Of a stretch of 64,000 nucleotides of DNA, positions 1 through 64,000 are shown in pieces. Below the pieces are notes generated by a model. It did not search any database. It worked only from the letters and a program-made list of their open reading frames with translations, and was not told the DNA's origin. The stretch comes from Frankia casuarinae (GTDB taxonomy: Bacteria > Actinomycetota > Actinomycetes > Frankiales > Frankiaceae). How positions within the stretch are numbered: the first letter of the stretch is position 1; each line of letters starts with the position of its first letter. A program made the translations under genes and the position numbers. The stretch covers positions 1,674,001 to 1,738,000 of the forward strand of contig NC_007777.1 of NCBI RefSeq assembly GCF_000013345.1. Direction: 5' to 3'.

Positions 1-274
1 CGAACCGGTAGGACGCGATCGGGTCCAGCCGACGCAGCTCCACCTCGCCGCGCAACGGCCCGCCGGTCGCGGTGAACAGGTCCTCGAACACGCCGGGCAT
101 GGTCAGCAGGGACGGACCGGTGTCGAAGCCGAACCCATCGCGCTCGTACCAGCCGAGCTTGCCTCCGGTCCGCGACGACTGCTCGCAGACCGTCACGTCA
201 TGCCCGGTGGCGGCGAGCCGGGCCGCGGCCGCCAGCCCGCCCACACCGGCGCCGATCACCACAACACGGGCCAT
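1..274 (-). CDS. CrtI-like phytoene desaturase / carotenoid oxidoreductase, N-terminal part
   Basis: Only the first 91 codons lie in the window; the gene runs off the left edge. The translation begins MARVVVIGAGVGGLAAAARL, an FAD-binding Rossmann motif (GxGxxG) at the extreme N-terminus. It is followed by an acidic residue at the end of the second strand, the RTGGK segment and a DTGPS motif, all typical of the CrtI/CrtN/CrtO desaturase family. Such enzymes use FAD to desaturate or oxidise C40/C30 carotenes at the membrane. The downstream position relative to a CruF-like hydratase and a glycosyltransferase, on the same strand, supports a carotenoid role. Which step it catalyses (desaturase, ketolase or isomerase) cannot be told from this part. 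Confidence 0.85.
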   Translation of the reverse strand, partial: MARVVVIGAGVGGLAAAARLAATGHDVTVCEQSSRTGGKLGWYERDGFGFDTGPSLLTMPGVFEDLFTATGGPLRGEVELRRLDPIASYRF

Positions 275-384
275 GCGACGACTGTACGAGCTGCTCCTTC
301 CCGGTTATCCACGAGGAAGGAAACGGGCATCGAAGCCTCGGGAAGAAGAAGGAAGCCGCCGGAGGGGCAAGGGAAGCTCCTGGC

Positions 385-412
385 GGGGTGCGGGGTGCGG
401 GGTGCGGGGTGC
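385..412. repeat. 7-bp tandem repeat, four copies, intergenic
   Basis: The unit ggggtgc occurs four times in a row between the glycosyltransferase stop and the CrtI-like start. The spacer is 148 bp and holds no gene. The unit length is not a multiple of three, as for most non-coding arrays in this window. Confidence 0.9.
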
Positions 413-422
413 GGACCAGTGG

Positions 423-1610
423 TCAGGGGCAGCGGGTAACCGGTCGTCCCTTCCATCGGGCGGTACCCCGCCGACGACGCCACCACGACACCGCAGTCAG
501 GTAGCCCAACAGGCTCACGGAAGCCGGATGAGCGGCGGCGTCGGGCCAGCTCCGGCCGCCCGTGCGGCGGGCGGCGAGCACCCGGCCGGCGACCCCGGCG
601 AGGTACCCGACCGCGCCCGGGCCCGAGCCACCCAGTGCCGCCACCGCCGGCACGACGAACAGCCAGGCCAGCATGCCGATCTGCCCGACGCTGCCGAGCG
701 TGCTTCCACCGGCGACGGCCAGCGACTTCGCGTAGCCGTCCCGCAGCTGTGACCATCCGGAGTACATCCGGTTGACCGCGAGATCGGTGCCGTCCACGAC
801 CACTCCCCGCCCGCCGGCACGCTTGAGCCTGCGCAGCAGGGCGACATCCTCGATGACCTGGTCCCGGACACCCTCGTGGCCGCCGGCCCGGCGGTAGGCC
901 GCCACGTCCACGGCCAGCAGCTGTCCGCCCGCCGCCGAAAGCGACGGCCGGGCGGAGCGTTCGGCCAGCCGCAGCGGCAGCAGCGCCAGCCACGACCACT
1001 GGAGCAGGGGTTGGATCAGCCTTTCGGCGACACCGGCCGCCTCCTGACGCGGGTAGGGCGAGACGAGGTCGAGGCCGGCGTCCCGCAGGAGGAGAACGGT
1101 CCGCGCGACGCCGTCGGGGGCCACCGTGACGTCGGCGTCGACGAAGACGAGGACCGTGCCTGTGGCCGCCGCCGCGGCCCGGGCGCAGGCGTGCGGTTTG
1201 CCGAGCCAGCCGGCGGGCGGCTCCGCACCGCGCAGCGCGACGATCCGGTTGTCCCTCGCCGCCCACCGCGCGAGGATCTCCCCGGTGCCGTCGGTGGAAC
1301 CGTCGTCGTAGACGAGGATCTCGAGGTCGGGCACCCACCGTGAGCCGAGCAGGGCCGACAGGCACCGCGGCAGGCTCCTGGCCTCGTCGCGGACGGGTAG
1401 CACGACCGTCACCCGTTCGCGTACCGGCCGGGCCGGCGGTGGGACGCGTAGCAGCCGCGCGTTCACCGCCGTGTGCACGGCGATGGCGGTGGACGCCACC
1501 GCGGCGGACCGTACCGCACCCGACCAGCATCGCCCGGCAAGCCACCGGGCCGGGGATCTCGGTACCGTCCGGTGCCTCGTCCCGTGCCCTGTCCGCCACG
1601 GCGCCGTCAT
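423..1610 (-). CDS. Family 2 glycosyltransferase of the carotenoid cluster (CruG/CrtQ-like)
   Basis: This 395-aa protein has a GT-A glycosyltransferase core: the strand VTVVLPVRDEA, the YDDGSTDGT segment, and a DxD-type VDADV metal site. C-terminal hydrophobic segments would hold it at the membrane. The ATG overlaps the stop of the CruF-like gene by 4 bp, so the two are probably translationally coupled. In cyanobacteria CruF and CruG hydrate and then glycosylate carotenoid ends. By that precedent this enzyme would transfer a sugar to a hydroxylated carotenoid. The acceptor and sugar are inferred from context only. Confidence 0.82.
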   Translation of the reverse strand: MTAPWRTGHGTRHRTVPRSPARWLAGRCWSGAVRSAAVASTAIAVHTAVNARLLRVPPPARPVRERVTVVLPVRDEARSLPRCLSALLGSRWVPDLEILVYDDGSTDGTGEILARWAARDNRIVALRGAEPPAGWLGKPHACARAAAAATGTVLVFVDADVTVAPDGVARTVLLLRDAGLDLVSPYPRQEAAGVAERLIQPLLQWSWLALLPLRLAERSARPSLSAAGGQLLAVDVAAYRRAGGHEGVRDQVIEDVALLRRLKRAGGRGVVVDGTDLAVNRMYSGWSQLRDGYAKSLAVAGGSTLGSVGQIGMLAWLFVVPAVAALGGSGPGAVGYLAGVAGRVLAARRTGGRSWPDAAAHPASVSLLGYLTAVSWWRRRRGTARWKGRPVTRCP

Positions 1611-2434
1611 CGTGGTGGGGAGCCCGCCGGGACCGGGCGGTCCCCGGCCCGGGCACGGTCCCGGGGTCCGGCCCGGGCCGCCGCGACGAGCGCAGCCCCC
1701 ATCGCGATCCCGCCGGCCGCGGCCACACCGGGACGGTCGAAGAAGGTGAGGTTCGCCAGCGTCGAGGAGACGTAGGCCCACAGGAGAAGGGCGAGCGGGG
1801 CGCGCTCGTCGCGAGCCGTGCTCCCGGCCTGGTCCGGAAGCGCCGTCAACGCCGCGGTCATGGCGATCGCGACGGCCACCCAGCCGGCGGTGTTGGTGAG
1901 TGGGATTCCGTTGAGCGTCGGGCCGCCGCCGAGCCACCGCCAGTACCCCGCGGCGACCATCTGCGGGTCGATGAAAAGATCCCAGGCCGCGAGGACGAGC
2001 GCGGCCAGCACGACGGTGCGCGCCCGGCCGCGGTGGTGGCGACGGGCCAGGACATACGCCGGGTAGGTCGCCATCGCCCAGGCCATCGGCACCACGACCG
2101 GGACGCCGTACAGGCGGGTGCCCAGGGCGGAGCCGTAGACGTAGCGGCCGAAGGGCCAGCCGGTGTGCACGCCCACGGTCTCCACGAGCAGCCCGCCGCC
2201 GACGGTCACGGCGAGAAACCCGGCGGTCCACGCTCGGCCACGGGTGAGCAGGGCGTGGCTCACCGAGGAGGCGAAGAACAGCACGATCGAGGCGATGGCG
2301 AGCGCCGCCCCGGCGGATCCGGTGACCAACGGACAGGGGAGCTGCACCGCCACGGTGGCCGCCGCGAAGATCCACGGCACCGCGGTGGGCCGCGCCGGCC
2401 GCGCCGATCCGGTGAAGAGCGCGTCGGCGGTCAT
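1607..2434 (-). CDS. cruF: CruF-like carotenoid 1',2'-hydratase (carotenoid biosynthesis, DUF422)
   Basis: This 275-aa polytopic membrane protein has about seven hydrophobic segments. It carries family motifs of the CruF/bisanhydrobacterioruberin hydratase group, including GVHTGWPFGRY, GVPVVVPMAWAM and the AAWDLFIDPQM stretch with acidic residues near a membrane face. The family adds water across the terminal double bond of psi-end-group carotenoids, giving a tertiary hydroxyl that can be glycosylated. It starts with an ATG that overlaps the GNAT stop by 4 bp, and its stop overlaps the glycosyltransferase start by 4 bp. The three genes therefore form one tightly coupled unit. Confidence 0.85.
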   Translation of the reverse strand: MTADALFTGSARPARPTAVPWIFAAATVAVQLPCPLVTGSAGAALAIASIVLFFASSVSHALLTRGRAWTAGFLAVTVGGGLLVETVGVHTGWPFGRYVYGSALGTRLYGVPVVVPMAWAMATYPAYVLARRHHRGRARTVVLAALVLAAWDLFIDPQMVAAGYWRWLGGGPTLNGIPLTNTAGWVAVAIAMTAALTALPDQAGSTARDERAPLALLLWAYVSSTLANLTFFDRPGVAAAGGIAMGAALVAAARAGPRDRARAGDRPVPAGSPPR

Positions 2435-3054
2435 CGTACCGGTGCGTGCCGGTCGGCTCCTTGGGCGGAGGCAGCGTCGGGACGGGCGGGGGAGCGTCCG
2501 CGGAGCTCCTTGCCGAGCACGGCGTAGGGGGTGAGGGTCCCGGGGAACTGGAAGTCGGACAACAATGGAACGAATCCCTCATGATCGTACAACCGGCGCG
2601 CCGGACTGCCCGGGGGTTCGAGGGCGGACAGCGCGGCCGTGCGTTGCGGGGCCCCGCGCAGCAGCTCCCGCAGTATGGTGCGCCCGATCGCCCGGCCCTG
2701 GTAGGCGGGCAGGACGTGCAGCTCCACGATCTCGAGACAGTCGTCGAGCCAGTACGCGGCCGAGTCCGGCGGGAGCGCGCCGGCGACGACGTCGTGCCAC
2801 CACTGGCCGACCCGGCCGGGCAGGGCGTAGGTGATCCCGATGAGTTCGTCGTCGGGTGTGACGGCCGCCACGGCACGAAGGTCCCGCCGCTCGAAGTGCC
2901 GGCGCGCATGGGCGGCCCGGTCCCGGGCGGCCCGCTGCGGGTCAGGCTCGTGGTGATCGAGGAAAGCGGCCTTGTAGACCGCGATGACATCGTCGAGCCG
3001 GGTGCGCATCCGGCTCGGGGACCAGCGGACCACCCTCACGTCCACGTCGGTCAC
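2431..3054 (-). CDS. GNAT-family N-acetyltransferase
   Basis: The 207-aa protein has a GNAT fold signature: the strand EIVELHVLPAYQGRAIGRTI carries the acyl-CoA pyrophosphate-binding loop (Q-G-R-A-I-G), and the C-terminal RRLYDHEGF motif is typical. I chose the GTG at 3054 because a perfect AGGAGG (complement of 3063-3068) lies 8 nt upstream; longer readings lack support. It heads the cruF-glycosyltransferase unit through a 4-bp overlap. Its substrate is unknown; acylation of the sugar or an amine is possible but unsupported. Confidence 0.8.
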   Translation of the reverse strand: MTDVDVRVVRWSPSRMRTRLDDVIAVYKAAFLDHHEPDPQRAARDRAAHARRHFERRDLRAVAAVTPDDELIGITYALPGRVGQWWHDVVAGALPPDSAAYWLDDCLEIVELHVLPAYQGRAIGRTILRELLRGAPQRTAALSALEPPGSPARRLYDHEGFVPLLSDFQFPGTLTPYAVLGKELRGRSPARPDAASAQGADRHAPVR

Positions 3055-3186
3055 CGGCGTCGCCTCCTGTCCGCGCCCGGATCGCCGACCTGGCCCCACG
3101 AGTCGGGTCCGGCGAGCCAGGAGGCTGGGGCGCACCATCACGTCGCTCGACGATAACTCGCCGCCCGCCGGCACCGCTCGGCGATG

Positions 3187-3213
3187 GGAATTACTGCTAC
3201 GTAACGTCATTCC
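3187..3213. promoter_or_regulatory. Dyad upstream of the GNAT-cruF operon, possible operator
   Basis: GGAAT and ATTCC arms flank a central TACGTA in the 175-bp gap upstream of the operon. The dyad stands out as an AT-rich patch. It could bind a regulator of the pigment operon, but no known consensus is matched. Confidence 0.3.
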
Positions 3214-3229
3214 ACTGATGTGGAGGGTG

Positions 3230-5914
3230 CTAACTCCGGATGGGTGGGAGACCGGCCCGATCACCGGCCATGGCGAGCGTGGCGCAGCGCGGCGTGCCGG
3301 CGAGGAGGTCGGCCACCAGCATGGCCACCGCCGGGGCCTGCACGGTGCCACCCGCGTTCGTCCCTGCCGCCACGATCACCCGGCCGCCGTGGTCTGCCAC
3401 GGCCTCGACAAGGGGGAGGCCGTCCGGGGTCGCCGGGCGCTCGCAGACGCGGACGTCGAGCATCTCCACGCTGCCGTCAGGCCGGCGCAGCGTCGGGAAC
3501 AGGCCGGCGACCGCCTGCTCGAAAACCGCGCGCAGACGGGCGACGCCGCTGTCCGCGGCCGCCCGCACGGCGGTGCCCAGATACCCGAATCCGCCGCTGA
3601 CATGGATCCTGGCACCATCGGCGGACAGCGTCACATTGATCACACCTAGGGGATCTCCGGCGTGGACCTTCACCGGCCGTCGCAGACCCGGGTTCGGCAG
3701 GGTCAGCGAGAGGCCGAGCAGATGCGCGACGGCACCGGCGCCGGGCCAGGCGGCGCCCAGCAGCCGCTGCAGGTCGCGGCCGGCCACGGTCACCACGGCC
3801 CAGCCGGTGCGCAGGGTCGAGCCGTCCGCGAGATGCAGCCGGACCCCGCTGCCGGCTCCGTTCCCGATTTCGTGCCCGGCCTCGTTCCCGTTGCCGTCGG
3901 GGTTCCCGTCGAGGTTCCCGTCGATGTCGGTCTCGATGTCGGTCTCGATGTCGGTCTCGATGCGTTCCACCCGGGTGCCGGCGCGCACCTCGACGCCCGC
4001 GGCCCGCAGCCGGTCGATGAGTACCGTGGCCAGATCGTGGATGTTGACCGCGTAGCCGTCCACCTCGACCGCTGCGGTCACCTCCCGGACGCCGTCGGGC
4101 AGCGGGACCGAGCGGCCCAGCGCGGGCCAGTCGCGAACCAGGTCCGCCCGGGACAACCGAACGACCCGCCCCCCCGCGGACCGCTGCAGCCGCTCGCCCG
4201 CGGCGAGGTCGTCCGGACCGAGATAGATCCGCGGGATGCGGGCGTCCCAGCGCAACCCGCACCCGGCAGCGAGCCCGTCCCCGCCGTCGGCGAGCGCGAA
4301 AAGATGCTCCCACCCGCGCAACCCCAGCCGGTTCAGGGCGATCACCAGGTCCCGGGCCACCGCGTGCAGCCCGGGACGGTCGGCGCACTGCTCGAAGGCG
4401 CCGGCCCAGGCCCTCTCCGGCTCCGACAGCGACTCCGGGTCCCGTAGCCGCCAGCCGCCGTGCGTCGGATCGCGATCGAGGACACCCGCGCGGCTCGCGT
4501 CCGCCTGCGGCAGGGTCTCGGTCGCCGACAGGTGCCGACCGTTCGTCCCCGCGAACGTCGTGCCCTGGGCGGCAGGGTCTGCCCGGTCGGCAGGCGCGGC
4601 GTCGAGGACCCGGACGGGGTGGCCCCGCAGCCGCAGCACGAGCGCGATCGTGAGTCCGACGATCCCGCCGCCGACGACCACCACGTCGTGCTTGTCGACG
4701 GCGGAACCGTCAGAGGCCGGGTCCTCGACGGCCCGGCGGCCGGTGCCCCGCCGATCGCCCCGGCGATCGGCCAGGTCATGACGATCGTCCTTCGGGCCGT
4801 TCCCGGTGAGGCCGTTCCCGGTGAGGTCGTTCCCGGTGAGGTCGTTCCCGGTGAGGTCGTTCCCGGTGAGGTCGTCCAGGTCGGCCCGTCCGACCACCGC
4901 GAGGAACGCCTGATCGAGATCGTTGCTGCAGGCGGGACTGTGCATCGCCACGGAGCAGAGAGTGAATCCGCGCCGCGGCTCCCCGCCGTCCTCGGCGATC
5001 CGCCCCGCGAGCAGCTCGCGGACCGGGCCGAGGAACCGGGGGGCGTTGTCGATCACGACCTCCAGGTCGCGGCGGTCGTAGGCGTCGACCAGCGCCCGGT
5101 CGGTGAAGACGTGCGGTTCGCTGACCGACACGAGTCGGCGGCCGGTGAACGACTTGACGTGCCGCATGTCGATCATGCCCGCGGATATCCGGGGCCCGTC
5201 GTGCACGAGGGGCGCGGCGATGCTGATCAGATCGGCGGCGTCGAGGACGTCCTCGACGGTGCGGGCGACGTGGATCCGGTCTACCGGCAGTCGGTGCTTC
5301 GCCGCCCAGAGCGCGACCGTCGCCGGCCTCGCCGCGAGTGAGGGAGCGTGCACGGCCAGGTGCCAGCCGCGTGCGACGCCCTCCCGGGCGACCCGGCTGT
5401 TGATGTTTCCGGCGCCGACGAGGCCGAGCACGCCCGGCCGATCGGTGCGCGTGGCGGCCCCGGCCGACTCGGCGCCGGGTGCGTGGCCGAGCGGGTCGAA
5501 CAGCCGGTCGACGATGAACCGGGCGACGTGCCGGGCGTTGACCTCGGGGGTGTTGCGCACCTCGATCCGGTGGCGGGCCGCGGCGGCCAGGTCGACGGCA
5601 GCGAGGGAGGTGCCCCGGCGGACCAGCAGCAGGGGTCGGTCCCGGCCGGCCTCCGCCGGGTCCGTGCGGACCGCGGTGGCCCACCGTTCGAGTGCCGGTC
5701 CATCCACCGCGTTCACCCCGACGACGAGGGTGTGCGGCCGCAGTTCGACCAGGGCGTCGGCCAGGCCCGTCGGCCGGGTGGCCAGCTCCGGGCGTAGCCG
5801 GGCGGCGTCGTGCCGAGTGACGAGCCGCGCGACCCGTTCGCTCACCGGTGTCGCGATCAGAACCCGACGGCGGGGGGGCTGCGTCCAGGGCGCCTGCTCG
5901 CGGGGTATCGACAT
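3230..5914 (-). CDS. Fusion: D-2-hydroxyacid-dehydrogenase-like domain + FAD-dependent DAO-type oxidoreductase
   Basis: An 894-aa single reading frame joins two enzymes. Residues about 17-348 resemble NAD(P)-dependent D-isomer 2-hydroxyacid dehydrogenases, with GLVGAGNINSR (about 164-174) as the nucleotide loop. Residues about 409-890 are a DadA/glycine-oxidase-like flavoprotein with VVVVGGGIVGLTIAL at the start and a C-terminal VIVAAGTNAGG segment that would contact FAD. The linker holds a DLTGN repeat encoded by five 15-bp units (4796-4870). A second low-complexity insert (ETDI, then DGN-rich) sits inside the FAD domain. I prefer the ATG at 5914; an ATG at 5998 would add 28 unconserved-looking residues. 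The substrate is unknown. A D-amino-acid/2-oxo-acid/2-hydroxy-acid relay is one possibility. Confidence 0.75.
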   Translation of the reverse strand: MSIPREQAPWTQPPRRRVLIATPVSERVARLVTRHDAARLRPELATRPTGLADALVELRPHTLVVGVNAVDGPALERWATAVRTDPAEAGRDRPLLLVRRGTSLAAVDLAAAARHRIEVRNTPEVNARHVARFIVDRLFDPLGHAPGAESAGAATRTDRPGVLGLVGAGNINSRVAREGVARGWHLAVHAPSLAARPATVALWAAKHRLPVDRIHVARTVEDVLDAADLISIAAPLVHDGPRISAGMIDMRHVKSFTGRRLVSVSEPHVFTDRALVDAYDRRDLEVVIDNAPRFLGPVRELLAGRIAEDGGEPRRGFTLCSVAMHSPACSNDLDQAFLAVVGRADLDDLTGNDLTGNDLTGNDLTGNGLTGNGPKDDRHDLADRRGDRRGTGRRAVEDPASDGSAVDKHDVVVVGGGIVGLTIALVLRLRGHPVRVLDAAPADRADPAAQGTTFAGTNGRHLSATETLPQADASRAGVLDRDPTHGGWRLRDPESLSEPERAWAGAFEQCADRPGLHAVARDLVIALNRLGLRGWEHLFALADGGDGLAAGCGLRWDARIPRIYLGPDDLAAGERLQRSAGGRVVRLSRADLVRDWPALGRSVPLPDGVREVTAAVEVDGYAVNIHDLATVLIDRLRAAGVEVRAGTRVERIETDIETDIETDIDGNLDGNPDGNGNEAGHEIGNGAGSGVRLHLADGSTLRTGWAVVTVAGRDLQRLLGAAWPGAGAVAHLLGLSLTLPNPGLRRPVKVHAGDPLGVINVTLSADGARIHVSGGFGYLGTAVRAAADSGVARLRAVFEQAVAGLFPTLRRPDGSVEMLDVRVCERPATPDGLPLVEAVADHGGRVIVAAGTNAGGTVQAPAVAMLVADLLAGTPRCATLAMAGDRAGLPPIRS

Positions 5915-6058
5915 GCGGCTTGCTTCACCCGGTTCGTGGGAAGGTGCGGGGCGTGGGAAGGTACGGGCGGCCCCTCCACGGTGGCGGGTGCCGTTCAACG
6001 GGGTGTCAAAGCAGGCCGTGTCCCCGCCCGGATACGGCGGGGGGCCGTGGCCGGATCT

Positions 6059-6802
6059 TCAACGCGGCGTCAACGTCGGCCCGGGGCTGACCTGCAGGAG
6101 AGGATCCCGCCCGCCCAGCGTCCCCCGCGAGCCGAGCACCGCGAACCGCGCGAACAGTTCCTCGCTGTACCAGCCGACCATCGGTGTGCGCCGGACGACC
6201 TCGCTGTGCGCGGGGCGGCCGTAAGCGAACCTGCGCAGCGACGCCGCGTCCTGCCAGAGGCTGAACGTTCCCTGTAAGCCGATCGGCGCCTCCCCGATGC
6301 CAGCCGCGAAGATCAGACCCTCGGCCTCGGCGAGGTCGACCGCCACCGCCGGCACCGCTTGGCGGAAGGCGAGGGTGTGCCGCAGGGCGATGCGGGCCCG
6401 GGTGATCACCGCGACCGCCGCGGGGGCGCTCGCGGGAGGCGGAACGTTCGACGCCGCCGGGTCGCCGAAGGGCTCCTGCCGTGACCACCGCCCACGTGAC
6501 GACAGCGGGTGAAGGTCGATCCGCCAGCGTTCTTCGGCCAGCGACGACCATGCCCGCACCGGCGCGGATCGTTCGAAGGAACGGGCCGCCGACGGGGAGG
6601 ACCAGACGGCGACCATCGCCCACTGGCACGGATCGGCGTCGCGCAGGGTGAAACTGCTCGCCGAACCGGTGCCCAGCAGTTTTGCGAAGGTCAGTCCCGG
6701 TGTGTGCCGCAGGGCGGTACGGTCGGCGGCCATCCGCGCCAGGGCGTAACCGATCCGTCGCCGGGGCACCCGCCAGAAGTCGACGGTGACAAGCGTGCTC
6801 AT
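6059..6802 (-). CDS. CrtA-like (spheroidene-monooxygenase-family) haem/oxygen-dependent monooxygenase
   Basis: The 247-aa protein shows the hallmarks of the CrtA family: an N-terminal MSTLVTVDFWRVP strand, PGLTFAKLLGTGSASSF, an FSLWQDAASLRRFAYG motif, and the C-terminal RRTPMVGWYSEELFARF signature. CrtA introduces keto groups into acyclic carotenoids in purple bacteria. Related actinobacterial proteins are mostly uncharacterised. Its ATG overlaps the stop of the SARP-type regulator by 4 bp, so regulator and enzyme are probably co-translated. Proximity to cruF and the CrtI-like gene fits a keto-carotenoid pathway, but the substrate is inferred. Confidence 0.72.
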   Translation of the reverse strand: MSTLVTVDFWRVPRRRIGYALARMAADRTALRHTPGLTFAKLLGTGSASSFTLRDADPCQWAMVAVWSSPSAARSFERSAPVRAWSSLAEERWRIDLHPLSSRGRWSRQEPFGDPAASNVPPPASAPAAVAVITRARIALRHTLAFRQAVPAVAVDLAEAEGLIFAAGIGEAPIGLQGTFSLWQDAASLRRFAYGRPAHSEVVRRTPMVGWYSEELFARFAVLGSRGTLGGRDPLLQVSPGPTLTPR

Positions 6803-9800
6803 CGCCGCACCGATGACAGGCGCAGCAAGCTGTCCCGGGCGGCCCCGTACTTGTCGGCGAAGGCCGTGGCCACGGCCCCGGCGCCGTCGTTGTCGCGCAG
6901 GGGTACCATCCGGCACCGTCCGGTTCCAGCCAGTACATGCCGACCGTCGCCCGCCACCTCCGCGAGCAGGCCGTCCGGACCGCCGCGGCCCAGCAGCGCG
7001 ACGAGGTCGGGGGAGGAGACGTACACCGCCCCGTCGAGGCGCACGAACTCGGCCTGTACCTCGAGATGGCCCGCGTCCGACGGGGAGACGCGCAGCGGCA
7101 CCCGCAGATAGTCGTCCAAGGCGGTGCTCCCTTCCAGACTCCAGAGCCGCTCGAAGTGCTGTTCGACGAACTGGACCAGGGTGGAGGAGACGGCCGCCTC
7201 GTGCTGGGTCGCGGCGGCCGAGGAGTACCCGACGGGGAACGTCGAGACCAGCGCCCCGGTGTCCCAGCGGTGATACGTCGTCAGGGGCTGTTCGGTGTAG
7301 AGACGCACCGCGAGCCGGGAGCGCAGGACGGGAGCGAGCCGATCCCGCAGTGCCTCGAGGACCAGCAGGTTCGAGCGGATCATGCCCGGTACGTCGACGC
7401 TGTGCAGGAGGTCGGCGGCTCGTCCGGCCACGGCCGGGGAGTCCGGGTCGAGTAGGAGCACCTGAATGATCGCTCCGGCGTCGACCGCCGCGAGCACCGC
7501 GTCGGCGAAGGCGGTCCGGTGCTCGGGGGTCGCCAGATCCGTCCAGGTGTTGAGTAACCGGACGCTGCGCCGGGACGATGCGATCCGGGCGATGAAGTAC
7601 GCCGGGTCGAACGTGCTGAGCAGCCGCCCGCTGGTGAACTGGGTGGGCTCGGCCGTGACCGGTGCGCTCAGCCGTTCCTCGGCGGCCGGCAGCTCGGGGG
7701 AGCCCTGCTGACGTAGCAGCGTGATGCCCTGCTGCCAGGATCGCCGCGCCGCCGGATGGTCGTCCATCTGGGCGAGGATGTCACCCCGGCGGATGAGCAC
7801 GCGTGGCTCCCAGCGGGTGTCGGGTAGCTCGGCGAGCAGCGGCAGGCTCTCGTTGTAGCTTGCCAGAGCCCGGTCCAACCGGTACTGGAAACGGTGGAGA
7901 TCGCCCAACCGGCGCAGGGCCAGCGCCTCCAGCGGGCGGTTGCCGAGTTCGCGGGCGATCGACAGGCTCATCGTCAGGCAGTTGATGCCGTCGGTGAGCT
8001 CGTCCCGGTCGCCGTGGACCATGGCGACGTTCACCAGGGTCTCCGCCTCGGCCTTGCGGGCGCCGCCCCGGCGCATCATCTCCAGGCCGGCCTCGAAGTG
8101 GACCAGGGCCGCGGAGAACTCCCCCCGACCGCGGCAGGCGTCGGCCAGCCCGCGCAGCGTCCGGGCCTCACCCAGCTCGTCGCCGAAGTCGACGAAGATC
8201 TTCCGGGCGCGGGTGAGGCGTTCCGTGGCCAGCGCCAGGTGGTCGACCGTAGCCCGGTAGACCTCGACCGCCGGTTGACCGTCGGGGTCCGTGCCGTCCG
8301 CGTCCAGTCGCCAGAAGGCGTCCTCGAAGGCCAGCGTGATGTCGCGCTCGGCGAGGTTGGTCAGCAGCGTCGCCTCGGCGAGGCGGTGCCCGCCCCGGCG
8401 GGCCGCGGCCAGCCCCAGGACGTGGCTCTGCTCCCAGTCGCCCCAGTGCGCCGCGAAGGCGTAGAACTCGGCGGCCTCGGTGGCGAGCAGCCAGGTCGGC
8501 TCGTCGAGACCGGCCGCGTGGGCCTGGTCGATCAGGCTCAGGAGGTTTCCCCGTTCCCCGCCGAACCAGACCAGCGGCCGACCGACCAGGTCGGCGACGC
8601 CTGCCTGTTCAAACCGAAACACGGCCCCCGTCGTGAGCGCCGCCGCGTCCTCGGCGGCGGGGGTGAGGGTGCGCACCCCGCCGGGGCTGAAGGTGTCGAC
8701 CGCCTCCCGCAGCATCGCCAGATAGGCGTACAGCAGCCGCCCCAAGGCCGCCCGGTGTTCTCCGGACACGGTGGAGGGGGCCTCGGTGGAGGGGGCCTCG
8801 GTGGAGGGGGCCCCGGCGGAGGGGGCCCCGGCAGCGTCGTGGTGCCCGTTGCCGGTGTGCCCGTTGCCGGTGTGCCCGTTGCCGGTGTGACGGTTGTCCC
8901 CGCCGGCCTCGGGGATCCGACCCGGGGCCGCGGGGTGGCCGAGCGGGGTGCCGACCCCGGTCTCGCGCTCCCGGGCGAACACCCGGAGCAGGTCGTGAAA
9001 GCGGTAGCGCTCGGTTCCCGTCCGGTCGGCGCCACGTCGTTCGAGTAGCTGGGCGTCGGCGAGCCGGTCGACGACGTCCTCGGCTTCGTCGAGGTCGAGG
9101 TCGAGGACCGCCGCCGCGGCCCATGGCGCGAAATCGCTCATCGCGGGCAGCGACAGCAGCCGGAAGGCGCGCTGCTCGTCCGGCGGCCGGCCCTCGTAGC
9201 TCAGCGAGAAGCTGGCCCGGATCTCCAGGTCGCCGGCCTCCAGCCAGGACAGCCGGTCGCGTTCGTTGGCGAGCCGCCCGGCCAGGCGGGCCAGTTTCCA
9301 GTGCGGATGGGCGGCCAGCTTGCGCCCGGCGATCTGGATCGCCAGCGGTAGGTAGCCGCACAGGCCGACGATGTCACGCGCGGCCTCGGGCTCGGTGTCG
9401 ACCCGCTGCGTGCTGACCATCTTGGCCAGCAGCTCCACCGCGTCACTGGGCAGCAGGACGTCCACCATCCAGTACGGGGCGCTCAGACCGTGCAGCCGCG
9501 ACCGACTCGTGATGATGACCGCGCAGCCCGGGCTGGTCGGCAGCAGCGGCCGGATCTGTGCCTCGCCCCCCGCGTTGTCGAGGATGATCAGGACCTTGCG
9601 GGTCGCGAGCAGCTCCCGGTACATCTCGCCGAGATCGTCGGGGTCGGCCGGTACCGCGGAGCGGCTGACCCCGAGCGTCTGGACGAACCGGGACAGCACC
9701 CGGGCCGGGGCCAGCGGGGTGCTGTTGCCCCGCAGGTCCACGTACAGCGTGTCGGTGAACCCCGTGCGGACGCGATGCGCGATGTGCACGGCCAGGGCGG

Positions 9801-10758
9801 TCTTGCCGGCGCCGGCCTTACCCGCGAACGCCGCCACCACGGTTCCCCGTGACAGCCCGACCGGATCGGTCAGCATGGCGTGCACCTGGGCCTGGATCGT
9901 GTCGCGCCCGGTGTATTCGCGGATGTCCGGGGGCAGCTGGTACCCCCCCTGGCTCGTGGGCGCCACGGAGACCCGCCGGTCGAGCGAGCGGGGCGGGGTC
10001 CAGGCCAGGCTGGACGCGCCGCGCAGCACGTCCTCCTGCAGCTGCTGCAACATCGCGGAGTCCAGCCCCAGGTCGTGCAGCGCCTCCAGGCCCTCCCGGC
10101 AGGCCCGGGCCGCGTCCTCGATCCGACCGTCCCGGTAGAAGGCGAGAACCAGCTCTCGGCGCAGCCCGTCGTCGTGGGGGTGCCGTGTCACCAGCACGCG
10201 CAGATCCCCGATGACCTCGCGATGACGACCCAGAGAGAGATCGGCGGCGATCCGGGTCTTGGCGATGTCGAGCTGGAGTTCGTCGAGGGCGTCCACGTAG
10301 GCCCGGGTGAACGGGTAGTCGATCAGGTCGACCAGCGGCGGTCCCCGCCAGAGGGCCTGGGCCTCCTGCAACGGGGCGATCGCGCTCACCGGGTCACCGT
10401 CATCCACCGCGCGCCGGCCCTGTTCCAGCAGCCGACGGGCCTGCTCGGAGTCGATCTGCTCCGGGCGCACGTCAAGGACGTACCCGGTCCCCTTGCGCAA
10501 CAGCACCTCGGAACCGGTCTCCAGCCGCCGCCGCAGCTCGCTGACATGGGTGCGCAATGTGGCCAGCGCCTTCTCCGGCGGTGGGTCCCCCCAGATCACC
10601 TCCAGCAGCCGGTGACCGGGCACCACCTGACCGGCTTCCAGCAGCAACGCGGCCATCAGCACCTTGCGCTGGGTGCCGCCGAGCACGATGGGTGCTCCCC
10701 CGGCAGTGATCTCCAACGGGCCGAGGATGGCGAACTGCAGGCTGTCGCGGTCAGGCAT
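6799..10758 (-). CDS. Large SARP/BTAD regulator with NB-ARC ATPase, TPR region and C-terminal PLD-like domain
   Basis: The protein has 1,319 aa. Residues 1-100 are an OmpR-like winged helix and about 100-250 the BTAD domain, together the SARP activator module. About 285-600 is an NB-ARC/STAND ATPase with P-loop AGKAGAGKT (about 312-320) and a Walker-B-like VLIILDNAG. An insert near 640-690 has low-complexity GNGHT and APSTE repeats (15-bp DNA units). TPR-like helices span about 800-1050. The last ~200 residues, including RSVRLLNTWTDLA and IIQVLLLDPDSPA, resemble phospholipase-D-like/DUF5919-type ligand-sensing domains. The ATG has AGAGGA 5 nt upstream; an in-frame ATG further upstream lacks this. 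It probably activates the coupled crtA-like gene. The signal it senses is unknown. Confidence 0.85.
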   Translation of the reverse strand: MPDRDSLQFAILGPLEITAGGAPIVLGGTQRKVLMAALLLEAGQVVPGHRLLEVIWGDPPPEKALATLRTHVSELRRRLETGSEVLLRKGTGYVLDVRPEQIDSEQARRLLEQGRRAVDDGDPVSAIAPLQEAQALWRGPPLVDLIDYPFTRAYVDALDELQLDIAKTRIAADLSLGRHREVIGDLRVLVTRHPHDDGLRRELVLAFYRDGRIEDAARACREGLEALHDLGLDSAMLQQLQEDVLRGASSLAWTPPRSLDRRVSVAPTSQGGYQLPPDIREYTGRDTIQAQVHAMLTDPVGLSRGTVVAAFAGKAGAGKTALAVHIAHRVRTGFTDTLYVDLRGNSTPLAPARVLSRFVQTLGVSRSAVPADPDDLGEMYRELLATRKVLIILDNAGGEAQIRPLLPTSPGCAVIITSRSRLHGLSAPYWMVDVLLPSDAVELLAKMVSTQRVDTEPEAARDIVGLCGYLPLAIQIAGRKLAAHPHWKLARLAGRLANERDRLSWLEAGDLEIRASFSLSYEGRPPDEQRAFRLLSLPAMSDFAPWAAAAVLDLDLDEAEDVVDRLADAQLLERRGADRTGTERYRFHDLLRVFARERETGVGTPLGHPAAPGRIPEAGGDNRHTGNGHTGNGHTGNGHHDAAGAPSAGAPSTEAPSTEAPSTVSGEHRAALGRLLYAYLAMLREAVDTFSPGGVRTLTPAAEDAAALTTGAVFRFEQAGVADLVGRPLVWFGGERGNLLSLIDQAHAAGLDEPTWLLATEAAEFYAFAAHWGDWEQSHVLGLAAARRGGHRLAEATLLTNLAERDITLAFEDAFWRLDADGTDPDGQPAVEVYRATVDHLALATERLTRARKIFVDFGDELGEARTLRGLADACRGRGEFSAALVHFEAGLEMMRRGGARKAEAETLVNVAMVHGDRDELTDGINCLTMSLSIARELGNRPLEALALRRLGDLHRFQYRLDRALASYNESLPLLAELPDTRWEPRVLIRRGDILAQMDDHPAARRSWQQGITLLRQQGSPELPAAEERLSAPVTAEPTQFTSGRLLSTFDPAYFIARIASSRRSVRLLNTWTDLATPEHRTAFADAVLAAVDAGAIIQVLLLDPDSPAVAGRAADLLHSVDVPGMIRSNLLVLEALRDRLAPVLRSRLAVRLYTEQPLTTYHRWDTGALVSTFPVGYSSAAATQHEAAVSSTLVQFVEQHFERLWSLEGSTALDDYLRVPLRVSPSDAGHLEVQAEFVRLDGAVYVSSPDLVALLGRGGPDGLLAEVAGDGRHVLAGTGRCRMVPLRDNDGAGAVATAFADKYGAARDSLLRLSSVRR
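8771..8892. repeat. Two adjacent 15-bp tandem repeats inside the SARP gene
   Basis: Four copies of gtggagggggcctcg (with third-position variants) span 8771-8830. They are followed at about 8846-8892 by three copies of ttgccggtgtgcccg. Both preserve frame and encode APSTE and GNGHT repeats in an inter-domain linker. Confidence 0.85.
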
Positions 10759-10954
10759 CTGGTCCTCTCGTACGACCCCCGGTGATGTCTGTATTACCGC
10801 AGCGTGCGCCGGGAGGGGACATGGCGGCAACTACCGATCTGGAACGGCCCCCTGTCGTTTCCGCGTCAGGCCTGCTCCGGCGCCCGGTGTCCGGTGCGAC
10901 GCGGGTGGCGGTCCGACTCCGTGGGGTGTCGTGTGACCCGATCGCGGAATCCAG

Positions 10955-11015
10955 GTGTTCCGATCAACACATTCTCAATGGTTCTGGTGATTGTGCGTGC
11001 AGTGGGTGTTGATCG
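10955..11015. promoter_or_regulatory. Inverted repeats in the divergent promoter region
   Basis: The gap 10759-11094 separates the leftward SARP gene from a rightward hypothetical gene and holds no ORF I believe. CGATCAACAC (10961-10970) recurs as its exact inverse GTGTTGATCG (11006-11015). A shorter dyad, GTGTT-N6-AACAC, lies at 10955-10970. The arrangement suggests a dimeric operator pair, perhaps autoregulatory. I cannot name the binding protein. Confidence 0.4.
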
Positions 11016-11094
11016 CTTGGAGGTGCACTGAGTCCACGAAATCGAGGCGGCAGACGGCCGGGAGACGGCCGGCGAGGCGGAGGGGGTTGGGAAC

Positions 11095-11832
11095 ATGGCG
11101 ATCACGGTGCCCAGGAGCCTGGCGAGGCGGCCCGCGTCGGCGGCGGGCCCGGCGGTGACCCCGGCGGTGACCCCGGCGGTGACCCGGACCCGGACACCGC
11201 GGACGACGGCCGGGGCGGACCTTCTCCCGCGGCGGGCCGGCGGACTGCCGCACGAGCTGATCTTCCGGATCGAGTCGGTATCCCGGCACGCCTCGGTCCG
11301 GCACGTGCACGTCGAGACCGACGAGGGCGCGGTGCTGGCCGACTGGTGGTCGCGGGGCCGGGTCGAGCTGATGGCGGCCGGCCGGCCGTTCGTGCTGGAG
11401 ACCGACCTCGACGGTTTCGGGATCCGTCTGGTCGAACCCATGGGACGGGTGCCCCTGGCCGCCTTCGAGCCAGGCCGCCACGGGGGCTGGGTGCGCCTGT
11501 CGGACGGTGCCACGCTGCGTTGGCTCAGGCCGACCCGCGGCGAGTTCGCCAGCGGGCTCGTGGGTCACCGTGATGTGAACATCATCCGGTTTGCGCTGGA
11601 CGGAACGGCGCTTGTCGTGGCCGATCCGGATGCGCTCGACCCGAGGGTCACCCGGGTGGCCCGGACGACAGGTGCGGATTCGGGACATGTCTGTCGGGGG
11701 AAAGTCGCGGACCCGCGGCTGGGATGGGTTCCCGACGTGGTGGCCCTGCTCGTCCTCGGCTGGTTTCTTCGGGTGGTCGAGTCCGAGGTCGCCGGATCTG
11801 CTCGATCGCGTGTTCGATACCTCGATGCTTGA
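11095..11832 (+). CDS. Hypothetical protein with C-terminal membrane segment
   Basis: This 245-aa protein is not a family I recognise. After a low-complexity N-terminus (PAVT repeats from 12-bp units) comes a beta-rich region of about 120 residues (from ELIFRIESVSRH to RDVNIIRFALDG). A hydrophobic helix, VVALLVLGWFLRVV, sits near the C-terminus. The strand pattern loosely recalls LURP-one/scramblase-like barrels, which I hold as a weak idea only. ATG at 11095 follows a purine-rich GGAGGGGGTTGGG. The opposite strand also has a long ORF, but its composition is that of a shadow. It is divergent from the SARP gene and stands upstream of the SOS box. Confidence 0.6.
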   Translation: MAITVPRSLARRPASAAGPAVTPAVTPAVTRTRTPRTTAGADLLPRRAGGLPHELIFRIESVSRHASVRHVHVETDEGAVLADWWSRGRVELMAAGRPFVLETDLDGFGIRLVEPMGRVPLAAFEPGRHGGWVRLSDGATLRWLRPTRGEFASGLVGHRDVNIIRFALDGTALVVADPDALDPRVTRVARTTGADSGHVCRGKVADPRLGWVPDVVALLVLGWFLRVVESEVAGSARSRVRYLDA

Positions 11833-11866
11833 CGGGCGGCGCTGGCGAGGGTTCACTACTTCGTGA

Positions 11867-11882
11867 TCGAACCTATGTTCGA
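11867..11882 (+). promoter_or_regulatory. SOS box (LexA operator)
   Basis: TCGAAC-ctat-GTTCGA is a perfect inverted repeat that matches the actinobacterial LexA consensus (TCGAAC-N4-GTTCGA). It ends 15 bp before the GTG of the HEPN gene, overlapping where a promoter or ribosome-binding site would lie. LexA bound here would repress the HEPN gene until DNA damage. Confidence 0.8.
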
Positions 11883-11897
11883 GACTCGGGAGGTGTT

Positions 11898-12548
11898 GTG
11901 ACCACCGTGACCAGTCGGCCGATCAGTGGCTCGGACAGTGGCTCGGACCCGGCGGGAGGAGCGGCCCGCGGTAAGGGTGCGTTTGGCGGCCCCGGTGGAT
12001 CCACCGGGCCGCACGGTGGATCCACCGGGCCGGTTGGACGGACCCTGGTGCCGGCGGCGGGGTTGCCTCGCCGCTCCCGCGACGATCTGTTGGTCGCCGC
12101 CCGGCGCGGTCTCGGTGAGGCCGAGTGCGCCCAGACGGCCGGGGAGCGCTACGCCCTCGCCCACCTCGCGGCGCTGCGGGCGGCGGCCGCTGTCCTGGCG
12201 GACCGGGCCCGGCCCCGTCCCGGTCGTCGCGGTCGGCCCGTGAGTGCCTGGTGCCTGCTTGTCCGGGTGGCCCCCGAGCTCGCGGAGTGGGCGGAGTTCT
12301 TCGCGGCGGGGGCCGCCCGGCGATCGGCGGCCGAGGCCGGGCTGAAGGTAGTGACCAGGCGGGAGGCCGATGATCTGATCCGTCAGGTCGATCTGTTCGT
12401 CGGGGTTGTCGAGGGCGTACTGGGCCTCCCGTCCCAACCGATGATCGCCGGCACCGGTCCGGTCGGGCCTGGGGAGGTCACGATGGTCATGTCGCCGGGC
12501 CGAGGGCAGGCTGACCGTGGTCGGCCCGGCGGCGCCCCGGGTGGGTGA
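11898..12548 (+). CDS. SAV_6107-type HEPN domain protein
   Basis: The 216-aa product has a disordered Gly/Ser/Pro N-terminus that includes a 21-bp duplication (STGP repeats). An all-helical domain follows, with features of the SAV_6107 HEPN family: RDDLLVAARRGLGEAE, RYALAHLAALRAAAAVLA, and APELAEWAEFFAAGAARR. GTG at 11898 follows a GGGAGG ribosome-binding site, which fixes the start. HEPN proteins are often RNases or stress-response factors. Here the catalytic R-x4-6-H motif is not obvious, so I do not claim nuclease activity. The perfect SOS box upstream indicates DNA-damage control. Confidence 0.8.
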   Translation: MTTVTSRPISGSDSGSDPAGGAARGKGAFGGPGGSTGPHGGSTGPVGRTLVPAAGLPRRSRDDLLVAARRGLGEAECAQTAGERYALAHLAALRAAAAVLADRARPRPGRRGRPVSAWCLLVRVAPELAEWAEFFAAGAARRSAAEAGLKVVTRREADDLIRQVDLFVGVVEGVLGLPSQPMIAGTGPVGPGEVTMVMSPGRGQADRGRPGGAPGG

Positions 12549-12630
12549 CGAGCGGTTGCGTTTACGGTGAGCATCGGTCACTATCGGTTACCTTCCGAGG
12601 GGTAGTGGTTGGCGGAGCAGGAGATCATCG

Positions 12631-12786
12631 ATGGTCCTCACCGGTTCTGAGCATCGGCACCGCGGCGCGCATCGGGCCGTGCCGTCCGCCGTTGCGCGTC
12701 GCAACATCTGGGTACTGCGGGTCGTAGGGCTGTCGGCTGGCGGGCTGGTCGTCGGGGTCGCCATAGGCCTCACCGTGGGTCGGTGA
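12631..12786 (+). CDS. Small single-pass membrane protein (51 aa)
   Basis: The ATG at 12631 follows a GGCGGAGCAGGAG region and opens a 51-codon frame. A basic N-terminus (RHRGAHRAVPSAVARR) leads to one hydrophobic helix (VVGLSAGGLVVGVAIGLTVG). The topology suggests an inner-membrane peptide with its N-terminus inside. It lies in the same orientation between the HEPN and methyltransferase genes. No function is known to me; it could be a coincidental frame, but ribosome-binding site and hydrophobicity favour a gene. Confidence 0.45.
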   Translation: MVLTGSEHRHRGAHRAVPSAVARRNIWVLRVVGLSAGGLVVGVAIGLTVGR

Positions 12787-12862
12787 CGCGCCTGGTCCTC
12801 CGGCGTGGGCGAGCGGGCTGACGGCGGCGCCGACGATGCCGGCGTGAGGAGGCGCGACGCGC

Positions 12863-13675
12863 ATGACCAGCCATGTCACCGGCGCGGATCTGCGGCAGGC
12901 CGCGATCTGGCACGGCCTGCGGACGGTCCTGCCCGGATCGGCAGCGGGGGTTCCGGCCTGGTCGGTGGCCCCGACGGCCACAGCCATCCCGCCGATCATC
13001 GTTGACGCGGGCGGTGGGAGTGGTGGCTTCGCCGTACCCCTGGCGGTCGAGGGCTACCTGGTGATCGTCGTGGACCCGTCGCCGGACGCCCTGGCAGCGT
13101 TGCGCCGTCGCGCCGACGAACGGGGCGTCGCCGACCGGGTCACGGCCGAGCAGGGCGATCTGGCCGACCTGACCGGCATCGTCGGAGCCGAGACCGCCGA
13201 TTTGTTGCTGTGCCACTCCGTCCTCGACGTCGTTGACGATCCCGAGGCCGCGCTGGCGGGGGCCCTGCGGGTGCTGCGCCCGGGAGGCGTTCTCAGCCTC
13301 GTCGTCGCGGGCCGGGCTGCCACGGTGCTCGCCCGCGCCCTGGCGGGTCGCTTCGAGCAGGCGCAGGCCGTGCTGACCGGCCAGGGCGCCGGGGCGCCCC
13401 GGACGCCCGCCGGGTTCACCACCGCCGAGATCGTCGCGCTGGTGAACGCGGCGGGCGCGGACGTCGTCGACGTCCACGGGGTGCGCGTGTTCGCCGACCT
13501 GGTCCCCGGGGCGCGGGTCGACTCCGATCCCTTCACCGCGCAGCGGCTGCTGCGCCTGGAACTGGCCGCGGCCGCCCTGGAGCCGTTCCGTGACCTCGCG
13601 GCACAGCTGCACGTGCTTGCCCGCCGTCGTGCCGCTGGTACCGCTCGCGAAGCCGGCGCCGCCGGGTTCCCGTGA
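12863..13675 (+). CDS. Class I SAM-dependent methyltransferase
   Basis: The 270-aa protein has the Rossmann-like SAM site: IIVDAGGGSGGFAVPLA (motif I), VIVVDPSP (acidic end of beta2), and LLLCHSVLDVVDD (motif IV region) followed by ALRVLRPGGVLSLVV. ATG at 12863 is preceded by GAGGAGG. The substrate is unknown. Streptomyces homologues lie in similar positions near mraZ and DUF3040 (from memory), which suggests conserved linkage with the cell-wall region rather than a recent gain. Confidence 0.82.
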   Translation: MTSHVTGADLRQAAIWHGLRTVLPGSAAGVPAWSVAPTATAIPPIIVDAGGGSGGFAVPLAVEGYLVIVVDPSPDALAALRRRADERGVADRVTAEQGDLADLTGIVGAETADLLLCHSVLDVVDDPEAALAGALRVLRPGGVLSLVVAGRAATVLARALAGRFEQAQAVLTGQGAGAPRTPAGFTTAEIVALVNAAGADVVDVHGVRVFADLVPGARVDSDPFTAQRLLRLELAAAALEPFRDLAAQLHVLARRRAAGTAREAGAAGFP

Positions 13676-14200
13676 CCGTGGATTTCCCGGTATGAAAGAC
13701 CCCAGTTCGGGCACGGACCAGGTGACGGGAATCGCTCGGTTCCAACCAGCATGACAGGTTGCCTACCGCACCCGCCCGCACATGCCTATCCTTGGTTATC
13801 AGGTTCCGTCCGCCGGGCCTACAGGTCGTGGGAGGAGCGTCGATGCCGCTCTCGGAGAACGAGCAGCGCCTGCTGGAGCAGATCGAGCGCGCTCTCGTAC
13901 AGGACGATCCAAAGTTTGCCAGTACCGTGCGTTCGACGGACCCCCGTACCTATCTGCTGCGCCGGGTGCGCCGCAGCGCGGTCGTCTTCGTCCTCGGTCT
14001 GGCCGTCCTGGTCGTCGGTGTGGTACTCAACCGGGTACCGCTGACGGTGATCCTCGGCATCCTCGGTTTCCTCATGATGTTGTTCGCCGCGCTGCGCGGT
14101 GCGGCAGACCTGCGCCGGATCAGCGGCCGTGACACCGGTCACCGGCGGCCGGGCGGCGTGCAGGGGGGATCGAAGCCGAAGCCGCGGGCTAGGGCTCCGT

Positions 14201-18234
<4,034 letters not shown>

Positions 18235-18242
18235 ACGGAGCT

Positions 18243-19271
18243 CTAACGGCCGTGCCGGGTCGGGCGTGCCGTACCGGGGCGAAGGATCGGAATCCGGCGC
18301 AGGACGTCGGTCAGGATGCGGGCGGCGACCTCGATCGTCGGCTCCCCGGAGAGCATGATCTCGGGGTGCAGCAGTAGGCGGTGCGCCATGACCGGGACAG
18401 CCATCTCCTGAACGTCGTCGGGGAGGACGAAACCGCGCTGGTCCAGGGCCGCGCGGGCCCGGGCAGCACGGATGAGATGCAGCGCCGCCCGGGGGGACGC
18501 GCCGAGCGCGATCTCGGGATGCGTGCGGGTCCCGCCGACCAGGTCGACGATGTAGTGGCGCACCTCGGGCGAGACGTGCACCGTGCGGACGAGTGCGATC
18601 AGCTTGGCGATCTCGGCGGCGTCGGTGACCGGGGTGATGCCGGCCAGCGGGTTGGCGTTGCCGTGGCTGTCGAGCATCTCCAGCTCGGCCGCGGGGGAGG
18701 GGTAGCCCATCGAGATCCGGGCGGTGAAACGGTCGCGCTGGGCCTCCGGCAACGCCCGGGTGCCCTCCATCTCCACCGGGTTCTGGGTCGCGATCACCAT
18801 GAAGGGTGACTCGAGCCGGTAGGTGACGCCGTCGACCGTGACCTGGTGTTCTTCCATGCATTCGAGGAGCGCCGACTGCGCCTTCGGCTCGGCGCGGTTG
18901 ATCTCGTCGCCGACGACGATGTTGGCGAACACCGGGCCGGGACGGAACTCGAAGTCACGGGTGCCCTGGTTGTAGATGCTGACTCCGGTGACGTCGCCGG
19001 GGAGCAGGTCCGGAGTGAACTGGATGCGGCGCACCCGGGCATCGATGGACCGTGCGAGGGCCTTGGCGAGCATGGTCTTGCCGACCCCGGGGACGTCCTC
19101 GATCAGCAGATGACCCTCGGACAGCAGCACGACCAGGGCCGTCGTGATCGCCTCGGACTTGCCGTCGATGACCGTCTCGACGCTGGTCCGCACTCGATTG
19201 GTGACGTCGGCGAGATGGCCGATGTCGGTCACCGGGTCACGCCAGTGCAGAAGACCAGGGTCGGTCACCAC
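18243..19271 (-). CDS. MoxR-family AAA+ ATPase
   Basis: The 342-aa protein has a P-loop [16 protein letters not shown], Walker [20 protein letters not shown], sensor 1 [13 protein letters not shown] and an arginine-finger region [11 protein letters not shown], all typical of MoxR. Two adjacent GTGs (19271 and 19268) follow GGAGGGG; either may be the start. It is the first gene of the MoxR-DUF58-TgpA operon and probably acts as a chaperone that inserts or activates its vWA-type partner. It is divergent from mraZ across a 460-bp gap. Confidence 0.9.
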
Positions 19272-19530
19272 GAGGTTGGCCCCCCTCCGGGTGTCGAGTG
19301 TCGGGATGCGTCGCGCGTCGGGATGCGCGGACCCGGCCCCGGTGGGACCTGTCCCCCCCCGAGTGTGACATCCACCGCGGGCGCGCAGGCCGTGGTGGTC
19401 GAGGAAACATGCCTCGAAGCGGAACCCGACAGGAGATTGAGGGGTAGGTGTCCGTAGCTGACCGGCCTCGCCGGGACGGCGAGTGAGACCAAATGTTCCT
19501 TCGCCCACCAGAGTCATTTGTACTGATTTT

Positions 19531-19560
19531 TTGCGATTTATACCACCTTCTTCTTAGGTA
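19531..19560 (+). promoter_or_regulatory. Candidate promoter of the mraZ operon
   Basis: TTGCGA (19531-19536) and TAGGTA (19555-19560) are spaced by 18 bp in an AT-rich patch, unusual for this genome. The gap 19272-19731 has no gene. A second possible -10, TAGAGT, lies inside the MraZ boxes at 19640-19645. Confidence 0.35.
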
Positions 19561-19624
19561 TCGCGGGCGACCCCCGATAGAGGGGGTTCGGTGGGGTGGT
19601 GCGGGGTGTTGAGGGGGTGTCGGG

Positions 19625-19659
19625 TGGGGGGGAGTGGGGTAGAGTGGCGCGCAGTGGGG
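19625..19659 (+). promoter_or_regulatory. MraZ-binding direct repeats (TGGGG, 10-bp period)
   Basis: TGGGG, TGGGG, TGGCG and TGGGG begin at 19625, 19635, 19645 and 19655, exactly one helical turn apart. MraZ proteins bind TGGGN repeats separated by 5 bp upstream of their own gene. The fit supports autoregulation of the dcw operon. The surrounding 19591-19660 is G-rich in general. Confidence 0.7.
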
Positions 19660-19731
19660 GACAGCAGCTTACGGGTGGCCGTCGCGGGGTGACCTGTCGC
19701 TGTCTTCCTCGCAGTGGCGAGGAGGTTGCCG

Positions 19732-20163
19732 GTGTTTCTCGGCAGCCACGCGCCGCGGCTCGACGACAAAGGGCGACTGACGCTGCCCGCGAAATTCCGC
19801 GACGAGTTGGAGGGGGGGCTTGTGATCACCAAGGGGCAGGAACGCTGCCTGTACGTCTTTCCGATGGCGGAGTTCACTCGGATCAGCGAGTCCCTCCGTA
19901 CCGTTCCGGTTACCGCAAAGGCGTTGCGTGACTACAGTCGGGTGTTCTTCTCCTCGGCCGCGGACGACGTGCCGGACCGGCAGGGGCGGATCACGGTTCC
20001 GGCTCCGCTGCGGTCCTACGCGGGCTTGATGCGCGACTGCGTGGTCAATGGGGCCAACACCCGGATTGAGATCTGGGATGCCCAGCGGTGGCAGGCCTAC
20101 CTGGAAAGCCAGGAGGAGAGCTTCGCCGAGCTGTCCGAGGAGGTCCTGCCCGGAGTGATCTGA
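19732..20163 (+). CDS. mraZ: Transcriptional regulator MraZ
   Basis: The protein has 143 aa, the family norm, with two AbrB-like swapped-hairpin repeats: [20 protein letters not shown] and the [17 protein letters not shown] copy. GTG at 19732 is preceded by GGAGG with 6 nt spacing, and the N-terminus then aligns with other MraZ proteins; an upstream ATG at 19714 would not. MraZ represses the dcw operon by binding the TGGGN repeats found upstream. Confidence 0.95.
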
Positions 20164-20386
20164 GCTGCCTTGGGTTCATGGATCCGGGTGCTCCGCGGGC
20201 TCGCCACGCGCACCGTCCCCTCCGGCTGTCCCTTCCCCGGCGGCCGGCATCCGGGACGTACGCGAGGGCGGTCGGCCCCGGTCACCCGACCCGGGCCCGC
20301 CGCCCGGTGGCTTCCGCCGACGAAGCCCCCATGCCCGTCAGCACATCTGAAGACGAGGTCCACGAGCGGTCGAGGGAGGCTCAGCA

Positions 20387-21373
20387 CTGAACGCCACACA
20401 TACGCCTGTGCTGACCGACCGTGTACTGACTTTGTTGGCTCCCGCCCTGCGGGCATCCGGAGCGATCGTGGTGGACGCGACGGTGGGTCTCGGTGGGCAT
20501 GCCGCGGCTGTGCTCACGGCCTTCCCGCACGTACGGCTGGTGGGGCTCGACCGCGACCCCGACGCCCTGGAGCGCAGCGGTGAGCGGCTGCACGGGCTCG
20601 CCCCCGGCCGGGTGGAGCTCGTCCACGCCGTCTACGACGAGGTGGCCGAGATCCTGGACCGGCTCGGTCATCCGGTGGTGCAGGGCATCCTGTTCGACCT
20701 CGGCGTGTCGTCGTTGCAGCTGGACACGGACGACCGTGGGTTCGCCTACTCCCGGGACGCGCCGCTGGACATGCGGATGGACCAGACACGGGGCAGGACG
20801 GCCGCCGACGTCCTCAACACCTACGATGCCGACGCGCTGACCCGCATCCTGCGGGAATACGGCGAGGAGCGCTTCGCCCGCCGCATCGCCGGTGCGATCG
20901 TCCAGGCCAGGGCCGTCACCCCGTTCGCCACCTCGGCGCGGCTCGCCGACCTGGTACGCGACGCCATCCCGGCGCCGGCCCGGCGGACCGGCGGCAATCC
21001 GGCAAAACGCACTTTCCAGGCGTTACGTATCGAGGTCAACGCCGAACTCGACGTGCTCGCCCGGGCGTTGCCCGCGGCCTTCGACGCGCTGGCCGTGTCC
21101 GGCCGGCTCGTCGTCCTGTCGTACCACTCGCTTGAGGACCGGCTGGTCAAGCGGCAACTGCGCGGCTACGCGGAGGCCTCGGTCCCGCCGGACCTGCCGG
21201 TGGTGCCCGAGGGCGCGGGCCCCAGGTTGCGCTGGTTGACCCGAGGTGCGGAACCGGCGAGCGAGACCGAGAAGGCCGAGAACCCGCGGGCGGCCTCCGT
21301 CCGCCTGCGTGCCGTCGAACGTACCGCGCCGAACCCGGACCACACCCGGAAACCGACCGGAGGTGCATCGTGA
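20387..21373 (+). CDS. rsmH: 16S rRNA (cytosine1402-N4)-methyltransferase RsmH, apparent CTG start
   Basis: The enzyme methylates C1402 of 16S rRNA. The reading shows SAM motif [25 protein letters not shown], and the [11 protein letters not shown] and [10 protein letters not shown] motifs. There is no ATG, GTG or TTG between an in-frame stop at 20348 and GTG 20408. The conserved N-terminal HTPVL motif lies upstream of that GTG. A CTG at 20387 has AGGGAGG 7 nt before it and yields L-N-A-T-H-T-P-V-L, matching the family. I therefore place the start there (328 aa); GTG 20408 would lose the motif and has no ribosome-binding site. The stop overlaps ftsL by 4 bp. Confidence 0.9.
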
Positions 21374-22140
21374 CCGCTCCCGCGCAGCCGCTCGCCCGCG
21401 CCGGGCGTTCCGGTTCCGCCTCCGCCCGGACCGGCTCCGCCCGGACCGGCTCCGGGCAAGGGGGCCCTGGGCGGATGACAAGCGCCCCGACCCCCTCGAC
21501 GGGGCGGCCCGCGGCCCGCTCGGCCGCCGCGACCGCTCCGGCCATCGGCCCGCAGCCGCGCCGGGCGTCGAGCCGGGCGCGGCTCGCGGTGGTCCGGCCT
21601 GCGCCGGACGGGGGCCGCAAGGGTCCCTTCGTCGTGTTGCTGCTGGTCCTGCTGGGCGCTGGTCTGCTCTGCCTGCTGCTGCTGAACCTGGCGTTGATGG
21701 AGAACTCGTTCCAGGCCAACACTCTGCGCAATCGGGCGTCCGCCCTGGCCGACGAGGAACAGGCGCTGTCGGTGCATGCCGACCAGCTCTCCGATCCGGC
21801 GTCGCTGGCCGCGCAGGCCTCCCGCTACGGCATGATCCCCGGCGGGATACCGGAATACCTTCCGCCGGGCGCTCCGCTGCCCGTTGGTTCCCGGACCCTG
21901 GCCCGGGAACCGGGCAGCGGATCCGTCATCATCGTCGTGCCCGCATCGCCCGGCCCGAGCCCGGCCGGCGGTCCCGGGAAGACCGGCGGTCCCGGGAAGA
22001 ACGGTCAGCCAGCGGCCGGCGCGACGGCGGGTGGTGCCGGCGGAACCGCTCACGCCCACCTTCCCGCCACCGGGGCGAACGCTGCCGCGGCCGGTGGTGC
22101 CGCGATCGGGGCGGCGGGAAAGGCCGGAGCCGGGCAGTGA
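21370..22140 (+). CDS. ftsL: Cell-division protein FtsL
   Basis: The 256-aa protein has a long disordered basic N-terminus. One transmembrane helix ([20 protein letters not shown]) is followed by an extracytoplasmic coiled coil ([20 protein letters not shown]) and a Gly/Ala-rich tail with an 18-bp duplication. Sequence identity in this family is low, so the call rests on position between rsmH and ftsI, topology and coiled coil. GTG overlaps the rsmH stop by 4 bp and follows GGAGG. FtsL would bridge FtsB/DivIC and activate the FtsW-FtsI synthase. Confidence 0.85.
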
Positions 22141-24149
22141 GCTCGACGCCCCCGGGCTCCCCTCAGCGCGGCCGCGGACGGCTACGCCTTGTTCCTCCAC
22201 CGCCACCTTCAGTGTATGGCGGTCGGTTGCGGAGGGATGTCGACGACCCGGGTCGGGCGGTCGGCGACGGGCCCGGTGCGGACGAGTACGGCGACGAGGA
22301 GCACGACGGCCGGTATCCGGGCGGCCGGTATGTGGGCCGGCCAGGCTCGGTGCCCTGGCGTCCCGGTCGGGTCAGCCGGCCGCGGCACCCCCCGGCTCGT
22401 CGCGCCTACCGGCTGGGCAGCCCGCGTCGGCGGCTGCGGGTGTCCATCGTGCTCATGTGCGCGGTCCTCAGTGTCCTCGGGCTGCGCCTGACCCAGCTGC
22501 AGGGTTTCTCCGCCTCCACCTACGCGGCCCAGGCCGAGGCCCAGCGGCTGCGGACCATCGTGCTGCCCGCGGCGCGTGGCGCCATCACCGACCGGGCGGG
22601 CCACACGCTCGCGCAGTATGTCGAGCTGCGGGCCGTCTACGCGAACCCGACGAACGTCAGGGACATCGCGGGGACGGCCGCGAAGCTCGCGCCGGTCCTC
22701 GACGACAGCACCGAGGCGTTGCGCAGACGGCTTACCACCGACCCGGCCGAGCACATCAAGTTCGTCTACCTCGCCCGCGGGCTCACTCCGGACGTGGCGG
22801 AGAAGGTCAGCGCCCTGGGGCTGCGCGGTATCGGCATCACCGAGGAACGCGGACGCACCTACCCGTCCCGGGAACTGGCCGCGAACGTCATCGGGTTCAT
22901 GCGGCACGGCGATGGTGACATCCTCGAGGGCGGCGGCGGGCTGGAGCTGGCGTATGACGAGGTGCTGCGCGGTACCGACGGCCTTCGCCGACTGGAGGCG
23001 AACCCGGCGGGCATCGAGATCCCCTCGGGCCAGAGCCGCGAGAAGGACCCGATCCCGGGTTCTTCGCTGCGCCTGACCCTCGAGCGGGACATCCAGTGGA
23101 ACGCCCAGAACGCGATCGCCGACGCGGTCCGTACCTCCGAGGCCGACGGCGGCACGGCCGTCGTGATGGACCCCCGCACCGGGGACATCCTCGCGATGGC
23201 CGACGCGCCGCAGTTCGACCCGAACAACATCACCGCCCGGGACACCCCGGCGCTGGGCAATCGGTCCACGCGGGACGCCTACGAGCCCGGCAGCGTCAAC
23301 AAAGTGATCACGATGGCCGCGGCGCTGGACCGCGGTCTGATCACCTCCGAGACCCCGATGACCATCCCGCCGTTCATCACCCGGGGTGGGGTACGCATCG
23401 AGGACTCCGAGCCGCACGGCGTCGAACATCTCACCGCCGCCGGCGTCCTGGCCCGCTCCAGCAACATCGGCACCGTGGAGATCTCCGAGCGGGTCGGGCG
23501 GATCGGGCTGGAGCAGGCGCTGCGCTCGTTCGGGCTCGGTGCCCGCACGGGTCTGAACTTCCCCGGCGAGGGCGCCGGCCTGCTGCCGGCAGCCCGGGAC
23601 TGGTCGGGCAGCCAGGCCGCCACCATTTCCTACGGGCAGGGCATGTCGGCGACGGCGCTCCAGATGGCCTCGGTGTACGCGACTATCGCGAACGGCGGTG
23701 TTCGCGTGACCCCGCGGCTTGTCGACGCCATCACCGGTCCGGACGGCGTCGTCAAGGTGACTCCCCAACCGCCTGGTCAGCGCGTCGTCAGCGCGCAGAC
23801 CGCGGCCACGCTCACCCGGATGCTCGAGGCGGTGGCGACGAACGAGGGCACGGCGCCGCTTGCCGAGGTTCCCGGTTACCGGGTGGCCGGCAAGACGGGC
23901 ACCGCCAAACGGCCCGACCCGGTGCACGGCGGTTACCAGGGCTACGTTCCCTCGTTCATCGGGTTCGCCCCGGCGGATGATCCGCGGGTGGTGGTGGAGA
24001 TCGTCCTGGACAACCCGAAGAAGGGTTACTTCGGCGGTCAGGTCGCCGCGCCCGTGTTCCAACGTGTCATGTCCTTCGCGTTGACCACCCTCGGCGTGCC
24101 ACAGCCGATCACCAGGCCCGCACCGCTCCTGCTCGACCTGGACAGATGA
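22137..24149 (+). CDS. ftsI: Peptidoglycan transpeptidase FtsI (PBP3/PbpB)
   Basis: This class B penicillin-binding protein has 670 aa: a Pro/Arg-rich cytoplasmic N-terminus, a signal anchor (VSIVLMCAVLSVLGLRL), the dimerisation domain, and the transpeptidase domain. The active-site Ser is S386 in EPGSVNK; SSN and AGKTGTAKR are the second and third motifs. GTG at 22137 overlaps the ftsL stop by 4 bp; a longer upstream reading is shadow sequence of rsmH/ftsL. With FtsW it makes septal peptidoglycan. Confidence 0.95.
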   Translation: MSSTPPGSPQRGRGRLRLVPPPPPSVYGGRLRRDVDDPGRAVGDGPGADEYGDEEHDGRYPGGRYVGRPGSVPWRPGRVSRPRHPPARRAYRLGSPRRRLRVSIVLMCAVLSVLGLRLTQLQGFSASTYAAQAEAQRLRTIVLPAARGAITDRAGHTLAQYVELRAVYANPTNVRDIAGTAAKLAPVLDDSTEALRRRLTTDPAEHIKFVYLARGLTPDVAEKVSALGLRGIGITEERGRTYPSRELAANVIGFMRHGDGDILEGGGGLELAYDEVLRGTDGLRRLEANPAGIEIPSGQSREKDPIPGSSLRLTLERDIQWNAQNAIADAVRTSEADGGTAVVMDPRTGDILAMADAPQFDPNNITARDTPALGNRSTRDAYEPGSVNKVITMAAALDRGLITSETPMTIPPFITRGGVRIEDSEPHGVEHLTAAGVLARSSNIGTVEISERVGRIGLEQALRSFGLGARTGLNFPGEGAGLLPAARDWSGSQAATISYGQGMSATALQMASVYATIANGGVRVTPRLVDAITGPDGVVKVTPQPPGQRVVSAQTAATLTRMLEAVATNEGTAPLAEVPGYRVAGKTGTAKRPDPVHGGYQGYVPSFIGFAPADDPRVVVEIVLDNPKKGYFGGQVAAPVFQRVMSFALTTLGVPQPITRPAPLLLDLDR

Positions 24150-24255
24150 TCGCGATCCGCGCCGGGACGTGGTGGGCGGGGAAGGTCGGCTGGACCACCG
24201 CCGTGCCCGGGCGCCCGTGGGGATGGCCGTGCCCGCCCCCACTAAGGTCGTGACC

Positions 24256-25857
24256 GTGACCTCTCCGGCACCTCGACCGGCTGCCCCGCCCGCGTGCAGC
24301 CTCGCCGATCTGCGCGCGGTGCTCGCGGCCGTGGCGCCCGTCCCGGAGCCGGCGGCGTTCGCGGGTGCGGGACATTCGCCGTCGGACACACATGCGGACA
24401 CACATGCGGACACGGACACGGACGTGATCGTGCATGGCGTCACCCACGACTCGCATGCGGTCCGGCCGGGCGACCTCCACGCGGCACTGCCCGGTGCCCA
24501 CACGCACGGTGCGGCCTTCGCGGCCGCCGCGGTGGCCGGCGGCGCCGTCGCCGTGCTCACCGACGCCGAGGGCGCCCGCCGGATCGCGGCCATGCCGCCC
24601 GGCCCCCCCGGGGAAGTCCCGGTGCTTGTCAGCGACGATCCACGGCGCGACCTCGCCCCGGTGGCGGCGAGGATCTACGGTGATCCCTCTGCGGCGCTGC
24701 GCCTGCTCGGCGTCACCGGCACCAACGGGAAGACGACCACGGCCTTCCTGCTCGACGCCGGGCTGCGCGCCGCCGGCCACACCACGGGCCTGATCGGCAC
24801 GATCGAGACCCGGATCGCCGACGAACGGCTGGCCTCCGCCCGCACCACCCCGGAGGCGAGCGACCTGCAGGCCCTGCTCGCCACGATGGTCGAGCGTGGC
24901 GTGGGGGCCGCCACGATGGAGGTGTCCAGCCACGCGCTGGCCCTGCACCGGGCCGACGCCCTGCACTTCGCCGGGGCCGTGTTCACCAACCTCAGCCAGG
25001 ACCATCTGGACTTCCACTCCTCCATGGAGGACTACTTCGCGGCGAAGGCGTCCCTGTTCGACCCGGCCCGGACCGCCGTCGCGGTGATCGGCGTGGCGGA
25101 CCGGTGGGGCCGCCGGCTCGCCGAACGGCATCCCGGCGCGATCACGTTCGCCGTCGAGGGGCCGGCCGACTGGACGGCCCGGGACGTCTCCTACGGGCCG
25201 ACCGGCACACTGCTGCGCGCCGAGGGTCCGGACGGGCTGCGGGTGGATCTGTCCGTGCCGCTGCCCGGCGCCTTTAACGTCGCCAACACGCTCGGCGCGC
25301 TGGCGCTGCTCGTCGCCATCGGGGTCCCCCCGGCCACGGCGGCGGCGGGGATCGGCTCCCTGCCCGGGGTGCCCGGCCGGATGGAGCGGGTCGACGCCGG
25401 CCAGCCGTTCCTGGCCCTGGTCGACTTCGCGCACACCCCGGACGCGGTCACGACGCTGCTCGAGACGGTTCGCCCGCTGGTGAAGGGCAGGGTCATCGTC
25501 GTGCTCGGCTGCGGTGGCGACCGCGACCGCGGCAAGCGCCCGCTGATGGGGGCCGCCGCGGCGACACTCGCCGACGTCGCGATCCTCACGAACGACAATC
25601 CGCGCTCGGAGGATCCGGCGGAGATCCTCGCCCAGATGCTCGCCGGGGTCACGGCGCTGTCGGCCTCGGCCACGGTCTTGGTCGAACCGGACCGCGCCGC
25701 GGCCATCGCGGCCGCCGTGGCCGAGGCCGGACCTCAGGACGCCGTCGTTGTCGCCGGCAAGGGTCATGAGTCGGGCCAGGAACAGGCGGGGGTGGTGACC
25801 CCCTTCGACGATCGGGTCGCCCTGCGCGCCGCGCTCTCCTCGGTGGAGAGGAGATGA
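24256..25857 (+). CDS. murE: UDP-MurNAc-tripeptide synthetase MurE (meso-DAP adding)
   Basis: The 533-aa ligase adds meso-diaminopimelate to UDP-MurNAc-L-Ala-D-Glu in the cytoplasm. It shows the ATP loop GVTGTNGKTTTAFLL, an SQDHLDFHSSMEDYF motif, and the DNPRSEDP motif that marks the meso-DAP-specific type. Thus the wall is probably DAP-type. Starts are ambiguous: GTG 24250, GTG 24256 (AAGG 8 nt upstream, preferred) and ATG 24223. A 12-bp repeat (cacatgcggaca) near 24390-24420 encodes THAD repeats in the N-terminal domain. Stop overlaps murF by 4 bp. Confidence 0.93.
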   Translation: MTSPAPRPAAPPACSLADLRAVLAAVAPVPEPAAFAGAGHSPSDTHADTHADTDTDVIVHGVTHDSHAVRPGDLHAALPGAHTHGAAFAAAAVAGGAVAVLTDAEGARRIAAMPPGPPGEVPVLVSDDPRRDLAPVAARIYGDPSAALRLLGVTGTNGKTTTAFLLDAGLRAAGHTTGLIGTIETRIADERLASARTTPEASDLQALLATMVERGVGAATMEVSSHALALHRADALHFAGAVFTNLSQDHLDFHSSMEDYFAAKASLFDPARTAVAVIGVADRWGRRLAERHPGAITFAVEGPADWTARDVSYGPTGTLLRAEGPDGLRVDLSVPLPGAFNVANTLGALALLVAIGVPPATAAAGIGSLPGVPGRMERVDAGQPFLALVDFAHTPDAVTTLLETVRPLVKGRVIVVLGCGGDRDRGKRPLMGAAAATLADVAILTNDNPRSEDPAEILAQMLAGVTALSASATVLVEPDRAAAIAAAVAEAGPQDAVVVAGKGHESGQEQAGVVTPFDDRVALRAALSSVERR

Positions 25858-27257
25858 TCCCGCTGACCCTGGCCGAGGTCGCGTCGGCGACCGGCGGCCG
25901 GCTCGACGCGGTGCCCGACCCGGGCGTCACGGTGCGTTCGGTCGTCGTCGACTCCCGCGAGGTCCGCGACGGCGCCTTGTTCGTCGCCCTGGCTGGCAGC
26001 CGGGTCGACGGGCACGACTTCGCCGCCGCCGCCGTCGCCGCCGGCGCGTCCGCCGTGCTCGCCGCCCGGTCGGTGGGCGAGCCGGCCGTCATCGTTCCCG
26101 ATCCGCCTTCGGCGCTCGCCGCGCTCGCCGCGTACGTCCGTGATCTGGCCGCCGCCACCGTGGTCGCCGTGACCGGGTCGGCGGGCAAGACGACGACCAA
26201 GGACCTGCTCGCCGACGTGCTGGGCGGGCTCGCCCCGACGGTGGCCGCGCCCGGCTCCTTCAACAACGAGATCGGACTGCCGCTGACGCTGCTGCGCACC
26301 GAGCCGGACACGGCGTTCGTCGTCCTGGAGATGGGTGCCCGCGGTCCGGGGCACATCGCCACCCTCTGCGCGGTAGCCCGCCCGGCTGTGGGGGTGGTCC
26401 TCAACGTCGGCAGTGCCCACCTGGGCGAGTACGCCGACGGCCGGCTGGGGATCGCCGCGGCTAAGGGCGAGCTTGCCGAGGCCGCGAGCGAGGCCGTCGT
26501 GCTCAACGCCGATGACCCGCTGGTCGCGGCGATGGCGGTTCGGACGACGGCCGAAGTGATCACTTTCGGGGAGGGTGGACGGGCCGACGTGCGGGCCGGT
26601 GCCGTCGATGTCGACCGGCTGGGCCGCGCCTCGTTCGACCTGCTGGCGCACGGCGAGCACCATCGGGTGACCCTCGGGCTCGTCGGCGCGCACCAGGTGC
26701 CGAACGCGTTGGCCGCGGCGGCCGTCGCGATCCGGCTGGGGCTGTCCCCGGACCGGGTCGCCGCGGCGCTGTCCGCCGCCCGCCCGCGCAGCCGGTGGCG
26801 GATGGAGGTGACCTCCACCGCGGCCGGGGTGGTGGTCGTCAACGACGCCTACAACGCGAACCCGGAGTCGATGCGGGCGGCGCTGAAGGCGTTGGTGGAC
26901 ATGCGGGGGAAGGGCCGGGCGTTCGCGGTGCTCGGTCCGATGGGGGAACTCGGTGACGCCGCCGCCGCCGAGCACGACGTGCTCGGCCGGTTCGCGGTCC
27001 GCCTCGGGGTCGATCGACTGATCGCGGTGGGTCCGGCGGCCCGCCATATCCACCTGGGCGCCTCGCTGGAAGGCTCCTGGGACGGGGAGTCGGTGGAGGT
27101 GACCGACGCCGAGGAGGCGGTGGCCCTGGTGGCCGCGCAGGCCGGACCGGACGACGTGGTACTGGTCAAGGCCAGCCGGTCCTTCGGTCTGGAGCGCGTC
27201 GCCGAGGCGTTGGTGACCAGATTCGGCGTCCTCGGCGCCGGGATCGAGGGGACATGA
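25854..27257 (+). CDS. murF: UDP-MurNAc-pentapeptide synthetase MurF
   Basis: The 467-aa ligase adds D-Ala-D-Ala. It begins [15 protein letters not shown], and carries VDSREV in the N-terminal domain, ATP loop [18 protein letters not shown], and [15 protein letters not shown] in the C-terminal half, all typical of MurF. The ATG overlaps murE's stop (ATGA) and GAGAGGAG lies upstream. It acts just before MraY in the lipid I pathway. Confidence 0.95.
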
Positions 27258-27306
27258 CGGCGGACGGCTGGCTTCACACACGCGGACCCGCGCGGGTGAC
27301 GCACGC

Positions 27307-28374
27307 GTGAGAGGCGTTCTTATCGCGGCCATGGTCGCGTTGGTCGTGTCGTTGCTGGGCACACCCTGGGTGATCCGGCTCTTCCGCCGGCAGGGATATG
27401 GCCAGGAGATCCGCGAGGACGGGCCGTCCAGCCACCTGACCAAGCGGGGCACCCCCACGATGGGGGGCACTGTCATCATTGTCGCTGCCCTGGCCGGGTA
27501 CTTCCTGGCCCACCTGGTGACCGGCATCGGGTTCACCGCGTCGGGTCTGCTTGTGCTGATGGTGATGACCGGGCTTGGCCTGGTCGGCTTTCTGGACGAC
27601 TACATCAAGATCCGCAAGCAGCGCAGCCTCGGGCTCACCGCCCGGATGAAGTTCACCGGGCAGGCCGCGGTCGCGATCGTCTTCGGCCTGCTGGCCGTCC
27701 GGTTCAAGAACGACGCCGGGCTGCTCCCCGGCTCGACGTACATCTCGATCGTGCGGGACACGAGTCTCTCCGTCGGCATCATCGCCTTTCCCTTGCTGGC
27801 CTGGATCATCATCGCCGCGACCTCTAACGCGGTGAACCTCACCGACGGCCTCGACGGCCTCGCGGCCGGCACCTCGGCAATGGTGTTCGGCGCGTACGTC
27901 ATCATCTCCTTCTGGCAGTTCGGCAACCTGTGCGAGCCGCACGCGGCCGAGGCGGGCTGTTACCTCGTGCGTGATCCCCTCGACGTCGCGCTGGTCGCGG
28001 CGGCGGCGATGGGGGCCTGTTTCGGGTTCCTGTGGTGGAACGCCAGCCCGGCGAAGATCTTCATGGGGGACACCGGGTCGCTCGCGCTGGGCGGTGCCTT
28101 CGCCAGTATCGCGATCGTCAGCCGGACCGAGCTGCTTCTCGTCGTCCTCGGCGGCCTGTTCGTCATCGAGACCCTGTCCGTGATGATCCAGGTCGCGTTC
28201 TTCAAGGCGACGAAGAAACGCGTGTTCAACATGGCGCCGATCCATCACCATTTCGAGCTCGCCGAATGGCCCGAGACGACGGTGATCATCAGATTCTGGA
28301 TCGTCTCGGGACTCGCGGTGGCCTTCGGCCTGGGCCTGTTCTACGCGGAGTTCCTCTCCCACGGAGGTGGCTGA
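27307..28374 (+). CDS. mraY: Phospho-MurNAc-pentapeptide translocase MraY
   Basis: The 355-aa membrane enzyme transfers phospho-MurNAc-pentapeptide to undecaprenyl phosphate, making lipid I. About ten transmembrane helices are visible. The catalytic motifs are present: [15 protein letters not shown] (the paired Asp), [12 protein letters not shown], and [13 protein letters not shown] (the HHH loop). The start is the GTG at 27307, 49 bp after murF. Confidence 0.96.
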
Positions 28375-28378
28375 CGCC

Positions 28379-29794
28379 ATGACGGGCGACGGTCAGGGCC
28401 CGGGCGACGGTCAGGGCCCAGGCAACCTCACGACCTCGATCTCCTGGGCGGGCCTGCCCGTGCTGGTCGTCGGGATCGGGGTCTCCGGGCTCGCCGCGGC
28501 CCGGGCGCTGCTTGCCCGCGGTGCGCGGGTCCGGGTCGTCGACGCCGGCGACTCCCCACGTCACCAGGGTGCGGCCGCGACGCTGCGGGCGCTCGGGGCC
28601 GAGGTGAACCTCGGCGGCCTGCCGGCCGGCCCCGGGGACAGCGCCCTCGTCGTCACCTCGCCCGGCGTCCCGCCGACGGCCCCGCTGATCACCGGGGCGG
28701 CCGGCGCCGGGATCCCGGTCTGGGGGGAGGTGGAGCTCGCCTGGCGGTGGCGGGGTGGGAGCCGGTGGCTCGCCGTCACGGGAACGAACGGCAAGACGAC
28801 GACCACCGAGATGCTCGGCGCGATGCTCGCCGCCGGTGGCCGGCGATCCACCACCGCCGGGAACATCGGGACCCCGATCGTGGACGCGGTTGCCGCCGAG
28901 CCGCCCTACGAGACCCTCGCGGTGGAACTGTCCAGCTTCCAGCTCCATTACACCCACACCATGGCCCCCCTCGCCGCGGCCGTGCTCAACGTCGCCCCCG
29001 ACCATCTCGACTGGCACGGGGGCGCGGCGGCCTATGCGGCAGCGAAGGCGGGGATCTGGCGTCGTCCCGGGACGACCGCGATCGGCAACGCCGACGACGC
29101 AACCAGCGCGGACCTGCTCGCCGCCGCTCCGGGGCGGCGGGTCCTGTTCGGTCTCGACCCGGCGGCCCGGCCGCGGCCCGGCCTGACCGTCGTCGACGGC
29201 CACCTCGTCGACGACGCCTTCGGTGGCGGGCGGCTGGTCGCCGTCCGTGACCTCGTGCTGACAAGTCCGCACATGATCTCCAATGCGCTGGCCGCCGCCG
29301 CGCTTGCCCGCGCCGAGGGCGTTGGCCCGGCCGCGATCGGCGCGGCGCTCGTCGCTTTCCGGCCCGGCGCCCACCGCAACGCCGAGGTGGCCGTCATCGA
29401 CGGGGTCCGCTGGGTGGATGACAGCAAGGCGACGAACCCACACGCCGCCGCCGCGTCGCTGGCCGGCTACCCCTCGGTGGTGTGGATCGCGGGCGGCCTC
29501 AACAAGGGCCTCGCCTTCGACGATCTCGTCCGCGACGCGCGCCGGGTGCTGCGCGCCGCGGTCCTCATCGGGCGCTGCGCCGATGAGATCGCCGCCGCTC
29601 TCGCCCGACACGCCCCCGATGTCCCCGTGGAACGGGCTGACGGCATGGACGATGCGGTGAAGGCTGCGGCGGCGTTCGCGACCACCGGTGACACTGTGCT
29701 CTTGGCGCCGGCCGCGGCCTCGATGGACATGTTCCGGGACTACGCGGCGCGCGGAGATCTGTTCGCGGCGGCGGTCCGCGCACGAGAGGGGTAA
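28379..29794 (+). CDS. murD: UDP-MurNAc-L-alanine:D-glutamate ligase MurD
   Basis: The 471-aa ligase has an N-terminal Rossmann segment (VLVVGIGVSGLAAARALLA), ATP loop VTGTNGKTTTTEML, the VELSSFQL motif, and DDSKATNPHAA, as expected of MurD. ATG at 28379 lies 11 nt after GGAGG; an in-frame GTG at 28367 overlaps that site and is less likely. An 18-bp duplication encodes GDGQGP repeats at the N-terminus. Confidence 0.95.
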   Translation: MTGDGQGPGDGQGPGNLTTSISWAGLPVLVVGIGVSGLAAARALLARGARVRVVDAGDSPRHQGAAATLRALGAEVNLGGLPAGPGDSALVVTSPGVPPTAPLITGAAGAGIPVWGEVELAWRWRGGSRWLAVTGTNGKTTTTEMLGAMLAAGGRRSTTAGNIGTPIVDAVAAEPPYETLAVELSSFQLHYTHTMAPLAAAVLNVAPDHLDWHGGAAAYAAAKAGIWRRPGTTAIGNADDATSADLLAAAPGRRVLFGLDPAARPRPGLTVVDGHLVDDAFGGGRLVAVRDLVLTSPHMISNALAAAALARAEGVGPAAIGAALVAFRPGAHRNAEVAVIDGVRWVDDSKATNPHAAAASLAGYPSVVWIAGGLNKGLAFDDLVRDARRVLRAAVLIGRCADEIAAALARHAPDVPVERADGMDDAVKAAAAFATTGDTVLLAPAAASMDMFRDYAARGDLFAAAVRAREG

Positions 29795-29796
29795 CC

Positions 29797-31389
29797 GTGG
29801 CGGGGTCGGGAGCGTCGTCGCCGCCGTCCACCGGGACGTCGGCGCGGCCCGCGCGGGCGGCGCGAGGGCCCAAAGCCGTGCGAACCGGCTCCGCGGCCGA
29901 GCCCGACTCCGCCGGCGGGGGAACCGGCGCGGCGGACGGGGCCGAAGCACGGCTGCCGCTGCTCGACCGGCCGTTGGCGTCCTACTACCTGCTGCTGTCC
30001 TCGGCCGCTCTGCTGCTGGTGCTCGGACTGGTCATGGTCCTGTCGGCGTCGAGCGTGCGCTCCTACGCCGACTTCGGCTCCTCCTACACGCTGTTCATCC
30101 GGCAGGTGATCTGGGTCGCGATCGGTCTGCCGGTGGTCGCCGTCGCCTCCCGGCTGCCTGTGCGGGTCTTCCGCGCCTTTGCCTACCCGTTGTTGCTCGG
30201 GACCGTGCTGATGCTGATGGCGGTGCTCATCCCGGGTATCGGCAGCGTGCGTGGTGGCGCCCGCCAGTGGATCGTCGTCGGGCCGATCACGATCCAGCCC
30301 AGCGAGTTGGCGAAGATCGCCCTTGCGCTGTGGTGTTCGGATCTGCTTGTCCGCAAACGGCGGCTGCTGTCCGACCCCAAACACCTGCTCGTTCCGCTGG
30401 TCCCGGTGTTCCTGTTCATCGACCTGCTGCTGCTGCTGGAACCGGATCTCGGCGGGGCGATCTGCGTGACCGTCGTGCCGTTGACCGTGCTGTGGGTGAT
30501 CGGTACCCCGATGCGCCTCTACACCGGGATCCTGGGATCGATGGTCGCGGCGGCGTCGGTCCTCGCCGTGGTCGAGCCCTACCGCGTCCGGCGCCTGCTG
30601 TCGTTCACCGATCCGTTCGCCGACGCGCACGGCGACGGCTTCCAGGCCGTGCAGGGCATCTATGCCCTGTCGACCGGCGGCTGGTGGGGGGAGGGCCTTG
30701 GCGCATCCCGGGAGAAGTGGCCGCAGTTACTGCCCGCGGTGCACACCGACTTCATCCTCGCGATCATCGGCGAGGAACTCGGGCTGGTCGGCAGCCTGGT
30801 GGTGGTGGGCCTGTTCGGCGTGCTGGGATACGCGGGCCTGCGGATTGCGCACCGTTGTGACGAGCTGTTCGTCCGGCTCGCCGCAGCGGGGGTCACCGCC
30901 TGGATCCTCGTCCAGGCGGTGGTCAACATAGGTGCCGTCGTGGGTCTGTTGCCGATTACCGGCGTCACCCTTCCGCTGGTGTCGTTCGGTGGCTCCGCGT
31001 TGCTGCCGACCCTCGCGGCCCTCGGCATGCTGCTCTCCTTCGCCCGGTCCGAGCCGGCCGCGGCCGAATTCTTGTCCCGACGGGCCGAGGAACGCCACGC
31101 CGCGCGTCTCGCCGCGTCCGGCCGGCGCCGCCAGCGCTGGCGCCGCGGCCGGGAGCGGCGCGCCGATGCCACCGGGGTGATACCGCGGGAGGAGAGGCGG
31201 CCGCCCGGCCGCCGGGGCCACCGACCGGACCTCGGCCTCGTACCGGTCGACGACGCGCGGTCGGGTCCGGTGGGTCCGGTGCCGGAGTCCGGGTCGGGGC
31301 GTTCGTCGGGGCGCATATCATCCCGTGTGCGGGCCCGGGTGACCGGGGCCGGGCTGCCCGGGAGACGGCGTGATGTGTCATCGTCTTGA
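29797..31389 (+). CDS. ftsW: Septal peptidoglycan glycosyltransferase FtsW (SEDS family)
   Basis: The 530-aa SEDS polymerase has about ten transmembrane helices between a disordered N-terminus and a long Arg-rich cytoplasmic tail. Family motifs include GSVRGGARQWI, IQPSELAKIALALW, LLEPDLGGAICV and the LPITGVTLPLVSFGGSALL segment. GTG at 29797 starts 2 bp after murD ends. FtsW polymerises lipid II and works with FtsI. Confidence 0.95.
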   Translation: MAGSGASSPPSTGTSARPARAARGPKAVRTGSAAEPDSAGGGTGAADGAEARLPLLDRPLASYYLLLSSAALLLVLGLVMVLSASSVRSYADFGSSYTLFIRQVIWVAIGLPVVAVASRLPVRVFRAFAYPLLLGTVLMLMAVLIPGIGSVRGGARQWIVVGPITIQPSELAKIALALWCSDLLVRKRRLLSDPKHLLVPLVPVFLFIDLLLLLEPDLGGAICVTVVPLTVLWVIGTPMRLYTGILGSMVAAASVLAVVEPYRVRRLLSFTDPFADAHGDGFQAVQGIYALSTGGWWGEGLGASREKWPQLLPAVHTDFILAIIGEELGLVGSLVVVGLFGVLGYAGLRIAHRCDELFVRLAAAGVTAWILVQAVVNIGAVVGLLPITGVTLPLVSFGGSALLPTLAALGMLLSFARSEPAAAEFLSRRAEERHAARLAASGRRRQRWRRGRERRADATGVIPREERRPPGRRGHRPDLGLVPVDDARSGPVGPVPESGSGRSSGRISSRVRARVTGAGLPGRRRDVSSS

Positions 31390-31392
31390 CCG

Positions 31393-32523
31393 ATGTTGCG
31401 AAGCGTAGTGCTCGCCGGCGGCGGGACAGCCGGCCACGTGGAACCCGCACTCGCCGTCGCGGACGCGCTGCGGGCGACCGACTCCCGGGTACGGCTGACC
31501 CTGCTCGGCACCGCGACCGGTCTGGAGGCGCGCCTGGTGCCCGCCCGGGGCCATGAGTTGGCGACGGTGCCGAAGGTCCCGATGCCGCGCCGCCCCACCC
31601 CGGCCGTGTTCAAGCTGCCCGCCCGGTTCCTCGACGCGATCTGTCAGGCGGGGGAGACCCTCGACCTGGTTCGGGCGGACGTGGTCGTGGGGTTCGGTGG
31701 ATACGTGTCCGCGCCCGCGTACCTCGCCGCCCGGCGCCGCGGCATCCCGATCGTGGTGCACGAGGCGAACCCGCTGCCGGGACTGGCCAACCGGCTCGGC
31801 GCCCGGCTCACCCCGTTCGTCGCCACGTCCTACCCGAGCACGCCCCTGCGCGGCGCGACGCTCACCGGGATCCCGCTGCGGGGGGAGATCCTCACCCTCG
31901 ACCGTTCCCCGGCCGCGATGCGGGCCGCCCGGGCGCGCTACGGGCTCGACCCGCACCGGCCGACCCTGCTCGTCTTCGGCGGTTCGCAGGGCGCCCGCTC
32001 GCTCAACCAGGTGATGACGGCGGCGGCGCATCCCCTTGCCGCCGCCGGGATCCAGGTGCTGCACGCGACCGGACCGAAGAACTTCGACGAGGTCGCCGCG
32101 GCGCTGCCCCTCGACCTGCCCACGCCATACGAGCTGCGGCCGTACCTCGACCACATCCCCTCGGCCTACGCCGCGGCCGACATGACCCTGTGCCGGTCGG
32201 GCGCGATGACATGCGCGGAACTCGCCGCGGCGGGGCTCCCGGCGGTGTACGTCCCCCTGCCGCACGGCAACGGTGAGCAGCGCCGCAACGCGCTGCCGAC
32301 GGTGGAGGCCGGCGGTGGTCTCCTCGTCGACGACGCCGAGCTCAGCGCGTCCTGGCTGCTCGAGAACGCGCTGCCGGTGCTCATCTCCGCCGAACGGCTG
32401 GCGAAGATGTCGGCCGCCTGCGCCGGCAGCGGCCATCCCCAGGCCGCCGCCGCGATCGTCGCCATGATCCGGGACGCCGCCGCCACCCGGCGGCGATCCC
32501 GCCCGCGGCACGCGGCTCCCTGA
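31393..32523 (+). CDS. murG: UDP-GlcNAc:lipid I GlcNAc-transferase MurG
   Basis: The 376-aa GT-B glycosyltransferase converts lipid I into lipid II at the inner membrane face. It has [20 protein letters not shown] at the N-terminus, [15 protein letters not shown], and the nucleotide-sugar site [10 protein letters not shown], with [20 protein letters not shown] near the C-terminus. ATG lies 3 bp after ftsW. It is the last plus-strand gene of the mur block before the inverted murC. Confidence 0.96.
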
Positions 32524-32539
32524 CCGCTCCGCCGTCCCC

Positions 32540-32575
32540 GGCCGCTGGACAGCCAGGGGGTGTCCAACGCTGGCC
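32540..32575. terminator. Hairpin between convergent murG and reductase genes
   Basis: TGGACA (32546-32551) pairs with TGTCCA (32561-32566), flanked by outer GGCC arms at 32540 and 32572. It lies exactly in the 57-bp gap between convergent stops and may terminate both transcripts. No T-run is present. Confidence 0.4.
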
Positions 32576-32580
32576 GGTTA

Positions 32581-33030
32581 TCACAGCGTGACCAGCACGA
32601 CCACCGGGATCTCCCGTTCCACCTGCTCCTGGTGGCCGCGGATCCCCGGCATCGTCTCGACCAGTGCCTCGTAGAGCCGCTGCCGCTCGTCCCCGGTGGC
32701 GGTCAACGCCTCGGCCTCGAACCGGTCGGTGCCGAGCTCCACCACGACCTTCGGCTCGGCCGTCAGGTTCTGGTACCAGTCCGGATGCCGTGGGGCGGCC
32801 ATGTTGGACGCGAAGACGACGATGCGGCCGGGACCGCCGTCCATGACGTACCCCAGCGGGGTGGTGTGCTCCTTCCCGCTGCGCCGCCCGGTCGTCGTCA
32901 CGAGCACCAGCCTGGAACCGGGCAGCGTCTTCTCCAACACGCCGCCAGTCGCCCGGTACTCGGCGATCACGGTCTGATTGACCGCCCTGACGTCGAAGCC
33001 AGGTCTGCGCGGGTCCTGCGTGTCGGCCAT
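32581..33030 (-). CDS. Deazaflavin (F420)-dependent nitroreductase family protein (Ddn-like)
   Basis: The 149-aa protein has the split beta-barrel flavin/deazaflavin reductase family pattern: VLVTTTGRRSGKEHTTPLGY for the phosphate-binding segment, then FASNMAAPRHPDWYQNL and a catalytic-fold core. Family members reduce quinones or nitro compounds with F420H2. The ATG is preceded by AGGTGAGG. Its placement between murG and murC is unusual and seems part of the rearrangement that inverted murC. A role in wall synthesis is not implied. Confidence 0.85.
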   Translation of the reverse strand: MADTQDPRRPGFDVRAVNQTVIAEYRATGGVLEKTLPGSRLVLVTTTGRRSGKEHTTPLGYVMDGGPGRIVVFASNMAAPRHPDWYQNLTAEPKVVVELGTDRFEAEALTATGDERQRLYEALVETMPGIRGHQEQVEREIPVVVLVTL

Positions 33031-33363
33031 CGTCTCGATCCTCACCTGTCGCCGCCGGCCATGCCGGCGGGGGCGTGTTGCGGCAGTCAACCATCGACGC
33101 CGGGCAACAGCCGGCAGGATCATCGCCCGGGACGTCGCGTCGGCGTTACGGGTCCGCGGCGCGGTGCCGCTTTCACGCCGGGGAGGAGGCGCCGTCTCAC
33201 GGGCATCGGATGGCACTTCTTTGTACGAGAGAATTGAAGCCCTTCTTGTTTTCGACGGTACCCCACCGCGGTACCTCACCGCCGTTCGGACGGCCGTGGG
33301 GGAGTACCCGTCGCGGCGAGGTAAGGCGGCATGAGAGCGCCATTGGACGCTCACATGCAACGG
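33031..33363. other. Non-coding gap between murC and the Ddn-like gene
   Basis: This 333-bp stretch holds no gene I can support. It includes an AT-richer patch at about 33215-33260 and the pair ggtaccccaccgcggtacc near 33257, which could form a weak hairpin. It may be scar sequence from the rearrangement. Confidence 0.5.
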
Positions 33364-34872
33364 TCAACCGGCCGCCGAGAAGCCCAGGGCGGCCAGCAGC
33401 CGGGGACCGACCGTGGTGATCGTTCCCGCTCCGAGCGTGAGCAGCAGGATCCCCCGCGACGCCTCGTCGCTCAGGGTGACGCGGACGTCCGTGGCGAGTC
33501 GTTCGACGAGTTCGGGCCAGGACACGTAGTATGTTGCCGCCGGCTCGCTCACCCGCTTGACCAGGTCGACGGCATGCAGACCGAGGTCGTCGGTCTCGCG
33601 GGCGGCATAGATGTCGGTGACGTACACCCGGTCGGCGTCGCTGAACGCGGCCGCGAAGTCGTCCAGTAGCGCGGCGAACCGACTGAACGTATGTGGCTGG
33701 AGTACCGTCCAGATCTGCCGTCCCCGAGCCCGTGAACGGGCCGCGGCGAGCGTCAGACGGACCTCCGTCGGATGATGCGCGTAGTCGTCGATCACCTCCA
33801 GGCTGCCCGGACCTCCGGCGGGTCCGACGCCGGTGCTGTCGGCGGGGCCGTTCCAGAAGCCCACGAACTCGAACCGTCGGGCCGCGCCGGTGAAGGTCGT
33901 CAGGGTGGTGAGGGTCTGGGCGGGAGCGACTCCCAGCTCGGTGGCGGTGGCGAGGACCGCGAGCGCGTTCAGCACCGAGTGCCGGCCGGGTACCGTCAGG
34001 GTCAGCGCGCCGATCTCCTGACCGGCCCGCAGGACGGTCGCCCTGGTCATGTCGTCCCCCGCGGTGGTGACGACGTCGACGGCGCGCCAGTGGCGTTCGG
34101 CACCGAAGCCGTAGTCGATCACCGCGACGTCATTCACCGCGACGTCATTGCCGGGCCGCTGGCGACCCAGCTCGGTGAGGACGGCGACCACCCCGGGATG
34201 ATCTCCGCAGACGACCAGTCGTCCACCCGGCCGGACCCGTCGGGCGAACGCGGCGAAGGCCGTCCGGACCGATGCCTCGTCGGGGAAGACGTCAGGGTGC
34301 TCCCACTCGACGTTGGTGATGACGGCGATGCTCGGGTCGAGGCCCGCGAAGGCGCCGCCGTACTCGTCGGACTCCAGGACGAAGACGTCGCCGGAGCCGG
34401 CCAGCGCGTTCCCTCCCAGCTGTGACACCTCCGCGCCGATGACCGCCGTGGGATCCAGCCCGGCGGCGCGCAGGACCAGGGTGAGCATCGCCGAGGTGGT
34501 CGACTTGCCGTGCGAACCGGCGACGGCGACCAGCCGGTAGCCGGCGGTGAGCTCCGGTAGCCATTCCGAACGGCGGCGCACGGGCAGACCGAGCGCGCGG
34601 GCGGCGACGATCTCCGGATGGTCGTCGGGCAGCGCACTGGACGCGACCACGACATCCGCACCGGCGAGCTCGGCGGCGAAGGCGGCCGGACCGGGCGTGG
34701 CCCCGATCCGGATCGGTACCCCCCGTGCGCGTAGGGTCGCCACCCGGGGCGAGTCTTCGGAGTCACTGCCGCTCACCGTCCCGCCGCCCGCGAGATGGAT
34801 CTGGGCCAGCGGAGACAGGCCGCTGCCTCCGATGCCGAGGAAATGGACGTGCTGGGTGCGCTGACCGGTCAC
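33364..34872 (-). CDS. murC: UDP-MurNAc:L-alanine ligase MurC, inverted and atypical
   Basis: The 502-aa ligase joins L-Ala to UDP-MurNAc. It shows VHFLGIGGSGLSPLAQIHLA, ATP loop VAVAGSHGKSTTSAML, FVLESDEYGGAF, ITNVEWEHPDVF and VIDDYAHHPTEV. The usual actinobacterial loop is GTHGKTTT; Ser at two places, IGGSGLS instead of IGGAGMS, and the ESDEY/WEHPD segments recall MurC of Chloroflexi and similar groups. GTG at 34872 directly precedes the conserved domain. No clear ribosome-binding site is seen. A 15-bp duplication encodes NDVAV repeats. It is transcribed against the rest of the cluster and sits where murC-ftsQ normally lie. Confidence 0.9.
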   Translation of the reverse strand: MTGQRTQHVHFLGIGGSGLSPLAQIHLAGGGTVSGSDSEDSPRVATLRARGVPIRIGATPGPAAFAAELAGADVVVASSALPDDHPEIVAARALGLPVRRRSEWLPELTAGYRLVAVAGSHGKSTTSAMLTLVLRAAGLDPTAVIGAEVSQLGGNALAGSGDVFVLESDEYGGAFAGLDPSIAVITNVEWEHPDVFPDEASVRTAFAAFARRVRPGGRLVVCGDHPGVVAVLTELGRQRPGNDVAVNDVAVIDYGFGAERHWRAVDVVTTAGDDMTRATVLRAGQEIGALTLTVPGRHSVLNALAVLATATELGVAPAQTLTTLTTFTGAARRFEFVGFWNGPADSTGVGPAGGPGSLEVIDDYAHHPTEVRLTLAAARSRARGRQIWTVLQPHTFSRFAALLDDFAAAFSDADRVYVTDIYAARETDDLGLHAVDLVKRVSEPAATYYVSWPELVERLATDVRVTLSDEASRGILLLTLGAGTITTVGPRLLAALGFSAAG

Positions 34873-34945
34873 GGGAGGCAGTACACCATCATCGGCCCCG
34901 GTGGTGGTGAGGTCTCTTGATCCGTGGCACGGCCAGGCGTCGGGA

Positions 34946-34981
34946 TCCGTACATTGATCGGGGTCCGTACATTGAGACGAA
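34946..34981. repeat. 18-bp duplication upstream of murC
   Basis: TCCGTACATTGA occurs at 34946-34957 and 34964-34975 with an 18-bp period. It lies in the 435-bp gap 34873-35307 between divergent murC and ftsZ, which holds no gene. Confidence 0.7.
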
Positions 34982-35054
34982 GCCCCCGTCGGCTGCGCCG
35001 GGAAGGTCGCCGGAGGCGAGTCACGGTTACCACAGACTCCTTCCGGGGCGGGGG

Positions 35055-35087
35055 TCCCCGCATTGTGGCGAAGCCACCATGCGGGGA
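35055..35087. repeat. Strong hairpin between murC and ftsZ
   Basis: TCCCCGCATTGTGGC (35055-35069) pairs with GCCACCATGCGGGGA (35073-35087) across a 3-nt GAA loop with only one mismatch. No T-run follows on either strand. It may be a palindromic dispersed element, a terminator for antisense transcripts, or a leader structure. Confidence 0.6.
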
Positions 35088-35159
35088 AAGTCGTGACGCG
35101 CCGACAGCGTCCTTGACCACCGCCGAAGCCGTGCCTACTGTCCGATCCACAGTCGGAAG

Positions 35160-35185
35160 TTGACATAACTGTAACCGTCTAGCTG
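35160..35185 (+). promoter_or_regulatory. Possible ftsZ promoter
   Basis: A consensus -35 TTGACA (35160-35165) lies in an AT-rich patch 143 bp before ftsZ. The only -10-like element, TAGCTG (35180-35185), is short-spaced at 14 bp, so the call is weak. Confidence 0.3.
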
Positions 35186-35307
35186 ACGGTGAAGGTTGAG
35201 ACTTCGACTGCTTTCCTCGCTCGCCGCGCGGCTCCGCCTTCCCGCGGCGGCGCAGGGGCGGGGTAACCCCCGTCCGACCACCGACGCCGCTGGAGGACCG
35301 ACACCGC

Positions 35308-36798
35308 ATGGCTGCCCCACAGAACTATCTCGCGGTCATCAAGGTCGTCGGGATCGGTGGTGGTGGCGTCAACGCCGTCAACCGGATGATCGAAGTCGGT
35401 CTCAAGGGCGTCGAGTTCATCGCCATCAACACCGATGCCCAGGCCCTGCTCATGAGCGACGCCGACGTGAAACTCGATGTCGGCCGTGAGCTCACCCGAG
35501 GCCTCGGCGCCGGAGCCGACCCCGAGGTCGGCCGCCAGGCTGCCGAGGATCACCGGGAGGAGATCGAGGAGGTCCTCAAGGGGGCCGACATGGTCTTCGT
35601 CACCGCGGGTGAGGGTGGTGGCACGGGTACCGGCGGTGCGCCGGTCGTCGCGAACGTCGCCCGCTCCCTCGGAGCACTCACCATCGGTGTGGTCACCCGG
35701 CCGTTCACCTTCGAGGGTCGGCGCCGGGCCACTCAGGCCGACACCGGTATCGACACTTTGCGTAATGAGGTCGACACCCTCATCGTCATCCCGAACGACC
35801 GTCTGCTGGCGATGACGGACCGGGACATCAGCGTTCTCGACGCCTTCCGCAGCGCCGACCAGGTGTTGCTCTCCGGTGTCCAGGGCATCACTGACCTGAT
35901 CACCACGCCCGGCCTGATCAACCTGGACTTCGCCGACGTCAAGACGGTCATGTCCCATGCCGGCAGCGCCCTGATGGGCATCGGACGGGCCCGCGGCGAC
36001 GACCGGGCCACCGTCGCCGCCGAACAGGCCATCGCGTCCCCCCTGCTCGAGGCGAGCATGGACGGGGCTCAGGGGGTGCTGCTCAACATCTCGGGTGGGT
36101 CGGACCTCGGCCTGTTCGAGATCAACGCGGCCGCCGAGCTGGTCGCCGACGCGGCCCACCCGGAAGCGAACATCATCTTCGGTGCGGTCATCGACGACGC
36201 ACTCGGGGACGAGGTGCGGGTGACGGTCATCGCCGCCGGCTTCGACACCGTCCAGGACCGGCGGACCCGCACCCTCAACGCGGCGGGGCAGCGGCGCCCG
36301 CCGGGGCCGGCCGGCGGGTCGGCTGCCGGGCCGCCGACGGTGGCCGCCCCGGCCACCTCGCCCGCGACAACGATCCTGCCGCCGCTGCCGACGATCTCCA
36401 CAGTCCCGTCTCGGACGCCGCCCGCCGCCCCCGCCACCCCCGCCGCGCCCCCGCCCGTCGCGCCGGTCCCGCCGCCCACACCGAGCTACCTGCAGGCACC
36501 CCCGCCGCCGATCGCGCCGTCGAACGTCGGTCATTACCACCCGGAACCGCTGCCGGGGGCGCCGGCCTCGAACGAACCCGCTGCGGCCGCCACGGCCGAA
36601 TCGACCGTGATCCCGACGATCGAGTCTCGCCTCGCCCCGCCGAACCGTGAACCGGTGGAGCCGCCGGTCGATCAGGCCTATGGTCAGCACCGCCCGGAGC
36701 CGCCGCGCACTGCTCCCCGGCCGACCTACCCGCCTCGCCGGCCGGTGCGGCCGGTGGCCGACGACGACGAGTTGGACGTGCCGGACTTCCTCAAGTAG
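35308..36798 (+). CDS. ftsZ: Cell-division GTPase FtsZ
   Basis: The 496-aa tubulin homologue forms the Z-ring. The GTP signature GGGTGTG is at 103-109; [18 protein letters not shown] is the N-terminal nucleotide loop, and [11 protein letters not shown] belongs to the T7/C-terminal domain. The tail is long and Pro/Ala-rich and ends in the conserved [11 protein letters not shown] peptide that binds SepF. ATG at 35308 follows GGAGG. With no ftsQ upstream, ftsZ has its own promoter region next to the divergent murC. Confidence 0.97.
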
Positions 36799-36821
36799 CC
36801 GGTGCCAGGCAGACTTCCGGC

Positions 36822-37505
36822 ATGCCGGTTCTCGTCACCTCGCGCTCGGGCGGGGTCAGCGACCCGCCGTTCGAGGGACTCAATCTGGGCGACCACGTCG
36901 GGGATGCCGACGAGGCCGTCGCCGTCAACCGACGCCGGCTCGTCGACCGGCTGCGGATGCCGGTCCAGTACATGCGGCAGGTGCATGGGAGGCAGGTCGC
37001 CGTGTTGCGTCGGCACGGGCCGCCTCCACAGGCGGACGCGCTGGTGACCGATGTCCCCGGCCTCGTGCTCGCCGTGATGGTTGCCGACTGCGCACCGGTG
37101 CTGTTCGAGGCCCCCGCGGTGGTGGGAGTGGCGCACGCCGGCCGGGTTGGGATGGCCAGTGGCGTGATACACGCCACTCTTGGGGCCCTCGAGCGGCTCG
37201 GCGCCGCCCGGGACGAGCTCCGTGTCACCATCGGTCCATGTATCTGTGCCGGCTGTTACGAGGTGCCGGAGGATCTTCGTTGCGAGGTGGATACCCAGGT
37301 GCCGGGGAGTGCGGCCACCACCCGCGTCGGCACCGCGGCGATCGACCTGCGTGCCGGTATCCGTCGTCAACTCGCCGCCGCCGGTGTGACCGATATAACA
37401 ATTTCTGCTCGATGCACCGCCGAGGATCCGGAGCTCTACTCCTACCGTCGAGAGGGTCGGACGGGACGCTTCGCCGGTCTGGCCTGGCTCGGGCCGACGC
37501 CATGA
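36822..37505 (+). CDS. pgeF: Peptidoglycan editing factor PgeF (YfiH/laccase-domain)
   Basis: The 227-aa protein has the Zn/Cu-binding triad of the family: H55 (MRQVHGR), C90 (VADCAPV) and H105 (GVAHAGR). In E. coli PgeF removes misincorporated Ser-containing precursors; other members act as purine nucleosidases. ATG at 36822 lies 23 bp after ftsZ. The stop overlaps the next start by 4 bp. Confidence 0.92.
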   Translation: MPVLVTSRSGGVSDPPFEGLNLGDHVGDADEAVAVNRRRLVDRLRMPVQYMRQVHGRQVAVLRRHGPPPQADALVTDVPGLVLAVMVADCAPVLFEAPAVVGVAHAGRVGMASGVIHATLGALERLGAARDELRVTIGPCICAGCYEVPEDLRCEVDTQVPGSAATTRVGTAAIDLRAGIRRQLAAAGVTDITISARCTAEDPELYSYRREGRTGRFAGLAWLGPTP

Positions 37506-38542
37506 TCCACCGGCCCGAGATGCCCGCGAGGCATGGCGCATCCGGCTCGGGGGAGTCCGACGGACCGTTCGACCCGGACCGGCCTGCCCCGGACCGGCCT
37601 GCCCCGGACCGGCCTGCCCCGGACCGGCCTGCCCCGGACCGGCCTGCCCCGGACCGGCCTGCCCCGGACCGGCCTGCCCCGGACCGGCCTGCCCCGGACC
37701 GGCCCGCCCCGGACCGGCCCGCCCCGATCGAGCTCGATCCGGCGCGCCTGGACCGGTTGACGCAGCGGCTGGCCGAGGTCCGGGCTCGGATCGCGGGGGC
37801 GGCCCGGGCCGCGGGCCGTGATCCGGACCACCTCACCCTCATTGCGGTCAGTAAAACCTACCCACCCCAGGATGTTGTGATGATGCACACGCTCGGGGTG
37901 CGGCACTTCGCCGAGAACCGGGAGCAGGAGGCCGGGCCGAAGGTGAGTCTCGTCACCCGGCTGATCGGCGGGGAACGGAGCGTCCCGGCCAAGGGAACCG
38001 GTGACGGCCTGTCCTCCGGTGCCACCGGTTCCGACGATCCGATCTGGCATTTCGTGGGACAACTGCAGCGCAACAAGGCCAGATCCGTTCTTCGTTGGGC
38101 GGATTGGGTGCAGTCGGTGGATCGGGTGAGCCTGGTGCCAGTGCTCTCCCGGCTGGCAATGGAACGCGGCCGCCCGCTGTCGATCTGTCTCCAGGTCTCG
38201 TTGGACCTCCCTGGTGCTTCCGATGGGAAGATCGGCGCGTCGATCGCCGGCTCGAGGCGCGGAGGGATCGATCCGGCCGGCCTTTCCGCCCTGGCCGATC
38301 TTGTCGAGGAGGCGCCGGGACTGGCCCTGCGAGGCGTGATGGCTGTCGCCCCCCGGAGGGGGCAGCCACGACCTGCGTTCGCGCGACTGCGTGAGGTGGC
38401 GGAACGCCTGAAGGTGGGGCATCCCCAGGCCACCGTCATCAGTGCCGGCATGTCGGGAGATCTTGAGGACGCTGTGGCCGAAGGCGCGACACACCTTCGG
38501 ATCGGCACCGCTTTGTTCGGTGAACGGCCTGGTGTCCCTTAG
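37502..38542 (+). CDS. YggS/YlmE-family PLP-homeostasis protein with repeat-expanded N-terminus
   Basis: The 346-aa protein contains the alanine-racemase-like PLP barrel, with the PLP lysine K118 in [10 protein letters not shown], then [21 protein letters not shown] and [12 protein letters not shown]. Typical members are about 230-250 aa. The excess comes mainly from a DRPAP tract of ten copies (150 bp of 15-bp units) before the domain, and an insert after the AENREQE motif. ATG overlaps pgeF's stop by 4 bp. The family maintains free PLP and affects amino-acid homeostasis. Confidence 0.9.
37579..37728. repeat. 15-bp tandem repeat, ten copies, in the yggS gene
   Basis: Ten head-to-tail copies of ccggaccggcctgcc (register arbitrary) encode DRPAP repeats. 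The first copies are identical and the last ones differ by a t/c at one site. This indicates recent expansion. Confidence 0.95.
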
Positions 38543-38552
38543 AGTCGCGCCC

Positions 38553-39095
38553 ATGGGGCTCGGGCGCAGGGCGATGGTCTACCTCGGTCTGGCCGAGGAG
38601 GATGAGGACTATCTCGACGACGACTATGACGACGGTCGTGCGGTCGGTCGTGACGACCGGCGTGCTATGCACGAACCGGTTCCGATGGACCGTACGGTCC
38701 GTCGGATAGACGCACGTGAGGAGCCGGTCGCCATGCCGCGACGTCCACCGGTCGAACCGCTGCGTCCCGCCGGTCCCGTGCCGATGCGCAGGGTGGCCGC
38801 GGTGGAGGAGTCGCACCCCTACCGGATCACCACGCTTCAGCCACGCAGCTACAATGAGGCGCGCCAGATCGGCGAGGAGTTCAGGGACGGGACGCCCGTT
38901 ATCATGAACCTCACCGACATGGACGATGCCGACGCCAAGCGGCTGGTCGACTTCGCCGCAGGTCTGATCTTCGGGCTGCGGGGCGACCTCGAGAAGGTGA
39001 CAAACAAGGTCTTCCTGCTCTCGCCGCACAACGTCGAGGTCACCGAGACGGACAAGCGACGCATCCGCGAGGGTGGGTTCTACAACCAGTCATAG
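38553..39095 (+). CDS. sepF: Cell-division protein SepF
   Basis: The 180-aa FtsZ membrane anchor begins with an amphipathic helix segment ([17 protein letters not shown]), a charged linker, and the SepF core: [39 protein letters not shown] and [13 protein letters not shown] at 38553 fits homologues; GTG 38532 would add seven residues. It would bind the FtsZ tail peptide encoded nearby. Confidence 0.93.
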
Positions 39096-39098
39096 TCA

Positions 39099-39125
39099 GG
39101 GGGCGTTCGCGTCCCCCCCGTTTCT
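39099..39125 (+). terminator. UUCG-loop hairpin after sepF
   Basis: GGGGGCG, a TTCG loop, and CG(t)CCCCC form a stem with one bulge 4 bp after the sepF stop, followed by tttctc. It may terminate or attenuate transcription before yggT. Confidence 0.5.
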
Positions 39126-39139
39126 CAGGAGAGAGCACC

Positions 39140-39424
39140 ATCAGCACAGTAGGAAGCTTGATCTTTTGGGTGCTGACGGTCTATCTGTTGCTCCTGATAG
39201 CACGATGGATCATCGATCTGGTTCTTGCCCTCAGCCGATCGTTCCGCCCGACCGGCCCGCTGGTACTGGTCTTCGAGATCGTGTACACGGTAACTGACCC
39301 TCCGTTACGATTCATCCGGCGATTTCTTCCGCCGTTGCGGGTGGGTAGCGTTGCGCTTGACCTCGGGTTCCTGCTGCTCTTCCTAGTGGTCATCGTGCTT
39401 CGAAGCTATGCGCAGAGGCTGTGA
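39140..39424 (+). CDS. YggT-family membrane protein, apparent ATC start
   Basis: YggT proteins have two hydrophobic hairpin domains; here IFWVLTVYLLLLIARWIIDL and VALDLGFLLLFLVVIVLRSY with PLRFIRRFLPPLR between. The first standard start, TTG 39158, would cut into the first helix and has no usable ribosome-binding site. AGGAGAG (39127-39133) is 6 nt before an ATC at 39140, giving I-S-T-V-G-S-L-I-F, which fits homologues starting with a short S-x-V-G-S-like leader (from memory). I place the start there (94 aa). The family sits between sepF and divIVA in many Gram-positives and affects membrane or division functions. Confidence 0.8.
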   Translation: MSTVGSLIFWVLTVYLLLLIARWIIDLVLALSRSFRPTGPLVLVFEIVYTVTDPPLRFIRRFLPPLRVGSVALDLGFLLLFLVVIVLRSYAQRL

Positions 39425-39518
39425 CGGGGTTGTTGTGCACACCGCGAGCGCGGGCGCGGCAGACTGCCCGCAGACCGCCCTCTCTTCGGGGAGCGGCGAT
39501 GCCGCACGAGGAGGCGAC

Positions 39519-40469
39519 GTGGCTCTGACACCACAGGACGTTCAGAACAAGGTCTTCAGTCCGACGAGGTTTCGCACGGGCTACAACGAGGATGAGGTCG
39601 ACACCTTCCTCGACGAGGTCGAGGCCGAGCTGACGCGGCTGCTGGACGAGAACAGCGACCTGCGCCGGCAGCTCGACGAGGCCCGGCGTTCCGGCGGTGG
39701 TGGTCCGGGCGTGCCCGCGCAGATCCTCGAGGAGAACCAGGGCCTGCGCCGCCAGCTCGACGAGGCGCGTCGCCAGATCGCCCAGGCGCAGGCCCAGGCC
39801 GCCCAGGCTGCCCGGGAGCGGGGCCAGCAGCCGCAGCCCCCCGCGCCGCAGCAGGGTGGCGCCCCCACCACGGTGATCTCGGCGGTGGGTACCTCCGGAC
39901 CGCCCGCCCGGGCCGGCGGCAACCCGCAGGTGGAGGCCGACATCGAGCAGCGGGTCGCCCGTACCCTCGTGCTGGCCCAGCGCACGGCGGACGAGGCGCT
40001 GCGCGAGGCGCGCGCGGAGTCCGAACGCGCCCGCCGCGAGGCGAGGGCGGACGCGGACCGCATCATCGGTGAGGCCCGGGCGCACGTGGCCGAGCAGCTC
40101 GGCGGCTTGGAGGACGACAAGCGTCGTCTCGAGGGCCAGGTCGAGCAGCTTCGGGCGTTCGAGCGGGAGTACCGCACCCGGCTGCGGGCCTACCTGGAGA
40201 TGCAGCTGCGGGACCTGGACGGCATGCCGACCCAGCCGGCCGTCGGTGCCGGCGGGCCTCCGCGGCCGGGCCTCAACCCGGGTGGTGGACCCACACCGCC
40301 CGCGGTGGGCATGGGGCCCAGTGGCGCTGCGCAGAGCCCCGCCCACCAGCCGACCTTCCCGCCCGGTCCGCCCCTGCCCGCCGGCGCCGCCATGGCCCGC
40401 GACAACGGTCACGGCCGGCCGGACATGGACGCCACCCGGCGGGACGCCCCGGGAATGCAGGAGTTCTGA
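39519..40469 (+). CDS. wag31: Polar growth / cell-shape protein DivIVA (Wag31)
   Basis: The 316-aa protein begins with the DivIVA membrane-binding domain (LTPQDVQNKVFSPTRFRTGY, then EDEVDTFLDEVEAEL). Coiled-coil segments follow (RRQLDEARR twice; ARTLVLAQRTADEALREARA), then a Pro/Gly-rich tail. GTG at 39519 has AGGAGG upstream and gives the conserved start; longer in-frame readings are spurious. It scaffolds tip growth in actinobacteria. Confidence 0.95.
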   Translation: MALTPQDVQNKVFSPTRFRTGYNEDEVDTFLDEVEAELTRLLDENSDLRRQLDEARRSGGGGPGVPAQILEENQGLRRQLDEARRQIAQAQAQAAQAARERGQQPQPPAPQQGGAPTTVISAVGTSGPPARAGGNPQVEADIEQRVARTLVLAQRTADEALREARAESERARREARADADRIIGEARAHVAEQLGGLEDDKRRLEGQVEQLRAFEREYRTRLRAYLEMQLRDLDGMPTQPAVGAGGPPRPGLNPGGGPTPPAVGMGPSGAAQSPAHQPTFPPGPPLPAGAAMARDNGHGRPDMDATRRDAPGMQEF

Positions 40470-40554
40470 TCATCCACCGCGCGGCCCTCGGCGGGTCCGG
40501 CGTGGCCCTCGGCACCGGCGCGGACGGCCGGTCTCGTGATGGGGTGATCGAGAG

Positions 40555-40728
40555 ATGCTGACGCTTTGTGGAGCGGTTCTTGCTCTGTGTACGGTTCTTG
40601 CGGTGGTCGGCATCCTCGCCGGCAGCGGTTTCGTCTATGCGTCCCTGATCTTGACGCTGGCCGCCGCGGCGCTGCTCCCGGCGGGAGCAGTACGCCGGGC
40701 CTCTCGCTGGCCCCGGGCCTCTCGCTGA
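40555..40728 (+). CDS. Small two-helix membrane protein (57 aa)
   Basis: The ATG at 40555 opens a frame of 57 codons that is almost wholly hydrophobic: LTLCGAVLALCTVLAVVGIL and FVYASLILTLAAAALL, with an Arg-rich C-terminus. It lies between divIVA and ileS, where Streptomyces also has a small membrane protein (from memory). The stop codon is inside an 18-bp duplication (40695-40730): the first copy reads TGG and the second TGA. Confidence 0.55.
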   Translation: MLTLCGAVLALCTVLAVVGILAGSGFVYASLILTLAAAALLPAGAVRRASRWPRASR

Positions 40729-40743
40729 CCCCGGGCCTCGGTC

Positions 40744-43700
40744 TCAGCCGCCGGTCGTCTCGTGCCGGGTGAGCGTGAACGCCAGGCCCAGCTCCTCGGC
40801 CGCCGAGCGGGCTGCCGTCTCGCGCGGCTGCGCCGCAGGTAGCTCCGTGCGGGCCGCCTCGGTGAAGGAGACCGCCAGCACCTCCTCGGCCACCGTCTGA
40901 CCGTGGGTACGCAGAGCGAGCGCGGTCTCCTCGCGCGTCGCCGCCCAGGAGACGTCCACCCGGTCGGTGATCTCCAGCCCCGCCGCCTTGCGCGCGTCCT
41001 GGAGCACCCGGACGACGTCGCGGGCGAGCCCGGCGCGGGCGAGCTGCGGGGAGATCTCCAGGTCGAGGGCGACGGAGAGCCCGGACTCGGCGGTGACCGC
41101 CCAGCCCTGCCGCGGCGTCTCCGTGATGATCAGCTCGTCCCCGGACAGCTCGACGTCCTCCCCGTCAACGGTGACGGTGAGCCGTCCGTTGACGGGAGGA
41201 CCGGCGGCCGCGATGGCCGCGGCGGCCGCCTTGGTGTTCCTGCCGAAGCGCCGCCCCAGCGCCCGGAAGTTCGGCTTCACCGAGATGTCGACGACCTCCG
41301 AGGTCGCCGGCTCCACCGTGGTCACGTTGAGCTCCTCGGTGATCTGCGCGATCAGCTCGGGGGAGAGCTCGTCAAAGGCACTCGCGCCGACGACCGCCCG
41401 CGGCAACGGCTGGCGGGTGCGCACCCCGCTGGCGGCCCGGGCGGCGCGGCCGAGTTCCACGATCCGCCGGACGAGATCCATCTGCTCCGAGAGCTCCGGC
41501 GTGTGCAGCCCCGCCGGGAGCTCGGGCCAGGCGGCCAGGTGCACCGAGTCGGGGGTCCGCGGGGATGCGTCGGCGAACAGCCGTGACCACAGCCAGTCGG
41601 TGAGGAACGGCGTGAACGGCGCCATCACCCGGGTCAGCGCGTCCAGGCAGGTGTGCAGGGTGCTCAGGGCGTCGGCGTCGCCGGCCCAGAACCGGCGGCG
41701 GGACCGGCGGACGTACCAGTTGGACAGGTCGTCGACGAACCGGGCGATCCGCCGCCCGGCCCGCAGCGAGTCGAAGTTCTCCAGCGCATCGTCCACCTCG
41801 GCGACGGTGGCCGCGAGCTCGGACAGCGCCCAGCGGTCCAGCACGTGCCGTCGGGCCGGCGGTGTCGCGCGCGGGTCCGCGGCCGGGTCCGCGCCTGGGC
41901 GCCAGCCGGCTGCCCCGGCATAGAGAGCGAAGAAGGACGAGGTGTTCCAGTAGGTGAGCAGGACCTTGCGGACGATGTCCTCGATCGCCTCGTGACTCAC
42001 CCGGCGGTCCGCCCACGGCGAGCCGCCGGCGAGCATCAGCCAGCGGACCGCGTCCGCGCCGTGCCGCTCGAACAGCTCGAAGGGATCGAGCACGTTGCCG
42101 AGATGCTTGCTCATCTTGCGGCCGTCGGCGTCCAGGAGCAGGCCGAGACAGAGCACCGTCTCGTAGGAGGAGCGGCCGAACACCAGCGTGCCGACCGCCA
42201 TCATCGTGTAGAACCAGCCGCGGGTCTGGTCGATCGCCTCGCAAATGTACTGCGCCGGGTACTGCCGGGTGAACGCCGCGAGGTTGTGGTGCGGGGCGCC
42301 CCACTGGGCGAACGGCATCGCGCCGCTGTCATACCAGACGTCGATCACCTCGGGCACCCGGTGCGAGGCGCCGCCACAGGTCGGGCAGGTCCCGGTGACC
42401 TCGTCGACGAACGGGCGGTGCGGGTCGAGGTCGGCCAGGTTCCGCCCGGCGAGCTCGGAGAGCTCCGCGAGTGACCCGACGCACACCAGGTGGGTGGGGT
42501 CGTCGTCGCAGCGCCAGACCGGCAGCGGTGTCCCCCAGTATCGGTTGCGGGACAGCGCCCAGTCGACGTTGCCGCGCAGCCACTCGCCGTACCGACCGGT
42601 CTTGATCCGCTCGGGGTGCCAGGTCGTCCGCTCGTTCTGCGCCAGCAGCTCGTCGCGGATGGCGGTGGTCCGGATGTACCAGGACGGCAGCGGATAGTAG
42701 ATCAACGGTGTGTGACAGCGCCAGCAGTGCGGATAACTGTGCGTATACGTCGACGCCCGCCACAGCCGGCCCCGCTCGCGCAGGTCGGCGGTCAGCGGCG
42801 CGTCGGCATCCTTGAAGAACATCCCGCCGACCAGGGGGACGTCGGCGAGGAAGCGACCGTCCGTCCCGATCGGGTTCACCACCGGCAGCCCGCTCGCCCG
42901 GCAGACTGCGAGGTCCTCCGCGCCGAACGCTGGCGCCTGGTGGACCAGGCCCGTGCCATCCGTGGTCGTCACGTAGTCGGCGAGCACGACCGAGTGCGGG
43001 ACGCCGGTGCCGGCCGCGAACCGCTCGGCCGCCAGCAGCTCGAACGGGCGGGTGTAGCGGGCACCGGCCAGCTCCGCCCCGCGGAACCGCTCGACGATCT
43101 CGGCGTCCTCGCCGAGGGCCGCGGTGACCAGTGGTTCGGCGACGACGAACAACTCCCCGTCCCCCGCGCGGGCCAGGACGTACTCCACCTCCGGATGAAC
43201 GGCCACCGCCGTGTTCGACACCAGCGTCCACGGGGTCGTCGTCCATACCAGCAGCTGCGCACCCTGCCCGGCGAGGCCCAGGGCGTCGGCGACGAGCGGG
43301 AAACGGACGTAGACCGAGGGGTCGTCGACGTCCGAGTAGCCCTGGGACACCTCGTGGTCACTAAGCGGCGTTTCGTCGCGCGGGCAGTACGGGGTGACCC
43401 GGAAGTCCTCGACCAGCAGGCCCTGGTCGAAGATCTGCTTGAGCGACCACCAGACGCTCTCGACGTAGCTGGTGTCCATGGTGCGGTAGGCGCCATCGAG
43501 GTCGACCCAATAGCCCATCCGCTCGGTCATCGCGGAGAAGTCCGCGACATGGCGCAGCACCGACTCGCGGCACCGGGCGTTGAACTCGGCGATGCCGAAC
43601 GCCTCGATGTCGTTTTTGCTGGTGAAGCCGAGCTCCTTCTCGACCGCGAGCTCGACGGGCAGCCCGTGGCAGTCCCAGCCCGCCCGCCGGGGAACGTGGT

Positions 43701-43953
43701 AGCCCTTCATCGTCCGGTAGCGGGGGAACAGGTCCTTGAAGACCCTGGCCTCCACGTGGTGCGCCCCCGGCCTGCCGTTGGCGGTGGGTGGGCCCTCGTA
43801 GAAAACCCACAGCGGGCGGTCCGCGGTGGCCTCCAGCGAACGGTGGAACACCTTGGTGTCGCGCCAGCGGGCCAACGTCTCCCGCTCCAGGGCGGGCAGG
43901 TCCACCTGGGCGGGCAGCGGAGCGAAGGTGGGATGCCGCAGAGGGGTGCTCAT
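40744..43953 (-). CDS. ileS: Isoleucyl-tRNA synthetase IleS (type 2, PTANG-HH form)
   Basis: The 1,069-aa class Ia synthetase has the class I signature as PPTANGRPGAHHVEARVFKD, the form of eukaryote-like/type 2 IleS, which often resists mupirocin. GRKMSKHLGNV is the KMSKS motif. The editing (CP1) domain carries the WTTTPWTLVSNTAVAVHPE motif. A zinc site is seen in CPTCGG. ATG at 43953 gives MSTPLRHPTF. A TTG at 44004 would add 17 residues overlapping the T-box tail. Expression is controlled by the T-box upstream. Confidence 0.95.
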   Translation of the reverse strand: MSTPLRHPTFAPLPAQVDLPALERETLARWRDTKVFHRSLEATADRPLWVFYEGPPTANGRPGAHHVEARVFKDLFPRYRTMKGYHVPRRAGWDCHGLPVELAVEKELGFTSKNDIEAFGIAEFNARCRESVLRHVADFSAMTERMGYWVDLDGAYRTMDTSYVESVWWSLKQIFDQGLLVEDFRVTPYCPRDETPLSDHEVSQGYSDVDDPSVYVRFPLVADALGLAGQGAQLLVWTTTPWTLVSNTAVAVHPEVEYVLARAGDGELFVVAEPLVTAALGEDAEIVERFRGAELAGARYTRPFELLAAERFAAGTGVPHSVVLADYVTTTDGTGLVHQAPAFGAEDLAVCRASGLPVVNPIGTDGRFLADVPLVGGMFFKDADAPLTADLRERGRLWRASTYTHSYPHCWRCHTPLIYYPLPSWYIRTTAIRDELLAQNERTTWHPERIKTGRYGEWLRGNVDWALSRNRYWGTPLPVWRCDDDPTHLVCVGSLAELSELAGRNLADLDPHRPFVDEVTGTCPTCGGASHRVPEVIDVWYDSGAMPFAQWGAPHHNLAAFTRQYPAQYICEAIDQTRGWFYTMMAVGTLVFGRSSYETVLCLGLLLDADGRKMSKHLGNVLDPFELFERHGADAVRWLMLAGGSPWADRRVSHEAIEDIVRKVLLTYWNTSSFFALYAGAAGWRPGADPAADPRATPPARRHVLDRWALSELAATVAEVDDALENFDSLRAGRRIARFVDDLSNWYVRRSRRRFWAGDADALSTLHTCLDALTRVMAPFTPFLTDWLWSRLFADASPRTPDSVHLAAWPELPAGLHTPELSEQMDLVRRIVELGRAARAASGVRTRQPLPRAVVGASAFDELSPELIAQITEELNVTTVEPATSEVVDISVKPNFRALGRRFGRNTKAAAAAIAAAGPPVNGRLTVTVDGEDVELSGDELIITETPRQGWAVTAESGLSVALDLEISPQLARAGLARDVVRVLQDARKAAGLEITDRVDVSWAATREETALALRTHGQTVAEEVLAVSFTEAARTELPAAQPRETAARSAAEELGLAFTLTRHETTGG

Positions 43954-43998
43954 CGTGGGGACCCGGTCTCCATAGTCGTAATCTCCGTCGGGCTGGTT

Positions 43999-44246
43999 CT
44001 CCAACGGAGGGACGACGCCTCACCGGTCCCGGGCGTGACCATCCGGCCGATGCGCCGGCCGCCTGTCCTACCCGGACCGGGGGTACCGCGGTACCACCCT
44101 CCTTGCGCACCCGCTCGGCCGGATCGGGCCGAGGGATGGCCCCTCGTTGTCCTCGCGGCGGCCGGATCTACTGGGGACCCGATGGTCGACCGGATTCCGT
44201 TCTTCCGGCGGCTCGGGGGTGATCTTCGCGACGCGCTGGCCACCGG
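43999..44246 (-). ncRNA. T-box riboswitch of ileS, ultrashort stem I, translational type
   Basis: On the minus strand the conserved T-box AGGGTGGTACCGCGG is the complement of 44086-44100. Upstream, CCGGTGGC (44246-44239) can pair fully with GCCGCCGG (44212-44205), making a 42-nt stem I. Its loop holds the Ile codon ATC (44223-44221) followed by A, the specifier. At the 3' end CTCCGTTGGAG (44009-43999) can sequester a GGAG ribosome-binding site. Actinobacterial ileS T-boxes of this ultrashort form act on translation. Uncharged tRNA-Ile would free the ribosome-binding site. Confidence 0.85.
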
Positions 44247-44446
44247 GCTTCCACCGACCCCGGCTCGCTCGGGCTGCGCCCGCCGCTACTCGTCCCCGTC
44301 CACGCCGTACCGCTGTCCATCAGCGTAGCTCAGCGGGACGAGTGGTCCCGTCCCCGGCTCGGCCCTTCGCCGCGCGGCCGGTTCATCGTCGGGACTCGGG
44401 GCCGTAGAGTGGTCCGGTAGGAGAGGTGCCGACCATCGGGAGCGGT

Positions 44447-45130
44447 GTGTCCGAAGATCCCGTCGATCACGCGGTGACCGCGCCGGGGGGCGTCACCCCG
44501 GGCGCGGGGTCCGTCGCGCCGGCGATGTCGACGAAGCCCTCGGCCCCGCCCGGGGGGTCGACGCCGGTGCCGCACGGGCGGGACGAGGCTCGCCCTACCG
44601 CCGGTTCCCGCCGGGCGGTGGCCACGCTGACGGTCGCGGCGGCGATCGTCCTGCTGTCGGACATCCTCACCAAGCATGTCGCGGTGGCCACCCTGTCTGA
44701 CCGGGGGCCTGTCGAGGTCATCCCCGGCCTGCTCGACCTGGAGCTCACCCGCAACTCCGGAGCGGCCTTCAGCCTCGCGGGCGGCGCGACGGTGCTACTC
44801 AGCCTGGTCGCCCTGGCCGTGGTCGCGGTGGTGGTGTTCACCGCCCGCCGGCTGCGGTCGGTGGGGTGGGCTCTCGTGCTCGGCGCCCTGCTCGGCGGGG
44901 CGGTGGGCAACCTCGCCGACCGCCTCTTCCGCGCGCCCGGTCCCCTGCGCGGTCACGTCGTGGACTTCGTCCACCTCCACTACTGGCCCATCTTCAACGT
45001 GGCCGACTCCGCGATCGTCTGCGGCGGCGTGCTCGCGGTCATCCTGTCCCTGCGCGGCGTGGGTCTGGACGGCACGCGCTACGCCGAGCATCATCCCCCC
45101 GGCGGGGGCAGTGACCATCACGGGCGGTGA
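44447..45130 (+). CDS. lspA: Lipoprotein signal peptidase LspA
   Basis: The 227-aa aspartyl protease cleaves prolipoprotein signal peptides in the membrane. Four helices are visible. Catalytic Asp residues lie in GNLADRLFR and [22 protein letters not shown] is a conserved family motif. The disordered N-terminus leaves the start unclear: GTG 44426 (ribosome-binding site only 2 nt away), GTG 44447 (GGGAG, preferred) or ATG 44525. It overlaps the next gene by 20 bp. Confidence 0.93.
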
Positions 45131-46052
45131 CCTGCGGTCCCTGCCGGTCCCGGACGGGCTCGACGGCGTCCGTCTCGACGCGGCGATCGCGAGGATGTTC
45201 GGGCTGTCGCGGACCGTGGCCGCCGCGCTCGTCGACGACGGCCAGGCGAGCCTCGACGGGAAGGTCCGGGGCCGGTCCGACCGGGTCAGCGGCGGTGCCT
45301 GGCTGGAGGTCCGGCTGCCCGCTCCGCCGCGTCCGGTGGCGGTGGAACCCACGCCGGTCGAGGCTCTCGGCATTCTCTACGACGACGACGACATCATCGT
45401 GGTGGACAAGCCGGTCGGGGTCGCCGTCCATCCGGCGCCCGGCTTCACCGGACCGACCGTGATCGGGGCGTTGGCCGCCGCGGGATACCGCATTTCCACC
45501 TCGGGCGCGGCCGAGCGTCAGGGGGTGGTGCACCGTCTCGACGTCGGTACCACCGGGGTGATGGTGGTCGCCAAGAGCGAGCGCGCATATACCCTGCTGA
45601 AACGGGCGTTTCGTGACCGTACGGTGGACAAGCGCTACCGGGCCGTGGTGCAGGGCCATCCCGATCCGCTGCGGGGCACCGTGGACGCCCCGATCGACCG
45701 GCATCCGCGCCGGCCGGGGCTGTTCGCCGTCGTCGCGGACGGCAAGCCGAGTATCACCCACTACGACCTCCAGGAGGCGTTCCGGGCCGCCTCCCTGCTG
45801 TCCGTGCGATTGGAGACCGGGCGCACCCACCAGATCCGGGTGCACATGTCCGCCCTGCGGCACCCGTGTGTCGGGGATCTCGCCTACGGGGCCGATCCCA
45901 CGCTCGCCGAGCGGCTCGGCCTGACCCGCCAGTGGCTGCACGCGGCGCGGCTGTCCTTCGATCATCCCGGTCACGGCGGACGGGTCGAGTTCACCAGTCC
46001 GGACCCGGCTGACCTGGCCGAGGCGGTGGAACGGCTGCGGGACCAGCCATGA
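45111..46052 (+). CDS. RluD-family 23S rRNA pseudouridine synthase
   Basis: The 313-aa enzyme has an N-terminal S4 RNA-binding domain ([16 protein letters not shown]) and the RluA/RluD catalytic domain with the active-site Asp in [27 protein letters not shown] is a further family motif. It isomerises uridines in rRNA. GTG at 45111 overlaps lspA by 20 bp, a common actinobacterial pairing. The exact target site is not deducible. Confidence 0.92.
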
Positions 46053-47131
46053 CGGAGCCGGCGACGCTCGGGGAGGCGACCTCGGCGCCGGTGCCCGCTC
46101 CCGCGGCACCCGGGGGAGCGGTGCCGGCCCCGGCCCCCGCCTGCCGGGGGTGGTCCACCGTGCGCCCACCGGTCCACGGGTTGGGGGCGCTGCTCGATCG
46201 GGTCGACGCCCGCACGCTGCCGGCGACCTCTCGCGCGATCGCGATCGTCCGGGTGTGGATGGTGGGCCTGGCGGAGCGGGAGATCGGTCGGGTCCGCCGA
46301 ACCCGGGACCGGGTCCGGCGGACCCGGGACCGGGTCCGGCCCTCGCCTGCCGGCTCCGACGACGATGACGGTCCGCCGGCCCTGCTCGACGTGGCCGGAG
46401 TCACGCCCGGCGGGGTGGTGGACTGGGGCGTCCGGATGCTCGTCCTCGGACTCGTCGCGTTGATCGTGGTGAGCGCGACGGCCGCGATCCTGCAGGGCGT
46501 CGATCATGCTCCGTCGTCCGGACCGTCCTCCTCGGCGACCGAGCAGGCAGCGACGTCCGCGAACCAGCCGGCGGCGCCCGACCAGCCGGTGGCGCCCGCG
46601 CTGCCCGCGGTGACGATCGGCCCCGGGCCGAACGACCCGGTCGCCGACTACCTCGGCGCCAGCCGGCAGAACCTCGCGTTGCTGACCTCGGCCGCCCCCG
46701 GCGCCGATCTCTACGCCGTGGCCAGTCTCACCGCGCCCCGCACCCCCGCCGACCTGCTCGAGGTGTTCGGCGACTTCCGGACCGTCCAGGTGTTCTTCAC
46801 CGCCGGTATCGGGGGTGAACAGGAGCAGGCCGTCGTGCGCGATCCGGTGGCCGACGTCCGGGCGGCCTTCGGGTCGGCGGCGGCCCAGGCGGACGCCCGA
46901 GCCGCCGCCGACACACAGGTCGGCAACACCGCCGCCGCCGACCGCGAGCGGCGGGCGGCGAACGACCTGCGGGCCGGGTGCGGGTGTCTGTTCGCCGTGG
47001 TGGTCCGCGCCCCGGCCGGCCGGCTCTCGCAGCTCGAAACCGATCCCCGGGTGCGGGTGGTGGATCCGGCCCCACCGGGAAGCGGGCCGCCGGGTGTGAG
47101 ATTCATCCCACTGTCCCCGGACCGTCGCTGA
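46049..47131 (+). CDS. Hypothetical membrane-anchored protein
   Basis: I do not recognise this 360-aa protein. It has a Pro/Ala-rich N-terminus, then a tandem RRTRDRV from a 21-bp duplication (about 46289-46338). One transmembrane helix ([19 protein letters not shown]) is followed by a disordered stretch. The C-terminal domain ([18 protein letters not shown] to the end) would be extracytoplasmic, with two Cys (GCGC) and acidic Ala-rich helices. ATG overlaps the rluD-like stop by 4 bp, so it is co-translated. Confidence 0.7.
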
Positions 47132-47140
47132 TCCGGTTGA

Positions 47141-47162
47141 GCCGTCCGCATGATCGGACGGC
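47141..47162 (+). terminator. Perfect hairpin after the membrane-anchored protein
   Basis: GCCGTCCG, a 6-nt catgat loop and CGGACGGC form a perfect 8-bp stem 10 bp after the stop. It is likely the end of the lspA operon. No T-run is present. Confidence 0.55.
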
Positions 47163-47243
47163 GTGCCGGGCACGGGTGGCGGACGGTGACCGTTCTGGCG
47201 TGGCATCCGACCCCTGCGCCATCGTCGACCGGGACAGGAGAGG

Positions 47244-47966
47244 ATGAGGGGCGAGACCGGCTTCGTCACCTGGGGTTGCGACCGGCCGGGGAGTTCACGG
47301 ATCATGATGAGGAGACCCAGGTTGAAGCTGGCGAAGGGCACCCGGGAGGTCTTCGACGCGGAGAGCCTGCTCGAGGAGTACCTGGGGCCGCGCAAGCGAG
47401 GTCTGCGCTACGCCTACCCGTACTACGACGGCCTGGTCACCAATAGTGATCCGGATCTGCTGTGCACCGGGGATCTCCTGGCCCCGTGCCTGCTCGGCGT
47501 CCACGTGGACCTGGATCGGATGCACACGCTCACCGCGCTGATGCCGTTGCTGCAGCGGGCGTTGGACAGGCTTCCTCCCGGCATCGAGCTCATCGAGGCC
47601 GACGAGGTCACCCTCGATCTGGTCGCCGCGCTCTACGACCCCCTCGACGACCCGGACGTCTCCGACCGGGACGTCAAGGGCTCCCTCATCGCCAAGGTGC
47701 TGCACCGCAAGCGGCCCGCCCTGGTCCCGTTGTTCGACTCCAAGGTGAGGATCTTCTACCAGCACGAGGACTGCGTCCCGCCGTCGCCGCGGGACGGGCG
47801 GTCCTGGCGGCAGTACATGGGCCTGCTCATCCGCGCGATGCAGTACGACCTGCGGGAGAACGCCGAGGAGTTCCGCCGGCTCGGGGCGCTGGTACCCGTC
47901 GCGGGTCCCCCGATCACCCCGCTGCGGATGCTCGACGTCGTGGTGTGGATGAGCAGCGCGGTGTGA
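47244..47966 (+). CDS. DUF6308 family protein
   Basis: The 240-aa soluble protein matches DUF6308-like actinobacterial proteins: FYQHEDCVPPSP, KVLHRKRPALVPLFDSKV and YAYPYYDGLVTNSDPDLL are recognisable. A family of unknown function; the KxxxRKRPxLxPxxDS motif recalls proteins near mobile or defence genes, but nothing here proves that. ATG at 47244 follows AGGAG closely; ATG 47304 is an alternative. Confidence 0.7.
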   Translation: MRGETGFVTWGCDRPGSSRIMMRRPRLKLAKGTREVFDAESLLEEYLGPRKRGLRYAYPYYDGLVTNSDPDLLCTGDLLAPCLLGVHVDLDRMHTLTALMPLLQRALDRLPPGIELIEADEVTLDLVAALYDPLDDPDVSDRDVKGSLIAKVLHRKRPALVPLFDSKVRIFYQHEDCVPPSPRDGRSWRQYMGLLIRAMQYDLRENAEEFRRLGALVPVAGPPITPLRMLDVVVWMSSAV

Positions 47967-48015
47967 TCAGCGCCCGTTGTCGGCCCGGGACCATCGACCG
48001 GCTCCGACTGCGACA

Positions 48016-48978
48016 ATGGTCGATGTGTTGAGCTACGCGGTCCGCGGGCTCACCCGGCGGCACGGGACGGGTGAGCATGCCGTTCTCGCCAATGATCGGA
48101 TCGATCTCGACGTCCGGCAGGGCGAGGTGTTCGGGGTGCTCGGGCCGAACGGCGCCGGGAAGACCACGCTGGTCCGCCAGTTGATGGGTCTGCTGCGGCC
48201 GGACGCGGGCACGATTACCCTTTTTGGCCGCGACGTGCTGGCCGCCCGCGGTCTGCCGGCCCGGCTCGCCGCCTATCTGGGCCAGGACGATCTCGCGCTG
48301 GCCGAGCTGCCGGTCGCCACCGCCGTGGCGACCACCGCCCGCATGCGCGGCGTCCCCCGCTCCGCCGTGCGGGCGGTCCGTGACGCCGTGCTCGGCGAGC
48401 TCGGTCTGGAGGCGGTGGCGCATCGCCCGCTGTCGAAGCTGTCCGGTGGGCAACGCCGGCTGGCGTGTGTCGCTACCACCCTGGTGGGGGACCGGCCGAT
48501 GCTCGTCCTCGACGAGCCGACCACCGGCCTCGACCCCGTCGCCCGGCGGGCCGTGTGGTCGGCGCTGCAACGTCGCCGGGACACCGTCGGTGTCACCGTC
48601 CTGCTGATCACGCACAACGTCCTCGAGGCGGAGTCGGTGCTTGACCGGGTCGCCGTCCTGGATGCCGGGCGGGTGATCGCCTGCGACACTCCGGGCCAGC
48701 TCAAGGCATCGTTGTCCGGTGACGTCCGGCTCGACCTCGCGTGGCGCCACGACCCGCCCGCGGACGACCCCACCGTCGCGACGTTGGCCGCGCTCGCCGT
48801 GGTCAACGGACGGCGGTGGACCATCCGGTTGGCTCCGGCCGCGGCCCGTGACGCCCTCGGCCGGTTGACCGCCGGCCCGGCGTTCGCCGCGCTGGACGAT
48901 TTCAGTCTCGCCACCCCCTCGCTGGAGGACGTGTACCTCACCCTCGGCGGCAGGTCGCGGGACCTGGAGCGCGCATGA
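48016..48978 (+). CDS. ABC transporter ATP-binding protein (ABC-2 exporter type)
   Basis: The 320-aa ATPase has Walker A GPNGAGKTTL, signature LSGGQRRLA, Walker B MLVLDEPTTGLDP and the H-loop LLITHN. The C-terminal extension of about 100 residues is typical of drug/lipid exporters of the CcmA/DrrA group. ATG at 48016 begins MVDVLSYAV. It pairs with the permease 13 bp downstream. The substrate is unknown. Confidence 0.9.
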   Translation: MVDVLSYAVRGLTRRHGTGEHAVLANDRIDLDVRQGEVFGVLGPNGAGKTTLVRQLMGLLRPDAGTITLFGRDVLAARGLPARLAAYLGQDDLALAELPVATAVATTARMRGVPRSAVRAVRDAVLGELGLEAVAHRPLSKLSGGQRRLACVATTLVGDRPMLVLDEPTTGLDPVARRAVWSALQRRRDTVGVTVLLITHNVLEAESVLDRVAVLDAGRVIACDTPGQLKASLSGDVRLDLAWRHDPPADDPTVATLAALAVVNGRRWTIRLAPAAARDALGRLTAGPAFAALDDFSLATPSLEDVYLTLGGRSRDLERA

Positions 48979-48991
48979 TCGTGATTTTCCG

Positions 48992-49885
48992 GTGACCGTC
49001 GTTCCGGACGCGCGCGGGGCACCCGGTGGCGGGGCACCCGGGGTGCCGGCGCCATCGGTCGCGGATGGCCGCCCGGCTCCCGCCACGCGGCCGGTGTCGG
49101 CCTCCGCCCCGCCGAGCAGTGCCCCGCCGCAGCTGCCGCCGCCGACGTCGTTCCGCACCGCGTTCGGTGCGGTCTACCGCGGGCAGCTCGCCCGCTCCAA
49201 GGTGGGACGGATCCCCCTGTTGTTCGTCGCGTCGTTCCAGTCGGTCGGGATCCTCGTGCTGCTGCGCGGGATCCTCGACGTCGGCGACACCACGGCCGCC
49301 GGGCAGGTCGTGGCGGGTTCCACGGTGCTCGTGGTCGCCTTCGTCGCGTTGAACCTGCTGGCCCAGCGGTTCGGGGCGCTGCGGGCGGCCGGTGCCCTGG
49401 ACTACTACCTCACGTTGCCGGTGCCCGGCGTCGCGGTGGTGCTGGGCACGGCGGCCTCGTACGCGACCTTCGCGGCGCCCGGCACTGTCGTCACCGCGGT
49501 GCTGGGGGCGCTGCTCTACGGGCTGCCGCTGTCCGGCCTGTGGCTGCTGCTGCCCGTCGTGGCGCTCGCCGGGATCTGCCTGTCCGGGCTCGGGGCGGCG
49601 ATCGGCCTGCTCGCCCCTCGGCCGGAGCTCGCGACCGTCGCCGGCCAGCTCGGAATGAGCATCGTGCTGTTCTTCGGTGTGATCCCCTCCGGCCGGCTGC
49701 CCGAGGTCGGCCGCTGGGCGCGGGACGCGTTGCCCAGCAGCTACGCGGTGGACGCCCTCGCGGCCGCCTTCCAACCCGGTGTCGACTGGGCGAAGGTGGT
49801 CCTCGACCTCGGGATCTGCGCCGCCGTCGGGATGGTGGCGCTGTCTGTCGCGGCGATGGCACTGCGCCGTGTCGGCACGTCCTGA
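48992..49885 (+). CDS. ABC-2 type transporter permease
   Basis: The 297-aa protein has a disordered Pro-rich N-terminus and about six transmembrane helices (VASFQSVGILVLLRGIL, STVLVVAFVALNLLA, and others to the C-terminal AAVGMVALSVAAMAL), with the ABC-2 motif LPSSYAVDALAAAF. GTG at 48992 lies 13 bp after the ATPase gene. Together they form an exporter of unknown cargo. Confidence 0.87.
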   Translation: MTVVPDARGAPGGGAPGVPAPSVADGRPAPATRPVSASAPPSSAPPQLPPPTSFRTAFGAVYRGQLARSKVGRIPLLFVASFQSVGILVLLRGILDVGDTTAAGQVVAGSTVLVVAFVALNLLAQRFGALRAAGALDYYLTLPVPGVAVVLGTAASYATFAAPGTVVTAVLGALLYGLPLSGLWLLLPVVALAGICLSGLGAAIGLLAPRPELATVAGQLGMSIVLFFGVIPSGRLPEVGRWARDALPSSYAVDALAAAFQPGVDWAKVVLDLGICAAVGMVALSVAAMALRRVGTS

Positions 49886-49982
49886 GGGCGTCATAGTTAG
49901 CGGGGCCAGCGTAGTAGCAGGACTGCTGCGGGACCGACCGGCGCGGTAGGGTCAACGGCCTGCGGCCGGTCGGCGACAACGC

Positions 49983-50033
49983 GCTGGTAGGCCGGGGATG
50001 CTGGTAGGCCGGGGATGCTGGTAGGCCGGGGAC
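49983..50033. repeat. 17-bp tandem repeat, three copies, intergenic
   Basis: Three copies of gctggtaggccggggat (last base c in the third) lie between the ABC permease and the next gene. The gap is 182 bp and otherwise featureless. Confidence 0.95.
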
Positions 50034-50067
50034 GAGGAGACAGACAGCCAGTGGCAGAAAGCGCGTC

Positions 50068-50811
50068 ATGATGGAGCGGTCGTCGGGCATCCGCGGAGTC
50101 GAGCCGGTCGCGCTGTCCGTCCCACCCGGGGACGTCCCACCCGGGGACGGGCCGCACCACCCTGGTCAGCCGACCCTCGATCCGGCGATCGCCGTCCCCG
50201 CGGCCGGTGAACCGGCGCCGCCCGGGCGGAACCCGGGCCGGGCGTTCGGTGCTCGTTCGGCGGCCGTCGCCGGCCTGATCTGCGCGGCGGCGATGGCGCT
50301 CGCCGGCTTCCCGCTCGGCCTGCTCTGGGCCGCGACCGCGCCGCATCTGGATCTTGCCGTGGCGTTGGACGGGCATGAATCGGCGTTTACGGTCCAGAGC
50401 GACATCGACGTCCGGTTCGCCCTGATCTGCGCGGTCGCCGGCGTGATCGGCGGTGCCGTGGCGTGCTGGCGGGTCCGGGACGCGGGATGGCCGGTCCCGG
50501 TCGGGCTCGCCGCGGGCGGTATCGGCGGCTCGCTGATCGCCGGCTGGATCGGCCACCTGCGGCGCTCGCCCCAGCTGCTGCACGCGCTGCCGAAGGACGC
50601 CTCTCCGCTGCTCACCGACCTGGTGGACATGAAGGTCCGCGCGGGCGGGCTCTACTTTGTCATGCCGGTGACCGCCCTGCTCGTACTCCTCGTCGGGCTG
50701 TGGGTGACCTCGCGGGCCCAGTCGGACGCCGCCGAGGACAGGCGGGGTCCGACCGCGCCCGGCGACGCGCCCGGCCACGGGGCTGGGGCTGAGGTCGGGG
50801 CTGGGGACTGA
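50068..50811 (+). CDS. Hypothetical four-helix membrane protein
   Basis: The 247-aa protein has a Pro-rich N-terminus, then hydrophobic segments at SAAVAGLICAAAMALAGF, FALICAVAGVIGGAVACW, VPVGLAAGGIGGSLIAGW and FVMPVTALLVLLVGLWV. It looks like an actinobacterial four-helix (DUF2567-like) protein; this label is tentative. ATG at 50068 has no clear ribosome-binding site. A 12-bp duplication encodes GAGA/EVGAG at the C-terminus. It converges with the LON-domain gene. Confidence 0.7.
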   Translation: MMERSSGIRGVEPVALSVPPGDVPPGDGPHHPGQPTLDPAIAVPAAGEPAPPGRNPGRAFGARSAAVAGLICAAAMALAGFPLGLLWAATAPHLDLAVALDGHESAFTVQSDIDVRFALICAVAGVIGGAVACWRVRDAGWPVPVGLAAGGIGGSLIAGWIGHLRRSPQLLHALPKDASPLLTDLVDMKVRAGGLYFVMPVTALLVLLVGLWVTSRAQSDAAEDRRGPTAPGDAPGHGAGAEVGAGD

Positions 50812-50843
50812 GCGTCGATCCCCCGGGTGGCGAACGTCCCACG

Positions 50844-50891
50844 GTTCGGGCTGGGGTCAGTTCGGGCGGGGGTCAGTTCGGGCTGGGATCG
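50844..50891. repeat. 16-bp tandem repeat over the stop codon of the LON-domain gene
   Basis: Three units (gttcgggctggggtca and near copies) at 50844, 50860 and 50876. The stop TGA (complement of 50873-50875) ends the second unit, so another TGA lies 16 bp further on. Confidence 0.9.
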
Positions 50892-51547
50892 ACCCGGCGC
50901 AACTCGCTCGATCCGATGGTGGTGATCTTTTCCAGGAGGCCGATCTCCCGGCGGAGCAGCGCCCGTTCGGCCCGCAGTCGGTTGGCCGCGTCCGGCGCGG
51001 CGAGCAGCCCCTGACGTTCGGTGACGTCGGTGACGGCGGCGGCGGCGATCACGTACGAAAGGGCGATCGGGTCGTCGGGGAGGTCCGGCAGCGAGATCTG
51101 CACGGTGCCGGTGGCGGCGAGCCGGTCGGCGTAGGTTCGGAGCAGACGCTGGACTGCCGGAACGGTGTCGTCGGTGTCGTCGGTGTCGCCGACGTCGTCC
51201 GGCAGGTAGTCGACATCCCCGACGAGGTAGGGCTCGCTGTGCCGGTCCACCGTGCGGATCCGGAACCGGTCACCGCCCACCGTGATGAGCGAGAACCGCC
51301 CGTCGGAGTGTTCCTGGACGCGCCGCAGCACGGCGGTGCAGCCCACGTCGTGGATCGCCGGCAGGGCCGGACCCACCTCCCGGCCTCGCCGGATGGCGAT
51401 CACTCCGAACCGTCGGACCTGGTCGGCGGGCTGCTCGAGCAGTTTCCGCACCAAGATCCGGTACCGTTCCTCGAAGATCTCCAGGGGTAGGACCAGCCCG
51501 GGGAGCAGGACCGTCCCGAGCGGGAACAGAGGAAGCCGCTCGCTCAA
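50873..51547 (-). CDS. LON peptidase substrate-binding domain protein
   Basis: The 224-aa protein matches the N-terminal LON domain alone: ERLPLFPLGTVLLPGLVLPL, EIFEERYRILVRKLLE, FGVIAIRRGREVG and the C-terminal helical part. No protease domain follows. TTG at 51547 is preferred because AGGAAGAAGG lies 8 nt upstream and homologues begin near LPLFPLG. The role of such lone domains is unknown; substrate delivery is a guess. Confidence 0.85.
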   Translation of the reverse strand: MSERLPLFPLGTVLLPGLVLPLEIFEERYRILVRKLLEQPADQVRRFGVIAIRRGREVGPALPAIHDVGCTAVLRRVQEHSDGRFSLITVGGDRFRIRTVDRHSEPYLVGDVDYLPDDVGDTDDTDDTVPAVQRLLRTYADRLAATGTVQISLPDLPDDPIALSYVIAAAAVTDVTERQGLLAAPDAANRLRAERALLRREIGLLEKITTIGSSELRRVDPSPN

Positions 51548-51720
51548 CTGCGGTGCCTTCTTCCTGCCCTGCCCTCTCCGGCCCCGGACGGGACCGGAAG
51601 CGGCCGGCGGCGGTCGGGCGAGGACCGCCTGGGGCGGGTCCACGACCAGGAGTCGGACGTTTGTCCCAACCCTGTCCCCCGGTAGCCATGGTGTCCATCC
51701 ACGAAGGGCTGTGATTCTCA

Positions 51721-51767
51721 CCGGGCGCGGGTTCGGGCGCGGGTTCGGGCGCGGGTTCGGGCGGTGG
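51721..51767. repeat. 12-bp tandem repeat between divergent genes
   Basis: The unit ttcgggcgcggg is repeated about three and a half times in the 274-bp gap between the LON-domain gene and the next plus-strand gene. Confidence 0.85.
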
Positions 51768-51821
51768 ACCGTCGGTGCCTGGGGACCTTCCATCCGGGTT
51801 CGTTCGCGGGACAATGGCCCG

Positions 51822-52202
51822 GTGTGGGAAACCGAGCCGGAGCTACTGGTCGTCTTCCATCGGCCGGACCGGGGCTTCTCGACCGGCACGGGTGTCGACC
51901 CACTGGCCGAACTGGCCGTCCTCGGCACCGTGACCTCGGCCTTGCGCCCCCGGCTGGCTCTCGTGGCGCTGCCCCCCTCCCGGGCGCCGGAGGTGGCTGC
52001 CCTGCCCGGGGTGTGCGGGGTCTTCATCGATCAGGTTCCCCCGGCGCTGCGGGAGACCCTCACCGCAGCCGAGAGCCTGTTCGTCGACGGCTGGCTGGCG
52101 CGGAGGGGCGCCAAGCGCCGCGATCCCGCAGGTGGTGAGCCCTGGGACACGCCGGGGTACCTCCCGCCCGACCGGCCACCCGGGGCGGCGCCGGCCGGAT
52201 GA
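51822..52202 (+). CDS. Conserved hypothetical protein (126 aa)
   Basis: The 126-aa protein begins VWETEPELLVVFHRPDRGFS and has an alpha/beta pattern with RLALVALPPSRAPEVAALPG and FVDGWLARRGAKRR. Similar proteins lie next to LON-domain genes in other actinobacteria as I recall. GTG at 51822 is chosen because the text before it is low-complexity. No motif that shows function is visible. Confidence 0.65.
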   Translation: MWETEPELLVVFHRPDRGFSTGTGVDPLAELAVLGTVTSALRPRLALVALPPSRAPEVAALPGVCGVFIDQVPPALRETLTAAESLFVDGWLARRGAKRRDPAGGEPWDTPGYLPPDRPPGAAPAG

Positions 52203-52205
52203 CCC

Positions 52206-52281
52206 CGCGCGGCGGCTCAGAACACGCGCGGCGGCTCAGAACACGCGCGGCGGCTCAGAACACGCGCGGCGGCTCAGAACA
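52206..52281. repeat. 19-bp tandem repeat over the stop codon of the metalloprotease gene
   Basis: Four perfect units of cgcgcggcggctcagaaca, then a partial fifth. The unit contains the last codons and stop (R-V-F-stop) of the protease gene on the minus strand. The array therefore shows three further copies of the gene's end downstream. Confidence 0.95.
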
Positions 52282-54592
52282 CGCGCCGGGGGACCGACCA
52301 GCTTGCACCGGGGCCCGACGAACGCCAGACCATGTGGAGCCGGTCGCCGACGCGGGCGAGCACCTCCAGATGCCCGTCGAAGTTGCTCTGGATCATCGAG
52401 ACGGCGTCCACCCGGCCCAGCTCCGGTGCGAACGGCCGCGGTCCGCTCCAGCCCGGGGAGGGCGCGCCGTTGTTCCGGTAGAAGTGGATGAGCCCGCGGT
52501 CCGCGGCGGGGACGACCACCTCGAAGTTGCGGGAGCCGTCGGGGAAGGCGCTCTGGATGAGCGCCGGATTGCCCGTCACGCCCTCGGCGAAGACGGGGCC
52601 GGTGCGCCAGACCGCCCCGTTGTCGCGGGTGAGGTGCACGAGCCGGTTGCCGACCCGGGCGACCGCTTCCAGCATCCCGTTGCCGCCGCCCAGCGTGCCG
52701 TGGATGAGGCTGACGGCGTCGACGCGCCCGAGGTTCGCGCCGAACAGCTTCGGAGTGCTCCACGGAAATCCGTGGATGTCATGGTTGCGCCACAGGTGCA
52801 GGATGCCGACGTCCGCGGCGGGCACGAGCAGTTCGAAGTTGCCCTTGGTGCCCAGCCGGCTCTGCACCAGCGACGGAACGCCCCCCACCCCCTGGACGAG
52901 GCGGGTCGGCGGGTGCCAGGCGAAGGCGCCGGTGGAGTCCCGCCACAGGAAGTACAGCGTCGAGCCGACCCGGACGGCGACCTCGAGGGGTCCCGGCCTG
53001 GCCAGGGTGCTCTGGATCATGGTGGCGGCATCGATCCGGCCGAGCTCCTGAGCCGTCTGCCACGGGGCCATCCAGGGGAAGCCAGCCGCGTCGTTGTCCC
53101 GCCAGACGTGGGTCAGCCCGGCGAAGGCCGACGGGACGACGGCGTCGAAGTTGCCGATCTGGCCGAGCCCCCTGGCCTGGACGAGCGCCGGGTTGCCGCT
53201 TACTCCGTGGCCCCAGCCGATGTGGCTGGGGGTGTAGCGGCACAGCGCGAAACTGTTCGAGCGCATCAGGCAGTCGACGGGCGCGGGCGCGCAGGCGTCG
53301 CAGTTGCCGTTCGGGGCGTGGAACGCCCCCCACCGACCGCCGCAGTCGCACTGGGCGCCCGCGTACTCGTCCGGAGCGCCGAAGATGTGGCCGGTCTCGT
53401 GGGTGAAGACCCGGTCGATATTGTCCGGTCCCCAGCCGTCGTTGTCGACGGACATCACGAGCCGGGGGCCACCCACCGAGGAGTACGCGAAGTATCCCAG
53501 CGGATACTTGGTGAAGAACGCGCAGTAGGCGGACCGGGTGCCGAGCCGGGACCGGAGCGCGTCGACGTAGTCGTAGACGCCGTCGAAGCTGGCCGCGTAG
53601 CCGAGCCGGCTCATGGTGGGGTCACGCCACAGCGCCTCGAGGTCGGGCGCGTTCGGGTCCGGTGGGACGGACAGCCGCACGATCTGGATGTCGTAGTGGA
53701 AGGTCAGGTCGGCAGCCGGGTTCGTGGTTGCGTACCAGGACAACCCGTTCTGCACCTCAGCTACGATCTTGGTGCGTTCCGCGGCGGTCAGTTGCAGCGC
53801 GGTGGTCGGCCCTTCCACGAGGATCAGCCCGACGGCCACCGATCCCTCCAGCGCCGCGCTGGTGGGGGAGGACGCCTGGGCGATCTGCGCGGTGGCCCGG
53901 GTGTCCGTGGCCCGGGTGTCCGTGGGCGCGGAGGTCGGGCTCTGGGCCTCGGCCCGCCCGTTCGGCTGGGCATGCGGTGTCGGCTGGGCATGCGGTGTCG
54001 GCTGGGCATGCGGTGTCGGCTGGGCATGCGGTGTCGGCTGGGCATGTGGTGTCGGCTGGGCATGCGGTGTCGGCTGGGCATGTGGTGTCGGCTGGTCCGG
54101 ACCAGGCGAGCTGCCCCGGGGCGGCGGGATGTCGGTGCAGGGCCGGTCCATGTCCCATGGCCGGCCGTCGCGGGGACGTTCCTGCTTGAGCTGCCGGTAG
54201 GCGGCGCTGGCCCGCAGGCGGAAGGCGTCCAGCCCGAGCGTCTCGGCGCGGTTCAGCCCGGGCGACACCCCGGTGGTCGACACGACGCTGCCGTCCGCGG
54301 GGGGGAGTACCGCCGCCGCCAGCCGGGCGGCGGTGCGCTCCGCCGTCGCCGTGGAGGTGCCCCGAGGCTGGCCCAACACGTGGACCCTGCCGTAGCGGTG
54401 CAGCGGCCGTCGTTCGTTGGCCAGGGTGGGATCGGCTGGCGAGCCGTCGCCCTCGGCGGTCTGGTCTACCCCGTCATCCGAGGACGCGTCGGTGGGTGCG
54501 ATCGCCGCGAACGCCGCACGGAGTGCTCGGCCCGTCTCCCCTCCGGCCGAGATGATGAGCGCGTGTTCGTCGGCCGGTACGTCCCCCGCCAT
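52274..54592 (-). CDS. Metzincin-like zinc metalloprotease with six-repeat propeller-like C-terminus
   Basis: The 772-aa protein has an uncharacterised N-terminal region, then a QPTPHA tract (seven 18-bp units). The protease domain has HExxHxxGxxD: H398, E399, H402, G405 and D408 in THETGHIFGAPDEY, then a Cys-rich loop and a Met-turn-like CLMRSNSFALC. Asp as third ligand recalls snapalysin. The last 300 residues hold six repeats of about 48 residues in alternating pairs (NPALVQ...LTHVWRDND...FPW; AATMIQS...LYFLWRDS), as in PLL-like or FG-GAP-like beta-propellers. ATG at 54592 has AAAGGAAA upstream. No signal peptide is seen. The target is unknown. Confidence 0.8.
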   Translation of the reverse strand: MAGDVPADEHALIISAGGETGRALRAAFAAIAPTDASSDDGVDQTAEGDGSPADPTLANERRPLHRYGRVHVLGQPRGTSTATAERTAARLAAAVLPPADGSVVSTTGVSPGLNRAETLGLDAFRLRASAAYRQLKQERPRDGRPWDMDRPCTDIPPPRGSSPGPDQPTPHAQPTPHAQPTPHAQPTPHAQPTPHAQPTPHAQPTPHAQPNGRAEAQSPTSAPTDTRATDTRATAQIAQASSPTSAALEGSVAVGLILVEGPTTALQLTAAERTKIVAEVQNGLSWYATTNPAADLTFHYDIQIVRLSVPPDPNAPDLEALWRDPTMSRLGYAASFDGVYDYVDALRSRLGTRSAYCAFFTKYPLGYFAYSSVGGPRLVMSVDNDGWGPDNIDRVFTHETGHIFGAPDEYAGAQCDCGGRWGAFHAPNGNCDACAPAPVDCLMRSNSFALCRYTPSHIGWGHGVSGNPALVQARGLGQIGNFDAVVPSAFAGLTHVWRDNDAAGFPWMAPWQTAQELGRIDAATMIQSTLARPGPLEVAVRVGSTLYFLWRDSTGAFAWHPPTRLVQGVGGVPSLVQSRLGTKGNFELLVPAADVGILHLWRNHDIHGFPWSTPKLFGANLGRVDAVSLIHGTLGGGNGMLEAVARVGNRLVHLTRDNGAVWRTGPVFAEGVTGNPALIQSAFPDGSRNFEVVVPAADRGLIHFYRNNGAPSPGWSGPRPFAPELGRVDAVSMIQSNFDGHLEVLARVGDRLHMVWRSSGPGASWSVPRRVF
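53964..54089. repeat. 18-bp tandem repeat, seven copies, in the metalloprotease gene
   Basis: Seven copies of ggctgggcatgcggtgtc, two with a c-to-t change, encode QPTPHA in the linker before the protease domain. Confidence 0.95.
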
Positions 54593-54852
54593 ACTTGATC
54601 GTTTTCCTTTCGGTGGGGATGGCTGTGCGGAGTTGTATCGTGTTGCGGCTTTGTTGTGCCGGCTTTTGTGAAAACAAGTACGCAGAGTGCCGATCTGGTG
54701 CCTTCGCCTGCTTTGTTCAGAGGGATTGCGCCAACATAGCCGGCGGCGGGCGTCCACCCGGCCGGAGCCGGGCAGCCGCCCGGGTGGCTCGGCGTCTCGG
54801 CGTCTCGGCGTCTCGGCGTCTCAGCGTCTCAGCGTCTCAGTGCCTCAGCGCC
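54593..54852. other. Gap upstream of the metalloprotease with AT-rich part and 8-bp repeats
   Basis: The part 54593-54740 is AT-richer than its surroundings and is the likely promoter region of the protease. The rest holds the 8-bp array. I see no gene here. Confidence 0.6.
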
Positions 54853-54855
54853 TCA
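54791..54855. repeat. 8-bp tandem repeat, eight copies, over a stop codon
   Basis: The unit ggcgtctc, changing to agcgtctc and agcgcctc, is repeated eight times. On the minus strand the units read tgaggcgc/tgagacgc, and the first TGA is the stop of the 67-aa gene. Since 8 is not divisible by 3, stop codons occur in all frames. Confidence 0.95.
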
Positions 54856-55056
54856 GCGCCGGTCCGGAGCGAACGATGCCTGCGCCGATGGCACGTCGGG
54901 CCACATGGCCCCGACGGCGGGCCGTTCCGGCGCACCCATGGCCTCGGCCACCTTGCGCATGATGGCTTCCACCAGCCGGACAGCCTGCGGGGTCGCGAGG
55001 TTCAGCACGATCTCGGCATCCCCCGCCACCTGGAATCGCACCGAAACGTCCGCCAT
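54853..55056 (-). CDS. Small acidic/helical protein (67 aa) upstream of the metalloprotease
   Basis: The 67-aa protein begins MADVSVRFQVAGDAEIVLNL, a beta-hairpin-like start, followed by a helix (PQAVRLVEAIMRKVAEAMG) and a Pro-rich tail. AGGAAAGG lies about 8 nt before the ATG. It is cytoplasmic, with no signal. The same strand and position upstream of the metalloprotease suggest a joint unit. I do not recognise a family. It might be a regulator, inhibitor or substrate; none of these is shown. Confidence 0.55.
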   Translation of the reverse strand: MADVSVRFQVAGDAEIVLNLATPQAVRLVEAIMRKVAEAMGAPERPAVGAMWPDVPSAQASFAPDRR

Positions 55057-55213
55057 GACGACTGCCCTTTCCTCGCGGCTCGCCAGCACATCGCAGGCGT
55101 GTTGCCACCGGTGACGTTACGGGGCCGGAACGACCGCCCCCACGGCGCCCGGGTGTGGCACCGGACAGCGTGACCGGCTGGCAGGTCGCTGCGACGAAGC
55201 GGGTAGGGTCACG

Positions 55214-56254
55214 GTGGTGACCTTTCCGTCAGCGACAGTGCGTGACTGTGTGGCCGTGCTTGAGCGTTTCTTCCCTCCGTCCTGGGCCGAGTCCTGGGAC
55301 GCGGTGGGACTGGCGGTGGGTGATCTGGACGCGCCGGCCTCGGCGGTCCTGTTCGCGGTGGATCCGACCCCCGAGGTGGCGGCCGAGGCCGTCACGGCGG
55401 GAGCTCAGCTGCTCGTCACCCACCACCCGCTGTTCCTGCGGGGAGTGCACGGCGTCGCCGAGACCGGTCCGGGCGGGCGGGTCGTTGCCACCCTGATCCG
55501 GGCCGGCGTCGCCCTGTACACCGTGCACACGAACGCCGATGTCGCCGCGCCGGGCGTGAGTGACGCGCTTGCCGACGCGCTGGGGTTGCGTGACGTCGCC
55601 CCGCTGTCCGCCCCGGCCCCGCTGTCCGCCCCGGCGAACGTCGGGGCCGACGAGGGCGGTGCCGGGGCCGACGAGGGCGGTGCCGGGGCCGACGAGGGCG
55701 GTGCCGGGGCCGACGAGGGCGGTGCCGGGGCCGACGAGGGCGGTGCCGGGGCCGACGAGGGCGGTGCCGGGAGCAGCGCCGGTGATGAGGGTGGTGTCGG
55801 TGATGAGGGCGGTGTCGGCGGGGCGAGCGTGTGCTGGGGCCTCGGCCGGATCGGTGACCTGCCCGCGGCCGAGTCCCTGGAACGGTTCTGCGCCCGGGTC
55901 GTCCGAGCGCTGCCGGCGACGGCGGGCGGGGTCCGGGCGACGGGTACCGCGGACCGGCTCGTCCGGCGGATCGCGGTGTGCGGCGGCTCGGGGGGAGAAC
56001 TGGTCGCCGCAGCCGAGGCCGCGGGAGCGGACGTCCTCGTCACCGCGGACGGCCGGCATCACCACGTCCTCGACGCCGTCGGTGCGCATGGGGTCGTGGT
56101 GGTCGATGTCGCCCACTGGGCGAGTGAATGGCCCTGGCTGAGCCAGGCCGCCACCCGCCTGCACACCGGTCTGCGTGCGAGGGGACGTACGGTGAGCACG
56201 TCGGTATCCGCTATCGTGACCGATCCCTGGCGGGTGCACGTTCCGTCCCGGTAG
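55214..56254 (+). CDS. NIF3-family (DUF34) dinuclear-metal protein with repeat insertion
   Basis: The 346-aa protein has VLERFFPPSWAESWDAVGLA, metal ligands in LLVTHHPLFLRGV and TVHTNADVA, and the C-terminal DVAHWASEW. Typical members are about 250-280 aa (some have a middle insertion). Here the insertion site contains GADEGGA repeated six times from a 21-bp unit (55643-55768) and further DEGGVG copies. The family may act as a GTP-cyclohydrolase-I-like enzyme or metal chaperone; function is unsettled. Two GTGs (55214, 55217) can start it. Confidence 0.88.
   Translation: MVTFPSATVRDCVAVLERFFPPSWAESWDAVGLAVGDLDAPASAVLFAVDPTPEVAAEAVTAGAQLLVTHHPLFLRGVHGVAETGPGGRVVATLIRAGVALYTVHTNADVAAPGVSDALADALGLRDVAPLSAPAPLSAPANVGADEGGAGADEGGAGADEGGAGADEGGAGADEGGAGADEGGAGSSAGDEGGVGDEGGVGGASVCWGLGRIGDLPAAESLERFCARVVRALPATAGGVRATGTADRLVRRIAVCGGSGGELVAAAEAAGADVLVTADGRHHHVLDAVGAHGVVVVDVAHWASEWPWLSQAATRLHTGLRARGRTVSTSVSAIVTDPWRVHVPSR
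55643..55768. repeat. 21-bp tandem repeat, six copies, in the NIF3 gene
   Basis: Six near-identical copies of a 21-bp unit, beginning ggggccgacgaggg, encode GADEGGA. They sit at the natural insertion point of NIF3 proteins. Confidence 0.95.
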
Positions 56255-56269
56255 GCGGTGCCGGCGGCG

Positions 56270-56303
56270 CGGAGGCCCGGGTCACGCGGAGGCCCGGGTC
56301 ACG
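56270..56303. repeat. 17-bp duplication, intergenic
   Basis: Two copies of gcggaggcccgggtcac in the 117-bp gap between the NIF3 and zinc-ribbon genes. Confidence 0.85.
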
Positions 56304-56371
56304 GAGGGCGCCGCGTCGGGTCTGGTCAGGTCGGCCAGGTGTAGTCGTTCAGGCGTACCAGTGAGGAATCG

Positions 56372-57115
56372 ATGAAGGCCGATCCAGCAGTTCAGCTCCG
56401 CCTGCTCGATCTGCAGGCGCTCGACACCGGTATCGACCGGTCGGTGGCCCGCCGACGCGGTCTGCCGGAGCACGCCGTCATCACCGAGCGCACCGCCGCG
56501 CTGACCTCGTTGGACGGTGAGGTCGTCGGGGTGCGGACCGAGCTGAGCGACGTCGCGCGTGCCCAGCGCAAGCTGGAGAACGAGATCGACCTCGTGCGGA
56601 CCCGTTCGGCCCGTGACTCCCAGCGGCTTGATTCCGGCGCCGTCTCGACGCCGCGTGAGCTGGAGAACCTGCAGGCGGAGCTCGCCTCGCTGACCCGTCG
56701 TCAGGGCGTGCTCGAGGACGACGCGCTCGAGAAGATGGAGATCGTCGAGGGCCTGGAGAGCCGGCTCTCCGCGTTGTCCCAGCAGCGATCAGCCCTGCAG
56801 GCCGAGCTCGACGCGGCGGTGGCCGCGCGGGACAAGGCCTACGCCGAGCTCGATGCCGAGGTGGCGCGGCTGCGCCATGACCGCGACGCTCTCGTCCCGG
56901 AGCTGCCCGAGGCGCTGGTCACGCTGTACGAGCGGATCCGGGCGTCCTCCAGCGGAGTGGGCGCCGCGGCCCTGCTGCGCCGCCGCTGCCAGGGCTGCCA
57001 TCTTGAGCTGTCGGGCGGCGACCTGCGCGCCGTGGCGGCGGCGCCGGGGGATGAGGTGGTGCGCTGTGAGGAGTGCCGGCGCATCCTGGTCCGTACCCCC
57101 GAATCGGGGCTGTAA
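56372..57115 (+). CDS. Coiled-coil zinc-ribbon protein (C4-type, DUF164)
   Basis: The 247-aa protein has a long coiled coil (RKLENEIDLVRTRSARDSQR; NLQAELASLTRRQGVLEDDA; LSALSQQRSALQAELDAAVA) and a C-terminal zinc ribbon with CQGC and CEEC. Members lie between NIF3 and the RNase H/phosphatase gene in many actinobacteria, as here. A nucleic-acid-binding or scaffold role is likely but unproven. ATG at 56372 opens MKADPAVQLRLLDLQALD, the conserved start. Confidence 0.92.
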   Translation: MKADPAVQLRLLDLQALDTGIDRSVARRRGLPEHAVITERTAALTSLDGEVVGVRTELSDVARAQRKLENEIDLVRTRSARDSQRLDSGAVSTPRELENLQAELASLTRRQGVLEDDALEKMEIVEGLESRLSALSQQRSALQAELDAAVAARDKAYAELDAEVARLRHDRDALVPELPEALVTLYERIRASSSGVGAAALLRRRCQGCHLELSGGDLRAVAAAPGDEVVRCEECRRILVRTPESGL

Positions 57116-57164
57116 CACCGTCGGCGGGACCCCCGCCTCGGGGGTAGACGAGGGGAGCATGTAG

Positions 57165-58301
57165 ATGGGCACCGTGCGCAGGCTGGTCATCGAGGCCGAC
57201 GGCGGGTCGCGGGGTAACCCGGGCCCGGCGGGCTACGGGGCCGTGGTCCGCGACGCCGGCTCGGGGAAGCTGCTGGCCGAGCGCGCGGACTCGATCGGGC
57301 GCGCCACGAACAACGTCGCCGAGTACTCCGGGCTGATCGCCGGGCTGCGGGCCGCCGCTGAGATCGCCCCGGACGCCGAGCTGGAGGTCCGGATGGACTC
57401 CAAGCTCGTCGTCGAGCAGATGAGCGGCCGGTGGAAGGTCAAGCATCCGGCGATGCGGCCGCTGGTGGCCGAGGCGACGGAACTCGCCGCCCGGTTCCCC
57501 GCGGTCCGTTTCCAGTGGGTGCCCCGCGCGCGCAACGCCGACGCCGATCGGCTCGCGAACGAGGCGATGGACGCCGCCGCCGCCGGGCGGGCCTGGGAAC
57601 CCGCGGTCCCGCAGTCCCCGGACCCGGTCCCGCACCACGCGCCGACGACGAACCGGCTCTCCGGCTGGATGGCGCCGCCCGCACCGCCGACGACGACCGT
57701 GCTGCTGCGTCACGGGCAGACCCCGCTCTCGGTGGAGAAGCGCTTCAGCGGGACGGTCGAGGCGGCCCTGACCGACGTCGGGCTCGGCCAGGCCGCGGCC
57801 GTAGCGAACCGGCTGCGCGACGAGCCGTTCGATCTCGTCGTCAGTTCGCCGCTGAAGCGGGCCCGGCAGACCGCCGAGGCCCTCGGCCGCGACTACGTCG
57901 TCGTCGACGATTTGCGGGAGACCGACTTCGGCGCCTGGGAGGGGCTGACCTTCGCCGAGGTGCGTGAGAAGTTCCCCGATGAGCTCAATGCCTGGCTCGC
58001 CGACCCGCACGTCCCGCCGCCCGGCGGGGAGAGCCTGATCGCCACCGTGGCCCGGGTAGCGCGGGTGCGTGACCGGCTGCTCGCCGAGCAGCCAGGCGGG
58101 CGGGTCCTCATCGTCTCACACGTCACGCCGATCAAGGGGTTGGCCCAGCTGGCGCTGGCGGCGGAACCGGCCGTGCTCTACCGCCTCCACCTGGATCTGG
58201 TGTCGATGACGACCATCGACTGGTACTCCGACGGCCCGGCGGTGCTACGCGGGTTCAACGACACCCATCACCTGGCGGGCCAGACGATCTACGGCGAATA
58301 G
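57165..58301 (+). CDS. rnhC: Bifunctional RNase H / acid phosphatase (RnhC)
   Basis: The 378-aa protein has an N-terminal RNase HI-like domain (VIEADGGSRGNPGPAGYGAV with D12; NNVAEYSGLIAGL; RMDSKLVVEQMSGRWKVKH) and a C-terminal histidine-phosphatase domain (LLRHGQTPLSVEKRFSG; IVSHVTPIKGL). The RNase H part degrades RNA in RNA-DNA hybrids. In mycobacteria the phosphatase domain is CobC-like, acting on alpha-ribazole phosphate. ATG at 57165 follows GAGGGGAG. Confidence 0.94.
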   Translation: MGTVRRLVIEADGGSRGNPGPAGYGAVVRDAGSGKLLAERADSIGRATNNVAEYSGLIAGLRAAAEIAPDAELEVRMDSKLVVEQMSGRWKVKHPAMRPLVAEATELAARFPAVRFQWVPRARNADADRLANEAMDAAAAGRAWEPAVPQSPDPVPHHAPTTNRLSGWMAPPAPPTTTVLLRHGQTPLSVEKRFSGTVEAALTDVGLGQAAAVANRLRDEPFDLVVSSPLKRARQTAEALGRDYVVVDDLRETDFGAWEGLTFAEVREKFPDELNAWLADPHVPPPGGESLIATVARVARVRDRLLAEQPGGRVLIVSHVTPIKGLAQLALAAEPAVLYRLHLDLVSMTTIDWYSDGPAVLRGFNDTHHLAGQTIYGE

Positions 58302-58357
58302 GGGCAGCTCAGGCGGGTTGATGCGGGGTCAGGGCCGAGGCTGCCGGCCCCGCGGCG

Positions 58358-58744
58358 CTACCGCGCCCGCAGGGCCGCCGCCGCGGCGCTGACCTGTTCC
58401 TCCGTCGGCGCCACATACGTGAAGTCCCGGCCGCGGAGATAGTCGAGAAACGCCGGCTCCGGCGGAAGATCGTGCTCCTCCAGATAATAGGCGATCGATG
58501 CGCTCCACACCCATTCCCCGTCTGTCAAGAACACGATGGGAACTTGCTTCCCGCGTGACTCGTCCAAACGGTCCACCGAGAGGCCCGCCGCGCGCAGGAT
58601 GACTTCACCCTTGCAGAGATAGGCGAGAAATGCTGCCCGTTCGCGGCCGGCGGGAAGCTTCGGACGATCGGCGGCGAAGGGGGTGCCGTCCTGGGTGCCG
58701 TCGAACAGTTTCGCTATCTTAATGTTGCCGAACACCTCAGGCAT
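58358..58744 (-). CDS. Candidate immunity protein
   Basis: The 128-aa acidic protein begins MPEVFGNIKIAKLFDGTQDG and has FLTDGEWVWSASIAYYLEEH then DLPPEPAFLDYLRGRDF. This TDGxWVWS...YYLxxHxLPP pattern recurs, as I recall, in small proteins coded next to actinobacterial polymorphic toxins. It overlaps the upstream effector gene by 8 bp. Immunity to that effector is inferred from this arrangement. Confidence 0.6.
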   Translation of the reverse strand: MPEVFGNIKIAKLFDGTQDGTPFAADRPKLPAGRERAAFLAYLCKGEVILRAAGLSVDRLDESRGKQVPIVFLTDGEWVWSASIAYYLEEHDLPPEPAFLDYLRGRDFTYVAPTEEQVSAAAAALRAR

Positions 58745-59636
58745 TCTGTTTGCCCTCGCCTCTCGGATGAAAATTGATCCAGGAGCCGTCATGGGGAACG
58801 GTTTGCACCAGACGACCGTACTCATTTTCGGTCATTGATGTCGTCCACACGTTACCGCGGTCGTCGGCCCAGGCCAGCTCGGTCGGTGCCGTCACCGCGA
58901 CCCCGAGTTCGTCCGCGACCTTCTGGGCCACGGGGTTGTCGCCCTGCCCGGTCTCGCAGGACAGCAGCCGCACCGGTCGGCCGCGCCAGTTCTCGTCGGC
59001 GCGGATGAGCGCGCCGAGCTGCCGGGCGTCGAGCGCGACCTTGCCGACCCGGAATCCCGACGGGTCGCCATGCAGGTCGGCTGTGTAGGTTCCCGGGACC
59101 GGCTCGGCGGCCATCGCGGTCCTCCGCATGTCCGTGTCGGACTTCTCGAAGAAGGCGCGTCCATCTCGAGTCGGGAGGCTTTCCCGCCAGATCCTCGTGA
59201 GCCGCCACCCCAGCTTCTCCGGTCCGGCCGGCCGATCCTGCTTCCTGGCCGCGTCCATCTCACCGCCGGGCCCGCGGTCGAGCAGCGCGAGCTTGCGTTC
59301 CACCGGCGAAGGATCGGCGGACCGCGTGTCCTCTACCGACCGACGGTCGGCCGGCCACGGGGCACGATCATCCGAGGTGTTCCGGCGGTCGAGCGCGTCC
59401 AGCTTGGCGTCGATCCTGGAACGTTCCGTCTCCGGCCGCGCCGAGCCTTCAGGGGCCGAGCCTGCGGATGCCAAGCCATCGGATTCGGTGCCGTCGGCGG
59501 AAACGGGGGAGCCTGCCTCCGGTGATGTGAGCCGGTCGAGCAGCCGCGCCTTCACCTCGGCCTGGCTCGGCCCAGCCCCCGGTCTCCAGGGAGCGGCCGG
59601 CGCATCGACGCTCGCATCCGGCCGTTCGATCGACAT
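58737..59636 (-). CDS. Putative effector with C-terminal caspase/CHAT-like domain
   Basis: The 299-aa protein has a charged disordered N-terminus with three variants of a short helix (AEVKARLLDRL, SRIDAKLDALDR, SPVERKLALLDR). The C-terminal domain (about 170-299) has TADLHGDPSGFRVGKVAL with H189 and VRLLSCETGQGDNPVAQKVA with C227, then VTAPTELAWADDRGN. The His-Gly and Ser-Cys pair fits a clan CD (caspase/CHAT/C80) dyad. Such domains end many actinobacterial polymorphic toxins. ATG 59636 is preferred to GTG 59642 because AGG lies 6 nt upstream. It has no WXG100 or signal peptide. Activity is inferred. Confidence 0.6.
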   Translation of the reverse strand: MSIERPDASVDAPAAPWRPGAGPSQAEVKARLLDRLTSPEAGSPVSADGTESDGLASAGSAPEGSARPETERSRIDAKLDALDRRNTSDDRAPWPADRRSVEDTRSADPSPVERKLALLDRGPGGEMDAARKQDRPAGPEKLGWRLTRIWRESLPTRDGRAFFEKSDTDMRRTAMAAEPVPGTYTADLHGDPSGFRVGKVALDARQLGALIRADENWRGRPVRLLSCETGQGDNPVAQKVADELGVAVTAPTELAWADDRGNVWTTSMTENEYGRLVQTVPHDGSWINFHPRGEGKQNA

Positions 59637-59729
59637 TGCCACCTACCGTAGCAGTTTCACCACATCATGGCTAGAAACGACCAGTCAGGTGAGGACGGCG
59701 ACCCAGCGTTTCGATCCCTCCAGAGATGA

Positions 59730-59972
59730 TCAGCGCCGAGTGTCGGAGGAGGGTTGGTGGTCGGCTCTCTCCAGCCTGGCGATCTGGGGCTGCACCAGGC
59801 CGACGACAGCCGCCAGCTGACGCTGACTTAGACCGTGCTCGGTGCGGTATCGCACCACCTTGTTCGCAACGTCGCGGGCGAAAGCCCTGCGGTCCGGTGC
59901 GTCACGGAACTCGGCATCCGCGCGGTTGTCCTCAATGACCTGGTCGAGAGGCTTGAGAGCTGCGAGCTTCAT
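59730..59972 (-). CDS. XRE-type antitoxin (HigA-like), short C-terminus
   Basis: The 80-aa protein has a helix-turn-helix: RTEHGLSQRQLAAVVGLVQPQIARLE, typical of antitoxins of the HigBA/RelBE type. Family members usually go on for 15-25 residues past the PS motif; this one stops seven residues after DHQPS, which suggests truncation. Its ATG overlaps the stop of a decayed toxin reading by 4 bp. Confidence 0.75.
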   Translation of the reverse strand: MKLAALKPLDQVIEDNRADAEFRDAPDRRAFARDVANKVVRYRTEHGLSQRQLAAVVGLVQPQIARLERADHQPSSDTRR

Positions 59973-60089
59973 GCGTCACCCTCCACGTCGTCGAGACGTT
60001 CTTCGGCCGACCTGACGGCTTTTCGGATCGGTGTCGGCCTCGACACCGATGACCAGGTTCGGCCCGATCCGTCGATAGAACGCGCGCCA
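59969..60089 (-). pseudogene. Frameshifted RelE/HigB-type toxin remnant
   Basis: On the minus strand, one frame reads W-R-A-F-Y-R-R-I-G-P-N-L-V-I-G-V-E-A-D-T, and after a +1 shift another reads KAVRSAEERLDDVEGDA-stop. The join is at an aaaa run near 60020; one A fewer would give ...DTDPKAVRSAEERLDD. The stop TGA overlaps the antitoxin ATG, as in intact toxin-antitoxin operons. The 5' part of the toxin is not recognisable. Inferred by eye. Confidence 0.5.
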
Positions 60090-60161
60090 TGGACAGCGGC
60101 CCTGTCGTGGACGTAGGCAGGTGATGGGCGATCTTGATATCACTGTGTCGAGTCGCTCGGG

Positions 60162-60428
60162 TCAGAGGTGCCGGTACACCTCACGTCGATGGGCGACGTG
60201 AACGATCGTGACGAGAACGCGGGTGTGGTCGACTTGGTAGATCACCCGATATTCACCAACTCTGATCCGCAGTATCCCGGTGGGTTGGCCGGTGAGGGCC
60301 CGGGCCCCGGAGGGGCGGGGTTCCGCCGCGAGTCGTGTCACCGCGATCAGGATCCGTCGAGCGGCGGAGGCGTCGAGCTTGCGCAGCTCTCGCAGCGCCG
60401 CAGTCGCCCACTCGACGGTGTGCGCCAC
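60162..60428 (-). CDS. RelE/ParE-family toxin
   Basis: The 88-aa protein has VEWATAALRELRKLDASAAR, RALTGQPTGILRIRVGEYRV and HVAHRREVYRHL, the full RelE pattern with basic and Tyr/Arg residues used for ribosome-bound mRNA cleavage. GTG at 60428 lies one base after the antitoxin stop. Intact, and probably active when not bound by its antitoxin. Confidence 0.9.
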   Translation of the reverse strand: MAHTVEWATAALRELRKLDASAARRILIAVTRLAAEPRPSGARALTGQPTGILRIRVGEYRVIYQVDHTRVLVTIVHVAHRREVYRHL

Positions 60429-60429
60429 G

Positions 60430-60681
60430 TCAGTTCAGGCCGAACTCGGCGAGGACGTCGGCATGGGGTACGCGAGGCTCCTCGGCGGCCAGCGCCTCTC
60501 GGGCGACGGCGAGATCCGCTTCGTCCTCTGCCGCTTCCAGCTCACGGAGATCTTCTATGGAGATTACTGCCGCGACCGCGCGACCGTGACGGGTCAGGAC
60601 GATCCGCTCCCGGGCGTGCTCCGCCTTGGAGACGATCTCGCCGAGGTGGTCGCGTGCCTCGCTGATCGGCATCTCACTCAT
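60430..60681 (-). CDS. Phd/YefM-family antitoxin
   Basis: The 83-aa protein begins MSEMPISEARDHLGEIVSKA and has RIVLTRHGRAVAAVISIEDL, the Phd/YefM DNA-binding fold, with an acidic C-terminal toxin-binding tail. ATG at 60681 gives this start; a CTGGGG lies close upstream. It would neutralise the RelE-like toxin and repress the operon through the TTGTACAA site. Confidence 0.9.
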   Translation of the reverse strand: MSEMPISEARDHLGEIVSKAEHARERIVLTRHGRAVAAVISIEDLRELEAAEDEADLAVAREALAAEEPRVPHADVLAEFGLN

Positions 60682-60688
60682 CCCCAGA

Positions 60689-60696
60689 TTGTACAA
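60689..60696 (-). promoter_or_regulatory. YefM-type operator TTGTACAA
   Basis: TTGTACAA is a perfect palindrome 8 bp upstream of the antitoxin start. YefM proteins bind palindromes with a TGTACA core, so autoregulation here is likely. Confidence 0.6.
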
Positions 60697-60719
60697 ACCG
60701 GGGAGCGGTCGGGCCGCTG

Positions 60720-61142
<423 letters not shown>

Positions 61143-61259
61143 CCTTCAGTATAGAGTGCTTCCCGGTCCACGCTTCCTGGGCGTAGGGCTGATCGGGCTG
61201 TCGGTGCGCGGAGCCGGCCGATCGGGCGGGATGGCGGCGGGTCGAGGAACAGGAAGATC

Positions 61260-61811
61260 ATGACGGGACCGAAGCAGCCGGGCCAAGGGTTCGGCGACGC
61301 GGGGCGTGTGGCCTCTCCGTCCGCCGTTCCGTCCGCGCCCGCGGCGCCTGCGCCGGCCGGGCAGACCCCCGCGGCCTCGCCTCCTGGAACGCCCGCCGGC
61401 CAGGTTCCGGTTGGTTCGGTTGGTCGAGCCGGTCCGGGCGGTCCGGGTGGTTCAGGCGAGGTGGCGCCCGTGCCGCACCAGCCGGTCCACCCGGGCGCAC
61501 CGGATTCTCCCGGCGTCCCGGGTGCGCCCACTGGCGGCGCCCGGCCCCCGCGTCGCGGGGTTGCCTACACCACCTATGCGATCACCGTGCTGGTGCTGCT
61601 CATCGCGATCGCTGTCGTGGTCTTCGTCGTGCAGAACGACGCGCGCGTGAGCATCTGGCTGTTCGGTTCGACCAAGCAGATGTCGGTCGCGGGTGCACTG
61701 GCCGCCTCGGCCGCCGCCGGTCTCGTCGTTGGCCTACTCATCGGTGTCATTCCTCAGATCAGGCTGCGCCGCGAGTTGCGCCACCTGCGTCGCGCGGCCA
61801 GCCGCCGGTAG
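61260..61811 (+). CDS. LapA-domain membrane protein
   Basis: The 183-aa protein has a long Pro/Gly/Ala-rich disordered N-terminus, then two transmembrane helices (TYAITVLVLLIAIAVVVFVV; AASAAAGLVVGLLIGVI) around VQNDARVSIWLFGST, the LapA (DUF1049) signature, and a basic C-terminus. ATG follows AGGAAG. Function unknown; LapA in E. coli affects lipopolysaccharide assembly, which cannot apply directly to a Gram-positive. Confidence 0.85.
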   Translation: MTGPKQPGQGFGDAGRVASPSAVPSAPAAPAPAGQTPAASPPGTPAGQVPVGSVGRAGPGGPGGSGEVAPVPHQPVHPGAPDSPGVPGAPTGGARPPRRGVAYTTYAITVLVLLIAIAVVVFVVQNDARVSIWLFGSTKQMSVAGALAASAAAGLVVGLLIGVIPQIRLRRELRHLRRAASRR

Positions 61812-61843
61812 CTGAGCGGAGTCCTTGGCCGCGGGTCGGCCGG

Positions 61844-61869
61844 TAGCCGGTTGGTGTAGCCGGTTGGTG
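61844..61869. repeat. 13-bp duplication, intergenic
   Basis: Two copies of tagccggttggtg in the 75-bp gap before the thioesterase gene. Confidence 0.85.
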
Positions 61870-61886
61870 GAAGGGACGTCGGCAAG

Positions 61887-62501
61887 ATGCCAGGCGGATC
61901 CCACCGCGTCGGTACAGTCCGGGTCGTGACGCCGTTGCGAACAGATCTGCCACCGGGAGCACAACTCCCGCCACGTCCAGCGAACGCACCGGCGCCTGGC
62001 ACCGTGCTGCCGTCCCACTACGTGCGGTGCTTCGCCTGCGGTGACCAGTCCGCCCACGGACTGCACCTACGGGTCGACGCCGATGCCGGGCTCGCGCTGT
62101 GCGCGACGTTCGAGGTGACCGAGCATCATCAGGGAGCGCCGGGCCTCGCCCACGGGGGCCTGCTCAGCTGCGCCCTCGACGAGGCGTTGGGTGCGCTCGG
62201 GCATCTGACCCGGACCAGCCTGGTGACCGGCCGGCTGGAGACGGACTTCCTGCGGCCGGTACCCGTGGGCACTGTCCTGCACCTGAGCGCGCGGGTCGAG
62301 GGCGTGCTCGGCCGGCGGGTCTACGCCAGTGGCGAGGGACGGTTGAACAGCCCTACCGGACGGGTCGCGGTCCGGGCCCGAGGGCTGTTCGTCGAAGTAC
62401 CCATGGAGCACTTCGTCACCCATGCCCGGGCCGAGGACATCCAGGCGATCGAGCAGGATCCGGACCTGATCCGGCTACGCGAACATCAAACTATTTTCTG
62501 A
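61887..62501 (+). CDS. PaaI-type hotdog thioesterase
   Basis: The 204-aa protein has CFACGDQSAHGLHLR at the N-terminus and a hotdog core: APGLAHGGLLSCALDEALG, the HGG helix with catalytic Asp/Glu, and LETDFLRPVPVGTVLHLSA. It would hydrolyse acyl-CoA or a related thioester. ATG 61887 (AGGGA 9 nt upstream) or GTG 61926 may be the start; the conserved domain begins well after both. The stop codon lies in a 16-bp duplication. Confidence 0.85.
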   Translation: MPGGSHRVGTVRVVTPLRTDLPPGAQLPPRPANAPAPGTVLPSHYVRCFACGDQSAHGLHLRVDADAGLALCATFEVTEHHQGAPGLAHGGLLSCALDEALGALGHLTRTSLVTGRLETDFLRPVPVGTVLHLSARVEGVLGRRVYASGEGRLNSPTGRVAVRARGLFVEVPMEHFVTHARAEDIQAIEQDPDLIRLREHQTIF

Positions 62502-62530
62502 TCTTCGAATCTCCTGATCTCCGAATCTCG
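62499..62530. repeat. 16-bp duplication starting at the thioesterase stop codon
   Basis: tgatcttcgaatctcc and tgatctccgaatctcg lie head to tail. The first TGA is the stop of the thioesterase gene. The gap 62502-62878 holds no gene. Confidence 0.85.
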
Positions 62531-62582
62531 GAATCCGCTCACGGGCAGGACTCGTTTGCTCGCTGTGATTCGACCGCGCGGA

Positions 62583-62615
62583 CCGTCACATCTCCGTCAC
62601 AGATCCGTCACAGAT
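62583..62615. repeat. Three 11-bp direct repeats upstream of the kinase gene
   Basis: ccgtcacatct, ccgtcacagat, ccgtcacagat lie in tandem, about one helical turn apart. They could be a regulator site for the kinase gene 264 bp downstream, or one more random tandem repeat. Confidence 0.85.
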
Positions 62616-62878
62616 TTAGCTGGCACGGTGGACGTGGCAACCGGGATCGAGTCGTTGGGTCGGCTCCCCGGAACTGATTGGAACCGGCAGGCCAGGCCGA
62701 TCGGTCGGGATCGACCGCTTGTGCCTCGGCCGGGAGCTCCGGGCCTGTCGGGATGCTCCATCGACCGTTGCCTCGGCCACTGCGTCGGAACGTTCGGAGC
62801 TGCGGTCGGCCCCGGCGGCCAATCCTCGCCGGCTGTCGGTCGGCTCGCGGCGGAAAGCTCGACGGAAGGGAGGGCGCG

Positions 62879-64000
62879 GTGCCGGCGATGTCGCTGCGCT
62901 CTGGCGATCCGGAGCGGATCGCCCGGTTCACGCTCACCGCGCGGCTCGGCTCCGGCGGTATGGGAGTCGTCTACCTCGGCATCGACGACGAGACCGGAGG
63001 GCCGGTCGCCCTCAAGGTGATCCGGTCGGACTTCACGGCCGATCCCGAGTTCCGCAGCCGGTTCCGTCGCGAGGTCGCGGCCGCCCGGGCGGTCGACGGT
63101 GCCTGCACCGCGAGGCTGGTCGATGCCGATCCCGACGCCGAGGATCCGTGGATGGCAACCGAGCACATCCACGGCCAGAGCCTCGCCGAGGCGATCGCCG
63201 ACCGGGGCGCGCTGGCCATGCCGGTCGTCATGGCGCTGGCGACCGGGCTCGCCGAGGCCCTGAAGTCCATCCACGACGCCGGCATCGTCCATCGGGACCT
63301 GAAACCGGGCAACGTGATCCTCAGCGAGGACGGCCCGAAAGTGATCGACTTCGGCATCGCGGCGGCGGTCGACGCGACGGCCGCTACCAGGACGGGGGTG
63401 TTGCTGGGCAGCCCGGGTTACATGGCCCCGGAGCAGGTCACTGGACGCGGCGAGATCGGCCCGCCGGCGGACGTCTTCGCCTGGGGCCTGACGGTACTGT
63501 TTGCCGCGTCGGGGCGACCCCCCTTCGGCGCCGGCCGGCCCGACGCACTGCTGTACCGGGTGGTCCACGACGAGGCCGACACCGGGGATGTTCCGCCGGC
63601 CCTGCGCCCAGCGGTCCGCGCGGCGCTGCTCAAGGAGCCCATGGCCCGGCCGAGCGCCCACGCGTTGCTGCGCGTGCTGATCGGGTCTACTGGCGACCCG
63701 GGGCGCGAGACACGCCGGATACTGCGGGACGCCTGGCTCGCTCCACCGGTGGCGACCCGTGTGAGGAGCCTTCTGCCGGCCGTGGAGGAGGATACCCACG
63801 ACGCCAAGACGCAGATCCGCCTCGATGCGCCGGAGAGCGCCGGCGCGGGGACAAACGGCGCGGGGACAGCGGACCGGGCGCCACTCGGGACCGGTGGTCC
63901 GGCGGGCGAGTCCGGGCAGGTTGGCGAGTCCGGGCAGGTTGGCGAGTCCGGGCAGGTTGGCGAGCTTGGGCGGGTCCGCGGGTCCGCGCCCGGCGAGGAT
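62879..64000 (+). CDS. Ser/Thr protein kinase (PknB-type), N-terminal part
   Basis: At least 374 residues are present and the gene runs off the right edge. The kinase domain has the Gly loop LGSGGMGVVY, VALK with K46, IVHRDLKPGNVIL for the catalytic loop, VIDFGIA for the metal site, and GSPGYMAPEQ after the activation loop. A juxtamembrane linker follows with GESGQV repeats (18-bp units, three copies, about 63905-63965). GTG at 62879 follows GGGAGG. A transmembrane helix and sensor domain may lie beyond the window. Confidence 0.93.
   Translation, partial: MPAMSLRSGDPERIARFTLTARLGSGGMGVVYLGIDDETGGPVALKVIRSDFTADPEFRSRFRREVAAARAVDGACTARLVDADPDAEDPWMATEHIHGQSLAEAIADRGALAMPVVMALATGLAEALKSIHDAGIVHRDLKPGNVILSEDGPKVIDFGIAAAVDATAATRTGVLLGSPGYMAPEQVTGRGEIGPPADVFAWGLTVLFAASGRPPFGAGRPDALLYRVVHDEADTGDVPPALRPAVRAALLKEPMARPSAHALLRVLIGSTGDPGRETRRILRDAWLAPPVATRVRSLLPAVEEDTHDAKTQIRLDAPESAGAGTNGAGTADRAPLGTGGPAGESGQVGESGQVGESGQVGELGRVRGSAPGED

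Follow-up and report, generated by a model that had tools for sequence, protein, structure and literature searches.

Matrix metalloproteinases combine a catalytic domain whose third zinc ligand is histidine with a four-bladed hemopexin propeller. In bacteria, cysteine-switch latency exists in the metzincin mirolysin, as described in the relevant section of PMC6949598. Among propeller lectins, PLL2 and PLL3 of Photorhabdus have been detected outside cells, although PLLs have no recognised signal peptide (PMC12203525), while a passage of PMC7778903 notes DUF346 as PLL-like. One published search for the Frankia secretome was based on signal peptides (PMC2266912).

Here we describe a gene, found in a 64,000-nucleotide window of the Frankia casuarinae genome, that encodes a metzincin-like domain followed by a predicted lectin-type propeller. 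The first-pass annotation of positions 52274 to 55056 of this window had recorded the gene, its motifs, its paired repeats and a small upstream gene, all of which are real. As for its interpretation, the proposed anatomy largely stands, whereas the proposed partnership with the small protein is not supported. The zinc motif, the Met-turn, the propeller fold, the invariant cysteines, the synteny and the lack of a visible leader are established at the level of sequence or model.

Results

Gene and protein layout

52274 to 54592, minus strand: metalloprotease-propeller gene, ATG start at 54592, stop ending at 52274, 772 aa
54098 to 54592, minus strand: N-terminal segment, proposed prosegment, residues 1-165
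53962 to 54095, minus strand: 18-bp tandem repeat (7.4 copies) encoding TPHAQP units, proline-rich linker

The sequence GAAAGG lies just 5' of the ATG. In two other loci (L004 and L019) the frame opens only two codons ahead of the corresponding ATG, which makes a longer start with a leader unlikely. The 772-aa protein has four parts: an N-terminal segment with conserved patches at approximately residues 64-77 and 97-159; a proline-rich linker, placed between this segment and the catalytic domain, with about seven TPHAQP units in the present strain and a different form in the eight relatives aligned; a metzincin-like domain; and six repeats. A second match within the same genome shares the proline-rich repeat only and was rejected as a homologue. 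Scans of the protease and of the 67-aa protein encoded upstream against Pfam and NCBIfam gave nothing above cut-off.

No signal peptide is visible in the protease, in agreement with the first-pass annotation. The peak 15-residue mean hydropathy near the N-terminus was 1.45 (window starts 1 to 55) across 35 sequences, eight of which are the same strains twice; this is a crude check for leaders.

Catalytic domain

53204 to 53851, minus strand: metzincin-like catalytic domain, residues 248-463, with six invariant cysteines
53369 to 53401, minus strand: zinc-binding motif HETGHIFGAPD, residues 398-408
53264 to 53272, minus strand: Met-turn CLM, residues 441-443, invariant in 28/28 sequences

The HExxHxxGxxD motif and Met-turn reported at first pass are both present, and the longer pattern HExxHxxGxxDEY is found in all 28 Frankiaceae sequences (one per genome, the present one included). 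Cys441, Leu442 and Met443 are invariant across the same 28, as are six cysteines (415, 417, 431, 434, 441 and 451), which include a CxC and a CxxC pair. The two marks of the metzincin clan, zinc motif and Met-turn, are thus found, and the earlier assignment to a metzincin-like protease is borne out at the level of sequence only. All seven members scanned matched Reprolysin_5 (best E 3.3e-5). This family also ranks first for the present domain, yet the score of 22.3 is below its cut-off of 27. M7 also scored below its cut-off (17.7 versus 25), Peptidase_M10 did not match the 772-aa protein in the Pfam scan, snapalysin was aligned by profile only over the zinc motif (E 0.1), and a PDB sequence search with the protease returned only sub-threshold ADAM10 and snapalysin. 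We therefore call the catalytic part metzincin-like, with no Pfam family claiming it.

In the full-length AlphaFold2 model, built from an eight-row alignment, the catalytic domain has pLDDT values of 23-57 by ten-residue block; modelled as a crop, its first half reaches 45-66 and its second half 23-40. Foldseek with this low-pLDDT crop gave nothing at E 0.001 or better, and metzincins appeared only at E 2.3 and 4.0 among the best 50 matches listed.

Candidate cysteine switch

54137 to 54139, minus strand: codon of Cys152 in WDMDRPCTD, candidate cysteine switch, Cys in 27/27 sequences

The sequence CT[DE] occurs at the Cys152 site in all 27 Frankiaceae sequences that reach it; the 28th begins at a contig end and was left out of this count. 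A conserved cysteine in the proposed prosegment, as in a cysteine switch, is found in every one of these 27. The only other cysteine outside the cluster in the present protein, Cys357, is replaced by Val or Ala in 8/28 sequences, and some relatives carry a cysteine near the active site, at column 401 (4/28) or column 406 (5/28). Three of the 28 (L035-L037) lack a cysteine at columns 357, 401 and 406, yet keep Cys152, so this residue is probably unpaired. It lies 47-97 residues from the catalytic domain, depending on the sequence. A more distant relative, G665, resembles the present protein in its N-terminal segment and also has the catalytic domain, but it reads WDRGGEDVL at the switch position, with no cysteine there, and carries BTRD1 repeats in place of the propeller. 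The PRCGxPD switch and the Peptidase_M10 domain are absent from the 772-aa protein. The sequence pattern makes Cys152 a candidate cysteine switch, and a latch formed by this residue is a testable new idea.

Propeller

52277 to 53203, minus strand: predicted six-bladed PLL/AAL-like beta-propeller, residues 464-772, three blade pairs

The pairing of the six repeats into three pairs, proposed earlier, was borne out when blades were compared against 200 shuffles each: A-type blades matched each other at z 17.5-28.5 and B-type blades at z 11.7-16.5, while A against B gave z -1.0 to 8.3. In the AlphaFold2 model, propeller pLDDT is 64-94 in 30 of 32 ten-residue blocks and 58-59 in the other two, and six four-stranded blades can be counted by eye. 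Foldseek placed PLL-family lectins at every rank from 1 to 19, with a best E of 1.8e-14 and identities of 20-22%. VIA-align, used for a second look at the Foldseek matches, placed AAL/AFL/FleA-type fucose lectins at the top (Z 27-29), with sialidases tied with or close to them (Z 26-27) and no PLL among the best 50 matches listed. The blades are four-stranded as in the PLL family, which has seven blades; here there are six repeats. By sequence, a PDB search with the propeller gave no credible match, DUF346 was not above cut-off in the Pfam scan of the 772-aa protein, and the propeller of a papain relative (described below) matched the AOL lectin at E 1.5e-4.

AlphaFold, Foldseek and VIA-align thus give a propeller rather than the other fold that the first-pass annotation had named as refuting. 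As the repeats model as a six-bladed propeller akin to PLL/AAL-type fucose lectins, its guess was right. At the level of the model, the fold is settled. Glycan binding could be proposed from this fold, which in VIA-align sialidases match about equally well.

Small gene and intergenic region

54853 to 55056, minus strand: 67-aa small gene with conserved orthologues, approximately 44-aa core MADVSVRFxxxxDxEIVLNL...
54738 to 54781, minus strand: strong GC-rich hairpin following the small gene (-31.7 kcal/mol)
54626 to 54640, minus strand: conserved element CGATACAACTCCGCA, resembling a promoter by eye, immediately 5' of the protease

The small gene lies upstream of the protease on the same strand, separated by 260 bp, and has this position in all 27 non-redundant Frankiaceae loci with upstream DNA; it is therefore conserved beside homologues, and the loss of linkage named at first pass as refuting is not seen. 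The small family was found in 33 of 393 genomes of the class, all 33 being Frankiaceae, with three or more matches in 30 and two in the remaining three. In each of the 30 genomes that have the adjacent type there are at least two further copies. Judging by frames, the two further copies in the present genome look like lone genes, one between F420-reductase-like and XerD-like genes and the other after a PMT-like gene (names by eye).

A conserved block with CGATACAACTCCGCA precedes the protease ATG throughout the genus, and is exact or weaker in other genera. By eye, CGATACAACTCCGCA could be a -10 region, while a sigma-70 consensus scan found no site. It is the sole exact copy in the genome, searched as a single contig of 5,433,628 bases; with up to two mismatches it occurs in six places versus one for a control, and no regulon is therefore claimed. 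The hairpin is a possible terminator without a T tail, as a scan for T-tail terminators found none. It beat the best of ten shuffles in 16/25 loci, two of the 27 being left out because the pattern missed their small frame. This comparison is biased towards the real sequences, since the shuffles preserved only base content and were sampled at every fourth position, and we therefore claim no uniform terminator. Folding of the whole 260-base gap was unremarkable (z -1.58 against shuffles). Given the conserved promoter-like element in between, the two genes are likely to be transcribed separately, the small gene probably having its own transcript.

Distribution and synteny

The protease was found in 10 of the 13 genomes of the genus and in 28 of the 35 of the family, the present one included. 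Among the family genomes with no protease match, in two (G005 and G010) the contig ends less than 0.5 kb from the small gene, at the point where the protease would be expected to start; three fragmented assemblies (G009, G026 and G034), judged by match strength, also seem to be without the small orthologue; and two (G013 and G015) match neither the protease nor the small family. Across the 393 genomes of the class, weaker matches covering part of the protease query came from 10 that do not belong to the family. A catalytic-domain profile matched three of 396 phylum genomes (the present one, G665 and, weakly, G176). The propeller search matched four of the 396, the present one included, so proteins with this propeller are rare. 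Viral scans with alignments A1 and A3 yielded no relative.

The order NIF3, small gene, protease is seen in all eight named loci, all from Frankia, and in 9/9 further chosen stretches from other genomes. One 3.4-kb contig (L038) has the small gene and the protease with no NIF3, and three contigs (L100-L102) end after the small gene. As this order is kept across loci, we regard the locus as core and vertically inherited in Frankiaceae.

The same propeller on other proteins

Relatives of the propeller on other proteins were gathered in passing from different searches. A Paenibacillus sonchi plasmid encodes WP_202677761.1, in which PG_binding_1, PRCGLPD and Peptidase_M10 (154 bits) precede the propeller, with 44.4% identity over 55% of the query. 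A phage contig (L084) joins an Astacin match (29 bits) to the propeller, beside a terminase-like gene (by eye). Three actinomycetes (G167, G377 and G335) have papain-like domains with the propeller; in G167, the one papain fusion scanned, Peptidase_C1 scored 119 bits and DUF346 30.4 bits against a cut-off of 22. In G172 the propeller comes first, followed by a HEFGHMIGHPD domain, G033 has a propeller-only frame, and in G477 the propeller lies behind a domain without HExxH (IAELAEIF, by eye). By eye, none of the protease-propeller fusions has a leader. A galactose-oxidase-like propeller protein on a Burkholderia plasmid (29%) has a lipoprotein-like leader by eye, and a protein on a Streptomyces plasmid had no Pfam match at E 0.01. 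The earlier remark that the architecture is new is qualified by these cases, in which proteases of other families are joined to this propeller. The Frankia protease-propeller is a real, conserved gene and a new combination of known parts.

Discussion

Our preferred reading, tentative and somewhat short of an even chance when switch, catalysis, docking and leaderless exit are taken together, is that of a latent, lectin-guided zinc protease, for which we infer catalysis, latency, sugar binding and site of action. It would operate as follows: before release, the N-terminal segment would fold back and the Cys152 thiolate would occupy the zinc, by analogy with matrix metalloproteinases and mirolysin; the activating cut would fall in the proline-rich linker between segment and enzyme; the modelled C-terminal six-bladed propeller would dock on glycans; the metzincin-like domain would cleave nearby proteins, with His398, His402 and Asp408 as putative zinc ligands, Glu399 as the base and Met443 in the Met-turn; the protein would leave the cell without a Sec/Tat signal, through lysis or a non-classical route, as PLL lectins seem to do; and the small upstream gene would be a neighbour rather than an established partner. 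This reading is favoured by the conserved zinc motif and Met-turn, the Reprolysin_5 and snapalysin matches, the lectin-like propeller model, the invariance of Cys152, the Paenibacillus matrixin with PRCGLPD fused to the same propeller, the extracellular PLL2 and PLL3 and the switch of mirolysin. Against it count the lack of the switch cysteine in G665, the low pLDDT of the catalytic domain, which also exceeds no Pfam cut-off and has no significant Foldseek match, the extra cysteines near the active site in some relatives, the CxC and CxxC pairs, which might be metal ligands of a cytoplasmic protein, and the near tie of sialidases with the lectins in Z.

It is rather unlikely that the protein stays in the cytoplasm, with the cysteine cluster binding a structural metal, the propeller binding an internal partner and Cys152 serving another role. 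The lack of a leader-like stretch across the 35 sequences, the invariance of the CxC/CxxC pattern in 28/28 (in the cytoplasm the six cysteines could hold a metal, though they could equally make disulfides) and the inheritance of the gene in the core set, with NIF3, zinc-ribbon and RNase-H-like neighbours (names by eye), are all consistent with such a protein. However, the propeller resembles lectins found outside cells, and its Burkholderia relative carries the lipoprotein-like leader.

The first-pass annotation had suggested that the 67-aa protein may be a chaperone, inhibitor or regulator of the protease, and a dedicated role of this kind would fit its upstream, same-strand position in 27/27 loci and the three fragmented assemblies that seem to have neither gene. 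We nevertheless consider it quite unlikely: two or more further copies exist in 30/30 genomes, those in the present genome being apparently lone; among the class genomes no member of the small family turned up beyond Frankiaceae; a conserved promoter-like element separates the two genes; and since the whole NIF3-small-protease block is syntenic anyway, the linkage needs no functional tie. Finally, a degenerate metzincin-like scaffold that binds without cleaving, to which the G477 relative and the poorly modelled catalytic domain, with no significant Foldseek match, might point, is very improbable, as the zinc ligands, the glutamate and the Met-turn are kept in 28/28.

If a latent, lectin-guided protease is the true reading, then: actinorhizal nitrogen fixers have a conserved protease that is targeted to glycans and carries its own latch; secretome searches based on signal peptides, such as the Frankia one (PMC2266912), would pass over such proteases; and the prosegment-protease-propeller plan arose in bacteria from different parts. 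A broader proposal, unlikely as a whole, is that a single lectin-type propeller without a leader became fused time and again, in bacteria and in a phage, to proteases that are not related to one another (papain and at least three kinds of metzincin). The outcome would be a modular, glycan-guided class that parallels vertebrate matrix metalloproteinases, with a Frankiaceae version that is family-fixed and has an unconventional CTD cysteine switch.

Comparison with known systems

Searches of open-licence literature on Frankia metalloproteases and secretome, propeller lectins with proteases, DUF346 and bacterial MMP-like switches turned up no description of the protein or the fusion, a weak indication of novelty within that scope. 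NTP-dependent conflict systems were also considered and set aside, as no link to the locus was found in the relevant portions of PMC7159879.

The PLL/PHL lectins of Photorhabdus and the AAL-type fucose lectins likewise have propellers of four-stranded blades, but PLL has seven, whereas the Frankia propeller has six, is 20-22% identical to PLLs and is fused to a protease. Snapalysin (M7) shares AHETGHxxGxxD, with Asp as third ligand; reprolysin-like M12 proteases are linked by the weak Reprolysin_5 match; and mirolysin has a bacterial cysteine switch of the kind proposed here. The Frankia domain differs from all three in falling below cut-offs and in having an insert with six invariant cysteines and extra domains. 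Paenibacillus sonchi WP_202677761.1 shares the propeller, an N-terminal Cys motif and, by eye, the absence of a leader, but is a true Peptidase_M10 with PG_binding_1 and PRCGLPD. By analogy, the matrix metalloproteinases have the same order of parts (N-terminal segment with a cysteine, metzincin-like domain, propeller); in the Frankia protein, however, the putative third zinc ligand is Asp rather than His, the candidate switch is CTD rather than PRCGxPD, and the predicted propeller is six-bladed and lectin-type rather than a four-bladed hemopexin.

Minisatellites and further copies of the 67-aa protein

Near-perfect minisatellites are numerous, at four sites in the window and in L063; one overlaps the stop codon of the protease, and several lie in frame within genes (TPHAQP, TPSEQP and the 21-bp repeat of the NIF3-like gene).

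52206-52286, minisatellite
53962-54095, minisatellite
54788-54858, minisatellite
55642-55771, minisatellite

The source genome encodes the 67-aa protein at two more places, in what look like lone genes; both copies have matches throughout Frankiaceae.

G000:C1:3730933-3731103, copy
G000:C1:4751061-4751201, copy

The propeller and protease in other combinations

L081:3206-4924 (NZ_CP068596.1), Paenibacillus plasmid matrixin with the same propeller
L084:4530-6161, phage-contig astacin-like protease with the same propeller
L107:601-2535, propeller after a protease-like domain without HExxH (read by eye)
L079:286-2427, relative of the protease, propeller replaced by BTRD1 repeats

The matrixin combines a peptidoglycan-binding domain, a textbook PRCGLPD switch and the propeller, whose three pairs are almost identical to each other; no leader was seen by eye, nor in the papain-like protease-propeller fusions of three actinomycete genomes (L065, L066 and L068; one of the three was covered by the Pfam scan). 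The astacin-like gene adjoins terminase-like and HNH-like genes (named by eye). Lacking HExxH, the L107 protein may be a pseudo-protease. The BTRD1 repeats of the L079 relative are of the polyglycine-hydrolase type.
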